Assembly: GCA_026874595.1 (NCBI GenBank)
Contig: CM049318.1
Span: 61,288,250-61,352,249 of the forward strand
Source of the DNA: Sipunculus nudus
Taxonomy: Eukaryota > Annelida > Sipuncula > Golfingiida > Sipunculidae
Direction: 5' to 3'
Length of the DNA stretch: 64,000 nt
In this document: piece by piece, positions 1-64,000 of the stretch
Layout: every line of letters starts with the position of its first letter
Position numbering within the stretch: position 1 is the first letter of the stretch
Translations under genes and position numbers: made by a program
Notes under the pieces: generated by a model
Told to the model about the DNA's origin: nothing
What the model saw: the letters and a program-made list of their open reading frames with translations, nothing else
The model's database searches: none

Positions 1-734
1 CATAGATGAAGATGACGTGCCATTGCTTAAGCTCACAGGTTTGCCAAGAAACCAAATACATGGAAAGGCACACTTATGGCCATGTGGTGACTGTTTGTTT
101 TCAGCATGATGGTGTACTGGTTAGGGCTCTGGACTTGTGATAGCAAGATTGTGGATTCACATCTCGTTCTGACCGCCTTCCTTACTATGATACCTGGCCA
201 AAGTCTTTACCACAATGGTACACCCTCTCCATCCAGGAGTGAATGAGTACTGGTCATGGGTGGCAGGCAAATGTCGAAACAAATATTCTTCTAGCACATA
301 TTTTGGATGCTTGGATTATAACACTCCTCGAGCAGTGGTTATATACTGCAGTCGTTCTATTGTTTTAACCGCTGCTTCGTATAGCAAGATTCTCCAGGTT
401 TATTCATCAGGGCTGGCACAGGGTTGAGCATTGTAATCAGACCAATGAGATGGTTTATAGGGCATAGCATTTTGCATCGAAATCCCCAAGTTTTAAGCCT
501 GTGACACCCCACACTCATTGGTTTGATGCACAATGTGTTACCAGATAATGTGTTACCAGACAATTCTTGGCCCTGGTGGTGAAACCCTGAAAAACTTGCT
601 ACCCAAAGCAGCAGTTAAAGTGAAGGAGATCTTGATCAACTGCACTGTGTAAAGCAGTGTAAGGAGTGTATTGGCTGATATGTTCCCCAGGGGAGCTTGG
701 AAAAACTGCAAGTATGGACAGGCACAAAGACCAT
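1..734. other. Non-coding DNA, probably PNPO intron or intergenic
   Basis: I see no exon with splice sites and sustained coding here. Short open frames on both strands carry no recognisable motif. The stretch probably belongs to an upstream intron of the PNPO gene whose last exon lies at 3519, but no other PNPO exon is visible in the window. Confidence 0.4.
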
Positions 735-737
735 TAA

Positions 738-1199
738 AGGTGCTCATTCACCTACCTCTTGGAAAGAATTTATGTGAATTCATGCTTCCTCTGTGTATAT
801 ATAAATGATCTAAGGGTAGTTCTGGTCATGAAAAGTTCTTTTAAGGCCTTTGTGAAGGATATGAACTTGTATATCAACAACATGTTTGTTAACACAGCAA
901 TGTTGACAAACAAGAAAAACATGTAACTTAAGGTGGTAGGTTGCATATATATGGAGATAGAAAGGTCAGTTGTTGCAAAAGGCTATTTCCAAAGCTCTGG
1001 CCTATCTGACTTGCCACCAGATGCCCTTGTAGAATTTGTTAAGATTATTTAGGTGGGTTCCCATATATAATAAACACGTTGATATAAACAAAACAAGCAG
1101 CCTGTGTGCAGTGATATCCATGTTTTCTGGCCTATTTTTATGAAAGCTCCAAGGGATTACCTTCAGTTTATAAAGGTCACATAGGGGATTGGACCCATT
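738..1199 (+). mobile_element. 462-bp MITE, PIF/Harbinger-type, copy 1
   Basis: The element is flanked on both sides by TAA (735-737 and 1200-1202). It starts AGGTGCTCATTCA and ends with the near-complement GGATTGGACCCATT, giving terminal inverted repeats of about 14 bp. A second full-length copy of 463 bp in opposite orientation lies at 46609-47071, is similar throughout, and is also flanked by TAA. A 3-bp TWA duplication with short inverted repeats is typical of PIF/Harbinger elements. It has no coding capacity, so it is non-autonomous. The superfamily is inferred; the ends are read directly. Confidence 0.75.
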
Positions 1200-1202
1200 T
1201 AA

Positions 1203-2053
1203 GACCAGGTTTATAGATAAATCAAATTGGCATTAAGAGTGATATCAGACTATAAACCCAGGCCTTCCAATTGTCTCATCATGAGGAATTCATGTTTTGC
1301 ATCGTGGGGGGGGGGGGGGGGGGGGGGGAGGCTACAGACTTGAAATTTGACATGCCACTACATAAGGACAGGACTACATGTGATGCTTTCACTGTGACCT
1401 TATACATTTAAAAGGTGCACATCAGAAACATCAATTTTCACCCATAAAACCTTATAATATTTGCAGGACTCTTGTTATAACTCTTCAAACATAAACTCTG
1501 TGATTCTTAACAAAACCATTCAAGTTTCCATGACCTAAAAGTAGACAATTTTGAACTGAAATACAGTGTCTTTACCAAACCAAGTAGGAAATACATGTAT
1601 AAATTCGAAACCTCTGTAATGTGACCACCCTTTAGACTGAGCCACTGTAGACTGCCCACTATAAAGAGGTGCCCATTGTAGAGAGGTGCCCACTATATGG
1701 AGGTAATGGCCGCAATATAAATGATAATGAGGGGAAAAATAGGACTATCAAAACTGACTACTTTAATTTAAGAAGGAGGAGATGGCATATTTATTTATTA
1801 AGAAATATTTTAAGGAATGAATCATATTTCCTGTTTCATAAATACAAGCTTGATTTCAGGCATGTCAGACTGAACAGTTAATGACTTCCCATAATTGATG
1901 ACACAGAAAACCAGTCATCTGGTCACATACATATAGGCTTCTCTCCCAGTTTAATCAGAGAACAGGTCACCCAACGTTTAGTACCTATTTTAAGTCTGTG
2001 TAGATGGAAATAGTGTCACAGAATGAATAATGTGTTTAACTTGATAAGAGAAT
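1203..2053. other. Non-coding spacer with poly-G run
   Basis: No gene is seen. It contains an uninterrupted run of about 23 G at 1306-1328. Similar G or C homopolymers recur in the window, for example near 9090, 11020, 14505, 16370, 34785, 36455, 37840, 39380 and 53435. Confidence 0.4.
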
Positions 2054-2061
2054 ACTAGGAC

Positions 2062-2963
2062 TAGTGGTGGGCCGATCATCGAGTTTTTTCGAAAGTCAGT
2101 CGGTTTGCTGCAACTTTCAAGCGCTCGATTATGAAAGGCAACTATCGATTACATCATACTCATGATTGTTTTTACCAGAATGTCTATAAGTTATAGGCAA
2201 AAATTACTCTTCCATTTTTTACACTTTCCGCGCTTCATATAATGAGTCTGTGTTCCCAAATAACCTCCGTATATAACTGAGTATGACACGGCAGATGAGA
2301 GAACAGAGGACTTATTAAACCTCTGTGAACTTGCAGGGAGCTGCAGAATTGGCGGAGAGTTTTCTATCAAGATGTTCATTGCAAAATATGGGCGATATGG
2401 CGTAAAAATGGTCCATAATGCTCCAGGTCTATGCCAATTTTGCAAGATTCTCTTAGAAATAATCTTCTCAACTGATGTCAGGTGCCGCTGACGCATGAGT
2501 AATTATATTTTTAGCTTTCAATAACTAATTTTTTAATTTTTACTAAAATTTATGTGGGCCCGTAATTTTTCTGGCAGGCTTGTCAAACCAGTATGCATGT
2601 CGGCAGTCATAATAATTGTTATAAAATGAAAATCCAGGTAGTGAAGTTAAAATGATACGCCGGAGTATTCATGAGGGCCAGCAAGTAGATGTCCTGGACT
2701 GTGATTTAATTCTTGATTACTATAATTAATTAAAATGAAACTTTGAATAGCATATCTTAGTGATAAAAGGAAAATATGAAAAAGGCAAAAACTTCTTTTC
2801 GTCAAGTAGAATTACTAAGACATGCGGGTTGGGTTAAGAGAGTGCAGTTCCACAGACAATCGCACATTTCTTTATATATGTCTGAACCGATTAATAATCG
2901 ATCATCGATCGGTTTGCCCAAACCGATGATCGATTATGAAAAAGGAACCAACTCCCACCACTA
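2062..2963 (+). mobile_element. Non-autonomous hAT-like element
   Basis: A perfect 8-bp direct repeat, ACTAGGAC, flanks the element (2054-2061 and 2964-2971). The ends are inverted: TAGTGGTGGG at the left and CCCACCACTA at the right. Inside both ends are clustered GATCATCGAT-type palindromes. An 8-bp duplication and TAGTGGTGGG-type ends are characteristic of hAT transposons. The 902-bp body encodes nothing recognisable, so it must have been moved in trans. It sits in what is probably the last intron of the PNPO gene. Confidence 0.8.
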
Positions 2964-3518
2964 ACTAGGACTCAATTAAAACGTTATTGTTATTTGTTAT
3001 GCGACCCTGTGTATATGTAAGCACTGTCCTCACAATTGGGCTGAAGCTAGATTACGTCTATTTGGCAGTAATAGTATCATCTGGGTTAATTTATGCTGAC
3101 ATCATTGAGACACTTATATCAGTGTCTGAGTTTAGAGGTATGCTCATTTCTGTCACCCCAATCAGGAATACTCCTTGTGACGAAATGATGAAGTCATTTT
3201 ATGAATATGTTTCTATGAGGTCATGTGTGCATGTTGAACAAAACTGTCTGTAGCACGCGGTTGGAGAAAATGACTGGGGGGTTCTCTCAGAGAGAGACTC
3301 TCCCAGACCGCTTGTTGTTGAATAAAGACTTCTGTCGACAAACTGGTCCTTGAACATTGTCAGCAAAGCGCATCAGTAACTGTATATGATACAGGTGGGG
3401 ACTGTCCCAAACCTCAAGTTCTTATCACTTTATAGAGTAGCCCTCCTTTTGAAGGTCCCTCTAGGTTAGTTTGCATTGTACATGTATTTTTTTAACCATT
3501 GTCTTTTGTGTACTGTAG

Positions 3519-3684
3519 GGGTGGTTACAAGGTTGTTCCACAAAGGATAGAATTCTGGCAAGGTCAGACAAACAGGGTGCATGACCGAATCCTCTTCCGT
3601 AGGAGAAAAGACGATGAAACCATTGATCCAGAAATGACGCGTATTGGAGAAGATGGATGGGTCTATGAAAGACTGTCTCCTTAA
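3519..3684 (+). CDS. PNPO: Pyridoxamine 5'-phosphate oxidase, last exon (partial gene)
   Basis: Terminal exon of the FMN-dependent oxidase that converts pyridoxine or pyridoxamine 5'-phosphate to pyridoxal 5'-phosphate, the last step of vitamin B6 salvage. The exon starts after the acceptor TACTGTAG at 3518, which leaves a split Trp-Gly codon. The translation includes [25 protein letters not shown] and the ending GWVYERLSP before TAA at 3682. The EFWQGQ.NR.HDR block and the C-terminal W.YERL.P are hallmarks of the PNPO C-terminal dimerisation region and FMN site. About 54 residues are present of roughly 260 usual for the family; the rest lies in exons upstream that I could not find, possibly before the window. 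Two AATAAA signals follow. Confidence 0.9.
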
Positions 3685-3687
3685 AAA

Positions 3688-3984
3688 AATAAAATAAAAA
3701 TGAACTTAAACATATGTTCTCTCACATCTTGGAAATGTACAGTGATAGGAGGTGGTGTATATTCTACTGGTAACCAAGTTTGTAGTTGTTGCTTGGTCAG
3801 GGCTTAGGGTTGGGGTTTGCTCCAGTATAAAGATTGCAACTTCTTCGTGGTGAAATAACATTCTTTATTTCTTATAAATGTACAAGCTTGTATTGCCTGA
3901 ACAACTGGGTTCAGGTCTCTAAGTGTCCCCTGCCTCACTTTCACTTTCTTTTATACATTCATTAATGTAAGAATGACCAATAAA
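3688..3984 (+). terminator. Candidate PNPO polyadenylation signals
   Basis: An AATAAA hexamer begins 4 bases after the PNPO stop (3688-3693, overlapping another at 3693). A second isolated AATAAA lies at 3979-3984. The first would give almost no 3' UTR, so the second is the more plausible main signal. Position is the only evidence. Confidence 0.4.
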
Positions 3985-4154
3985 ATTACAGCATATAAAT
4001 TGAATTTTACTAATGACAAGAGTGAACCGGGACTGTTTATAGTATTTAACACGTTATGATGTGCTTGACTGTCGATGCCAGTTCAAGTAACCACTTGTTG
4101 CAGCCAGGGATTAATTAATTAAGAGAGATCATCAGAGATACCATACATGCAAAG

Positions 4155-4455
4155 CCCTGGACAGCAGAGTGGATAAACGCTCGGCCTTTCCGCTGGCGAC
4201 CCAGATTCGATCCTAGGTACTGCCATGAGAGTGGGTTGTAATGGCTTGTCCAAGGTCAGTGGTTCTCTCCAGGTTCTCTGGTTTCCTCCACCTCTCTCAC
4301 TACGATCTTCAAATCTATCATTATCTTCTATTTTCGCTTTAAATATCTAACTGTATACCGACTTGATTTGTCTTTGCTGAGGTAGCCAGTGCATGCCAGA
4401 TTTCCTGGGACCTGTGACTGGCTCAAGTACCGACTTCACTTTCAGTCAGTCAGTC
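4155..4455 (+). mobile_element. tRNA-derived SINE (MetaSINE-like)
   Basis: The head resembles a tRNA gene with a split pol III promoter: an A-box-like GTGGATAAACGCTCGG near 4169 and a B-box-like GATTCGATCC about 30 bases further on. It is followed by a pyrimidine-rich block, CTCTCCAGGTTCTCTGGTTTCCTCCACC, which resembles the conserved central domain of animal MetaSINEs. It ends in short CAGT repeats. It does not fold as a complete tRNA. No clear target duplication was found. Confidence 0.6.
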
Positions 4456-5282
4456 ATACATGCCAAGCCAAATGAATACATGAATTATCATGACAAATTT
4501 TAGAGGCTATTGATGAGATCTGGAAGTGTAAAGAAACGCACTTGTAATTGCTAGATAAATCAACATCAGTTGTTCATATGTTGGCACCTGATAGACACAA
4601 AATTACATTAAGTTCCCTATTGCACCAAGACTTGATTGACTTCCAGTATAATACATTGAACAGACATATAAAAATAATTACAATTACATATTACTTTTAA
4701 CAAAAATTATGTCACCAGTTTCACTTGCTTCAGTTTTTCTTTAATATTTTATGAACTGCTGCTCTGGGACCCAATGTTATTAACATATTCTTAAAGCTGA
4801 AAGTGTGCTTTACATTTTGATGTTTGCAAAACTTGAGTCTTTGAGGACGGGCATATTTTTTCTAGATTTTAAATTATTTATGCATTTCACTGAAAAATTA
4901 TATATTCAAGCATACCAGTGTATGATTGAGAATAACTTTCATAACAGACCAAAAGTTCAGGGGTAGCCAAAAGGATCTTAAATTTTCTGTCAGCTGGTCT
5001 TGAAAAGGTCTTAAACTTGCTTTGCCAAGTGGTGCAGGAACACTATTATCACATAAAGTAAACAGAATATACAAAAAAAAAATTAGAACATGAATAAATA
5101 ACATTACAAAAAAAATAAAAAAAGAAGAAAAAAGGAAACAAATGATAATATATGATATATACGTTCAAAAATATCAACAAAAGAAAACCATCATTTTAAC
5201 CTTATAGGCCCTATACATACACAAAGGATTAATAAATATAAAAGTTAATAAATACACATATATGCATATACATGCATATACT

Positions 5283-5346
<64 letters not shown>

Positions 5347-5448
5347 CATAAAAAACATTTTATATATAAACAAATGTGTCAATTTAATACAGTTTATGTG
5401 AAGCTTTACATATTAAACACTCTTCCTGTATACTAATTACTTAACTTT

Positions 5449-5489
<41 letters not shown>

Positions 5490-5779
5490 AAAATTGTTCT
5501 ACCTAGCATTCCAAGAACTATTGAGCGCAGCTTCCTGCAGATGGTCCGCGTGGTAAGCTTGCCAAACGGAGCCCAACAGTGCAGAATAGCATGGTACCTT
5601 ATTTATTTTTATGTATTCATATACATAGATATACACATACATATATATATATATATACTTATACATGTACATTTATTTCTTTATTAGTTGAACAAAGTAT
5701 ATAGTCTCATTCATATATTGAAAATTACAATCAAACATTACATGTATATTTAAGAAAGATAATCAATTTTATTTTATTT
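4456..5779. other. AT-rich non-coding DNA with TA microsatellites
   Basis: No gene is seen. Long (TA)n tracts occupy about 5287-5341 and 5452-5484, with a degenerate (TA/CA) tract near 5630-5660. The open frame over 5448-5687 is an artefact of the (TA)n runs. Confidence 0.5.
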
Positions 5780-6097
5780 TTAAATTACAATAGAATTATA
5801 TCTCTTCTTGAAGGCATAATGTTCAAATGCTGCGTAAACTATTAAAAATAGCAGGACATAAGAGATATGAAAGAAAATCTGAAATGAAATATCTCTCAGT
5901 TCATTGTATAAAGGACATTTCATTATGAAGTGATATTCATTTTCAACTACAGATTCCCTCAGTTTCAAGCAATAATTACAGTTTCTTTGTGTCCAGTGTA
6001 TATTTTCATGTCTTCCTTTCTCAGTTTGTAAATTATGTTAAGAGCATCTTAACCGAGCTAAACTTATCAGATGCCGACTATAATTTTTAACAATATT

Positions 6098-7278
6098 GTA
6101 TCTGCCAAAACAAAGTTTTGCGGATACTATGTTTTTGACCGGGTTCCGCCGCCGCTGCGTTCATTCAGGAGAACTACTGTGAGACTACTGGACCGATTTT
6201 TCCAAAACTTGCACCAATTATCGGGTCAAATGTGAACTAGTGCCTAACTATTTTGCGTTGACCTCTGGCCTTTCCGCTCTCCAGTGCGTCTATCTGTGTG
6301 TCTGTTTTGACATATTAATCCAAATATCTTCGAACTCGTTTGACTAATCAGGAAAAAAAAAATTACACAAATGTAGCCCTTGGATAGCTTTATAATATAC
6401 ACAAAAAAGGTGGCGCCACCTGCAGCTATTTTTGCACAGCGTCCCTCTTTTCGTCTGCCTTGGGTTAAAATCTCTCATATCACGGCAGTGGTTTGACTTA
6501 TTCACCTGAAATTTGGCATGCGTATACATCTTTAATAGCTTTCTTGATTTTATGACAGGTGGCGCCCCCTTCATTCATGTTAATGCTGCAGACATCCATA
6601 CGTATATCTCCAGGCTGGTTTGACGTATTTTCCTGAAGATTTGCATGTGTTTAGATCTCACAAAGCTCTTTATCTTACACAAAAAATGCTGGCGCCACCT
6701 GCAACCATTTTTGCACAGCGTCCATCAGTTCGTTGGACTTGGGTTAAAATCACTCGTATCTCAGCAGTGGTTCGACTTATTCAACTGAAATTTGCCATGC
6801 TCATACATCCTGGACATCTTTCTTGATTTTAAGACAGATAACGCCACCTACATTCACGTTTATGCTGCAGATATCCATGCTAATATCTCCGGACTGGTTT
6901 GACATACCTACCTGCTGTGATGTATGTGTTTGGATCTCACATAGCTCTTTGTCATACAAGAAACTGGTGGCGCCACCTGCAACAATTTTTGCACAGACTC
7001 TATCTGTCTTCTGCTGTGGGATAAAATCACTTTTATCTCGGCAGTGGTTTAACTTTTCCAACTGAAATTTTACATGTGTATTTATCTTGGATAGTTTTTC
7101 ATTGAAATGCTAACAGGTGGCGCCACCTACCATCATGTTTACGTGACAAACCATCCATGCTTATATGTAACACCTCTAACTCTGTTTCCCCTTGCCACCC
7201 AATCTATGCCTCACTTCACCAGTCTTACTCTGATTTTGGCGGATACACATAGTTGCTTGTCGACTACCCGTATTCTAG
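6098..7278 (-). mobile_element. Hairpin element, GTATCCGCC family, copy 1
   Basis: The element is flanked by TT (6096-6097 and 7279-7280). Its left end is a palindrome, GTATCTGCCAAAAC then GTTTTGCGGATAC, and a third half of the palindrome, TTTTGGCGGATAC, lies near the right end, which finishes TTCTAG. The core is three diverged tandem units of about 285 bp, each with GGTGGCGCCACC-type palindromes and the block GCAGTGGTTTGACTTATTC. If the element and one TT are removed, the LINE frame continues through SKELYLNIVKNY. A longer copy lies at 47386-48886. The design resembles non-autonomous Helentron-type (pearl/HINE) elements. Confidence 0.65.
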
Positions 7279-7466
7279 TTCAAATACAGTTCCTTAGAAA
7301 GAAGCGATTTAAATACAGAGTATGTTTCCAAATGCCTGTTATTTTACATGTTACTAATTCATTCTTGAAAACAGATGTCTTCGAGTCTCTGCTGTAACTT
7401 CAAGAGAAACAATTTTGTATATCCTATATCTTGAAGTATCCAAATTCAAGTGAAAACAGTGCAATT

Positions 7467-8058
7467 TTTATACACCCGTCTAATTACGAGTGTATTATGG
7501 CAACCCACCCTCTGTCCGTCCGTTAACGTTTAGTGTCGCCGCGATAACGTACCAGGGCTGTGATGGATTTTCGCGAAACTCATCTTAACTACTTACCTAC
7601 AGAATATCAGTCTCAAGTTCTATGATGGGTAACGTCCATGTTATTTAATAAGGTCACGGGTCAATCGGTTGCTTTTGGGCTAAAGAATATGAAGGGTTTT
7701 GATAAAACTAAAAAAAAAAAGCTTTAAAAAAGCACAACTTCAGAGGGACCTTGGTGACTTACCAAAATCATATGGATTTTCATGAAACTAATTATACATA
7801 TTTACCCATAGACTTTCTCACCTGATTTACATTCTTATCAAAATTCACTCATAAATAATGAGGTGAGAGGTCACCGCACATTGAAGGTCCCCTGGTGACT
7901 TACAAAAATCCCGTAGATTTACATGAAACTCATTATACATATTTACCAGTAGACTTTCTCACCTGATTAACAGTCTCATCAAAATCCACGCATATTTAAT
8001 GAGGTCAGAGGTCACCAGATACACGACGGGTGTATTATGCATGTTTGCGATGCTCTTG
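7467..8058 (-). mobile_element. Hairpin element, ATACACCCGT family
   Basis: Flanked by TT (7465-7466 and 8059-8060). The left end is TTT followed by an imperfect palindrome ATACACCCGT...ACGAGTGTAT, then a short CTGTCCGTCCG tract. The inverted half GACGGGTGTAT recurs near the right end, which finishes GCTCTTG. The core holds two diverged units with GACTTAC.AAAATC and AGACTTTCTCACCTGATT. With element and one TT removed, the LINE frame continues through NMINKIKLHCFHLNLDTS, which supports these exact ends. It is non-coding. Confidence 0.65.
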
Positions 8059-8541
8059 TTAATTTTGTTGATCATGTTTTTCTCCATAATCCATCAAGAC
8101 GATATAAAACGATATAAAATTGTTTTGGATATCTGTTGAGTCATCCTTAATAATCTTGGTAAATATGTGATAAATCTCGATAAATGACAAGTTTCAATGG
8201 CCACCGTCCAAATTCACCAAGTGCCGCAGCAGTTGGTGATGAAGAATTTATCTTAAGAATATATTTACTGATATTGTTTAACTTTGTACTGATTCAATAT
8301 TATCACAGTTTTCATGTCCCCATAATTCATTGCCATAACACAAGTTTGGATCAACAGTTCTATCAAAAAGAAAAAAAAATGACCGATCTGTTGTTAGGAA
8401 TTTATATTTACTAATAAACTGATTATTTATAATGACTGCTTTATTTGCTTGATTTACTTGCTGTTGTTTCATTATGGACCGTTTAAGAAGACTAGTAAAA
8501 AAATTCCCCCAAGTGTCTGTAACTGCTAACTACTTCGAGTT

Positions 8542-9811
8542 TTTAGCTCAGCTGACTGTAGGTCATCTGAACTATAGCGATCACCCTTTGTCCGTCTGTC
8601 CGTCCGGCCGTCTGTCCGTTAACAGGGCACAAATCGTAAACGCTGGACCTGGAATCTTCTAACTTGACATCCAGGGAGGTCAATAAAAATTCTCTTTGAA
8701 AACCTGGAATTAGGTCTCTGTTACCCATATTCTTCAAGCTATGGGGCTCCGAAGTACCCCCCCCCCCCACCCACCCCCCAGAATAATGGAAAATTTGATA
8801 CAAAAGCTCAAGTATTTGAACAACTAATTCATTGATCACCATGATTCTTTGCAAAGATATTGACCATGGAGTGCAAGCTGGTGGCGCTACCTGTATTTTT
8901 TTTAACGATTTTTTTTTTATATTTTTGATACCTTAAAAGATGCGGTCAACTGTTAACAGGGCACAAATCATAACAACTAGGCCTAGAATCTTCCCTCTTA
9001 GTATGCAGGGAGGCCCATAAAAAGTGTCCTTGGAAACACAAAATTAGGTCTCTGTTACCCATATTCTTCAAGCTATGGGGCTCCGAAGTAACCCCCCCCC
9101 CCCCCAGAATAATCGAAAATTTGATACCAAAGCTCCAGTTTCTGAACAACTAATGCATGGATCACCATGATTCTTTGCATAGATATTGATCATAAAGTGT
9201 TTCATCAGTTTCTGCAGACTTGTAGCGCCACCTGTATTTTTTCGATTTTTTACGATATTTTTTCACTATTTTTGAGACCTTAAAAGATGCCGTCATCTGA
9301 TAATAGGGCACAAATCGTAATAACTAGACCTAGAATCTTCTTTCTTGTCACGCTGGAAGGCCAATGAAAATCTTCTTGGAAACCTGAAATTAGGTCTCTG
9401 TCACCCATATTGTCTGAGCTATGAGGCTCGGAAATACCCTCCAGAATAATTGAAAATGTGATACCAAAGTAGGAGATAAATCATAACCATAGGGCCCAGA
9501 ATCTTCTAACTTGACATCCTGAGATTTCCTCAAAAGTTTTCCCCAGAAACCTGAAATTGGGTCACAGTGACCTATATTCTTAGATATGCGTATGTTTGAG
9601 CACCCCACAAATAATGCAAAATACACACGAATTGCCAGATTCCTCATGAAAGGCTGGTTAGATTGTCATCAGATTTGTTGCGCTTATGGGTCTTGATGAA
9701 CTTAAGCTAATATGCATGAACAATGATGCCATCTATCTTAATTGGTTGTCTGTACAAGGACATATTATCAACATGTCAATCGGCTGAGCGTCATGACCCA
9801 GGGGTCACTTG
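8542..9811 (-). mobile_element. Hairpin element, AGCTCAGCTGA family, in LINE
   Basis: Flanked by TT (8540-8541 and 9812-9813). It begins TTTAGCTCAGCTGACTGTAGG with the hairpin partner GTCATCTGAACTAT, then CTGTCCGTCCG repeats. It ends GGCTGAGCGTCATGACCC...CACTTG. The core is about three diverged units of roughly 350 bp built around ACAGGGCACAAATCGTAA and GGTCTCTGTTACCCATATTC, interrupted by C homopolymers. Removing it and one TT rejoins the LINE frame as YFKQLEVVSSYRHLGE. It has the same end design as the 2.6-kb element at 40587-43202 but a different core. Confidence 0.65.
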
Positions 9812-10149
9812 TTGTTTAAAATACTATTTTTCATAATTTCTTAAGATTCCTCCATTTCTAAATTCTACAGTTTTTGTTCTATCTACATTAAATTTCATCC
9901 AATAAGCATCACAAAAAGTTTCTAATTTACTAATTTTAAGACTTTAATATTTCAACTGGATCTGTAAAACATACATCATATGCGAACATTTGCATTAAAA
10001 GTGAATTTGCTTCCGGGCTTATATACCTAGTAATTTCTTCTTCAGAATGCAAAGCACCGTATAATTCATTCAGAATAATTGTGAATAACAAGGAACTTAC
10101 CATACAACCCTGTCTTGTTCATACAGTACATGCAAAATAATCAAATTAA

Positions 10150-10414
10150 CCTTTACTGTTTACAGGCCACTAAAGAGCACTCAAAATATGCAACTACAAT
10201 GCCATGATATGTGGGGATTCTTTCAGGACAAAAATATTGCATATTATTTCTAAGTTTCAATGATTTTCAATGATCTTTAGCAAACCCTCATAGTTGGAAC
10301 GGTTGAAAATTTGATAAAGATACAAAAAAGCCTGAAAAGATATTGCTGTTAGTGTAAATTTAAATGGGGTCAGAATTGGTTGGAAATCTAAAAATAAATA
10401 TAAACAGGAAAGGG
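10150..10414. mobile_element. piggyBac-type MITE in LINE relic
   Basis: TTAA flanks both ends (10146-10149 and 10415-10418). The ends are inverted: CCTTTACTGTTTA at the left and TAAACAGGAAAGGG at the right. TTAA duplication with CCCTTT-type ends is typical of piggyBac elements. It is 265 bp and non-coding. It interrupts the LINE reverse transcriptase between the NGL and TRQGC motifs. The LINE frame does not rejoin exactly here, consistent with the age of the LINE. Confidence 0.6.
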
Positions 10415-10992
10415 TTAAACCATTACAAGTTAACACACAAGACTTCAATTTGAATACATATATTTCAAGATGTTATGTATTTTACCTCTAATGCGTATTT
10501 TATGAAGAACATGAATTAATAACCGGTGCTGAATACAATCGAAAGCTTTAGAGAAATCTATAAATATTGCAGAAAATCTGTCTTTATTCATTGATGAATA
10601 AGATTCGGTTAGTGCCATCAGAGTTAGCATGTTGTCCATTGTGCTATAATTTCTTTGATAACCAGCTTGTTGTCCTTGTGATTTTCAGCTCGTAACATAA
10701 ATCTTTAATTGTTGTCGTGTGTGGTCTTCATGGGATTCAAAGATTTACAATAAAAACCACGGGTGTTGTGATATTTGTATCTCGAATATGTATATTCAAC
10801 ATGATCATATACAAGTTCAGAAAGCCATCTACATTTTCAGTCCAGCAATCTCACATTGTTTTAGATTTAGTCTTCAGTATATGGCCGTCAACATCTACCA
10901 CGGGCGTAATGCTCAAGAAGTCAAGTACACCAGGGCCCTGCAAGGAACGAGTTAGGACAAAATATCGCAATGTCAGATCGATTCTTATACTG

Positions 10993-11131
10993 CAAAGCGG
11001 ATCCAGGGGGTCCGGACCCCCCCCCCCCCCCTTTTTTTTTTTTTTGCAGGACCTGTGACTTTTTTTTAGGTTTTGTCATAATTCCTCTAGGATAGGACCC
11101 TTCCTTTTCCTAAATCCTGGATCCGTCCCTG
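10993..11131 (+). mobile_element. Short GGATCC-type MITE, copy 1
   Basis: The ends are inverted: CAAAGCGGATCCAGG and CCTGGATCCGTCCCTG. Internal GGTCCGGACCCC, TTTTAGG and poly-C/poly-T tracts are shared with a related copy at 11747-11940. No convincing target duplication was found, so the superfamily is not assigned; CAGGGGCGGATCC-type ends are common in hAT MITEs. Confidence 0.4.
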
Positions 11132-11746
11132 TAATGCGCAATTTTTCCCAGCCTTTAAAAAAAATCCAAGTTTATCAAGTCATTCTATATTGATACGTGA
11201 CTTGTCATCCGCCTAGACCAGTGTATATTTCAAGTCCATAAATTTTAAGAACTGCACAAAATTCATTAAGCCACTATTGATAAATAATCTCCACCTAGAA
11301 AGCAGTCGCAATCAAAAGATAGGCGCTCTCCATAAATCCGCCAGTGCAGCCTGAGGCTTATCCGGAAAGGTGCATGGTAGCACAGGATGAAAATCAAACA
11401 CGTTTTGGACACGGGCGGAGCAGACGAAAGAGGCAATGAGTATAAAACAATGTTGTAGTCTAGTTCACTCTGTTCAAACCAGAGTCCTTAAGATTGGAGT
11501 TCAAGTCTGCCTTCTTCGATTCTGAATATTTTAGAAACCGAGTTCACGTCCGAGTCCAATTAAAAATAAAAAATGAAATGGAAATTTGAGATGATTAAAT
11601 TATTTCTATAGGTCCATTCTTTTTGGACATTCAAGAGGGAATTCAGTATTGACCTATCCAGTTGAGTTTGAAATATTCTCCGAATTGTTTGTAAATATCT
11701 TATTCTTTGTGGTGTTTCCAACTATTTCACGTCAGACCTGTGGTCC
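11132..11746. other. Non-coding DNA
   Basis: No gene, repeat or RNA that I can support. Confidence 0.4.
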
Positions 11747-11940
11747 TAGAAGCGGATTCGGAGGGAGGAGGTTCCAAGGGGTCCCCATTTTTTTTTAGGC
11801 GCCGCAACCTTTTTGTTGGGTTTGAGATCTATTTTTGCGGCCTGGACCCCCTTTTTTCCGGACCCGAGGAACACTTTTAGGCTTTGTCGTTCATCCTCCT
11901 GGGTTGGACCCCCTTTTCCTTAATCCTGGATCCGCCCCTG
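11747..11940 (+). mobile_element. Short GGATCC-type MITE, copy 2
   Basis: It begins AGAAGCGGATTCGG and ends CCTGGATCCGCCCCTG. It shares GGACCC, CTTTTTT and TTTTAGGCTTTGTCGTTCATCC blocks with copy 1 at 10993. A third, more degenerate relative lies at 14487-14620, ending TCCTAGGTCCGCATCTG. Confidence 0.4.
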
Positions 11941-14486
11941 GATCCGGACTCCTACATCTCTGTTATGAAAGGACTAGTAATTCCAAAGCAACCCGGCCCA
12001 GGCAAAAGAAAAATAAGGAATGCCAACCAATCAAACAGACATCACATCAGCAAAACACGACATGCAAAGAAAATATGTAGTTGAATTGGCCACACCCTGA
12101 TAAAACCGCCTTAAACATCAAAAGGCAGCTCCAATTGGAACCCACTGCATGGGAAAAGGAAATCACAAGGTTAGCGACCGAAAAATTCATGGAAAAGATG
12201 TATCGAGGACAAGGCGAAGGTTATGTTTTTTTCATGGTCTAAACTCAAGATCGTTAGAACCGAGTCCGTCAGCGTGAAGTAGTAGAGGCCCCATGCTCCT
12301 CATGGCGAGGAGATAAATGAGGTATGTTTTTCGTATATACAGGAATTCCCAGGTAACCTCTGGATGACGAACTCAGCTTAGGGAAAAAATGAAGAATGCT
12401 TGCTTGGGTTGCACGCGTCTGACATAGCATGTGCATGATGGCAAAGCCTGACAAATAGGCTGTGGCATCTTGTACATGAAAAGCTCATTAAGTATAACAC
12501 CAGAGTTAGGAGAAAGGTTTGAGCAGCCGCGGCAACTATGGAAACAGGATAATTTACCTGCCCCAAACAGCCGTCCATATAAATAAAAACTCAGGGTACT
12601 GGGCCACTTCTCCAATTAAATTAGAGGTATAAGCTTCGTTATAAGGTCATATAGCTTGTTGAATTACTTGGCCACATGCATGCGAATCCACAGTTGCGTA
12701 AGGGATCGGACGCACATCCAGTGGCGTACCTATTTATAAGGGGCGGGGGGCTTTCGATAAATTAGTAAAATGTACAAAAAGTACAAATATGGCCTTTTTA
12801 AAAATTGGTGAGAAAATGTATGTTTAGTGGGGTTTTTTGGCTGTGTGTCCTATTTAATGCATTTCAGGAATTATAAACTGGGCAGGGGAACCAACCTAAT
12901 GATTTGCGAACGATTTCTATAGAGGCAAGCTACGCCAGAAGAAATACAGATCTGTTGTTATTCTTTATTAGATCAACATTCTTGCAATGTCAGAACGCCA
13001 TCGATGAAATGATTTGTCCTGCAAAGGCGTGTATTTCCGGATGGTCTACGATTACATATATCCCTAGGGGGCACTTGATAGGGAAAATCCCTGCCAGAAG
13101 AACAATGGCTTATGGTGGTGAAGGTGGGGTGGCTGTCTAACACACTGTGCGGAAAATATTTTGACGAATTCTGTTGCTCATTCCTTGGAATGTATAAAGA
13201 ATTCCTTAACATTCCAAGATATTTTATTTGCGTGAAACAAACTGAAATGTCTTTTTTTCCATGATTCCTAATACTCTTATAACAGTCTTGTTAAAGTACA
13301 AACGCTTTCACTTTCGTGAATATATGGAGTCCTACCTGAATTTCTGTGCCTGTTGATTTATCACTGGTTATATAATTTAATTTTAATATGACCTGCATAA
13401 TCTTTTATGTATCTTGTGTAATACCAATATATTTCCCAGACCTATATATATGTATGAGTTATTTTATCTTTAAGATCCATTTCAAATATAAATCAATAAT
13501 AAATGTCCAGCGAGATGAATCCCTCTGGCCGCTCGGCCACACGTTCAATATACATATCAAGTATCAGTGTTTTATTTAAAGTTCAGGACTGAAATAAAGA
13601 TATATTTGCCTGTATTGTTATTGACCCTGTAATGATCCATTACCTGCAGACAGATACTGTTTATTGTGACAAATCATTAAAAGTTGATATTTATTTCAAT
13701 GATATATTAATTAAAATATATTCAATACTTGATTGAATAACAAATAACCATATGTTCATAAATAAAACCTCGCAAAGTGCAGAAACAATGACTAATTCCA
13801 AAATGAAATTGATGTAGCCTTGAATTAAAATTTGCTTTTAACTTCGAGTATATTGTAATTAAACAAAAAAAGTCACAGTTTATCGAAACGTTCGATTGTT
13901 GTTATTTTTATCTGAAAATTTCTCTGCCTACATATACTCATAAAATTACGCGCTTTGAGTAAAGACAATAAGGTCATGCTTGCTGCAGTACAATGCATAT
14001 TACAGCCTTTTAATGGATGTAGCTGTTGTCATATGCGATAACAAAAGGCGGAATTATAAATGTTACAGGGTATTTATATGCGATGAGAATTGTATAACAC
14101 TCGCTAAATATTTTTTTTCCATGTTCAGTTTAAGCTTTTCATAAATTAAGTTACCACATTATATGTATTTCCTGCAGTGCAACTGTTTTTCTAGTTACAA
14201 TTTTTGTCTGTGAACTTCATAATGAAATACTTGTTTGAAGTTAGAGCGATCTCTAAATTAATATTTTCAAAGAAATGGCTGCTCTTTATGTGTAGCGAAG
14301 AAATTCTCTGTTAATTAATTCATCCATATAACTGCGTTGTTGTCAACTAAAAGCCTATACATCAAGGAAATTTAACGTGATACTTTTTTATATGTTGTCC
14401 AGTTTGGAATGTTTTGTTGGAGGGGCGGAAATTTGTATTGTCGCCCGGCGGGGACTAATGATAAAACCTGGATAAAAAGTTTAGCA
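11941..14486. other. Non-coding DNA
   Basis: Open frames on both strands are short and lack family motifs, signal sequences or consistent splice sites. I support no gene here. Confidence 0.4.
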
Positions 14487-14888
14487 GGTCAAGATCTAGA
14501 AATGGGGGGGGGGGGGGGGGGAGGGGCGGGTCCAGGCCGCAAAAAAATGGTCTATACCCATAAAAAAGGACGAGGAGGCTAAAAAAAGACTTTTATCACC
14601 TCCTAGGTCCGCATCTGAATTTGTTTGAACCTTTAGAAATCATGTAAATTCCCTTGATATGCATATTTTTACGTTTATCAACGTTAATTATTTTATAAAC
14701 GTTGACTATAGTTGTCGAAATATGTTGTTGATAGCTGGTTGTGGTTACTAACCACACACTCTTTTTCATGAATATCACTGTAACACATTGTAAAAGGTCT
14801 ATAACGGCTCCCTTGGTCAAAACACAAACAGCAATGGTGATGATAGTAAGTGTAGTAATGGTCCATGTTACGTCCTCTCCCCCACCCC

Positions 14889-14890
<2 letters not shown>

Positions 14891-14960
<70 letters not shown>
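14891..14960. repeat. (AT)n microsatellite
   Basis: About 35 uninterrupted AT dinucleotides preceded by a CCCCCACCCCCC tract. The long open frames crossing it on both strands read as alternating Ile-Tyr and are artefacts. Confidence 0.9.
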
Positions 14961-14963
<3 letters not shown>

Positions 14964-15057
14964 GCGGGCGGGCGGTAAGACGGGGTCTGGTTCGTGGTCC
15001 ACTCGCACACACAAATGGTAAACGATACGCAGCTGACACTTGATAACTGTTTATTCT

Positions 15058-15122
15058 TTGTCTGCAACAAAGTGGACAAGATCTGATTCGACGTGTTGTC
15101 CATAGCATGACATGAGGCTGGA
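15058..15122 (+). repeat. 65-bp direct repeat, copy 1
   Basis: The sequence running from CTGCAACAAAGTGGACAAGA to CATGAGGCTGGACT is repeated almost exactly at 17092-17156, about 2.03 kb away. It could mark a small duplication or the ends of an unrecognised element. Confidence 0.6.
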
Positions 15123-15278
15123 CTCTCTTGATCATATTGTTTACAAATATTGGACTGCTTATTATAATGTATATAAATATATACTCAAATGCAATTTATG
15201 CATCTGCAACAAGTACACAAGATATGTTAATGTATGTTTACCTGAAATCTTCATGTTATTATACATATCTTTTAAACA

Positions 15279-15388
15279 ACTCCTAATCTCACACTATCTT
15301 TGAACTCCTAATCTCACACTATCTTACAAAGAAACTCCTAATCTCACACTATCTTACAAAGAAACTCCTAATCTCACACTATCTTACA
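15279..15388 (+). repeat. 30-bp tandem repeat, about 3.6 copies
   Basis: The unit ACTCCTAATCTCACACTATC plus TTACAAAGAA is repeated. The first copy is shortened and the last diverges after TTACA. Confidence 0.85.
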
Positions 15389-17091
15389 TCTTGTTTGTAC
15401 ATATCTATCAATCTTTATCTCATACTCTCGTCTAATTTATATTTGTTTACATCTTACTATTCATCAGAAATTATGTTTGTGTACAACTATACACAAACAA
15501 TACCACTAAGATTTCACTTCGTTTATATCTTCAATCTAAAATAACATACATTAAGTATACAAATGTGAAACATCAAGGCTAAGTATCATTCTTAAGTACA
15601 TAATGTTTTATATTGTTATCATTCAAAGTAATTATGCTATTACAAGATAAAATATAAATATGACCAATGATTGTAGTAAATTTCTAAGTGAAAACATTCG
15701 GGGTGGTTATTTTCTGGGAGTATGATGGAAGAGCGAAGGGGGTATCCCACTATATTGGGAGGGACGGATAATGGTTGTTTATCTCCCCTAGGAAATTCAA
15801 GAAATCTACCTCGGTAAATATTTATTTACTTGTAGGTATGGGATATCTTTGGTTGATCTCCCATATTAACATTACTTCGTAACATAATAAATAGAAGGAC
15901 TAATGTGTGTTATAAAAGGGGAATGGTTTATAAAGGGAACAGCGAGCCAGAACAACGAGGCCGCCGCGCGTAAACAGGTGGTTCCCGGTGACGAATCATC
16001 AACATCGCCAGGCGCAGAACGCTTGGTGAAAGTTGTGTATGAATTTAACGTGAATTTTGCAGCAGGGCTATCAAAGGTGAGGTTCAAAATCAATAATTAA
16101 GTGGAAAGTTACTGGGAGTCAGTCATTGGTCAGTGGTTCTGGTACTTTTAATGCATAGGATTGTACTTTTATTTAAAGGATCAGATTTTTAAGGTTGAAA
16201 GTAACTTGGCATATTCCCACAGTGAGTTCTGCCACAATACTTAGTGGTTTAAGTTTAAAATACGTTTATGTGAGGTTTATGAACGTTTGTAGGAATTTCT
16301 GATTCATTTCGCTAACATTTCGTGGTAATTCAATTTGTCAAAAATAACAGAGAGAGAGAGAAGGGGGGGGGGGGGGGGGGATGTTATGGGTTAGCTCGAA
16401 TTAGTGCGAGTATCCACCGATAGACGGCAGCACGGTTATAGTCATAACGTCTGCGTTTGTTTGAGAGAAGGCCGTTGCTGTAGAACCATTTTCTCTTTAC
16501 TCATATTTATGCCGTAGACCCATTTTCTCATTATATTTTATAAAAGAAAATACGATTTTATAGAATTATTCAATACGAGTGTTACAATTAGTTCTGTTAT
16601 GTTTTAAATTCTCTGTTTACTCATTCAATGCATTTTCAAGCTAATTTTTAAATATTGCTGCTGCGAGTGGGGGGAAAATAAATGATGGACAGACGGAAAT
16701 AACGGAGGTTAGATGTACCGGTACAGATATAATTCGTTTATTGGCCCTTCTTAACATTACTTCGTAACATTACTTCGTGGAATTCTATCGGGACACGTGG
16801 AGATTATCTAGATACGTGGAAATGCTTTTAGAGGTCAGCAATAATTTGGCATATTGACTTGTGGTGTGGATCACTTTAAAGATTTACAGGAATATTTCAC
16901 GGGGTTTCCAGTGCAACCAAAGACCTCAGGTCGAAGGTTCAGGGGTCCCGTAGTAATAACGATAATATTACAAGGATATATAATTAAAGCACCCAGATAG
17001 AAAATATATTAATATTAATTAGGGAATATTATATTGACATTCAGTTTATACTTTGTTTTCAAAATGTTGTAGATAATGCCAATTTTACCTA
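15389..17091. other. Non-coding DNA, possible retroelement remnants
   Basis: The motif ACATTACTTCGTAACAT recurs near 15868 and 16752. A (GA)n/G-run lies at 16350-16380. The open frame at 15903-16100 has no recognisable domain. I do not support a gene here. Confidence 0.3.
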
Positions 17092-17156
17092 CCTGCAACA
17101 AAGAGGACAAGATCTGATTCGACGTGTTGTCGATAGCATGACATGAGGCTGGACTG
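17092..17156 (+). repeat. 65-bp direct repeat, copy 2
   Basis: Second copy of the repeat at 15058-15122. It directly precedes the possible exon pair at 17196. Confidence 0.6.
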
Positions 17157-17195
17157 ACGTGATGTTCCTAAGGGGATCGTCAGTAGGGGCACGTC

Positions 17196-17567
17196 ATGCC
17201 CAAAAACCCATGCCATGCGACCTGTCCTATTGCTGCGTTTATGTTTCTCAAAAACCGGTCGGGGAAGGTTTCATGCCACATAGCCTTTCAGTATTGGAAA
17301 CCTTCGGCAAACCCCGAGATGGTAAGAATCTATATACATAATAATTGTATTGAAATCGCCTTTATTCTGACCTCTATTAAATATAAATATTAAATATAAA
17401 TCTAAACGTTAATTATATAGAACTTTATATAAAAATGATAAATCTGAAAAATTATTTCTATTCAGGGGAGTCAACCAGAGAGACTGAGATTAAAACAGTT
17501 TCCGGTGACTGTGTCACCAAGACGACCATGCCAACAATGCCATAGTGAAGGAAAAGAGAAGAAATAG
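17196..17567 (+). pseudogene. Possible transposase-like C-terminal exon pair
   Basis: Two frame-compatible segments, 17196-17321 and 17466-17567, are joined by a plausible intron: donor GATG|GTAAG and acceptor TATTCAG. The second reads GSQPERLRLKQFPVTV, then CQQCHSEGKEKK and TAG. A QPERL...F/PV stretch followed by a Cys-rich tail with CxxC is reminiscent of the C-terminus of piggyBac-derived transposases, where a zinc-binding cluster follows the catalytic core. The tail is cut short, with no second Cys pair, and no catalytic domain is visible upstream. The assignment is tentative. Confidence 0.3.
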
Positions 17568-17612
17568 TACGCAGGAGAGACAAGCCGGCTGTTCTCCCGA
17601 CTTAACATTCGC

Positions 17613-17614
<2 letters not shown>

Positions 17615-17686
<72 letters not shown>
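17615..17686. repeat. (TA)n microsatellite
   Basis: Long imperfect TA tract broken by single C and T substitutions. The open frames over it are artefacts. Confidence 0.85.
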
Positions 17687-17690
<4 letters not shown>

Positions 17691-18631
17691 TGAAGATAAA
17701 GAAGGACGCCTTTTAGATAGACTAACATATTTATTAGTGGTGTGTGGATGAACTTGTTTATTAGTGGTGTGTGGATGAACAAGATTGTCTTTCTAAAAGG
17801 TGTCATTCTTTATATTTACCTACGCTTCTTCAGACTAAACGGCTATACCATGCACTTATTATTAATATTATTATTATTGTTTTATATATATATATATACC
17901 GCTATTTGAAAAACATGCACGTTACAACATCGGATTCCTTTGTCCTGGGGCAGAGGCCGCAAATTCATTAGTATATGGGGCAATTTTAGTTTGACATCTG
18001 ACCGGATGATTTAACCCGGTAAAATATTTGTAAACAATTACTGAAAAAAATATATAATTAAGTTGTAAGTAAGAAATGTAACATTAAGTATTTACCGTAC
18101 AAAAATGGGTCTGTAGGTTTGCAACTGGTGATAATATAGCCGCAAACCGGGACGCAACAGTTTTCTCGGTACGTTTCGTCGCCGGCCCACCAATTGGGTT
18201 AATTTGGATTATAGCACGAAAGGATGTGTTACTCTTAGAGAGGAACTTTAATAAAAATATTTCGTATGGTTGTAACATACCAATGTTTACATTATCTTGT
18301 ATGCCTGTAAGGCCTGTAATAAGGAATAACCATTCTGGAAAGCATGAAGCACCTGTAATATCAATAACGGATGTATTTGTCCAGAGATAATTGAAGCACT
18401 AACAGCCCGGTAGACATTTTGCATATGACAGTCCTGTATAATGCATCAGGTCTGTGTACTATTATGTACATATTTTCACTTCCTGGGTGCAAAATAGTGA
18501 TGTGAATAGAATAGTAATGTTTTTCAGTGGTCAGATATTAAATGAACATTAATCGGAGAAAATACTTTAAACCGCCCAGTTGTGTACGGAGTGTTATAAT
18601 CATAGTTAACTGCAGGGGCAATAAATGGACT
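17687..18631. other. Non-coding flank of the giant transposon
   Basis: No supported gene. A minus-strand open stretch at 18084-18278 contains QINPIGGPATKRTEKTVASR and ends at a GT-like site, but no domain is recognisable. Confidence 0.3.
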
Positions 18632-18639
18632 CCACATTG
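18632..18639. repeat. Target site duplication, left (CCACATTG)
   Basis: The 8-bp direct repeat CCACATTG directly abuts the left inverted terminus. An identical copy abuts the right terminus at 34369-34376. Confidence 0.75.
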
Positions 18640-18707
18640 TATACCTGGCAGGATTTAAGGTACTGCTTTATTTTGTGACCCTCACAATCGGGGGGTAAAC
18701 ATCACAA
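18640..18707 (+). repeat. Left terminal inverted repeat of giant transposon
   Basis: Reads TATACCTGGCAGGATTTAAG and on through GTGACCCTCACAATCGGGGG to AACATCACAA. It is the inverted counterpart of 34290-34368. It begins only about 105 bp beyond the stop codon of the ATPase gene. Confidence 0.7.
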
Positions 18708-18811
18708 ATATTCTAAAGTTCTATCAATTTATAAATAATATATATGATTATCAATTTTCCATTTATCAATATCATTTAAATGAAATGTAGTAGTATATTT
18801 AAAGCACTTAA

Positions 18812-21800
18812 TTACCTCTTGCCACATAATGCTATCTCTTCGGTTTCATTAACATCTACTGGCTGGTGGTCCTCACTAATGTTAGTTGCATCTGCTACTT
18901 CCACAAGATGGTCCAGCCTCAAAGCTGAATAAATACAGAGATGCCGAGAATTACATCACTAAATCAAATGATGAATCTGTGAAGTTATAAAATATTCCTT
19001 GATATGTTGAATTTTGTTCTTACCAGGATATACTTTGTTCATAAGTTTCAGCGGAATGATGGTTTTCATTATTAAATATGCTGCCCCATTCTCTGGCCTG
19101 TCACTTTGATCCACATCAACTCTCCTTAAAGCACCAAACCACGAATTGCCCACTGTGACGTTCTCCTTTCCCAGGGTTCGCAGCTGGGCTGTTACTTCTT
19201 TCACAATGATGACAAGTTTTAGTTAACGATTTTGTGCAAATTGGTGGTAATGCTTTCTCAGAGAAACTCCAGCAATGGATCCTGCACAGGTAAAATTTGT
19301 TGCACATGGAGGCACCTTTTTCACCTGGTTCAGCACCTGTGTCACTCGGACGGCTATAGCTGGCACCCCTCTCCCATTCCCGAACTTCACCATTCACCAT
19401 CTTCCGTACCTGTAACAGGAAGGTGCATCTTAATTATAACCACTCACTTTGCAGTTTCTGAAGCCATGTCAGTGAAATGTAACGCCCCAGATTATGTAAA
19501 GAGGTTTTTCTCAAATGGAATATCCTACCTCATGTTTGCTGGTGTCAAATAGATATTCAAGGTGCTGCCTAAATGATATGTCTTCCTGGATGGTTTCGAC
19601 AGCTTGAAATCTGTGGACCCCTTTTGGTATTATAGTACCAACGAAAAAGTCCATAAGATCATCTGTTGTCACATGTAGACCAGGGGCACACTCCAGAATC
19701 TGAAAAGTAAGATTAATTAATAAATATTAACAATTTGGCAATGGGCAGTGGGCCTTTAATTAGCTGTGTATAAAATAGTGGAATCCGATTCATGAATGAT
19801 GTGCTCACCAGTTCAGCTAGGAAAATGGCTATGCCGTAGTTCCATGCCAGACGACCCTTCACTGGCGTGTCATCTAAACAGCTAAGGATGGTGTTCTCAA
19901 TATCCTTCACCCTCTCTTTCCATGCCGACTTAATCACATGTTGGAGCCTTATCAGGACAGGTAGTGCTTGACTGGCCTGCTCAGGGAATACAAATAGAAA
20001 GGAAATGGTTCACTACAATCAACATTTATTGCATTATTATTTATTTTTTTTAAACTATTGTTAACACATTTTCTTCTTAAATTTGAATAAATTGAAATTT
20101 GTACCTGGTCCATCGCATCATCAAGAGCATCTTCATCTGAAGATTGATGGGGGGTCTCTACAGGCACCAGCACATTGCGGGACAGGTCTCTCATCCTGAA
20201 ATCACCAAACAAGGTTGCATATATACATCCGAAGACCACAAAATGCAAAGTGCCATCACATTACGTTGTGCATGATATAATGTTATTTGTTTCAGTTTCA
20301 CAATCTCAGAATACTTACTCGTGCTCGTCACTGAGGTGTTCAGAGTAATCAAGGGACTTGTCCTGGGCATCATCTCTTTGATACAGTTAGCTATCTTCCT
20401 CTGCTCATAGGTCTGAAACAAAAATACAGGAGGTATATGTTGGATGTTTAAAAAATGTGTACAAGCAAAAACTTTACCAACACTTTACCAACAATAAAAA
20501 AGCAGTTAGTGTATGAACTAATTACCTTCATGGGTAGGTCTTTTAGCTGCCTTGCATCGTCTGGGTCACTGAGGACAAAGAAGGCAGCGTGATGTAGAAT
20601 CTCCTCAGATTTTGCTTCAGTCACCTGCAGTAAAATTGATGGTACAGTTGGTGTACAATGTACAAAAAGTTTCCTAAAGATTTTCCTCTGCTACTGCCAG
20701 TATTATCTATTATCTTAATATCTATTTTAATAGCAGAAGACATGATAGCCAGTATTATGGTGAGAAGGGACTCTGTGATTTATTTAACATCATAGCAAAT
20801 ATCAGACCAAACCAGTTATTAAATTATTTTACATGTGTTCAGTTACCTTCTTATAGATTCCGGTTCTGTGCATTCCAAGGAAGCTGGCAGCAACTTTCGC
20901 TAGAATGGATTTCCCTGTGTTGGAACTGCCCACTGCCACTGTCAGTGGCACACGGTGAAACAATGACAAAGTTTCATAATGCAGTGCACATTTAATATAT
21001 CTGGCTTTTTTCATTTTCAGACATGGATTTTAGAAAAACAATGTTTACATTGTATAAGCAATATTTTTTATATCAATATAGTTCATGAATATTGCTGATT
21101 AAACAATAAAACATACCACAGATGAAGATTCCAGCCAGCAAGGTCTCCCTGGTGACTGTGACCTCGACTGTCTTCAGTAATTCGTTGATCTTCCCTTCAT
21201 TGAATGTGCCTTAATGGGGAACAAGATTTGATACTTCAAAGGACAGGTTTATCAGTTTTGTATTATTTGTTCATTTCCTACACCCCAAACCATCCAATGA
21301 CATTTTGCACTGAAAGATGAACTGAAAGGAACAATCTGTATGATTTACCTGCAAATGTCACCTGTGGTAGTCCCTGCCATGTATCCGTCATCCACAGGGC
21401 AGTCTGGTCCAGCTGGGACACTTCAATGTCATCATGACTCAGGTACAGGGCTTCACTTAAGTTGAAGGTGCCATCACCCTGAGCACCCTGTGCTGTCACT
21501 GCCCGCACTTTTGGTGGCCCTTCAGTGAGACCATGGTTCCTTCAAGAAAATGTTAACATATAACCATGTTTATTTGCTATATTGTTAAGATTAGTATTTA
21601 TATATAAAATGGTGTATATATGGTGTATATAAAGGTTGCATTAACGGCATATGGTTAAAATACCATTAAGATCATTATTAGTGTCTCGTCGTTTTACTGA
21701 GGCTTATCAAAAGTACTAATATTGGATATAAATATAATGAAGCTTACTGGTAAAATTTCTTTAGAAGGTGAGTAAACAGCTTTCAAAGCTCTGCTGAGGT

Positions 21801-22233
21801 GCACCAAATCTGGAGTGGTGCTGCCTGAGACACTGCAATATAAAATTTAAAAATCAATTGTGTAAAATCAACATTGCATTTTATGAAACTTGCATCATAA
21901 GACCTACAAATTATTAGTAATGTTTTGAAAGTAGTGTATACTGATGATTCATGTATAAAATACATTTATAACTGAAAACAACTGACAGCTGTCATATAAA
22001 TACTGGCCATACAGCAATAAAATATCTATGAAATGTGATGTGATGAATACTTACTTGGCCTCACCATCGAGGGCATGGGAAATCCGGACAAAGAGTCCAT
22101 TTCCATCTGGCCCGCCATACACACATCTCACAACATCAATGGTAAAGTTTAGTGCCACTTCATAGAATCCGTTTTTGCTATCTGTACGCCGCCAAACAAG
22201 TGTGTATCCGTCTTCTACTTTCATCAGAGACAC
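18812..22233 (-). CDS. P-loop ATPase gene inside the giant transposon, at least 12-13 exons
   Basis: Exons by splice sites (minus strand): 22233-22055, 21832-21748, 21539-21349, 21209-21117, 20938-20847, 20624-20526, 20412-20319, 20195-20105, 19976-19809, 19699-19529, 19409-19325, 19197-19024 and 18924-18812, with TAA at 18812. Exon 5 carries a Walker A loop, VAVGSSNTGKSILAKVAASFLG, formed across a splice junction. Next come AAFFVLSDPDDARQLKDL and, further on, TLNTSVTSTS and MRDLSRNV, an order that recalls SF3/DUF927-type helicase-ATPases. The later GNSWFGALRRVD resembles a DDE-transposase segment but is not diagnostic. Two junctions as placed (21748/21539 and 20319/20195) do not keep frame, so it may be mildly decayed. 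A 127-bp intron at 19198-19324 removes an in-frame stop. Function is unknown; co-residence suggests a role in transposition. Confidence 0.6.
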
Positions 22234-22970
22234 CTACAATATAAAAAGGCGTTTTTTATATGTTGTAGATTAAAAGTGAGGCTTGAATTTTTATTTTAAG
22301 TTTGTAAGAATTCAAGTTGAACAATGGAGTGCATATGTGACTTACCATGCTTGTTGTTCTTGATACCAGCTAATCTTCGTGTTGAAGCTTCTGACAGACT
22401 GATGTATGGATGTAAATGTCAGGGTTATTTATTTGCTCAGTCAATCTTGGGACATCCAATTACAGGCTCCAAAAAACCTGGACCAATGAAGCGAAACCTT
22501 CCTGGTGTAGCAGTTAAGTGATCAATCACAGGCTAATCAGTGGCTGGAGTGAGCAGCATAGACAGTAATCTTGTAGTCAATCAGGGGACTTCAGTGTCAT
22601 ACCTGAATTGGCTGGCCTAATTAACAGGTGCACCCATGTCATTGTGTATCATCATGGTACAGGGTTTCCTAAACTGGGCTCACCCTAGGTGTTATGAAAA
22701 CAGTATGTTCTCTCCAATATCCTATGATTTTGTTACATAAGTTACATAACACATTATCTTATTTCAGCTAGCCATCCAGAGTTAATAATTAAAGTTGTAA
22801 TATCATCTAATGTACTGCCTCAACATTTCCTGTAAAATTCTTCGAATAGAATATGAATAACTACTTTTAAGTAGGACTTAATGTTAAAGATATAAAATTC
22901 AATGTAAATTGCATGTCTGTTTATAATTTATTTATACATATTATGTCTATGTTGTTTTGTCATTGCGTAC
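22234..22970 (-). promoter_or_regulatory. Leader/promoter region of the ATPase gene
   Basis: A donor site CATG|GTAAGT at 22346 suggests a 5' exon whose last codon may be the start ATG. On the plus strand, ATCACAGGCTAATCAGTGGCT (22529-22549) and TCATACCTGAA (22598-22608) match, in order and spacing, ATCAAAGGCTAATTAGTGAGCT and TCATACCTGAA at 30750-30816, upstream of the transposase gene. The two genes therefore seem to share a duplicated leader. No TATA box was identified. Confidence 0.4.
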
Positions 22971-23005
22971 CTTAGGCAGTAAGGCTTTCTTTCCTTCCAT
23001 GTAGC

Positions 23006-26000
23006 GGGTACATGCCGTAATGCCGAATGCCGACTACCACCTTGCCGATTCCTTTATGTCGAAACGCCGGTTTGCCGACTATGTCAATTAAACTATAATA
23101 TGAAGGTGGTTTCGGGATATGATGCTTGAAATACATGCTAGTGACTAAAATTCCTAATGTTGTATGTAGAATATGAGAAAAAGTTTTATCTCGGGCTGGA
23201 ATTTTAAGGTGCAAAGCAGGACTCGGCAACAGCCTGGCGGGCCCATGCGTCATGGCCGACTGACTTCGACTGATTAGCGTCTTATGGTCAAGCAAATTCA
23301 ATTAAAAAAAAACCCGTGATCAGTGTTGAAAATGTTTGCTGTAATCCTCTGTGGATGCATGAGCATTAGACCATATATATATGATGGTAACACCTGATCG
23401 ACGGATCGTCAAACGGCTAATATCAAACAGCTAATGCGTCTGTGTTTCATGACACTTGTATGAGCGTTTGTATGCGTATTGACCGATTAATTCATCAATG
23501 AAAAAATTTAATAAATATGCATAACTTGGAATTTTTGCCCTCTCCGTATTAAAAAAATCAGGATACAAAACGTTTAAAGTTTAATTTTCAGATAAAAACA
23601 GCAATCGGATTTAGGATTTGAATCAAGCGTTAATCCACTGTTCGATTGTATTTTATTTCGATATTTTGTTTTGTCGCCCCGTGTTATCATAAAGATTATA
23701 AATTAAAATGAAAGGTGTAAAAAACGAAGAAATAACTGCACCATGAATAGATTTTAGCTGACACAAAGAATTAGAAACTCCCAAAATGAACATCAAAAGG
23801 GAACACATTGATATGGGTTTTTTTTGTTAATTAATGGATCAATGGGATTACGAGTAACCGTGACCAATTGATTGTCGTAACAACACCAGAGTAACTGACT
23901 CATCGTGAGTACTTGGTAATCATGGTAACTTTAGGGCAACAATATGACAGAGATAATATTGAGAGAAAGAGAGAGATAACTTTATTGGTGAGGGATAGCG
24001 ATTAGTAAAATATGAGAGAGTGACTTATACTTTATTATACGTAAGTTAGGGAGTGATCAATATATTATTATAAGAGAGAGAGAGAGAGAAAGAGAAAGCA
24101 GTATAATATTATAAGAGAGAATAATATTATGTGAGAGAGCTACTAAAATAATAAGTGAGAGAAAAAAAGAGAGAAAGCGATCAGTGTAATAAAAGAGTGA
24201 AAGAGAGATCAATATATTATTATTATTATGAGAAATAGAGATAGAGCAGACGAGGACTAACAATAGACTGGAACCTTGGCACAGTAGTTTTGGAAGGACA
24301 GTGGGAAAAGTCTCTCCGAATATTTTTGAATTTTATCATGCACATTAAAGGCGAACAGACGAACACGGAAATAACGATATCGAATGCAAAGTTGGGAGCA
24401 CAACAAAATTCACCCAGAAGAAAATATAGGATCCGAAGCGAGGCCATTAAAACTCTGCAGGAACACTTGGTAGCCGGCGAACTCACCATCGACTCTTATC
24501 TAAGATAAATGAGGAGACCTGTGGGCTACAAGCGTTTCTAGGTCAAAATGATACTGAAAAGACTCATGCTGTGTTAGTTTTTCTAGTGTCATTTGTGTCA
24601 CATGGTGATGATTTTTTATATCAATAAATTATTTCTGCAGACGGTGATTCTTACGTGTATAAAATGTGTCACATGATGATGATTATTTGTACATATCAAT
24701 AAATAATTTTAGCAGACGATTTTTTTTGCATATCAATAAATTATTTCTGGAGGTGATTTTTACGTATTTATTCTTTCGTATTTATTCCCATGATTGCAAA
24801 TATACCATATATATACAAGTAACATTACATATATCCCCGTCGCCCTCATGATAAAAAGATAACACATAAATATCCTCTCTTTTATATCTATCGTGTAAAA
24901 TTTAGACTAATAGATATATTTCTCCATTTAGATACTTAAATCAGAATATTTTTCTCATGATAATATATTGATCTCTCTCTCTCTCCATATATTATATTAC
25001 ACATTAATATATATATTTTACTTTCTTACATATAAAGTATATTTAACATTACAAATAATATTTAATTAATCATTCTCTCTATCTCTCTCTCATATATTGA
25101 TCTCTGTCTCTCTCTCATATAATATTATATTGATCTCTGTCTCCCTGTCTCTCTCTTTCTCCCTTATAATATTATACTGATCTCTCTTTCTCTCTCTCTC
25201 AATACTATATTGATCACTCTCACACACTGTCTCTCTCTCTCTCATAATATAATTATGATATCTCTCTATATATTATAGTACACATTAATACAAATATATT
25301 CTTTTATTATATAAAACAGTTTTTTGTCTCCTATATCTAACAATTAATACGTATATATTTTTATCGCGATCTTTCCCTCATATAATATAACATTTAATTC
25401 TCGCTCTCATAAAATCATATTGATCTCTCTCTCTTATAAAATTAAATACTGATCTCTCTCCTCTCTCTCTCTTTCTTCCTCTCTCTTTCTCCCATATAAT
25501 GTTACATTTATTTCGATCTCTTTCAATCTTAAAACTGCTCTCATGAAATGAGCAATATGCATCGGAAAAGGATTAATAAATTATCGTTCCCCTTCAGTGA
25601 ACATGACTATCGGTTGCACACGATTAATCAGTTACTCCGGTGTTGTTTCAACAATCTATAGGTCACGGTTATTCCTAATTACCCTCCCATAGATCCCCTA
25701 ATTAAGTAGAAACCCCGATATCAAAGTGCTTCTTTTTGATGTCCATAGACTTTGTCGGAATACAATGAAAGCTAAAATTTATTCATTGTACAGATACTAA
25801 TAATTTTAAAAATTTTGTATCCCATATTTTTACATATCATCAGGATACTATGGAACGCTTACACGATATATCGAACTAAAATTCATGTTTGTGACACATC
25901 CAGTAGACGACCGTTGATTATTAAAGGAAGATGTCAATTTGAAAAAAATAAAATGAAATCATAACTTTCGTTCCACGATCGGTCTAACATTCCTTTCACA

Positions 26001-26415
26001 CATATTGTCTTATCGTATTTATGCTTCAACAAAGCTAACACAATGTAAAATATGACCATTAATAACAGTTTGATTTGTCTGAGGAAGCCTGCCTTTCACA
26101 TGTTGACCTTCGTCTTCAGTCGACTTGGCGACAGCCGGACGTGGGTGAAGTCAGTCGGCCATGACGCATGGGCCCGCCAGGCCATTGCCGAGTCTGCATT
26201 GCACCTTCAAATTCCAGCCTGAGATACAACTATTTTCTCATATTCTATATACAACATAATGAATTTTAGTAATTAGGATGTATTTCAAGCTTCATATGCC
26301 GAAACCATCTCCATATTATAGTTTAATTAACACAATCGGCAAACCGGCGTTTCGGCATAAAGGAATCGATAAGGTGGTAGTCGGCATTCTGGTTTCCGGC
26401 AATCAGGAATGACAC
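23006..26415. mobile_element. Mutator-like foldback element (3.4 kb) inside transposase exon
   Basis: A large imperfect palindrome. The left arm (23006 to about 24240) and right arm (about 24970 to 26415) are inverted copies; shared blocks include GCCGACTACCACCTT, CGAAACGCCGGTTTGCCGA and GGCGGGCCCATGCGTCATGGCCGACTGACTTC. The arms end centrally in complementary GA-rich and CT-rich tracts. The centre holds a MULE transposase fragment. A 9-bp duplication with one mismatch, CCATGTAGC (22997-23005) and CTATGTAGC (26416-26424), flanks it; 9 bp is standard for Mutator-like elements. Removing the element restores the transposase exon reading CYMEGKKALLPK. Confidence 0.75.
24256..24508 (+). pseudogene. 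MULE transposase C-terminal fragment
   Basis: It reads TNNRLEPWHSSFGRTVG and SPNIFEF, then shifts frame by one and continues KGEQTNTEITISNAKLG, PRRKYRIRSEAIKTLQEHL and ELTIDSYLR before TAA. N-N-x-L-E-x-W-H, HPNIF-like and PRRKYR blocks are typical of the C-terminal end of FLYWCH/MULE-type transposases in invertebrates. No catalytic DDE part remains. It lies in the single-copy centre of the palindrome, so this is probably an internally deleted MULE. Confidence 0.65.
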
Positions 26416-27038
26416 CTATGTAGCATCTCACATTGCATTGGTTGCTACGTGTCACCATCCTGTGAAGGTAAAACAGGTGGTGACACCTGGACATAGCACA
26501 CATTATCTTCTTGTAACTTCCCAACCAAACAAAAGTCTGCTCTGCTGCCATGGTATTTTTAGTTTCAACTAAGTCTGGGTGAGTTTTCCCAATCCTATCT
26601 GGGTTGTACAGTTTATGACATTTTTCATCTTTGTGTTTTTTGAGGCGGAGTCCATCTTTGACTTTGTTAATAATCAGCCACATCTTATTGAATGGTGCTG
26701 GCAGTGGAAGCTCTTTCTGTGCAGCTTTTGTTTTCATTAGATTGCACATATTATCATAAGCAAGAACAAATTTTTTTCCATACCTTCTTGGGAATAGAAG
26801 TCGGTATCAAGTACAGCCATGACAGCAAAATGACGAAGACTTGACCTTGGGATTCAGGTCTATAAAACAATCATAAACATTGTTTGCAGATTATATTTTC
26901 TATGATGATTTACTAATATATAATATATATATTATTTGTCTTGTGTTTAGCCATACAATAAATAATTACTAATTGATATAATTAGTATAAAAAAAAAAAA
27001 CATTTTATAAATCTTCAAAACAGAAAATAATACAATTG

Positions 27039-27071
27039 TATATATATATATATAAATATATATATATATAT
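27039..27071. repeat. (TA)n microsatellite
   Basis: Imperfect TA tract in the intron between the 26859 and 27093 exons of the transposase relic. Confidence 0.8.
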
Positions 27072-28044
27072 TTATAGTGAAGTTATACTCACTGATACAA
27101 CGGTGACCATTGGTCAATGTGTCCACCTGCACGAACAACAAAGAGATGGACCCTGGACATCTTTCTCAGTGTTTTGCTGTCTCCTAAATCTTTGTTACGT
27201 GCTCCCCTGTGAGGTTGTGTGTTCTCTGTGATTTTCTGTATGCTTTTCTCTTGCTCTTGAATAACCTTGTGACAACCTGTTAAGATAAAAACAAAAACTT
27301 ATGTGTTGGTTCTTATGTTATTGTAAGACATCATCTGACTGTATACCTGTTATTTAAGCAGCAATAATACTATTAGCTAAATACAGTACTGGTTTATTAT
27401 CTGTTAGGATATCGAGTTAGAATCACCTACTTTGACTTCCTATCACAGAGGCGCCACCGCTGCTTTTATCCTATACTTTCTCCAGTGCCTTGCCAATCTT
27501 GATGTTCGCTGCTGCGTTATTCTGCTGCTCACCTGAAATAGACATTTCTCCAGTCAGAAGACACTTTCAGTAATTTTGAGACCTTTCACTTTAAAATAAT
27601 GAGTTATTTTTTTTTTTCATTATCATGGTGAGCCTTTAATGCACAATAATTCGTAAAGTACATAATACAAATACAGGTTCTCGGGTAGATAAACCTCGGT
27701 ATTAGCTCTCACTATCCTTGAGGCCAGCATTTTGTAGGAATTCTCTTAATTTAGTGGGGATGCCATGTTTTTCCACAACAGGGCTATGTTCAGTGCAGAA
27801 GGCATCACCATGGAGAGGCTCGCTGGTGCATATGTCAGGCAAGTTTACCAAAGGAACCCCCATTGACTGAATGAAATTGAAAACAGGATTGTTAGTGATA
27901 TATTGCGTCCGGTCCGGTTGGTTAAAAAAATTGCATACCAGTCAATTAATAATAGATTGACCACATCTAAAACATGAAAAGGTATCTAGATCTAGATGAA
28001 CGATTTTAATTATAATGTCCCCACTCTGCCTTTTCAAAAATAAC

Positions 28045-28157
28045 CATTTAAATGACCATTATCTACCTTTTCATTGCACTTAAATTTAACAAAATATATT
28101 TCCAATGAAAGCAACTAGCTGCTCACCTCAGTTTCAGTTCGAGTACTTTTGAATTTC
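28045..28157 (-). repeat. Duplicated exon-donor fragment, copy B
   Basis: About 113 bp closely matches 29911-30035. It includes the end of the 29993-30067 exon, its GT donor and about 70 bp of following intron. Here it lies inside a later intron of the same relic. Shared landmarks are ACCATTTAAAT, CTTTTCATTGCACTTAAAT and GCAACTAGCTGCTCACCTC. Confidence 0.7.
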
Positions 28158-29811
28158 AAAAGGAATTGAATGTATGTAAATTACCTTTTTCTTGAACATG
28201 CAGTAGAAACTGCAACTTCCAAAGACCATCTACAACCCACAAGCGCCCACAACCTGATTAAAAAAAATACCATATATTATTTTGGCTGTGAAAGGGCATT
28301 ATAAGGTGCAGCAAATATCTCTTTATTGTGGTAGTCCATATGCATGAGTGTTGTACCTGTATGTCTTGTTGTGCAGGCAATTTAATACATATAAATATGT
28401 AGAGTACATTATATGAGAGTGAATCATTACAAGTCTGAAATGTAAGCAGGATTCCTTACCACGTCTTGCACTTTCAGGTGGGCAGGTGGGTTGCGGGTAG
28501 AGGGTTTTCCTCCGATGATCATCAATGGCTGTCATGCAGAATTCTCGGTCAACATTATTCTTATATCGGAAATCATGCCACCCCAAGTCACGCAGCTCTT
28601 GTTCAGTTTCTCCCCACCAAAATGCATCGGCAAACAGCTTACGGTTTATTGCTCCTGTAATGAGTCAATGTGTACTTTGAAATCAATAGATATTTCTCAC
28701 TTTTATTTCTCACAGTCTACCTTAAAGCTCGACTAGAATCATGCAATAAATTTGATAAAATGGGGACACGGTCCATCTAAGTCTCATGTTTAAAATATAT
28801 AAATGGTACAAGTGTCCACATACCTTCTTGTTCACCTGTTGCATCCTTCTATGATTCTGCGAATGCTTCAAATGAGACCCAAGCATGTTGACTGTAAAAA
28901 GAGTGTATTTTCGTCTGAATAGTGCGTTTGTGAAGAATGTCAAAAATTATTATTCTGAAACCAACATTGATTCATAATGATTGGTTTCATTAACATTTAA
29001 TATAAATTATAAAAATGGATACAAAAGGTCTATCAGTGATCTTGGCAAGTATTGGCAACATAAGAAAAGATTATAATTGTGGATTAGCTAAGGAAACTAT
29101 ATGTCACTCACGCAAATGCCCACTGAAGGTTGTACACCTGACGGTCGATGTAAACGGCATCTGATGCTTCCACGGCAGGTCGTGGTTGATTGTAAAATTG
29201 AAATCCTTCTGCTTTTGATCCATACATGGCATAATTATATATCAGGCCACATTCAGGGCATTTTAGACATACTTTGAGTTTTTTCAAAACTTTGCCATTT
29301 GGAGCCAAGTATTTGACATTAGTTGCTTTGTTATTTATGTTTAATTTATAAGGCTGTCCATTCTTTTGGTGACACTGCAAGCAGTGGTCAGTTTGTGGGG
29401 CCAGGCAGTATTGTTCCCGTAGTGGTACATTACAGTCAAAAATATCATCTTGGTCACTTTTAACCAGCTGAACCTCTTTGCATATCTTCAAAAATATTAA
29501 ATTAGGTAAATGGCTGTTCAATGCAGCTAGGTTCCATCTGAAATTAGTAGGAACAGTCGGTGGCACTGCTGATACCATCAAGCACTGCTGAGACTGCCCT
29601 GTAACCATATTTCACGATGAGCAATAGAAAAGTTGTTTCCCAGTTGATTCCTTCGGTGACCTCTTGTATCTTCAGGGTATCAATTAATCTCTGCAGCTGA
29701 GGAAAATATTTATTATAGGATTAGATATCGGGCTTGACACAATGGTTCAGATATGTCAGCTAATGGAGCAGAAACTGAATTTCTAATATATTTATTTGAC
29801 ATATACGTGTA

Positions 29812-29815
<4 letters not shown>

Positions 29816-29877
<62 letters not shown>
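29816..29877. repeat. (AT)n microsatellite
   Basis: About 30 AT dinucleotides within an intron of the transposase relic. The open frame crossing it is an artefact. Confidence 0.85.
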
Positions 29878-29884
<7 letters not shown>

Positions 29885-29910
29885 ACTCATATGTAAGATG
29901 TACATTCTGA

Positions 29911-30035
29911 CATTTAAATAACCATTATCAACCTTTTCATTGCACTTAAATATCACAAAATATATTTCCATTGAAAGCAACTAGCTGCTCACCTCGTTTT
30001 CAGTTTCAGCTTGTGTTTGAATACTTTCGAATTTC
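29911..30035 (-). repeat. Duplicated exon-donor fragment, copy A
   Basis: Parent-position copy of the fragment at 28045-28157. It carries the functional-looking splice donor (GAG|GTGAGC) of the exon 29993-30067. Confidence 0.7.
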
Positions 30036-30067
30036 TCATCAAGAGCACTTCGTATTTTTTCCGCGGC

Positions 30068-30871
30068 CTATTCATGATGTTGTCCAGAGAAGTGAATAAG
30101 TGTTTAAACCTTAATATTTTATGCTTTCATGTAATGGTGAATTATACACATGTATAATAAATATGGTACAATGATAGAGGCAATTGCATAATCTTCATGA
30201 ATATTAAAGTGACATGACAAAACTATAGGCTGTGTTTATATTTTATGGATTATTATATATAACATATGTGTGACAAATCAAGTTATTACGCATTGATAGT
30301 ACTGAGAAGTGATATGCGTGTGAATACAATTAGTGGCCGAGGCTGTGTTTATATTATTTCAATTATTATATTTAACATATGAGTGACACATCATGTTACT
30401 AAACAGTAATAGTACTGAGATGATTCTGTAAAAGGTCATTCCTAGTAATGCTTAGCTTTTATTTTAAGCATAAAATTTTAAAAAGTTACACTTACCAAAC
30501 TAATGAACCGGGCAGCAATTCAGGTCAAAAATGAATTTCCAAGGAAACCTCTGACACAGGCAGGTTGCAACTTCATCAACATGTATTGGTTTCTTGGAGA
30601 TGATTTCCCAGATATAAAGCAGGTAGGAAGCCAGACAGCACAATATGGTCTGGGCTATTTGGAGTCACAATCACCAGGATTATAATAGGTCACAGACAGA
30701 GTAATAGGATGAGAGGCCAGCCTTAGAATATGCTAGGCATCTAAAGTAATCAAAGGCTAATTAGTGAGCTAAGGAAAACCCCCATGAGAGGGTGCATGAC
30801 TACATCATACCTGAACAACAACAGAACATGGGTTACCACAGAAAAACATATTACAGCTTGAAGATTTATTA
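30068..30871 (-). promoter_or_regulatory. Leader region of the KDZ-type gene
   Basis: A strong donor, TTTG|GTAAGTGTAAC, ends a possible minus-strand exon at 30500. Its upstream part carries the blocks shared with the ATPase leader at 22529-22608 (AAAGGCTAATTAGTGAGCT, TCATACCTGAA). The plus-strand open frame at 30503-30685 has no recognisable motif. I could not place the true start codon. Confidence 0.35.
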
Positions 30872-33800
30872 TTGTGACGTTTACATCCATTTGTGAAAGC
30901 ATCTCAGGAAAGAGGGGTCAGACAGGAGAAGATAAAAAGTTTGTGATGTTTCCATCCAATTGTGATAGCATCTCAGGACAGAGGTGTCAGACAGGGGGAG
31001 CTAGCAAGTTTGTGATGTTTCCATCCAGTTGTGATAGCATTTCAGGAAAGAGGGGTCAGACAGGGGGCGCTGACATGTTTGTGATGTTTAAATCCATTTG
31101 TGATAGCTTTTCAGGAAAGAGGGGTCAGACACGGGGAGCTAGCAAGTTTGTGATGTTTAAATCCATTTGTGATAGCATTTCAGGAAAGAGGGGTCAGACA
31201 GGGGGAGCTAGCAAGTTTGTGATGTTTCCATCCATTTGTGATAGCATTTCAGGACAGAGGGGTCAGGCAGGGGAGCTAGCAAGTTTGTGATGTTTCCATC
31301 CATTTGTGATAGCATCTCAGGACAGAGGGGTCAGACAGGGGGCGCTGACATGTTTGTGATGTTTCCATCCATTCGTCATAGCATTTCAGGAAAGAGGGGT
31401 CAGACAGGGGGAGCTAGCAAGTTTGTGATGTTTCCATCCATTTGTGATAGCATCTCAGGAAAGAGGTGTCAGATAGGGGGAGCTAGCAAGTTTGTGATGT
31501 TTCCATCCAGTTGTGATGGCATTTCAGGACAGAGGGGTCAGACAGGGGGAGATAGCAAGTTTGTGATGTTTCCATCCATTTGTGATAGCATCTCAGGACA
31601 GAGGGGTCAGACAGGGGAAGATAAAAAGTTTGTGACGTTTCCATCCATTTGTGATAGCATTTCAGGAAAGAGGGGACAGACAGGGGAAGATAAAAAGTTT
31701 GTGATGTTTCCATCTATTTGTGATAGCATTTCAGGAAAGAGGGGTCAGACAGGGGGCGCTGACAAGTTTGTGATGTTTCCATCCATTTGTGATAGCATCT
31801 CAGGACAGAGGGGTCAGACAGGGGGCGCTTACAAGTTTGTGATGTTTCCACCCATTTGTGATAGCATCTCAGGACAGAGGGGTCAGACAGGGAAAGATAA
31901 AAAGTTTGTGACGTTTCCATCCATTTGTGATAACATTTCAGGAAAGAGGGGACAGACAGGGGAAGATAAAAAGTTTGTGATGTTTCCATCCATTTGTGAT
32001 AGCATTTCAGGACAGAGGGGTCAGACTGGGGGCGCTGACAAGTTTGTGATGTTTCCATCCATTTGTGATAGCATTTCAGGACAGAGGGGTCAGACAGGGG
32101 GCGCTGACAAGTTTGTGATGTTTCCATCCATTTGTGATAGCATTTCAGGACAGAGGGGACAGACAGGGGAAGATAAAAAGTTTGTGACGTTTCCATCCAT
32201 TTGTGATAGCATTTCAGGAAAGAGGGGACAGACAGGGGAAGATAAAAAGTTTGTGATGTTTCCATCCATTTGTGATAGCATCTCAGGAAAGAGGTGTCAG
32301 ATAGGGGGAGCTAGCAAGTTTGTGATGTTTCCATCCAGTTGTGATGGCATTTCAGGACAGAGGGGTCAGACAGGGGGAGATAGCAAGTTTGTGATGTTTC
32401 CATCCATTTGTGATAGCATCTCAGGACAGAGGGGTCAGACAGGGGAAGATAAAAAGTTTGTGACGTTTCCATCCATTTGTGATAGCATTTCAGGAAAGAG
32501 GGGACAGACAGGGGAAGATAAAAAGTTTGTGATGTTTCCATCTATTTGTGATAGCATTTCAGGAAAGAGGGGTCAGACAGGGGGCGCTGACAAGTTTGTG
32601 ATGTTTCCATCCATTTGTGATAGCATCTCAGGACAGAGGGGTCAGACACGGGGCGCTGACAAGTTTGTGATGTTTCCACCCATTTGTGATAGCATCTCAG
32701 GACAGAGGGGACAGACAGGGAAAGATATAAAGTTTGTGACGTTTCCATCCATTTGTGATAACATTTCAGGAAAGAGGGGACAGACAGGGGAAGATAAAAA
32801 GTTTGTGATGTTTCCATCCATTTGTGATAGCATTTCAGGACAGAGGGGTCAGACAGGGGGCGCTGACAAGTTTGTGATGTTTCCATCCATTTGTGATAGC
32901 ATATCAGGACAGAGGGGACAGACAGGGGAAGATAAAAAGTTTGTGACGTTTCCATCCATTTGTGATAGCATTTCAGGAAAGAGGGGACAGACAGGGGAAG
33001 ATAAAAAGTTTGTGATGTTTCCATCCATTTGTGATAGCATTTCAGGACAGAGGGGTCAGACAGGGGGCGCTGACAAGTTTGTGACGTTTCCATCCATTTG
33101 TGATAGCATCTCAGGACAGAGGGGTCAGACAGGGAAAGATAAAAAGTTTGTGACGTTTCCATCCATTTGTGATAGCATTTCAGGAAAGAGGGGACAGACA
33201 GGGGAAGATAAAAAGTTTGTGATGTTTCCATCCATTTGTGATAGCATTTCAGGACAGAGGGGTCAGACAGGGGGCGCTGACAAGTTTGTGACGTTTCCAT
33301 CCATTTGTGATAGCATCTCAGGACAGAGGGGTCAGACAGGGAAAGATAAAAAGTTTGTGACGTTTCCATCCATTTGTGATAGCATTTCAGGAAAGAGGGG
33401 ACAGACAGGGGAAGATAAAAAGTTTGTGATGTTTCCATCCTTTGTGATAGCATTTCAGGACAGAGGGATCAGACAGGGGGCGCTGACAAGTTTGTGACGT
33501 TTCCATCCATTTGTGATACCATTTCAGGACAGAGGGGTCAGACAGGGGGCGCTGACAAGTTTGTGATGTTCCATCCATTTGTGATAGCATTTCAGGACAG
33601 AGGGGACAGACAGGGGAAGATAAAAAGTTTGTGACGTTTCCATCCATTTGTGATAGCATTTCAGGAAAGAGGGGACAGACAGGGGAAGATAAAAAGTTTG
33701 TGATGTTTCCATCCATTTGTGATAGCATTTCAGGACAGAGGGGTCAGACAGGGGGCGCTGACAAGTTTGTGACGTTTCCATCCATTTGTGATAGCATCTC

Positions 33801-34188
33801 AGGACAGAGGGGTCAGACAGGGGGCGCTGACAAGTTTCTGACGTTTCCATCCATTTGTGATAGCATCTCAGGACAGAGGGGTCAGACAGGGAAAGATAAA
33901 AAGTTTGTGACGTTTCCATCCATTTGTGATAGCATTTCAGGAAAGAGGGGACAGACAGGGGAAGATAAAAAGTTTGTGATGTTTCCATCCATTTGTGATA
34001 GCATTTCAGGACAGAGGGGTCAGACAGGGGGCGCTGACAAGTTTGTGACGTTTCCATCCATTTGTGATAGCATCTCAGGACAGAGGGGTCAGACAGGGAA
34101 AGATAAAAAGTTTGTGACGTTTCCATCCATTTGTGATAGCATTTCAGGAAAGAATTTGTGATAGTATCTCGGGACAGAGGGGTCAGAC
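30872..34188. repeat. 69-bp minisatellite, about 48 units, with higher-order structure
   Basis: Tandem units start with TTTGTGA.GTTTCCATCC and continue ATTTGTGATAGCATTTCAGG, ACAGAGGGGTCAGACAGGGG and a variable 8-11 bp end (CGCTGACAAG, AAGATAAAAAG or AGCTAGCAAG). A block of 12 units is duplicated at exactly 828 bp (rare variant GAGGTGTCAGATAGGG at 31463 and 32291). Towards the right end a three-unit module of 207 bp is repeated. Because 69 is 23 codons, several frames on both strands stay open, including one of 736 codons. Single-base indels near 31268, 33439 and 33565 break frame without effect on the array, which argues against a protein. Confidence 0.9.
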
Positions 34189-34289
34189 ATGTATATACAC
34201 TTGGAATATAGAATGAGGTATACTATGTAACATTCCAAATACAAACACTTATATAGTTATAACTGTACATATATACATTGATATATACA

Positions 34290-34368
34290 TTGTGATGTTA
34301 ACCCCCCTATTGTAAGGGTCACAAAATAAATTGTTTTCTGACCAGTACCTTAAATCGTGCCACAAATG
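34290..34368 (-). repeat. Right terminal inverted repeat of giant transposon
   Basis: Inverted counterpart of 18640-18707. It reads TTGTGATGTTAACCCCCCTA, GGGTCACAAAATAAA and CAGTACCTTAAATCGTGCC up to the CCACATTG duplication. Confidence 0.7.
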
Positions 34369-34376
34369 CCACATTG
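34369..34376. repeat. Target site duplication, right (CCACATTG)
   Basis: Identical to 18632-18639 and at the same distance (26 bp) from the shared GGTACTG/CAGTACC block. Confidence 0.75.
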
Positions 34377-34791
34377 CCTCGGTCATTAAAACAATTGAGG
34401 AGGCCATTCTTATAATGTTCGTATTTTTTTATTCACAATAATCATTAATGCAAACATTCAAGACAATACAAAGCACATTACTACAACTTCTTACATACTC
34501 AACAAAAACAACAAAACATATATATAACTATAGCAAAAAACATATATTTCCCAATTTTTTATGCATTTTTAAAATTTGATCCTTTTAAAACAAGTTATTT
34601 TAGACTTTTTTGTATGATACCTGTTTTTCAAACAATATGTTTTTTAATATTGTTTTTAATATATGGGTTTAATATTGATTGTAATAATAATGCTTCAATG
34701 CTAGTTTTAATGTAACCCGAATAGTTAATTAAATAACTAAAGCTCACATACATAGATATTTCATTTTCTGTCCCAATCTCCGCCCCCCCCC

Positions 34792-34846
<55 letters not shown>

Positions 34847-35598
34847 TGCAAATTGAGAGCGATAACACAATATTGATCGTGCAGGCACGGCTAGGTTGGT
34901 AGGGGAGCGCCACCGTGTGTTTGCGGAAAAGACTATCAATCGATGAAGTTACCAAATTGGTTGCTAGAGGGCGCCTCAATGTGAACTTGTCGTCTGCGAA
35001 TCCACCCACCCACCAATCTCTGTTTTGGGCGATAATTAGTGAAGACTTTCACTGACAATACTGAAATGGCCGTGGCTGGCACAGAGCAGGGGAGAGCCTC
35101 AAGAATATCTTGATAGACACGTCAAAAGGTAAGTGAGGAAGATCTGCAATATGGGGTTTCCACATATATAAAAAGCTCAATATTCTAAATGTAGACCCGA
35201 AAACAGATGCTAGATGTGGGTCACTGACCGTGTGATCAGTGATCTCTGTCTTGACGATGACCTGATACTGATACTTAGGGTTACTGCCACACTGGTCACC
35301 AGTGTTTGGTTACCTCTGACGAAACACCACGAAACACTCATTAAAGTTCGAATTTGAAGCTAAAAGCTGGCATCAATGGATAAATTATCTAGATTATCAT
35401 CTTTTGAATACATAACGATTCAGTAATTATTAATAGTATTGTGCCAAAACTTTGTGTAAAAAAGAAGAAAACAAAAGAGTGTTTTGTAATTGTATTGTTG
35501 AACTGACTGCAACACCAAAACACTCGTATATCCTTATTTCATAAAATTATGGCATAGATTTATTCAGAAGATGATTATTTATAGATTAGTGTTACATT
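34377..35598. other. Mostly non-coding; possible 5' exon near 35068-35128
   Basis: It contains a poly-C run followed by (CT)n at about 34783-34843. At 35068 an ATG-containing stretch ends in a consensus donor AAAAG|GTAAGTGAGG at 35129. This could be a 5' exon of a plus-strand gene ending at 37442, but the frame from that ATG closes after 16 codons, so it would be a leader. The link is only positional. Confidence 0.25.
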
Positions 35599-36300
35599 TT
35601 TAGCTCAGCTGACTATAAGTCATCTGAGCTATAGTCGTGGTCCATTGTCCGTCGTCCATCCGTAGATGTGGCACGTTTTGAAACCGTAAGACCTTGGAAT
35701 AAAAAATTTGGCATAATGTTAAATGTCCCCAAGATCTCCTACCAAGCCATAAACTGGGTCTTTGCGACTTGTTCCTTTGAGAAATTAAGGAAAAACCTCA
35801 ATTTTTAATTAAAAACCTATTTTCACACTTCAGGACTGCCTTATGTCCAAACCACTCATCTGTTTTTCCTCATAGTTATCATAAATATTCCTCTATATAG
35901 TTCCTATGGACATGCCAGAAATTAGGTCTGTATTTATAATTTTAAAAAGTTATGGGTCCAAACATATTGCACTTTGTGAAAAATCATAAAAAATATTTGG
36001 TTACTTAACACAAAAAATTGTTAAAGCTAGGGACTTTTTTTTCAGTAATATAGCTTAAACTAATCAAAATTTAATTTTATACCCAAAATTAGATCAAAAA
36101 TCTTTAAATTTTTTTAAAATATTAGCAAAAATATAAAATTGGTACCTTAAATTTTGCCCAAATTTGACCATGGCACTTTTTTTTTCGTAAGTATATTTAA
36201 TTTATTTTTCACAGCCTGGATACATGTAGATTTATTCTGTTGAATTCTGAAATTTGAAATTTAAAGCTTAAAATTTATTCTAATTATTGAAGTTTTTCAG
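35599..36300 (-). mobile_element. AGCTCAGCTGA-family hairpin element, partial
   Basis: It begins after TT with TTTAGCTCAGCTGACTATAA and its hairpin partner GTCATCTGAGCTATAG, followed by TTGTCCGTCGTCC. The next roughly 600 bp match 40690-41240. The other terminus could not be assigned, so the right limit is where the similarity fades. Confidence 0.5.
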
Positions 36301-37225
36301 ATGCTCTAATGTATTTGCATTTTGTATATCCGAGACCCCACTCTTGCTCACTACAGCCTTGCCTAGGTAACCTTATTAGTGATGCAGCATTGGCAGAACA
36401 CCCCTGCTGTAATAAACATATATTTATTCTCATGGGCCCTACCCTAACTCCCCTCCCCCCCCCCCCCCCCCATCACCACCATCACCAATTATATTGCAAT
36501 ACATAATTTGTTATTGTCAACTGTAAAATTTCTTTAAATGTAATGCTGTTTTTGATCCAATGTGCACAACTTTTCTTGAAATATTAATTCAAGAAGTAAT
36601 CCAAGAGATGCCACAATGTTCTGATGTAGCATTTTTAAGAAAAATTTCCTTTTATATAATTAAACAAAATATTATTTAACCCATCAGTAGGCATAATTTG
36701 ATAATATATGAAACATATCATGGATAAATAAAGATGCAATTTAAAATTGTGAATTCTTGAGTGTAATTTTCATATATTTATTGCTTTGAAAATTAAAAAA
36801 AATATATTTTATAAAAAAAAATATATATGTGTGCATAATGTGATGTTACCTGACTAAAATAAGTATAAATAATGATGCAATTTAGATTTGTGAATCAATT
36901 TAAATATTCATATATATATATATGATATACTGTTAATATATAGTAAAATTTATAAACTTAAAAAAAATGACTTAACAAAAGAAAAAATAGGATCTTATGC
37001 AAATATTTGTTCATTATTTTCCTGTCTCAGTAGAATGGAAATTAAAGTTATTTGCTTTGTTTTCCATCTCTCTGCCTGTTTTTAAATATTTAAAAATAAT
37101 TTCATTTAAATTAAATTTTATCCTTTACATATATACAAAGGTGCTGTAACTCCCACCAGTCCCTGTAAGCACCATTGAATTTAATTCCATATTCAGTAAA
37201 TATATCCAAAAGTGTTTTGTTTCAG
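36301..37225. other. AT-rich non-coding DNA
   Basis: A C homopolymer lies near 36453-36470. A block resembling ATTTTATCCTTTACATATATAC then GTAACTCCCACC near 37117-37159 recurs near 53380, 54410 and 54560. No gene is seen. Confidence 0.35.
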
Positions 37226-37442
37226 ATTTGAAGTTAAGTTGGTGTTTCGTGTGTTCCATCACAGGTACACAGGTACGTTTGTTTGGGGTGTTTTGGGGGG
37301 ACTTGTGATCACAGACCATGATTTACTACATTTAGCTGTAAATACCTCGATATCTGTTTTAAACGGCATTGATCCATTATCCAGAACACTTGACCTCAAC
37401 CCATGGTACAACAAGTTCCACAACATGTTCTGCAAAAATTGA
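37226..37442 (+). CDS. Terminal exon of an unidentified host gene
   Basis: After an acceptor GTTTTGTTTCAG at 37225, 71 codons stay open to TGA at 37440. The translation includes RYTGTFVWGVLGGLVITDHD, LLHLAVNTSISVLNGIDP and LDLNPWYNKFHNMFCKN. It has one short hydrophobic stretch (FVWGVLGGLVI) and an amino-acid mix typical of real coding sequence, unlike neighbouring artefact frames. I do not recognise the family. An alternative acceptor (CCATCACAG at 37264) would shorten it by 13 codons. An AATAAA lies near 37577. Upstream exons were not found. Confidence 0.45.
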
Positions 37443-39428
37443 TAAAAAAACTGTATGCATATGACTTATCTACCAGGATTCCACCATTTGGCATTATTAA
37501 GCCCTAGCTCCCATGCTCTTGCCTTATGCTACACAGGGCGAGAGACCTTTGATAAAACTGTAGACATTCAACTTGACAATAAAATTCTAACATTTCAGCT
37601 AAAAGTGTCATATTTATCATGAAACAAAGATATTTTGGAGCAAATTTACAAGCAGTATCTATATTTCGGACATTTGGATAAGATAATATTCCCACTTATT
37701 ATCAGGGTTTGGCCGCATTTTCTCACCTGGAATAATCCGGTGGAATATTCCAAAATTGTCTGGCATAGAAAAATCTCAAAAAATGGCATATTCTGAAATT
37801 TTCTGGCAAAATCTATAAAATTGTGAAAGTTGGTCGCCCCCCCCCCCCCCAAAAAAAAAACAAAAACAGGTGAGTTACTGAGTTTTAATTTACAACAAAC
37901 ACATAAAGCACATATTGTGTCATGCGTAGAAAAAATACTGCATTTATTAAATGTATATTGAATGTTATGTATTGAATATTGAATTTGGTAACACACAAAA
38001 CAACACCAAGTGATCAAGTAATCACCTGCAAAAAAATAAAACATCAGTTGCTTATATTCTTTACTGATGCTACCCATTTTGAAATCCAGAATATCTCTAA
38101 TAAATTAGGAGCTTTACCAATCTCTCTCATGACTGCCTCTAAGGAATCTGAAACAGTTAACCATCTTGGCTGCCTTCTGGATTCCTAAGCTGTTCTGTAG
38201 CTTTTATTGCAGATATCCTGGCTATCTGACACAAGGCAGGACAAACTTTTCCTTTTTTTCTCAAAACACATCCACCATACAGTGGGCTCAATGCTAATTT
38301 AAAAGGTGTCTGTTGTCAGGTTGGTAGGCAGTCCCAAAGTTCCTTTGACATCAAACTTTGAAATGATCAGTGGGCTATGCTGCCCATGGTTTGTGAGAGA
38401 AGTGTTCAAATCAAAGGCCCTTTTGTCTCGAACTATGAAGGGCCAGGGCAATTCGGACTATGAAACTGAAATGCTAAGTAAGTATTTTGACCTTTATAAA
38501 CAAACTTGGAAAAAAATCAAAGATTTTGCCAGATAAAACCAGAAAATTCCAAATTATGCAAGGAAATTCCAGAAAAAGCAACTGCCATTGCAAATTCTAG
38601 AAAATCCTGGCATTTTCTTAACTCTGCTTATTGTCTTCTTTTATGTTTCCTACCATGGCGTTATCTGTCAATGAAATGTAATATTATTATATAAAAGTGT
38701 TAGTACACATAGCACATTATAAACCATTAAACATGACATGAAAGAGCATTAAAAACCATATAAACAAATGAACTTAATATCACCAATTCCCATTTTATAA
38801 GTTGTTGTGGTTCCGTGTGAGTAAACACAGTCTGGCACATGTGTTTGTTTACCATAAAAGACTGCATTACTAGACCCTTAGAGACTATTCCTGAGAATTT
38901 AAAAAAAATATATATAAATAGAACATGTGCTCCAGGCTATTTAAAATATGATTTAATTTTTATTTGATTATTTAACATGTTAGAGAAAATCAGAGCAAAA
39001 TATTTAAGCCTGCAAACCCCAATATGACTCAGTACTAAATTCAGTTTTTGATTTTAACATCCCTAGTGTGTGTAGGTAACTTGAAAATGTATGGTTCAGA
39101 CTGCGACTTCCCCTTCCAGTCTCTGGTATAGTCCCAATGCTGTTAATTGATTTTAACTATTCACTTGTGCTGAAATACCACCCCCAGTAATATATACAGT
39201 TCAAATTCTTCTTCGTCAGCATGACTCGCTGAGAAGCTAAACTGTAGGATCAATTACAGGGAATCCTGTGTAATAAGATCACCAATGAGACTAGCAATAT
39301 GTGGTCTTTAATTCACAGATTGTCTTATTAGACAGACCTGTCAGTTCAAAGGGAATACTTTCAGTGCACTCAGTTGGGGGGGGGGGGGGGCTCTTGATAG
39401 ACAAGTGGTCTTATTAGGAAGGTGTTTT
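37443..39428. other. Non-coding DNA with G/C homopolymers
   Basis: Open frames at 37979-38188 and 38306-38694 lack recognisable domains and splice context. A C run near 37838 and a G run near 39377 are present. No supported gene. Confidence 0.35.
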
Positions 39429-39770
39429 TTTAGCACAACTGACTGTAAGTCAACTGAGGTATAGGAATGGCGCTTTGTCTGTTGTCTGTCCGGGCGTCAG
39501 CAGGACACAAATCGTAACTGCTGGGCCTAGAAACTTTTAAGTGAATATCCAAGGAGGTCAATAAAAAATTTCCTGGGAAACCTGAAATTAGGTCATTGGG
39601 ACCTATATTCTCCAAGCTATGGGACTTAAAAGTACCCCCAAGAATAAAAAAAATTTGATAAAAAACCTCCAATATCTTGGTAATTAATGCATGGATTGTC
39701 ATATAATCTTGCCTAAATATTGACCATGACTAGTTTTGTCAGTTCCTGAAAAAGTGGTGGTGCCACCAGT
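39429..39770 (-). mobile_element. AGCTCAGCTGA-family hairpin element, left part
   Basis: It begins TTTAGCACAACTGACTGTAA with partner GTCAACTGAGGTATAG, then CTGTTGTCTGTCCGG. The body matches the unit in 8542-9811 (GGACACAAATCGTAACTGCT, CTATATTCTCCAAGCTATGGG). It is interrupted by the element starting about 39771. Confidence 0.5.
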
Positions 39771-39820
39771 ATTTTGTTTTACCCATGTCCGTCATTCCGT
39801 CATTCCAAAATCAAACAGTT

Positions 39821-40360
39821 GTACGGACTTTTTTTCGCAATGCCTGCAGATATTGGCCTGATTTTTGGTGTGTGGGCAGATAATGACCAGTTACAGATCG
39901 AGTTCCTGTTTCGTCCCGGTTGACCTACTTTTGACCGTTTTACGGCTCCTAAACTTAGAAAATTTCATGAAAAATAGAAATTTTCATGACAAATACACAT
40001 GTACGGACTTTTTTTTGCAATGCCTGCAGATATTGGCCTAATTTTTGGTGTATGGGCAGATAATGACCAGTTACAGATCAAGTTTGCGTTTCGTCCCGGT
40101 TGACCTACTTTTGACCGTTTTACGGCTCCTAAACTTAGAAAATTTCATGAAAAATAGAAATTTTCATGACAAATACACATGTACGGACTTTTTTTTGCAA
40201 TGCCTGCAGATATTGGCCTGATTTTTGGTGTGTGGGCAGATAATGACCAGTTACAGATCAAGTTCGCGTTTTGTCCCGGTTGACCTACTTTTGACCGTTT
40301 TACGGCCCCTAAACTTAGAAAAATCCATGAAAAATAGAAATTTTCATGACAAATACACAT
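39821..40360 (+). repeat. 180-bp tandem array, 3 units
   Basis: GTACGGACTT recurs at 39821, 40001 and 40181, exactly 180 bp apart. Each unit carries GCAATGCCTGCAGATATTGG, CAGATAATGACCAGTTACAG and GTCCCGGTTGACCTACTTTT. The same array in copy B starts at 55849, 56030 and 56210. Confidence 0.9.
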
Positions 40361-40371
40361 GTTCAGCCGTT

Positions 40372-43300
40372 TTTAGCCCTCAGTTCATAGGCTGATGGGC
40401 TATTGTCGTCACCCAAGCTGTCCGTCTGTCCGGTGTCTGTCCGTCCGTCCGTTCCGCGTCTGTTAACTTTTACCTTGTGAGCGGGATATCTCTAAAAGGA
40501 TTCACTGTTGGAATTTTATTTCATCAGTGAAGATGTATATCGATAAAATCTTGGTCAAGTTCGAAGATGGGTGACCTTGACCCATTTTTAGCTCAGCTGA
40601 CTATAAGTCATCTGAGCTATAGTCGTGGTCCATTGTCCGTCGTCCGTCCGTCTGTCCGTCCGTCCGTCCGTCCGTCCGTAGATGTGGCACGTTTTGAAAC
40701 CGTAAGACCTAGGAATCCAAAATTCGGCATAATGTTAGATGTCCCCAAGATCTCCTACCAAGCCAAAAACTGGGTGTTTGCAACTTTGTTCCTTTGAGAA
40801 ATTAAGGAAAAACCTCAATTTTTTATTAAAAACCTATTTTCACACTTCAGGACTATCTAATATCAAAACCACTCATCTGTTTTACCTCATATTTACCATA
40901 AATATTCCTCTATATAGTTCCTATGTACATGCCAGAAATTATGTCTGTATTATTTAATTTAAAAAAGTTATGGGCCCAAACATAATGCATTTTGTAAAAA
41001 ATCAGAAAAGATATTTGATCACTTAACACAAAAAATGTTAATGCTATGGACCTTTTTTCCAGTAATATAACTTTAATTAATCAAAATTAAATTGTATACC
41101 CAAAATTAGATGAAAATCTTTTAAATTTTTTAAAATATTAATAAAAATAAAAAAATTGGTACCTTAAATTTTGCCCAACTTTGACCATGGCACGTTTTTT
41201 TCCTGTAAGTACTGTGGATTTAATTTTCACAGCATGTTTTTGTTAGCATTTCAACTGTAAACACCAAAAATTTGAAACCAGTTGATCAAAAACTGTAGAT
41301 TTTAATCAAGTTTTCAAGCACCATGTAACATATTGTTTACATCAAGCTAGTGTTATGCAGTTTGCAAGAGCTCAGCTCCCCAGCTTCAGCTCTAAGTTCC
41401 TTAAATTCGGCATACAGTTAGATGTCTCCAAAATGCCCTACCATGCCAAGAATTTGGTCACTAGGACATTCGAGATATTAATGAAAAACTTCATTTTTCC
41501 ATTTAAAACCCATTGTTACACTTCAAGACTGCCTAATATCAAAACCACTGATCTGACTTTAATCATAAATAATATACATATTTTTCATTCTCTATGCACA
41601 TGCCAGAATGATGTCAGTATTGTGTAATTGTTTTAAGTTATGGGCCCAAACATAATGCACTTTGTAAAAAATCAAGAAATATATTTACTCCCTTAACAAG
41701 AGCATTGCTGAAGCTAGAGATTTTTTTGTCAGGGATGTAACATTATTTAATCAAGATTCAATTGAATACCCAAAATTAGTTCTGAATTTTTCAAATTTTA
41801 TTTAGTTTAAATATAAAATTAGTACCTTAAATTTTGCCCAACTGTGACCATGGCACGTTTGTTTCCCGTGAGCACTGTTGATATAATTTTCATATCATGC
41901 ACACATAAGCATTTCAGCTTTTTAGTTTAGAAAGCTGAAAGAAATTGGCCAAAAATTGTAGCTTTTATTAATGTTTTTTATGAGACCCTGTCAGACTTTG
42001 GCTCTCTCCAGCCCCTCTTGAGTCACCTGTATGTTGACCTTGTTGACCTTTCATCAAATTATGCACGCTTGAGGCGAGGCATACATGGAATCCAGGCAGC
42101 TTATGGCAAGCCACAGTTGATCCAGGTGTCCAACCCAACTCATCTAGTAGTTTTAACCAAGAACATAACAAAAAACAATAAATTAATAAACTTTTATTGG
42201 TTTTTAATAACAAATTAAAGAAAAATAGAAAAGGAATTTGTTAGTTTATAATAACAGGAAATTAACTTGCAGTTACTGATGATATAAGAATCTTGTATCG
42301 ATGGGTAGAATGTCATATATTCCAAATAACACCATGCAGTCACCTATGGCATTTTTCAGTTCAATTTTAATGATAAAGAAGTGAATCATATTATTCATTA
42401 CTAATCATTAGGGATCATATGAAGGAAATTAGACAAAGATGCAGTTCATAATATTAATCTAGATTCCTGCTGTGTCTAGTGTGTACATTGATGTGAAATT
42501 AGTCCAAAATGAATTTTTTACAGTGTATTTTTTAATATAAATAAAAGCCATAAAACCAGGTACTTATGATCATTATTTAAATGTGTGAATTTTGTATATT
42601 ATGGATTCTCAACATCATTGTTTGGTGAAAACTGAATAAATTCCAGACATGGTGCAAATACTTTGTAATTGTATTTAAATATGAATATGATTTTGTACTC
42701 CATTATAAAATTTCTTGCATAAAGAATGGGAATTCAGGTAAAAATGAAAATATATGAATACTCGTGCAAATACTTTCAAAATGTATTCATGAATGCATTC
42801 ATGAATATATTCTTTAATAGTATTTTAATAATCATATCAGTTATATTTCATTTTAAAAAATCATATGATTCTCTTATTATTTTTAATAAAAATTATATTT
42901 GGGACAATATTTGTATTTTTTTTAATAAATAGTTAAACTCTTATATTATATGTTCTGCTTATAAGTTATATGGCCAAGTCAAAATCTGTGTGACAATAGT
43001 ACTCCATTTGTTAATAAAATAAATGAAATCAATCCTCTTCCCTGTCTCCAAAGGTACTATCAAAATCATACATAAGCTAAACAACAACAACTCATAATAC
43101 AGCTTATATTTATTACCACACAAAACCAGCATGTGCCTCATTTCAAAATAATATTTTTTTATCATATATAACAGCTGAGCGTCGTGACCCATAGGTCCCT
43201 TGTTCTACATTTTAGAGCTGATTATAGAAAAACACTCAGAAGTTTATATCCAGGAACCATTGTGTGGATTTTCACAAAACTTACTATGATCATTGGGACT

Positions 43301-43647
43301 GATGGTCTGTATGTGCTGCACAATTTTGGTGGCGCCACCTGCAATTTCTGAATATTTAATGAAATTTTATCAGATTTTTTCAATTTTGGCCTTTTGTGCA
43401 GGATATCTCCAAAGGTATTCAACACAGGAACTTCATTTCTTCAGTGCTATTGCATTATATTTACAAAATCTTGGTCAAGTTCAAAGATGGGTGATCTTGA
43501 CCTACTTTTCAAGGTCACAGAGCTTAGTATAGAAAAAAACTTTGGAGCTTATTTCTCAGGAAGCATTTGGTGGATTGTTATGAAACATGGGATATACCTC
43601 TCCAATTTAAATTTATAAATGATTATCAACTTTTGCTAATATTCTAG
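40372..43647 (-). mobile_element. AGCCC-family hairpin element, interrupted copy
   Basis: Flanked by TT (40370-40371 and 43648-43649) within the 180-bp array. It begins TTTAGCCCTCAG with partner CTGATGGGCT, then CCGTCTGTCCGGTGTCTGTCC. It ends GCTAATATTCTAG. It is interrupted by the 2.6-kb element 40587-43202. The uninterrupted copy is 56401-57078 (678 bp). Confidence 0.6.
40587..43202 (-). mobile_element. AGCTCAGCTGA-family hairpin element, full length (2.6 kb)
   Basis: Its ends are defined by comparison with 56625-56650, where the same host sequence runs on without it. It begins TTTAGCTCAGCTGACTATAA with partner GTCATCTGAGCTATAG, then a CCGT/CTGT tract of about 50 bp. It ends ACAGCTGAGCGTCGTGACCCATAGGTCCCTTG, which carries an inverted copy of the hairpin half. 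A T run lies at the left and TT at the right. Non-coding. A partial copy occupies 48887-52983. Confidence 0.7.
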
Positions 43648-44035
43648 TTTCGCAATACAATGCTTACAGATACTGACCTAATGTTTGGTCTGTGGGCGCA
43701 TAATGACCACTTACAGATCGAGTTCGCGTTTCGTCCCAGTTAACCTATTTTTCACCATATGACAGATCCTGAACATAGAAAATTTCATGAAAGACAGAAA
43801 TTGTCATGAATAATGCACATATATGGACTTTTTTTCACAATACCTGCAGATACTGGCCTGATTTTTGGTGTGTTGCTTGATAATGACCCTTTACAGATTG
43901 AGTTTGCATTTTGTCCTTGTTGACCTACTTTTGACCATACAACACTTCCTGAACTTAAAAAATTTTACAAAATTTAACAAATGTTTCTAATTTGCCCCAG
44001 GCGGGGGCATTTGTGTCGTTCCGACACTTCTAGTT

Positions 44036-46429
44036 TTAACAAATATTTTTCTTTTTTTTTTACTATAAAATGACAACAATCATGTCAGTTTCTCTGCTGT
44101 GATTACATCTAGTGTCCCAAAACTGGGCGTGTTTATTGATTACAAGTGGATGCCCTAAAGTAATCACCCTGTCTGTCTGTTTGTCTAGCTGTCTGTCCAT
44201 CCATCCAAACACACAAATTTGTCTCCAGATGATTACTCCTGGTTGGATTGAAATTAGTTCAAACTTGACTTAAATATATGGCCCACAACTAAAGCAAGAA
44301 TTATATGGTTTTTGGGTCATGAGGTCAAAGGTCAAGGTCACAGGACTCACTAAATTAAAAAGATTATTGCTGTATTTTAAGCTTAGCTTTTCATCCCAAA
44401 CTTTCCATCTTGCACATTTAGCTGACTTGCCAGTATGGGGAGAGCATAAATGAATTTCAGGTCACAAGGTCAAGGTCACAGGGGCCATCCATTCACAAAT
44501 TAGTTTCCAGATGATAACTCCAGTTTAGTTTGACATATTGGTTTCAAACTTAACTTATATATGGCTCACCACTAAAGTAAGAACCCAGTCGATTTTGGGT
44601 TTCAGAGGTCAAGGTCACAGGACCCATTTCTTTAAAAGGAATGTATATGCATTTCTAGCTAAACCTTTCATCACAACCCTTCTATCTTCAAGATATTTCT
44701 AAACTGCTAATAGGAGAAGCTTCCATTCAATTTTTAGGTCACAGGGTGAAAGGTTAAGGTGACAAGACCCATCCTTTCACAAATTAGATTATGAATGATA
44801 ATTCTGCTTTGGATAGACAGACTGGCTTCAAACTTGATTTATTAATGACCCACCACTTAAGTAAATTCATTTTGATTTTCAGGGTCCAGAGATCAAATTT
44901 GAAGTTTACAGGAGCCACATTTTTTAAAAAAGTTTGTGGATGCACTGTAAATCAAACTTCATCCCAAACTTTCCATCTTTCACACATGGCTTACATGCCC
45001 AAAGTGAGGAAATCTGTTGATTTTGAGGTTACCTGGTCAGAGGTCAAGTTCACTTTTTAAAAGATTGTTACAATAATCTAAATGTTGCAAGTTTAAGGAT
45101 AATAAGTTCTAAGATTTTTTGGTCACAAGGTCATTGGTTAAGGTCACAGGACTCATTCTGAAAATTTCTTTAAAAATATCCTTATAGACAAATTCAGCTG
45201 TCAATACCCATTGGTCCCTAGTTGGATAAGTTTCACTGTATCATAAAGCATTAAAAATAGGTTTAACTTTTTATGTCCATGTGGCTGGACAAGGCAGTTA
45301 TTTGTAATTTTAAATATATTAAATGTAAGAATTTTTTCGGAAATCTAATATGATCTAGATGGGTCCTGTTGCAAAGAAAGGGTATATTGCCACGTAGTGT
45401 GTCTCGGTTGTAAACTCCCCAGACCCTTAAGGTAACGATATGTCTAGTAGTCGATACTGATGCAATTATTTGTGTTTGTGGTGATGGGTCAAGGTGAAGG
45501 TCAGCAATGGAGAGTGGTGTGATGTTGTGCAACAGACCTGTGATGTGATGGTGCCAGGAAATCTATTGTGTGCAAGTGGAAGGGCCAAATTGGTGTGCAT
45601 TCTGTAATATAGGGCATCTGACTGATGCTGATAGCAAAACTGGTCCACTGTCATGACCTTTTTCAGCGGGTTTCTGGGACAAACAGCCAGAATTTTAGTA
45701 GTATATAGATAGATGTTACAAGGGTTAATAGACAGGTGGACTTATTAGACAGGTGATCTTTCAGACAGGTTTCACTTTAAATCACTAAATGGTTCATGCA
45801 CTGTTAAGATCTCCAGCAGGTGTCAAGAGGCATTGTGTTTAACCATTGGTTATTTGGTTTGACTGTACAACATTACAAGATCAAGTGAGACCGTAATACA
45901 ACAAATGAACACTTATTGTACTAGTATAAAATATAGGTTCAATGCCCTAAAAACCGACTTTAGAAGGAAATATTTATCATGTAAATTTATCTTACAAGGC
46001 AAGGGTTACATAAAAACTTAACTTATTAAAAACAATTAACCAATGCTGTGTCATGGTGGTGAACACTATTTATGTAGTATCATTGACAGCCAAACAGCAG
46101 AAGTTAGGTATTGCATGATAAATAAGCCTTTATTCTGGATAAAATCAATGGTTGAACCCAAAATTTGTCACGTTTGTATTTACATTTACCGACCTTGATG
46201 GACCCGGAAAGAACATAATGTTAGTTTAGTGAATCTGCAGAGGGCACGTTTGTGCCGAGTAGGGTATTGAAGGGCGAAGTACCAATGACATGATTTGATT
46301 TATGTTTTAAAATTAGAAAATTTAAAATATTAAGATTTAAGATATGAAAAATTATATAAATGATAACTTCAGATCTTTTTGTTGATTTGGGTTTGTTTAT
46401 CTCTCATATTGTCTGCTGTCAGGTTTTTG
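44036..46429. other. Diverged tandem repeats, no gene
   Basis: At 44160-45190 there are about four diverged units of roughly 300 bp, marked by GTCAAGGTCACAGGACC and CAAATTAG.TT.CAGATGAT. They start with CTGTCTGTCTGTTTGTC, resembling the cores of the hairpin elements, but I could not define ends. No coding support. Confidence 0.4.
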
Positions 46430-47384
46430 TTTCCATGTGATAACTTTCCTAAATATTATCCAATTTCATTCGAATTTTGGTCGGTGATTGCTCTCATGTT
46501 TACCTTGGTTGGAATTGGTTTCAGAGTGTCTGGCTTATGTCTTTCTGCCAATCTCTCTGCCCGTCTCACACTGTCAATTTTTTGTTTCCATGGGATAACT
46601 TTTCGTAAAGGGGCCCAATCACCTATCTGACCTTTATGAGCTAAAGCTATTCCCCCGGAGCTTTTATAAAAATAGGCCAGAAAACGTGGATATCACCCCA
46701 CGCAGGCTGCTTGTTTTGTTTATATCAACAAGTTTATAATATGTGGGGGCCCACAAAAATAATCAATACAAATTTAACAAGGGCATCTGGCAGCAAGTCA
46801 GATAAGCCAGAGCTTGGCAAATGGCGTTTTGCAACAAGTGACCTCTCTACCTTCGCATATATGCAACCTACCACCGTAGGTTACATGTTTTTCCCATTTT
46901 TCAACAATGCTGTGTTAATAAACATGTTGTTGATAAACAAGTTCATAATCCTTCACACAGGCCTTATAAGGACTTTTCACAACCAAAATTACCTTTAGAT
47001 CATTAATCTATACACAGAGGAAGCCAGAAAACACATAAATTCTTTTTCAAAAGTAGTTGAATGGGCACCTTTAATATTATCTGATTTCCTTCAGATTATG
47101 GTCAGTGATTGCTCTCATGGTTACCTTGGTTGGAATTGGTTTTGGAGTGTCTGGCTTCTGTCTGTCTGTCAGTCTTTCTGTCTGTTAGTCAGTTTTTCCT
47201 TTCTGTGCAAAAACTTTCCTTAATATTATCTTATTTCATTCAAATTTTGGTATGTGATTTCTCTCATGCTTACCTTGGTTGGGATTGGTTTTGGAGTGTC
47301 TGGCTTCTGTCTGTCTGTCACTCTGTCCGTCCCTTTGTCAGTTTTTTTCTTTCTGTGCGATAACTTTCCTAAATATTATCTTAT
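46430..47384 (+). repeat. About 155-bp tandem array, interrupted by a MITE
   Basis: Units share AATATTATC, TTTCATTC.AATTTTGGT, GCTCTCATG.TTACCTTGGTT and GGAGTGTCTGGCTTCTGTC. Copies start near 46439, 46594/47072, 47220 and 47372. One is split by the MITE at 46609-47071 and the last is cut by the hairpin element starting 47386. Confidence 0.75.
46609..47071 (-). mobile_element. 463-bp MITE, PIF/Harbinger-type, copy 2
   Basis: Flanked by TAA (46606-46608 and 47072-47074). It begins AGGGGCCCAATCA and ends TGGGCACCT. It is the inverted homologue of 738-1199 over its whole length. It sits within a tandem unit whose other copies show the unoccupied site CCTAAATATTATC. Confidence 0.8.
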
Positions 47385-47385
47385 T

Positions 47386-48886
47386 GTATCCGCCAAAACG
47401 AAGTTTTGCGGATACAATGTTTTTGACCAAGTTCCGCTGCCGCCACGGTGTTTGTTTCCGGAGAACTGCTCTGAGACTACTGGACGGATTTTTCTGAAAC
47501 TTACACCAATTATCGGGTCACATGTGAACTGGTGCCTAACCAATTGACCTATCCACCAGAGCCCAAATGCTCCGCCCTTTTAACCTAGTTATTACAATGA
47601 GCCCCTAAACGTTCTTACACAGAAGGTCTTCCATGCCCATGGTAGCGAGAGTTGCCTTACAATATAATAATGACGTCACAAAGGTCGATGTCGCATGACG
47701 TCGTATTGACTGACATCATCAACTGGTATCGCTGTCGTCATATCGCAGTCACTGTGAACTGTTTTGCAATATTTTGAAATATCTGTCTCATACGAATTAC
47801 ACGCCATGTAAGACATTACTATTTACTCGGTAGTCAGAGGAATGGCTCCTGCAGCCTATAGCCTTAATTTTTTTTATACTGTCTCCTTTGTATAAAGAAA
47901 ATATCCAGGAAAACATGCCAACCTGGGTACTGCCTACTGGTACCTACTACATGTGTTCTGTTTGACAGAGCTCTCTCAAATTATGCAAAATTTTGTTTGT
48001 GTCAGATGATTGACGCTTTACAATGTTTTAGGTCACCTGATTGGTTGTTCGTTAGTCCAATCCTTATGATTATTCATTGAATGAATATGCGATTAAGGTC
48101 ACATAGAGTTCATGGATAGGTCAATTGGCCTTGACGGCTGACCTTTCCTCTTAGCCCAGTGTCTGTTTGTGCGTCTGTTTCCACACATAAACCCACATAT
48201 ATATCAGGAATCGTTTGACCGATCAGGAAAATTTTTTTGTTAAAATGTAACCCTTGGATAGCTTTATAACATACACAAAAAATGGTGGCGCCACCTGCAA
48301 CCATGTTTGCACAGTGTCCATCTGCTCATCTGCCTTGGGTTACAATCACTCATATCTCTGCAGTGGTTTGACTAATTCACCTGAAATTTGGCATGCCTAT
48401 ACATCGTAGATAGCTTTCTTGATTTTATGACAGGTGGCACCACCTACATTTACGCTTATGCTGCAGACATCCAAGCTCATATCTCGGGAACCGTTTGACC
48501 AATCAGGAAAAAAAATTTACACAAATGTAGCCCCTGGATAGCTTTATAACATACAAAAAAATGGTGGCGCCACCTGCAGCCATTTTTGCACACGGTCCAT
48601 CTGTTTGTCTGCTGTGGGATAAAATCACTCATACCTCTGCAGTGGTTTGACTTTTCCACCTAAAATTTTGCATATGTATACATCTTTGATAGTTTCTCGT
48701 TCAAATAACAGGTGGCACCACCTACAATCAAGTTTACATGGCAGACATCCATTCTAATATGTAACACATGGAACTATATTTCCCCTTGCCACTCAATCCA
48801 TGCCTCACTTCACTGGTCCTACTCTGATTTTGGCGGATACATGTAGTCGCTTGTCGCTTGTCGCTTGTCGACTACCCGTATTCTAG
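47386..48886 (-). mobile_element. GTATCCGCC-family hairpin element, copy 2
   Basis: TT precedes it (47384-47385). It starts with the palindrome GTATCCGCCAAAACGAAGTTTTGCGGATAC (one bulge), read here as two halves around GAA. A third half, TTTTGGCGGATAC, is near 48830, and it ends TATTCTAG. The core has the same GGTGGCGCCACC-bearing units as 6098-7278 plus about 300 bp extra. The right flank is not the array it entered, so a deletion or further insertion happened there. Confidence 0.6.
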
Positions 48887-51800
48887 TCGAAACCAGTTGA
48901 TCAAAAACTGTAGATTTTATTCAAGTTTTCAAGCACCATGTAACATATTGTTTACATCAGGCTAGTGTTATGCAGTTTGCAAGAGCTCAGCTCCCCAGCT
49001 TAAGCTCTCAGTTCGTAAAATTTGGCATACAATTAGATGTCTCCAAAATCCCCTATCATGCCAAGAATTTGGTCACTAGGACTTAATACTTTGAGATATT
49101 ACTGAAAAACTTCATTTTTCAATTAAAAACCCATTGTTACACTTTTCTATACATTCTCTGTGCACATGCCAGAAATGATGTCAGTATTGCGTACCGTAAA
49201 TCGAAAATCCTGACTTTTTTTCTGAACTCGGGATGCGGCCATAAATAGATGGTTTATCAGAAATTAACTGTGAGAAGAACTCTCTCCCGGACGTGGCGCT
49301 CCTTTGGGCGATAATAGAAGATCAAGCACACCAGAGAGGAAATACTCTTTTTAGTCACAGAATTATTGTATAAAATTGTATAGTCTAAATGTTCATATAA
49401 AATATAATAATTATTTGCAATCAACTGAACAATAACAATAAACATTGAACAAAAACAACACTTATTACGAGATTAAAATGAATGAGATTATTCATCGTGA
49501 GGACTGGTGGTGACGTCTGCTGGAAAAAATCGGTATTACTGGTCGTAACTTTGACGGAGCCGGATCGCCTCGGAATCTATGTTGTTTATAAAAAGAATTA
49601 AGAAAATCAAAATATGTAATTCAGAACACAATTAAATCTTTATAAAAATTCAAATTTAGCAGGTTACTTACTGACATTTTTCATCATGATTTATACATGT
49701 ACCTCGATATTGAATAGCCAATGTCACGTTTCTGGAAAACCTTCATCCTTGAATGCGTATGGTCCGGTCATTTACTTCTGTTTAATCCTTCGGGTTTTTT
49801 TTTTATACAATCACGGATATATTGTATGAATGGAAATACTGTTAGAGGGGAAACCCGCTTGTAGATATAAATGGTAGAACATGTCACCACGGCCGATGGA
49901 ATTTGGTGAATATACAGATTTTACATGCCGTGCCGTATTCTTGTTTGCTACCGATTTTCCAATATATTTTGGATAGAAATATCCTGCTGATCCATTTAAA
50001 GTCACTGTATATTTTAATTCTAAAAGTAATATTTTGAAAACTTAATCTATGATGAAAATTCCATTTCTTGAATTACTCGGAAGATTCGAATCATTTTCAT
50101 ACCGGTTACTTCGGTATTATCATTGTCACATCCTACGTTGACATCGCTCCATGTCACAATACGCTGGTGCGTTTGAAAACATCGCTGATCAACTTAACTA
50201 AATATCAAAATAACTGAAGTTACCTTGTTGAGATACGCACGTATAGCAAACATGCGCGTGAAAACGAGCGATTTTAAAGTGAAATTAAAATTGCCGGTCG
50301 CGGTAAGCAAGTTTTTTTCCTCAAGAAAGTTTCCGTTTGGGAAGCCATCTTGTCAAGGTAGCGTTCGCGCAAGGCACACTGGGACGGAATAGGTGGCTGT
50401 TCTGTTTACCACCCACAGCGCACAGCCGTTCAAAATATTCTTAGCAGAACATTAGGGCGTTTCAGCACATGGCGGTACTCAAACTTGATTTTAAAACGAT
50501 CGTCAGCCATTGTGCGACTCTTTACGATGTCAGGTTTTTATTCATTTTACTTTCTAAACAAATAATCGTTGCTAAATAATGCTGCAAATGAGTTTAACGT
50601 CAATGTTGCTTGACCATGCCAAACGAAGTTGGCCGCTGCGTTGCAGCAAGGGCGTTTTAAACGTATTATTTGGTGACAATTACCAAGATTTTTATAATAA
50701 GTTATATATCGCACCAAAGATATACATGTCAAGGTTCTACATTTAAATTTTTATATGTATACCACAAGCCGTGATTAAGTACGTGCAGGTTGAAAACGTG
50801 ACAGTTTCAGCAGTCTTAGCCATCATGTCGCCCCCTGAACGCTACTGCGTGATAGTGCGTAATAGTGGATAGTATTCAGGCTTTTAGCTTCAATAAATGT
50901 ACATATAAACCTCCGTTCAGTGTTCATACTATGGTCTTTGACAATTGCACGTACATGCAAAGAAGCATTTTGATGCATACAAGAATCGTTTTGTGTAACC
51001 ACCATTCAAACGAAACGATCATACGGGAATCTTTCTTTTTCTGATAAATGCCTGCTCATCCATGTGCAAAAGTCTTAAGTAACATACGTATATTTTGTCC
51101 CTATCTCGAGCGTTATATAATAATATATAATAGTAATATATTTAATATACGTAATCTGGCAACAAATTTAACCTCTGTAATTAAAACTTTTTATTCTAGT
51201 TTATTAAAGCAGCTATGTCGTGATTTATTTTGCTACGTGCAGCTGATTATCTTACCTTCAAGCCAGAGACGGAGTCGGGGTGTGGCCTTTAAGGGGGGTT
51301 TTGGGTATTTGGACCTTACTGGGAGCTCCTTTAAGAGACCTTGCAAACTCAGGGTGCGGCTATAAATAGACGTGCGGCCATAAAAACAAGATTTACGGTA
51401 ATTGTTTTAAGTTATGGGCCCAAACATAATGCACTTTGTAAAAAATCAAGAAATATATTTACTCCCTTAACAAGGGGCTTGCTGAAGCTAGAGATTTTTT
51501 TGTCAGGGATGTAACATTATCTAATCAAGATTCAATTGAATACCGAAAATAGTTCTGAATTTTTCAAATTTTATAAGTTATTAGTATAAATATAAAATTA
51601 GTACCTTAAATTTTGCCCAACTTTGACCATTTCACTTTTGTTTCATGTGAGCTCTGTTTATATAATTTTCACATCATGCACACATAAGGATTTCAGCTTT
51701 TTAGTTTAGAAAGCTGAAAGAAATTGGCCAAAAATTGTAGCTTTTATTAATGTTTTTATGAGACCATGTCAGACCTTGGCTCTCTCCAGCCACTCTTGAG

Positions 51801-52983
51801 TCACATGTATGTTGACCTTGTTGAACTTTCAGCAAATTATGCACGCTTGAGGCGAGGCATATACTGGGGCAGCCAGGCAGCTTATGGCCAGCCACAGTTG
51901 ATCCAGGTGTCCAACCCAACTCATCTAGTAGTTTTCACCAACAACATAACAATAAACAATAAATTAATCAATTTTTATTGGTTTTTTAATAACAAATTAA
52001 AGAAAAATAGAAAAGGATTTGTGAGTTTATAATAATAGGGAATTAAATTGCAGTTACTGATGATATCAGAATCTTGTATTGATGGATAGAATGTCACATA
52101 TTCCAAATAACACCATGCAGTCACCCATGGCATTTTTCAGTTCAATTTTAATAATAAAAAAGTAAATCATATTATTCATTACTAATCATTAGGGATCATA
52201 TGAAGGAAATTAATGATAGACAAAGATGCAGTTGATAATATTAATCTAGATTCCTACTGTGTCTAGTGTGTACATTGATGTGAAATTAGTCCAAAATGAA
52301 TATATCACATTTATTTTTTTTAATATAAGCCATAAAACCAGGTACTTATGATCATTATTTAAATGTGTGAATTTTGTACATTCTGGATTCTCAACACTAT
52401 TGTTTGGTGAAAACTGAATAAATACCAGACATGGTGGGAATACTTTGCAATTGTATTTAAATATGAATATGAATATGTACTCCATTATAAAATTTCTTGC
52501 ATAAAGAATGGGAATTCAGGTAAAAATGAAAGTATATGAATACCAGTGCAAATACTTTCCAAATGTATTCATGAATGCATTCATGAATATATTCTTTAAT
52601 ATTATTTTAATAATCATTTAAGTTATATTTCATTTTAAAAATCATATGATTCTCTTATTATTTTTAATAAAAATAATATCTGGGACAATATTTGTAATTT
52701 TTTTTAATAAATAGTTAAACTCTTATATTATATGTTCTGCTTATAAGTTATATGGCCAAGTCAAAATCTGTGTGACAATAGTACTCCATTTGTTAATAAA
52801 ATAAATGAAATCAATTCTCTTCTCTGTCTCCAAAGGTACTATCAAAATCATACATAAGCCAAACAAAAACAACTCATAATACAGCTTATACTTATTACCA
52901 CAAAAACCAGCATGTGCCTCACTTCTGAATCATATTTTTTTATCATATATAACAGCTGAGCGCCGCGACCCATAGGTCTCTTG
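48887..52983 (-). mobile_element. Partial copy of the 2.6-kb AGCTCAGCTGA element
   Basis: Starting at GAAACCAGTTGATCAAAAAC it follows 41276-43202 closely to the end ACAGCTGAGCGCCGCGACCCATAGG...CTCTTG. Its left part is missing at the junction with the preceding element. It is interrupted by the TA-flanked element 49194-51398. High similarity over about 1.9 kb marks it as a recent relative of 40587-43202. Confidence 0.65.
49194..51398. mobile_element. TA-flanked non-autonomous DNA transposon, 2.2 kb
   Basis: TA lies on both sides (49192-49193 and 51399-51400). The terminal inverted repeats are CCGTAAATC and GATTTACGG. The related sequence at 41625-41626 shows the single TA of the unoccupied site. 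The subterminal motif ACTC.GG.TGCGGC.ATAAATAGA occurs near both ends in the same orientation (49227 and 51347). No open frame carries a transposase motif. TA duplication fits several superfamilies, so I leave it unclassified. Confidence 0.75.
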
Positions 52984-55578
52984 TTTTAATTTGAAAAATA
53001 TTTAGATTAGAAAAAATTAAGATCTAATTGAAACATATTCTTGCTTCAGGAGAATGGAACATAAAGTGATCAGCTCTGTCTGTCCATCATCTCTCAATTA
53101 TCATTAAATATATATATTAATTATGAAATTTATCCCTAAGCACTGTTGAAATAACTTTCATATGCTGTATGTGTATGGATTTTAGCTATTAAAGTCTGAA
53201 ATTTGAAAGCAACTTATGTTTTCAGATGTGTAATATTGCAGATGAAAAAGTTTATAACATAAAAATATATTATCAGCTTTGTTTGTCTGTCTGTCTGTCC
53301 TTTTTTAAATATTATGTAATTGTGAATGAACTATTTAATCCTGTAAGTATTGTTGAATTACGTGGAAATCCTATATGTATATACACTATATTAATACAGA
53401 GATGTTGTAACTCCCATCATTCCAGCCCTCCTCCCCCCCCCCCCCCCCCCCCCCCAACCACCACCTTGCATCTGGGGACTGGGGACATCAGTTATATTTC
53501 AACTGTATACATTTTATAAAATAAAAAATACATATATTTAATAATATATATTATGTAAAATATATCCAATTGAGCAAATGTGTAAACTACTGAACTGTCA
53601 ACAATTTATCAAAAAGCCAGCCAATGATCATGGTAATAATATACATCTTATGTTCACAAACTGCTCACATGCTTCAATTTTGACATTAGAGACTGCATGG
53701 TTTGGTCACAAAATATTATTTGCAACAATTTCTTACTCATCAGTACAAACCAATCATGTCAACCAGCCATGGCATATATTACCTTTTCCTCTTAGACTTG
53801 ATCACCATTTGATATTATTTTCGATTTTTACCTTCAAAGTCAACTTCAGCTGAGCACAGTGACCCATATTTATAGCACCATGTCTTGAATGTTTACATCA
53901 AGTCATTGGTTAACAGTGTTCTAGGCTGTTACATAACACCTTCACTCCTTGCCTACTGCTTCTGTGAGTGTCTGGGTCAGGCTGGGTCAGGCAGTAATTA
54001 CTAGAGAGCCTTTCTCCTCTCTTTCCCTTTCTCTTTCTCTTGCAGTCTAGCTCTCTTTCTCTCTCTCTTTCTTGCTCTCTCACCTCTATGCCTCCCTTCC
54101 TCCCTCCACCCCATTCTGTTGACAGATACTATAAACCTGATTTATTAGATATATATGTTGATGCAATTAAGAAATGTGAATCAACTGAAATATTCACATA
54201 TACATGTTGTACTCTAAATGTATAGTTACATTTTCAAACCTGGAAAAAATGATGTTATAAAAAAAGGAATTTGTGTAAAAATTGTTCATAATTTCCTGGC
54301 TCAGAAGAATTGGAATTAAAATGATTTGCTTTGTTTCTCTAGCTTTCTGCCTTTTTAAATATTTAATAATTATGAATAAACTTTTTTTCCCTGTAAGCAC
54401 TGATTAATTAAATTTTATATCCTGTACGTATATGCTAGGGTATTGTAACTCCCACAATCCCCTTCCCCTACCCCACTAAGTCCTTGCTCCTTGGCACTGT
54501 GAACAATAGTTCTTATGCTATAGCATAAAATTTAATAATTTGAAGAAAATATATACAGAGAGACAGAGGCGTTGTAACTCCCATCAAAACCCCCCGTCCC
54601 CATCAAGTCCTTCCGCCTGTGGAGTGGGGACTTTATAGCAACTGTATACATATCATAAAATAGAAAAAAAGTTTATTAAAAAAATTGGATCTCATTAGAC
54701 AAATGTGTAAAATGTTGAACTGTCAACAGCCTGTCAGAAAGGTATCCAATGGAAATGCATGGTCAGATCTTAAAATATTATTTGCAACAATTTTTTCAAT
54801 CATATCAACCAACCATGGCCTAGATTACCTCTTTCTCTCAGACTTTATCTACATTTCATAATATTTTAGATTTTAACCTTCCAGGTGTTTAAGTACTGTT
54901 GAATGCTCCATCCCTCTCTCTCTCCATCTCCTTTTCTCTCTACATCCAACCCTCCTTGCTGCCCACACTGTTTCCTTCTCCGAACCCCATCCCAATGTCA
55001 GCCTCAGTAAATGAGAACAAGATGAATCAGATATATTCATATTTTTATATATTGTATAACTATTTGTTACCTATGTACATGCCATAAATTATGTCATTAT
55101 TGTGTAGTATGTAGATGTGGCGGGCATCAATATAATGTACTTTGTCAAGACCTAAGAGATATCATGTCATACAATCACAATTCATAAATCCCCTCTTCAG
55201 CATAGTTAATCATAACATTATATCTGTCAAATTGAAATCTTGCGGACTTCCATACACTATAGATCCTTCAACAAATAGCCTTATCATCATTCTACCACTG
55301 CTTAGTGTACTGTCATTGCATTCATATTTGCTCAAATATATCCCTATTTTCAACAGCTCCCAAATAAATAAAAATAAACCACAATATTTACTCCATATTA
55401 ATCCATCAGACAGGTTATTTCATACATCATTTTCTCACATATTACATTATATTCCTTTATAATAGCCTAAAATGTCCATGATATTCATAAGGTTTGTCGA
55501 CTAAATATAGTATCACAATGGTGATACATTTATAGTCCAATCTTGATCAGCTGAGCGCCGTGACCCATGGATCCCTTG
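52984..55578. other. Degenerate hairpin-element cores, no gene
   Basis: Ends of the AGCTCAGCTGA type occur near 53848 (CAGCTGAGCACAGTGACCCAT) and 55549 (CAGCTGAGCGCCGTGACCC...CCCTTG). Between them are repeated blocks (GTAACTCCCA.CA, CATATATT-rich DNA) and a C homopolymer near 53433-53455. Long open frames here, for example 55142-55462, have no motif. Confidence 0.4.
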
Positions 55579-55742
55579 TTTTCTCGATTTTTGAGACCTT
55601 TAAAGATGTGGTCATCTGTTAACAGGGCACAAATCGTAACCGTTGGACCTAGAATCTTCTAACTTGACATCATGAAAAATATCCTTGGATATTGATCATG
55701 GAGTGTTTCATCAGTTTCTGTAGACTGGTGGCGCCACCTGCA
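55579..55742 (-). mobile_element. AGCTCAGCTGA-family core fragment
   Basis: It matches the unit in 8542-9811: GGGCACAAATCGTAACCGTTGG, ATCTTCTAACTTGACATC and CTGGTGGCGCCACCTG. It is the local target of the TATGCCCC element that starts at 55745. Confidence 0.5.
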
Positions 55743-55848
55743 TTTTTATGCCCCTGCCACAAAGTGGCCGGGGCATATAGTTTTACCCATGTCCGTCATT
55801 CCGTCAGTCCGTCATTCCGTCAGTCCGTCATTCCGAAATCAAACAGTT

Positions 55849-56390
55849 GTACGGACTTTTTTTCGCAATGCCTGCAGATATTGGCTTGATTTTTCGGTGT
55901 GTAGGCAGATAATGACCAGTTACATCTCGAGTTCGCGTTTCGTCCCAGTTGACCTACTTTTGACCGTTTTATGGCTCCTAAACTTAGAAAATTTCATGAA
56001 AAATAGAAATTTTCACGACAAATACTCATGTACGGACTTTTTTTCGCAATGCCTGCAGATATTGGCCTGATTTTTAGTGTGTGGGCAGATAATGACCAGT
56101 TACAGATTGAGTTTGTGTTTCGTCCCGGTTGACCTACTTTTGACCGTTTTACGGCTCCTAAACTTAGAAAATTTCATGAAAAATAGAAATTTTCAGGACA
56201 AATACACATGTACGGACTTTTATTTCGCAATGCTTGCAGATATTGGCCTGATTTTTAGTGTGTGGGCAGATAATGACCAGTCAGGATCGAGTTCGCGTTT
56301 CGTCCTGGTTGACCTACTTTTGACCGTTTTACGGCTCCTAAACTTAGAAAAATTCATGAAAAATAGAAATTTTCATGACAAAAACACATG
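55849..56390 (+). repeat. 180-bp tandem array, 3 units, copy B
   Basis: Units begin at 55849, 56030 and 56210 and correspond one to one with those at 39821-40360. Confidence 0.9.
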
Positions 56391-56400
56391 TACAGCTGTT

Positions 56401-57078
56401 TTTAGCCCTCAGCTCATAGGCTGATGGGCTATTGTCATCACCCAAGCTGTCCGTCTGTCCATCTGTCTGTCCGCTGTCTGTCCGTCCGTCAGTCCGTTCC
56501 GCATCTGTTAACTTTTACCTTGTGAGCGGGATATCTCTAAAAGGATTCACCGTTGGAATTTTATTTCTTCAGTTAAGATGTATATTGATGAAATCTCGGT
56601 CAAGTTCGAAGATGGGTGACCTTGACCCATTTTTCTACATTTTAGAGCTGATTATAGAAAAACACTCAGAAGTTTATATCTCAGGAACCATTGTGTGGAA
56701 TTTCACAAAACTTACTATGATCATTGGGACTGATGGTCTGTATGTGCTGCACAATTTTGGTGGCGCCACCTGCAATTTCTGATTTTTTAATGAAATTTTA
56801 TCGGATTTTTTCAATTTTGGCCTTTTGTGCAGGATATCTCTAAAGGTATTCAACACAGAAACTTCATTTCTTCAGTGCTATTGCATTATATTTACAAAAT
56901 CTTGGTCAAGTTCAAAGATGGGTGATCTTGACCTACTTTTCAATATCACAGGGCTTAGTATAGAAAAAAACTTAGGAGCTTATTTCTCAGGAAGCATTTG
57001 ATGAATTGTTATGAAACATGGTATATACCTCTCCAATTTAAATTTATAAATGATTATCAACTTTTGCTAATATTCTAG
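56401..57078 (-). mobile_element. AGCCC-family hairpin element, uninterrupted copy
   Basis: Flanked by TT (56399-56400 and 57079-57080). It begins TTTAGCCCTCAGCTCATAGG with partner CTGATGGGCT, then CCGTCTGTCC repeats, a GGTGGCGCCACC at 56760, and ends GCTAATATTCTAG. The array it entered resumes as TTTCGCAATACAATGC. Confidence 0.65.
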
Positions 57079-57349
57079 TTTCGCAATACAATGCTTACAG
57101 ATACTGGCCTAATGTTTGGTCTGTGGACGCATAATGACCACTTACAGATCGAGTTCGCGTTTCGTCCCAGTTAACCTATTTTTCACCATATGACAGATCC
57201 TGAACATAGAAAATTTCATGAAAGACAGAAATTTTCATGAAAAATGCACATATATGGACTTTTTTTCACAATGCCTGCAGATACTGGCCTGATTTTTGGT
57301 GTGTTGCTTGATAATGACCCTTTACAGATTGAGTTTGCATTTTGCCCTT

Positions 57350-58494
57350 TGTCACCCCTAACTTAACGTGAAAACTTTACAACGGATATATCCTATAAAA
57401 CAATAGGATGGGTTAACGCTCGCCACTTGATTTCATTAATCAAGAAATTAGATCCCGGTCATTACAGGTGACATTTCCAGGTTCTTTTAAGGACGTGTAT
57501 AAAAATACCAGACAATCATACACCCAGATCAATAGAAACTATGAGACATCAGGTTAAATTCACAAATATAATTCAAGACAATACTTACAAAGACGTAGAT
57601 GTAAGTGTGTGGGCGTTGATGTGTCAATGCGACAGTCCTTCACATTAAAAATACAGGATATTTACCGAGTCCGTGGTTTGTATAAAACCCAATAAAGTCC
57701 AGTTCCTTCAGAGATCTCTGGTTACTGTTTTGTGTAGAATCTAGCGTATGGTTAGCAGCATATAGTCTTTCTGAGTTTAGCGATCTTCAACTGATCTTGC
57801 TTGTCAGCGACCCGGGTAGGATTACGTTCACATGAATGCAATAGCGCCCTTTGTTTACGTTGGGCTTAGAGTCCTTGACCTTGCTCGTGTAGCAATGGGT
57901 TCACGGCTTACAGCGGTTATGTTTCTAGTTCAAGCTGAACTAGGCCGGCAGGTGACAAAACGCGCTCTCTCTATATCGCCAATACGAAGCTCTTTCGGCA
58001 GCACGGCTGAGTTCTTATGAGCTGGGTCCTTGCCTCATGCAGAAGCTTGCTTCTATGCCGTTCCTGGCGTTTCAATGTTCGTGCGTGCGTGCTGCCACCT
58101 CAAGCTTCAAGACCCAACTGAAGGCAGCTTCCAGCGTCTCTCCCTGAACTCTGACGTCACAATCGTCGTCACAATACGGCGATCCGGTTCTCTGATTGGC
58201 TTATTTCTCAAGTGTCCCATATAAGGATATATGTGACCTAGTTTAACTGTTAGCGTCACCATGGCGACCCACATACCAAATGTAACAATTACACACGATG
58301 AGTGACACGTATAAATCAGCTGATAGCCGATGGGATTTCATACAAGAATACACAATATATACATATATATATATACAATTAAGACCTGTCAACGCTTTAG
58401 GATGACGCTTCACGTCAATATCAATAGAGAACAGACTTCGTTAAACTATGATACAAAACACCGTACATATTGTCACCGATTTCTGGTGACATCA
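57350..58494 (-). repeat. 3' LTR of the Gmr1-like element
   Basis: On the plus strand it starts TGTCACCCCTAAC and ends GGTGACATCA, so it has TG...CA ends within longer inverted ends (GGTGACA). The right border is fixed by the adjacent pyrimidine tract (polypurine on the coding strand), and the left by the match to 63841. Confidence 0.85.
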
Positions 58495-58508
58495 CCCCCT
58501 CCTTTTAA
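58495..58508 (-). promoter_or_regulatory. Polypurine tract (plus-strand primer)
   Basis: The coding-strand sequence TTAAAAGGAGGGGG directly precedes the TGATGTC start of the LTR, the position where retroelements prime second-strand DNA synthesis. Confidence 0.7.
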
Positions 58509-58711
58509 GGAAAATACACAGTATTTTCTCGATACATCGTATCGTTCTATCTTACAGGGTCCAGCTAAACATATTTACATGTAGCAATACATAGCAATAC
58601 ATAAGGGTCATGTAACAAGTTGTCATTAGTACATGCCCACGGTCTATGACACAGGGCAAAATCTTGTACATGTTTAGACTTAACTGGCTAAACATTATAG
58701 CTCATTACATC

Positions 58712-59722
58712 CTAACACTCAGGCAGTCTGCTAAGAAAATCAGGTCCATGGTTTAGTTTACCTGACACTGCTTCAATATCAAATCTAAACTCTTGTAGAA
58801 CCAGTGCCCATCTCATTACTCTCTTATTAGCACATTTTGATTTGCTAATACACTTTAATGGTTTGTGGTCGGTCTGAATGGTGAACGGTCTACAAGCCAG
58901 GTACATCTCAAATTTCTGTACAGACCATACAATTGCTAATGACTCTTTCTCGATGGTGGAGTAATTTCTCTCCCTGGGCAATAGTTTACGACTGGCATAA
59001 GCTACTGGGTGCAGGATCCCCTCGTGTCTTTGCATCAGGATACAGCCAATACCCACATCAGATGCATCACATTTCAAATAAAATCGTTTACTGAAATCAG
59101 GTAGCTTCAGTATGGGAGGGTCTGACAGTTTAGCCTTTAGAGAACAGTACGCGTTCTCGTGTACGGGTTTCCAGTCTAGTTTGTTAGGTTGACCTTTACG
59201 CGTTAGATCAGTCAAGGGCACCGCTATTTCCGCATAGTTTGGCACGAATTTTCGATAGTACCTTGTAAGACCTAGGAATGCTCGCAAAGCCTTCTTTGTC
59301 TTAGGTCTATCAGTGCTCTGTATTCTCTTGAGCAAAACTGGATTGGTGGCCAAGTTGCCCGTGCCTACAAGGTGTCCCAAAAACTCTAGGCTCTGGTAGC
59401 CTATGAAGGTTTTAGCTGGTTTAGCTGCTAAGTTTGCACATTCTAGTCTAACTAGCACTTCTCTAAGAGTTCTTAAGTGCTCGTCCCAAGTCTCTGCGTG
59501 TATTAACACGTCATCTACATAACATACTACATTCGGCATGTCGCTGAACATTTTCCGCATCATGCGGGTGAAAACCGCTCCGGCAGTTACCAGGCCGAAT
59601 GGCATAACCCTAAATTGGTAATGGCCATCGCGTGTAACAAAGGCCGTCTTATCCCTGGATTCCTCAGAAACAGGGATCTGCCAGTAACCTTTCGTCAGGT
59701 CAAGCTTTGTAAAATACTGGCT
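58712..59722 (-). pseudogene. pol: Reverse transcriptase (C-terminal part) and RNase H of Gmr1-like element
   Basis: It continues the integrase-RT frame after a TAA at 59723-59725. The first in-frame Met is 39 codons further on, at the MPFGL motif. The catalytic box is CYVDDVLIH. The thumb/connection contains FLGHLVG and RAFLGLTRYYRKFVPNYAE. RNase H shows CDASDVGIG, RNYSTIEKESLAIV and QTDHKPLKC, which supply the acidic residues, and the protein ends DFLSRLPEC. All active-site residues of this part look intact. Because the stop lies within the RT fingers/palm, this copy should not yield full RT without readthrough. Ends 218 bp before the LTR. Confidence 0.85.
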
Positions 59723-61330
59723 TTATGCGACTTCGACAAAAAGTGTTTCTGGATCCGGCATGGGTTCAGGATCGAACACGACTGATTGGTTCAGCTTTCG
59801 GTAGTCTATCACGAATCTAGTCTTACCGTCAGGTTTCCTAAGCAGGATACAGGGGGACGCATAGCTAGAATCTGACTGTTCAATAATGCCTAAGTTTAAC
59901 ATTTCCTGGATTTCTGTTCGCATTGTCTCTCGCAGTTCAAAAGGCACCCTATAGGGCCTAGTTTTTACAGGTACATCAGATGAGAGTTTAATGCTACATT
60001 CTACAACGTTGGTAAGCTTGGGTACATCTGTGAATACATCCCCATATTGCCTAAGCAGACTGAGTATTTCACGGCGCTGACACTTGCCTAGGTCAGCATT
60101 TACCTGAACATCTCGCTCAGTCTGGCGGCGCGCATACGACGGTAACGACATGTGGGCATCCTCATCAATCCCTTCTGGGTTTAACTCTCCGAACACGGGA
60201 GGCTCTGTTTCCCCGTCTACACCGTCAGGATCCTGTATAGAATCAGGTGCGCCCTTGGCTACCGCGGCCAGAATATGCTGGGGCTCGTTTCTAGCATGGT
60301 ACCGTTTCAGCATATTCACGTGGAAGGATTTAACCTTATCGCCAATCTTAATCCGATAGTCTAAGTCCCCAACCCTGTTTACAATAGTATAGGGGCCTTT
60401 CCACTGTACCATTAATTTGTTCTGCTCCGTCGGGAGTAACAACAAAACTTCGTCTCCGGCCTCAAACCTGCGCGTGCATTTACCTCTATCATATAACAGT
60501 CTGTGTCTGTTCGCTGATTTGTTCAACGCCTCTCTAGCTAACGCGCATGTGTCGCTTAGTTTGTCTTGTAGGTCCAGGACGTATTGGTACGTGGTTTTAG
60601 TCTCAACGCTAGTATCTCGCTTGGTCCACAGATCCCTTAGAATCCGCATCGGTCCTCTAACAATCCTACCATAGAGCAACTCAAAGGGTGAGAACCCTGT
60701 GCTCTCATGTGGCGCTTCTCGGTACGCAAAAAGCACGGCGCTGAGGTACCGATCCCAATCTCGCGGTCTTTCCTCGCACATCCGTTTCAACATTAACTTT
60801 AACGTTCCATTGAATCTCTCCACCATTCCGTTGCACATAGGATGGTAAGGAGTAGTGGTGAGCTGTCTTACAGACAAAACACGGCTAACTTCTCGCATGA
60901 GGTCTGACGTAAATTGTGTTCCCATGTCAGTAAGCACCTCTGACGGCACTCCTAACCGCGCATAAATATCAACTAGCGCATCAGCCACAGAGACTGTATC
61001 TATGTTCTTTAAAGCAACAGCCTCTGGATATCTAGTGGCATAATCCATAACGGTCAGAATATACCTGTGACCTCTCTCAGACGCTGGATGGATCGGCCCA
61101 ACCAGATCCATCGAAATTCTACGCCAGGGCTCATCAATTAATGGCATCTGGCCTAACGTAGCTCCAGGCACCTTGCCTTTCGGTATAGTTTTCTGGCAAA
61201 TGGGACAGGACTTGCAAAACTCTGCAATGTCATTATACATCCCTTTCCAGAAAAACTGAGTTCTCACGCGGTCGTGCGTTTTGTCTATGCCCTGATGGCC
61301 CGCCATAACCGCTTCGTGGCCCATCCTCAT
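59723..61330 (-). pseudogene. pol: Integrase and N-terminal reverse transcriptase of Gmr1-like element
   Basis: 535 codons from the first Met. A zinc-binding HHCC domain (H5, H12, C42, C45; MGHEAVMAGHQG and CKSCPIC) is followed by the catalytic triad D75 (SMDLVGP), D135 (LTDMGTQF) and E171 (NGMVERFNG), spaced D-x35-E as expected. A GPY/F module (VQWKGPYTIVNRVG) lies near residue 325. From about residue 425 the RT N-terminus begins: TRPYRVPFELRETM, SSYASPCILLRKPDG and FVIDYRKLNQ. It ends at TAA (59723-59725). It is separated from the Gag-protease frame by only TAA plus four codons and lies in the same frame, so one long polyprotein was probably ancestral. Confidence 0.9.
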
Positions 61331-61342
61331 TACGTCGTACCG

Positions 61343-63124
61343 TTACGTCTGAGGTACCACCACTCGAGATCCATCTTGATCTCCCCGTTTATCACTCACA
61401 ACCCGAACTAAATATCCGTCCTCAATTCTAAATGGACTATCATTTCTAGCCTCTCTAGCTAGCCTCCAATACGGCGCTAAAGACCCATCCTCCTCCTGCG
61501 CCTTCAAAAATTCGGCCGGACTCACATCGGCAACTGGGCTTGCAACATTCAAGCTACGCGTCGGTATCTGTTTCTCTCGTGCAGCGCTCCGTGTCTCCAC
61601 CGCGGACGACACCTCCTTTTGTGACTCTACACCGTCACACACTATGCCTGAGGACCGCTCAGACTTCCACGTCGGGTCCGGATCATACGGATCACGCGCT
61701 CCCGCTACGTTACCTAGCGCTAAATCACATACAGCATCCCCGACCACCATTGCCTCGATAGTACCGACAAAGTACGCACAGTCCACATTAATCCTAGCCG
61801 TAGGAAATTGTCTTACAGACCCGTCGAACAACCTACACTCGACCTGGTGTCCGGTGAACTGATTCGGCTCCACGTACGACTCACGTATTCCTGCCGAGGA
61901 ACATCCCGAATCCCGCAGCACCCTCGCTGACTTACCATTCACCAGCCCTTCACACACAGGTAACGAGATTCTGCCTTCTGTCTGGGCAGCAAATCCTAAC
62001 GACTGACTCGGACTCTCTACTTCCGGTTTCACCGCACCGACTGTCTCCGTTTCCGCCTCGACTACTGCCATTGACATAGTCTCCAGTTTCTGTTTTGGGT
62101 TATACGGGGGGCTAAAATTAGTCCTATACCTCTGCTGATCGCCAGCAGCACGCCCTACTTGAGGGGAAGACCTAGGCCTCGACCGGGCACTAGTCTTACA
62201 TTCCCGCGCCTTATGTCCCAGTTCATTACATAAATAACATCTGATGCCTCCTGATGGCTTAAATGTCTGACCGTCCGGACTGCGCTCAACCTCTCGCTTC
62301 TCTCTAGGCTGAGATACCGGTTGCGCTGGACGCGGCACATTATTGCCATAACGAGGACCTGCTGTAAGGCTGTGTACACCGTGAGCCTCCGTATAACTCT
62401 CGGCTAAGTCTACCATACTATCAAAGTCACGACACTGTCTCTCTTTCAAAAACATAGAGAGATCCCTACTACAGCAGTTTACGAACTGCTCACACATCAA
62501 CGGGTTAACTACCCCGTCGTAGTCACCTCCGACCCCTGCCATCCCTATCCAATGGTCTAGGTATCCACTCAGTATCACCGCAAACTGACTCGGCGTTTCG
62601 CCTCGCTCAGGCCTACAAGTCCGAAACTTGTGTCGATAACCCTCTTCGGTCATTTGGTATCGCTTTAACAAGGCTATCTTTAACTTATCGTAATCCATGG
62701 CCTCACTAACCGATAACTGTGTGTAAGTCCCTAGCGCCTTACCCCGCAGTAACGGACTCAGGTGTAACGCCCAATTCTCCCTATCATAGCCTTGACATAC
62801 AGCTAATCGTTCAAATCGCTCAAGAAACGCATCTAGCTGATCGTGAGCCTCATCAAAAGGTGGAAGCTGGATTTTCGGGAATACATCCCTACTTCTCTCT
62901 TCTTTAACCCCAGAGTCAGACTTTAACCTTAGAACCTCTAATTCGTGGGCTCTAGCCTCTCGCTCACGCTCTAATTCCCGCTGTTCCTTCTCTATTTCAC
63001 GTTGCCTGGCTCTTTCCTCACGTTCTTCATCCGCACGCCGTCTAGCCTCAACATAATCTTGTAAAGCCTGGTCCTTAAGCCCCAAGGCCTGTCCGCATCT
63101 AACAAGTGACTCTAACGTTTCCAT
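61343..63124 (-). CDS. gag: Gag (SCAN-like capsid), zinc knuckle and protease of Gmr1-like element
   Basis: 593 codons. Residues 24-68 form a charged coiled coil (EEREERARQREIEKEQRELE). Residues about 84-245 resemble the SCAN domain: LDAFLERFERLA, WALHLSPLLRGKAL, YDKLKIALLKRYQMT, CEQFVNCC and MVDLAESYTEAH. A CX2CX4HX4C zinc knuckle is at 296-309 (CYLCNELGHKAREC). A retroviral-type aspartic protease spans about 385-475 with DSG at 405-407 and DLALGN at 467-472. The tail (PAEFLKAQEEDGSLAPYWRL, FRIEDGYLVRV) is the usual lead-in to integrase. Gag assembles the particle; the protease processes it. Ends with TAA at 61343-61345, possibly a nonsense change or a programmed stop. Confidence 0.9.
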   Translation of the reverse strand: METLESLVRCGQALGLKDQALQDYVEARRRADEEREERARQREIEKEQRELEREREARAHELEVLRLKSDSGVKEERSRDVFPKIQLPPFDEAHDQLDAFLERFERLAVCQGYDRENWALHLSPLLRGKALGTYTQLSVSEAMDYDKLKIALLKRYQMTEEGYRHKFRTCRPERGETPSQFAVILSGYLDHWIGMAGVGGDYDGVVNPLMCEQFVNCCSRDLSMFLKERQCRDFDSMVDLAESYTEAHGVHSLTAGPRYGNNVPRPAQPVSQPREKREVERSPDGQTFKPSGGIRCYLCNELGHKARECKTSARSRPRSSPQVGRAAGDQQRYRTNFSPPYNPKQKLETMSMAVVEAETETVGAVKPEVESPSQSLGFAAQTEGRISLPVCEGLVNGKSARVLRDSGCSSAGIRESYVEPNQFTGHQVECRLFDGSVRQFPTARINVDCAYFVGTIEAMVVGDAVCDLALGNVAGARDPYDPDPTWKSERSSGIVCDGVESQKEVSSAVETRSAAREKQIPTRSLNVASPVADVSPAEFLKAQEEDGSLAPYWRLAREARNDSPFRIEDGYLVRVVSDKRGDQDGSRVVVPQT

Positions 63125-63819
63125 GGTAACGCTCTAACCTAGTAAGATTCCAGTATCTAGTAATATCCGCTCTTAAAAAATCCGTAAATACGTACTGTTA
63201 AAGCCAACCTAACGAACCGGCGGTATCCGTACAATAACACTACGGTAGCTCTACGCATCAAAATCTACTTATACGGACGGACGGACGGAAGGTCGGACGA
63301 AGGGTCAGACGGATGGATGGATATCAAGATATCAATAAACACCATGCACCTATGATTACCATGCCAATCGGGAGGGGTAAACTTACCTGTCAAGAGACCC
63401 TACCACGTGACCAATCACAAACCAGTGTAGGAAAAATTATACCAGGGCGTATCTAACAACATCAAAAATGTTCACTCTAATCTGGGTTTATATCAAACCA
63501 GTAATGATGTTCAGGTATCACTGAACTAGCATTACTCACAAAACATGCATGTGTTCTAGCCAAATCTTCAAGGTATATGCTAAGCCTGAAACAATGTTGT
63601 GCTTCAGGTAATATTCTCACTGAATAAATATTAACTCCTAATAGTGGGGTAATTTCATTGAGCAAGTATACACTATAACATCAGTTTGGTGTCATTTCCA
63701 ATTATTAATTCAGATCAACTCTAGTTTGAGTATATGAATGTCTGGTTTCAGTACTGTTTTCTCAGTTCAAAACTTCTGAAACTTACTGTAATTAGCCAGT
63801 TTTTTAAGGCTAATTATAT
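63125..63819 (-). other. 5' leader of the Gmr1-like element
   Basis: Untranslated leader between primer site and Gag ATG. It contains a GGAC/GGAT tetranucleotide tract at about 63276-63322. No open frame of note. Confidence 0.5.
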
Positions 63820-63835
63820 CCTGGCGCGCTCGCCA
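63820..63835 (-). promoter_or_regulatory. Candidate tRNA primer-binding site
   Basis: On the coding strand, five bases after the LTR end, TGGCGAGCGCGCCAGG begins with the TGG expected to pair with a tRNA CCA end. It is similar to the complement of eukaryotic tRNA-Arg 3' ends except at two central positions. The five-base gap is larger than usual. Confidence 0.45.
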
Positions 63836-63840
63836 TACAA

Positions 63841-64000
63841 TGTCACCCCTAACTTAACGTGAAAACTTTACAACGGATATATCCTATAAAACAATAGGAT
63901 GGGTTAACGCTCGCTTCTTGATTTCATTAATCAAGAAATTAGATCCCGGTCATTACAGGTGACATTTCCAGGTTCTTTTAAGGACGTGTATAAAAATACC
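63841..64000 (-). repeat. 5' LTR of the Gmr1-like element (truncated by window)
   Basis: 160 bp match 57350-57509 with two substitutions, both within a 2-bp stretch (CGCCACTTG versus CGCTTCTTG). Confidence 0.85.

Follow-up and report, generated by a model that had tools for sequence, protein, structure and literature searches.

We find that an interval in a 64,000-nucleotide stretch of Sipunculus nudus DNA (the whole stretch analysed is referred to below as the window) very likely represents a DNA transposon that was once autonomous and is now old and inactivated; it falls in the KDZ (Kyakuja-Dileera-Zisupton) group, with array-bearing ends and, in part of the family, an ATPase-like gene. At 15.7 kb, it would represent a little-studied type of transposon, and comparison with related copies in the same genome indicates that both the ATPase-like gene and a 69-bp tandem array belong to it. 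The features of the interval are listed in Table 1.

Table 1. Features of the putative transposon and of the insertion nested in it (window coordinates)
Feature	Coordinates	Strand	Basis or detail
Left target-site duplication, CCACATTG	18632..18639		first of the two window copies
Left terminal inverted repeat, TATACCTGGCAG type	18640..18707	+	alignment; relatives in the genome
ATPase-like gene, 11 exon matches, Walker-A-like motif GSSNTGKS	19119..22230	-	exon translations; own-genome matches
Left duplication of the nested insertion, ATGTAGC	22999..23005		7 bp
Nested transposon-like insertion, 3,412 bp	23006..26417		169-nt inverted arms, 23013-23181 and 26233-26401
Right duplication of the nested insertion, ATGTAGC	26418..26424		7 bp
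Putative transposase gene, multi-exon, broken	26420..29696	-	exon translations; own-genome matches
CxC5 cysteine cluster of the transposase	29123..29410	-	PF18718 profile match
Subterminal array, 69-bp unit x 47.6	30872..34153	+	reads toward the right terminus; homologous arrays in relatives
Right terminal inverted repeat, CATTTGTGGCAC type	34285..34368	-	alignment; relatives
Right target-site duplication, CCACATTG	34369..34376		second window copy

Ends of the Element and Target-Site Duplication

The sequences reading inward from positions 18640 and 34368 are inverted copies of each other, with a local alignment score of 91, compared to a maximum of 37 for 297 random window segments. The original prediction, which had matched 18640-18707 to 34290-34368, was correct on this point, and also in placing the end of a GGTACTG block, common to both termini, 26 bp inside the boundary on each side. 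The same 8-mer, CCACATTG, directly abuts both termini, as predicted; it occurs exactly twice on the plus strand of the window and not at all on the minus strand (at a given location, 8 bp would match by chance with a probability of ca. 2.5e-5). The element proper extends from 18640 to 34368 (15,729 bp).

The source genome (1.43 Gb, 153 contigs) was searched for the left end, using positions 18632-18760 as a query. At least 28 matches were obtained, both window ends included, and five loci with paired ends other than the window (C2, C15, C7, C6, and C14) were examined. The termini proved to be of two asymmetric types, one starting with TATACC and the other with CATTTG (CTTTTG in C6). Each type is present once in the window, C2, C15, C6, and C7; the left end of C14 is decayed. 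Two traits of Zisupton elements were tested at these loci. Terminal inverted repeats are present in the window and in its relatives. The 8-bp duplication, perfect in the window, is also perfect in two of the five other loci, matches at seven of eight positions in one, and was not found in the remaining two. The perfect cases are C2:11921370-11924848 (3,479 bp), flanked by two copies of CACAAACA, and C15:16409563-16409790 (228 bp), flanked by two copies of CTATCGTA; both have ends of the TATACCTGGCAG and CATTTGTGGCAC types. The imperfect case, C7:15279828-15293183 (13,356 bp; hereafter C7:15.28), lies at a G/C-rich site, and the loci where no duplication was found are C6 (949 bp) and C14 (3,281 bp). 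Since C2 and C15 show the same two kinds of end next to duplications, the window boundary is fixed independently of the window itself.

Transposase Gene and Assignment to the KDZ Group

When the putative transposase was used in a protein search of its own genome, at least 44 exon matches, grouped into at least 12 loci, were obtained. The PF18718 (CxC5) profile matched above its cut-off in the window, both in a contiguous frame (E 5.6e-8) and in joined exons (E 2.9e-10), and in the C12 copy (E 3.1e-12). A profile search with PF18758, the KDZ transposase domain, gave no match in the window transposase and a sub-threshold match in the C12 relative (18.4 bits, E 0.0018; cut-off 26.6 bits). Motifs YDNMCN and NTMAAEQTF were read by eye in the window, C5, and C12 copies, and WVVDG was read in the window, with WVADG in C12. 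YDNMCN, AAEQTF, and VVDG/VADG are candidate sites of the acidic catalytic triad of an RNase H-like fold. In the C12 copy, the seven exon stretches with a match are all free of stop codons; one TAA was counted in a longer version of its last transposase match. Joined transposase exons had no match in a protein database, a weak negative, since the collection is probably poor in eukaryotic relatives.

Based on the CxC5 cluster, the length of the duplication, and the multi-exon gene, we assign the predicted transposase to the KDZ group. Of the KDZ/Zisupton identity originally proposed, the group thus stands, with its own domain profile missed in the window and sub-threshold in C12. The assignment ends at the group level, and a choice between Zisupton and Dileera would need a transposase tree. 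According to the available portion of PMC12730594, 8-bp duplications are found both in Zisupton and in a Dileera family. Kyakuja of the fungal type, described in the same portion as having a 7-bp duplication, CA..TG ends, and no terminal inverted repeats, does not fit the 8-bp duplication and the clear inverted repeats of the window element. Nematode Zisupton elements have multi-exon genes and inverted repeats, with no duplications found, as far as the accessible text of PMC9297572 goes.

Gene Order in Related Copies

No transposase or ATPase gene matches were found within the end pairs of C2, C6, C14, and C15. The original prediction had counted termini without the genes, and at other spacings, as evidence against a single element. 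These four loci are such cases, and they are best read as presumptive non-autonomous derivatives, because the 8-bp duplications of C2 and C15 are perfect and a transposase lies between the related ends of C7:15.28. In C7:15.28, both ends are present and the internal transposase matches cover residues 12-434 of 580. Outside the array, only the termini and two transposase exons of this element align with the window.

A copy at C7:55.05 Mb (C7:55) is colinear with window positions 21056-31273, from the ATPase-like gene to the array; the alignment is broken by the nested insertion and, at 26594-26749, by a gap. Identity in aligned parts is mostly 86-89% (95% over one 173-bp stretch), and by this measure the window and C7:55 copies are not young. 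Downstream of its genes, the C7:55 stretch yielded no terminus. Another copy, C3:10.21, contains a left terminus, an array, ATPase exons, and transposase exons in the order and on the strand seen in the window. Its left terminus is 89% identical over 56 bp to the end of the C7:15.28 element, and its identity to the window is 44-49% in the ATPase and 46-58% in the longer transposase matches. It is a diverged fragment, in which the matches are limited to the front of the ATPase and the final stretch of the transposase. The C16:13.23 locus also has a terminus and an array, together with a fragment of the transposase and an ATPase match that is weak (28%, E 6e-4), but their order differs from that of the window.

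These copies bear on whether the interval is a chance composite, in which a short non-autonomous pair of ends, or a series of nested insertions, encloses an unrelated transposase relic and a host ATPase gene. Several end copies are indeed short, with no genes detected, and, among the matches listed, no transposase was detected close to six of the 11 ATPase loci (two of the six are weak matches). However, C3:10.21 and C7:15.28 repeat the terminus, array, and transposase in the same order, C3:10.21 adds part of the ATPase, and C7:55 is colinear from the ATPase to the array, save for the two breaks. We therefore consider a composite very improbable.

ATPase-Like Gene

A search of the genome with the ATPase-like protein yielded at least 33 exon matches, grouped into at least 11 loci. 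Five of the 11 loci among the matches listed have a transposase close by: that of the window and those at C7:55, C5:80, C3:10.21, and C12. The ATPase matches begin 0.8 kb behind the transposase in C7:55 and 0.9 kb behind it in C5:80, co-directionally in both cases; the distance is 1.7 kb in C3:10.21, and 4.2 kb in C12, where the two are head-to-head. Because C3:10.21, the strongest single piece of evidence, keeps the order of the window and five of 11 ATPase loci adjoin a transposase, we conclude that the ATPase-like gene probably belongs to the element.

Relatives with both genes in the same direction gave matches to the front of the 522-residue ATPase only (C7:55, residues 1-184; C5, 2-36; C3, 1-59 and 89-130), and none of the matches reaches the Walker-A motif. 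The GKS of this Walker-A-like motif is kept in the window and C4 copies and changed in C12. Pfam matches were below cut-offs for both DUF927 (E 0.043 and 0.19) and AAA_22 (E 0.13), and searches with joined exons and with the C12 copy revealed no DUF927 or AAA match. A DUF927 identity was considered and dropped, with E values of 0.04 to 0.19 being below cut-off. Other sub-cut-off Pfam matches were to HTH_8 (E 0.029-0.2) and Rep3_C (E 0.046). Neither the joined ATPase exons nor an alignment of three ATPase copies matched anything in the protein database, a collection that probably holds few eukaryotic relatives. No credible PDB match was obtained by sequence (best E 0.24) or by profile (best E 1.3), and a single PHROGs match (E 0.089) was to a family of unknown function. 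Rfam searches at gathering scores gave no match in the window.

The gene might instead be a captured host gene, a passenger with no role in transposition that was retained by descent in part of the family. No ATPase was detected in C1, nor in C7:15.28, which also lacks matches to the final quarter of the transposase, and several ATPase copies are orphans. In C7:15.28, a 237-bp satellite fills much of the space where the ATPase and the end of the transposase are expected, and so this element is no evidence that the ATPase was missing from the outset; the orphans, in turn, may be decayed copies. Against a passenger, the ATPase adjoins the transposase in C3 and C12, whose longer transposase matches are only 33-59% identical to the window transposase, which indicates that the association is old. 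A passenger is a serious possibility, if a somewhat doubtful one.

Subterminal 69-bp Array

Arrays homologous to that of the window are present in many end-bearing or transposase-bearing loci; in C1, no more than 0.8 kb separates an array from the point where the transposase matches end. Eighteen ends were mapped, a subset of the at least 28 end matches (12 from the six paired loci and six single ones). Arrays were found beside 15 of them, and all 15 read outward, to their terminus. The three ends with no array are the left end of the window and both ends of the 228-bp C15 element, so that the foldback-like trait of inverted ends with internal tandem repeats is seen in the window at the right end only. 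No array was present in the C5 and C12 transposase stretches examined. The core of the unit, TTGTGATGTTTNCATCCATTTGTGAT, has 25 fixed positions at which the consensus sequences of 11 array loci all agree; these consensuses were built from BLAST matches to the unit of the window, a choice of loci and units that biases them towards similarity. The terminal repeats contain, at their inner edge, a portion of the unit.

From this comparison of loci, we conclude that the 69-bp minisatellite is the element's own subterminal end structure, not cargo. Ordinary minisatellite expansion with no function in transposition seems unlikely to us. It would agree with the wide swings in copy number (from 0 to 49 BLAST matches per element) and with the ability of these elements to carry other satellites, such as the 237-bp array, but not with a single orientation at 15 of 18 ends, a core that is constant across diverged loci, or the portion of the unit that the terminal repeats contain at their inner edge. 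As an end structure, the array is probably a set of transposase-binding sites, since its orientation and core are constant and there is a precedent in Galileo, an element of the P-element superfamily in which tandem repeats within the long ends contain further transposase-binding sites (PMC3688188, from the part of that paper available). The parallel with Galileo lies in the tandem repeats within long ends. Its transposase, with a THAP domain, is of a different superfamily, according to the same part of PMC3688188, and binding in the window element is presumed.

Decay and Nested Insertion

The transposase gene of the window contains a stop codon at 28851-28849 and its frame is broken near 29585 and 26765. 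Relatives match across both of the latter places in one frame (C7:55, residues 1-191; C12, residues 434-580), and so these disruptions are more likely breaks than splice sites. The 23006-26417 segment, located at the end of the transposase gene and absent from the colinear C7:55 copy, is a later insertion and not part of the host element. Judging from the stop codon, the frame breaks, and this 3.4-kb insertion, the window copy is dead.

The original prediction had described one element carrying a transposase-like gene, an ATPase-like gene in the same orientation, and a large minisatellite as cargo. All three components are present, and their union in a single element is supported by gene order in the relatives; the array has to be reassigned from cargo to end structure, and the nested insertion removed.

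Proposed Mechanism and Relation to Known Elements

Cut-and-paste transposition by a KDZ transposase, with staggered joining, fits both the ends and the duplications. The transposase would bind the short asymmetric terminal repeats and the subterminal arrays pointing at each end and would then excise the element; joining to a target cleaved with an 8-bp stagger would produce the 8-bp duplication. In the part of the family that contains it, the ATPase-like protein may assist in assembly of the transposition complex or in target choice.

In bacterial Tn7, Mu, and IS21, a transposase gene lies beside an ATPase gene, and several transposase sites are located near each end. By analogy, the present family could be a eukaryotic cut-and-paste system in which a transposase works with a dedicated ATPase for assembly or target choice, and with binding sites arrayed at the ends; we regard this as quite unlikely. 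No sequence relation to the bacterial ATPases emerged from the general profile and database searches. The founding papers on Zisupton/KDZ elements are reportedly those of Boehne (2012) and Iyer (2014). They were outside the reach of our literature search, which found no paper joining Zisupton with an AAA ATPase among those listed, and the novelty of this combination is thus provisional.

As far as the available parts of PMC12730594, PMC9297572, and PMC12062965 go, the window element has in common with Zisupton/KDZ elements an 8-bp duplication, terminal inverted repeats, a multi-exon transposase, and a cysteine cluster of the CxC series. It differs from them in having a second, ATPase-like gene, outward-pointing subterminal arrays, and, in its C12 relative, a PF18758 score below cut-off. 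The extra domains reported for KDZ elements in those parts are others (TET/JBP genes in fungi and, in platyfish, an F-box carried by a single isoform). Tetris and other foldback elements also have inverted ends built of internal tandem repeats, and the C2, C6, and C14 copies, largely ends and arrays with no genes detected, are foldback-like. Tetris is apparently non-autonomous, in the portion of PMC4079207 available, whereas the window element has gene-bearing relatives with the same ends. Zisupton and foldback co-occur in PMC4022104, a paper whose main text does not contain Zisupton; from the text retrieved, this paper and PMC7599744 are among those with Zisupton plus "subterminal" or "minisatellite". 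An oyster genome paper names Kyakuja and Zisupton once each.

If our interpretation is correct, one branch of the KDZ group has foldback-like arrays and a second gene linked to the transposase, and a more complex transposition apparatus would then have evolved in these elements. The proposal makes two points testable, the 69-bp unit as a transposase-binding site and the need for the ATPase. The gene-less copies illustrate a route by which such ends may spread satellite-like DNA across a genome.

Repeats and reading frames in the element and its relatives

By eye, a short stretch spanning an exon end and the start of an intron appears to be duplicated within the transposase gene; the related copy near C7 55.05 Mb contains a second match for each of the two window segments. 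In the diverged C12 copy, transposase exon matches were free of stops, and the ATPase gene was head-to-head relative to the transposase. No terminal repeat was listed for its three stretches, and an array search, from which L057 was left out, revealed no array in the C12 transposase stretch.

In the related C7 element near 15.28 Mb, a 237-bp satellite (ca. 31 copies) occupies the place corresponding to the ATPase gene of the window element. Elsewhere in the window, two separate arrays, ca. 16 kb apart, each contain three copies of a 180-bp unit that is almost identical in both.

Coordinates of the features (bare numbers are window positions)
Feature	Coordinates	Stretch
Diverged C12 copy	C12:5034001-5039000 and 5039838-5047345	L057, L022, L013
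237-bp satellite	C7:15281622-15289000	L054 2622-10000
Apparent duplication	28045-28139 and 29911-30034	
180-bp arrays	39820-40362 and 55848-56393	
750-residue frame (+)	31245-33497	

Inside the 69-bp array lies a 750-residue frame without stops, built of 23-residue repeats. Such a frame arises because the 69-bp unit is divisible by three, and we take it to be a by-product of the array.
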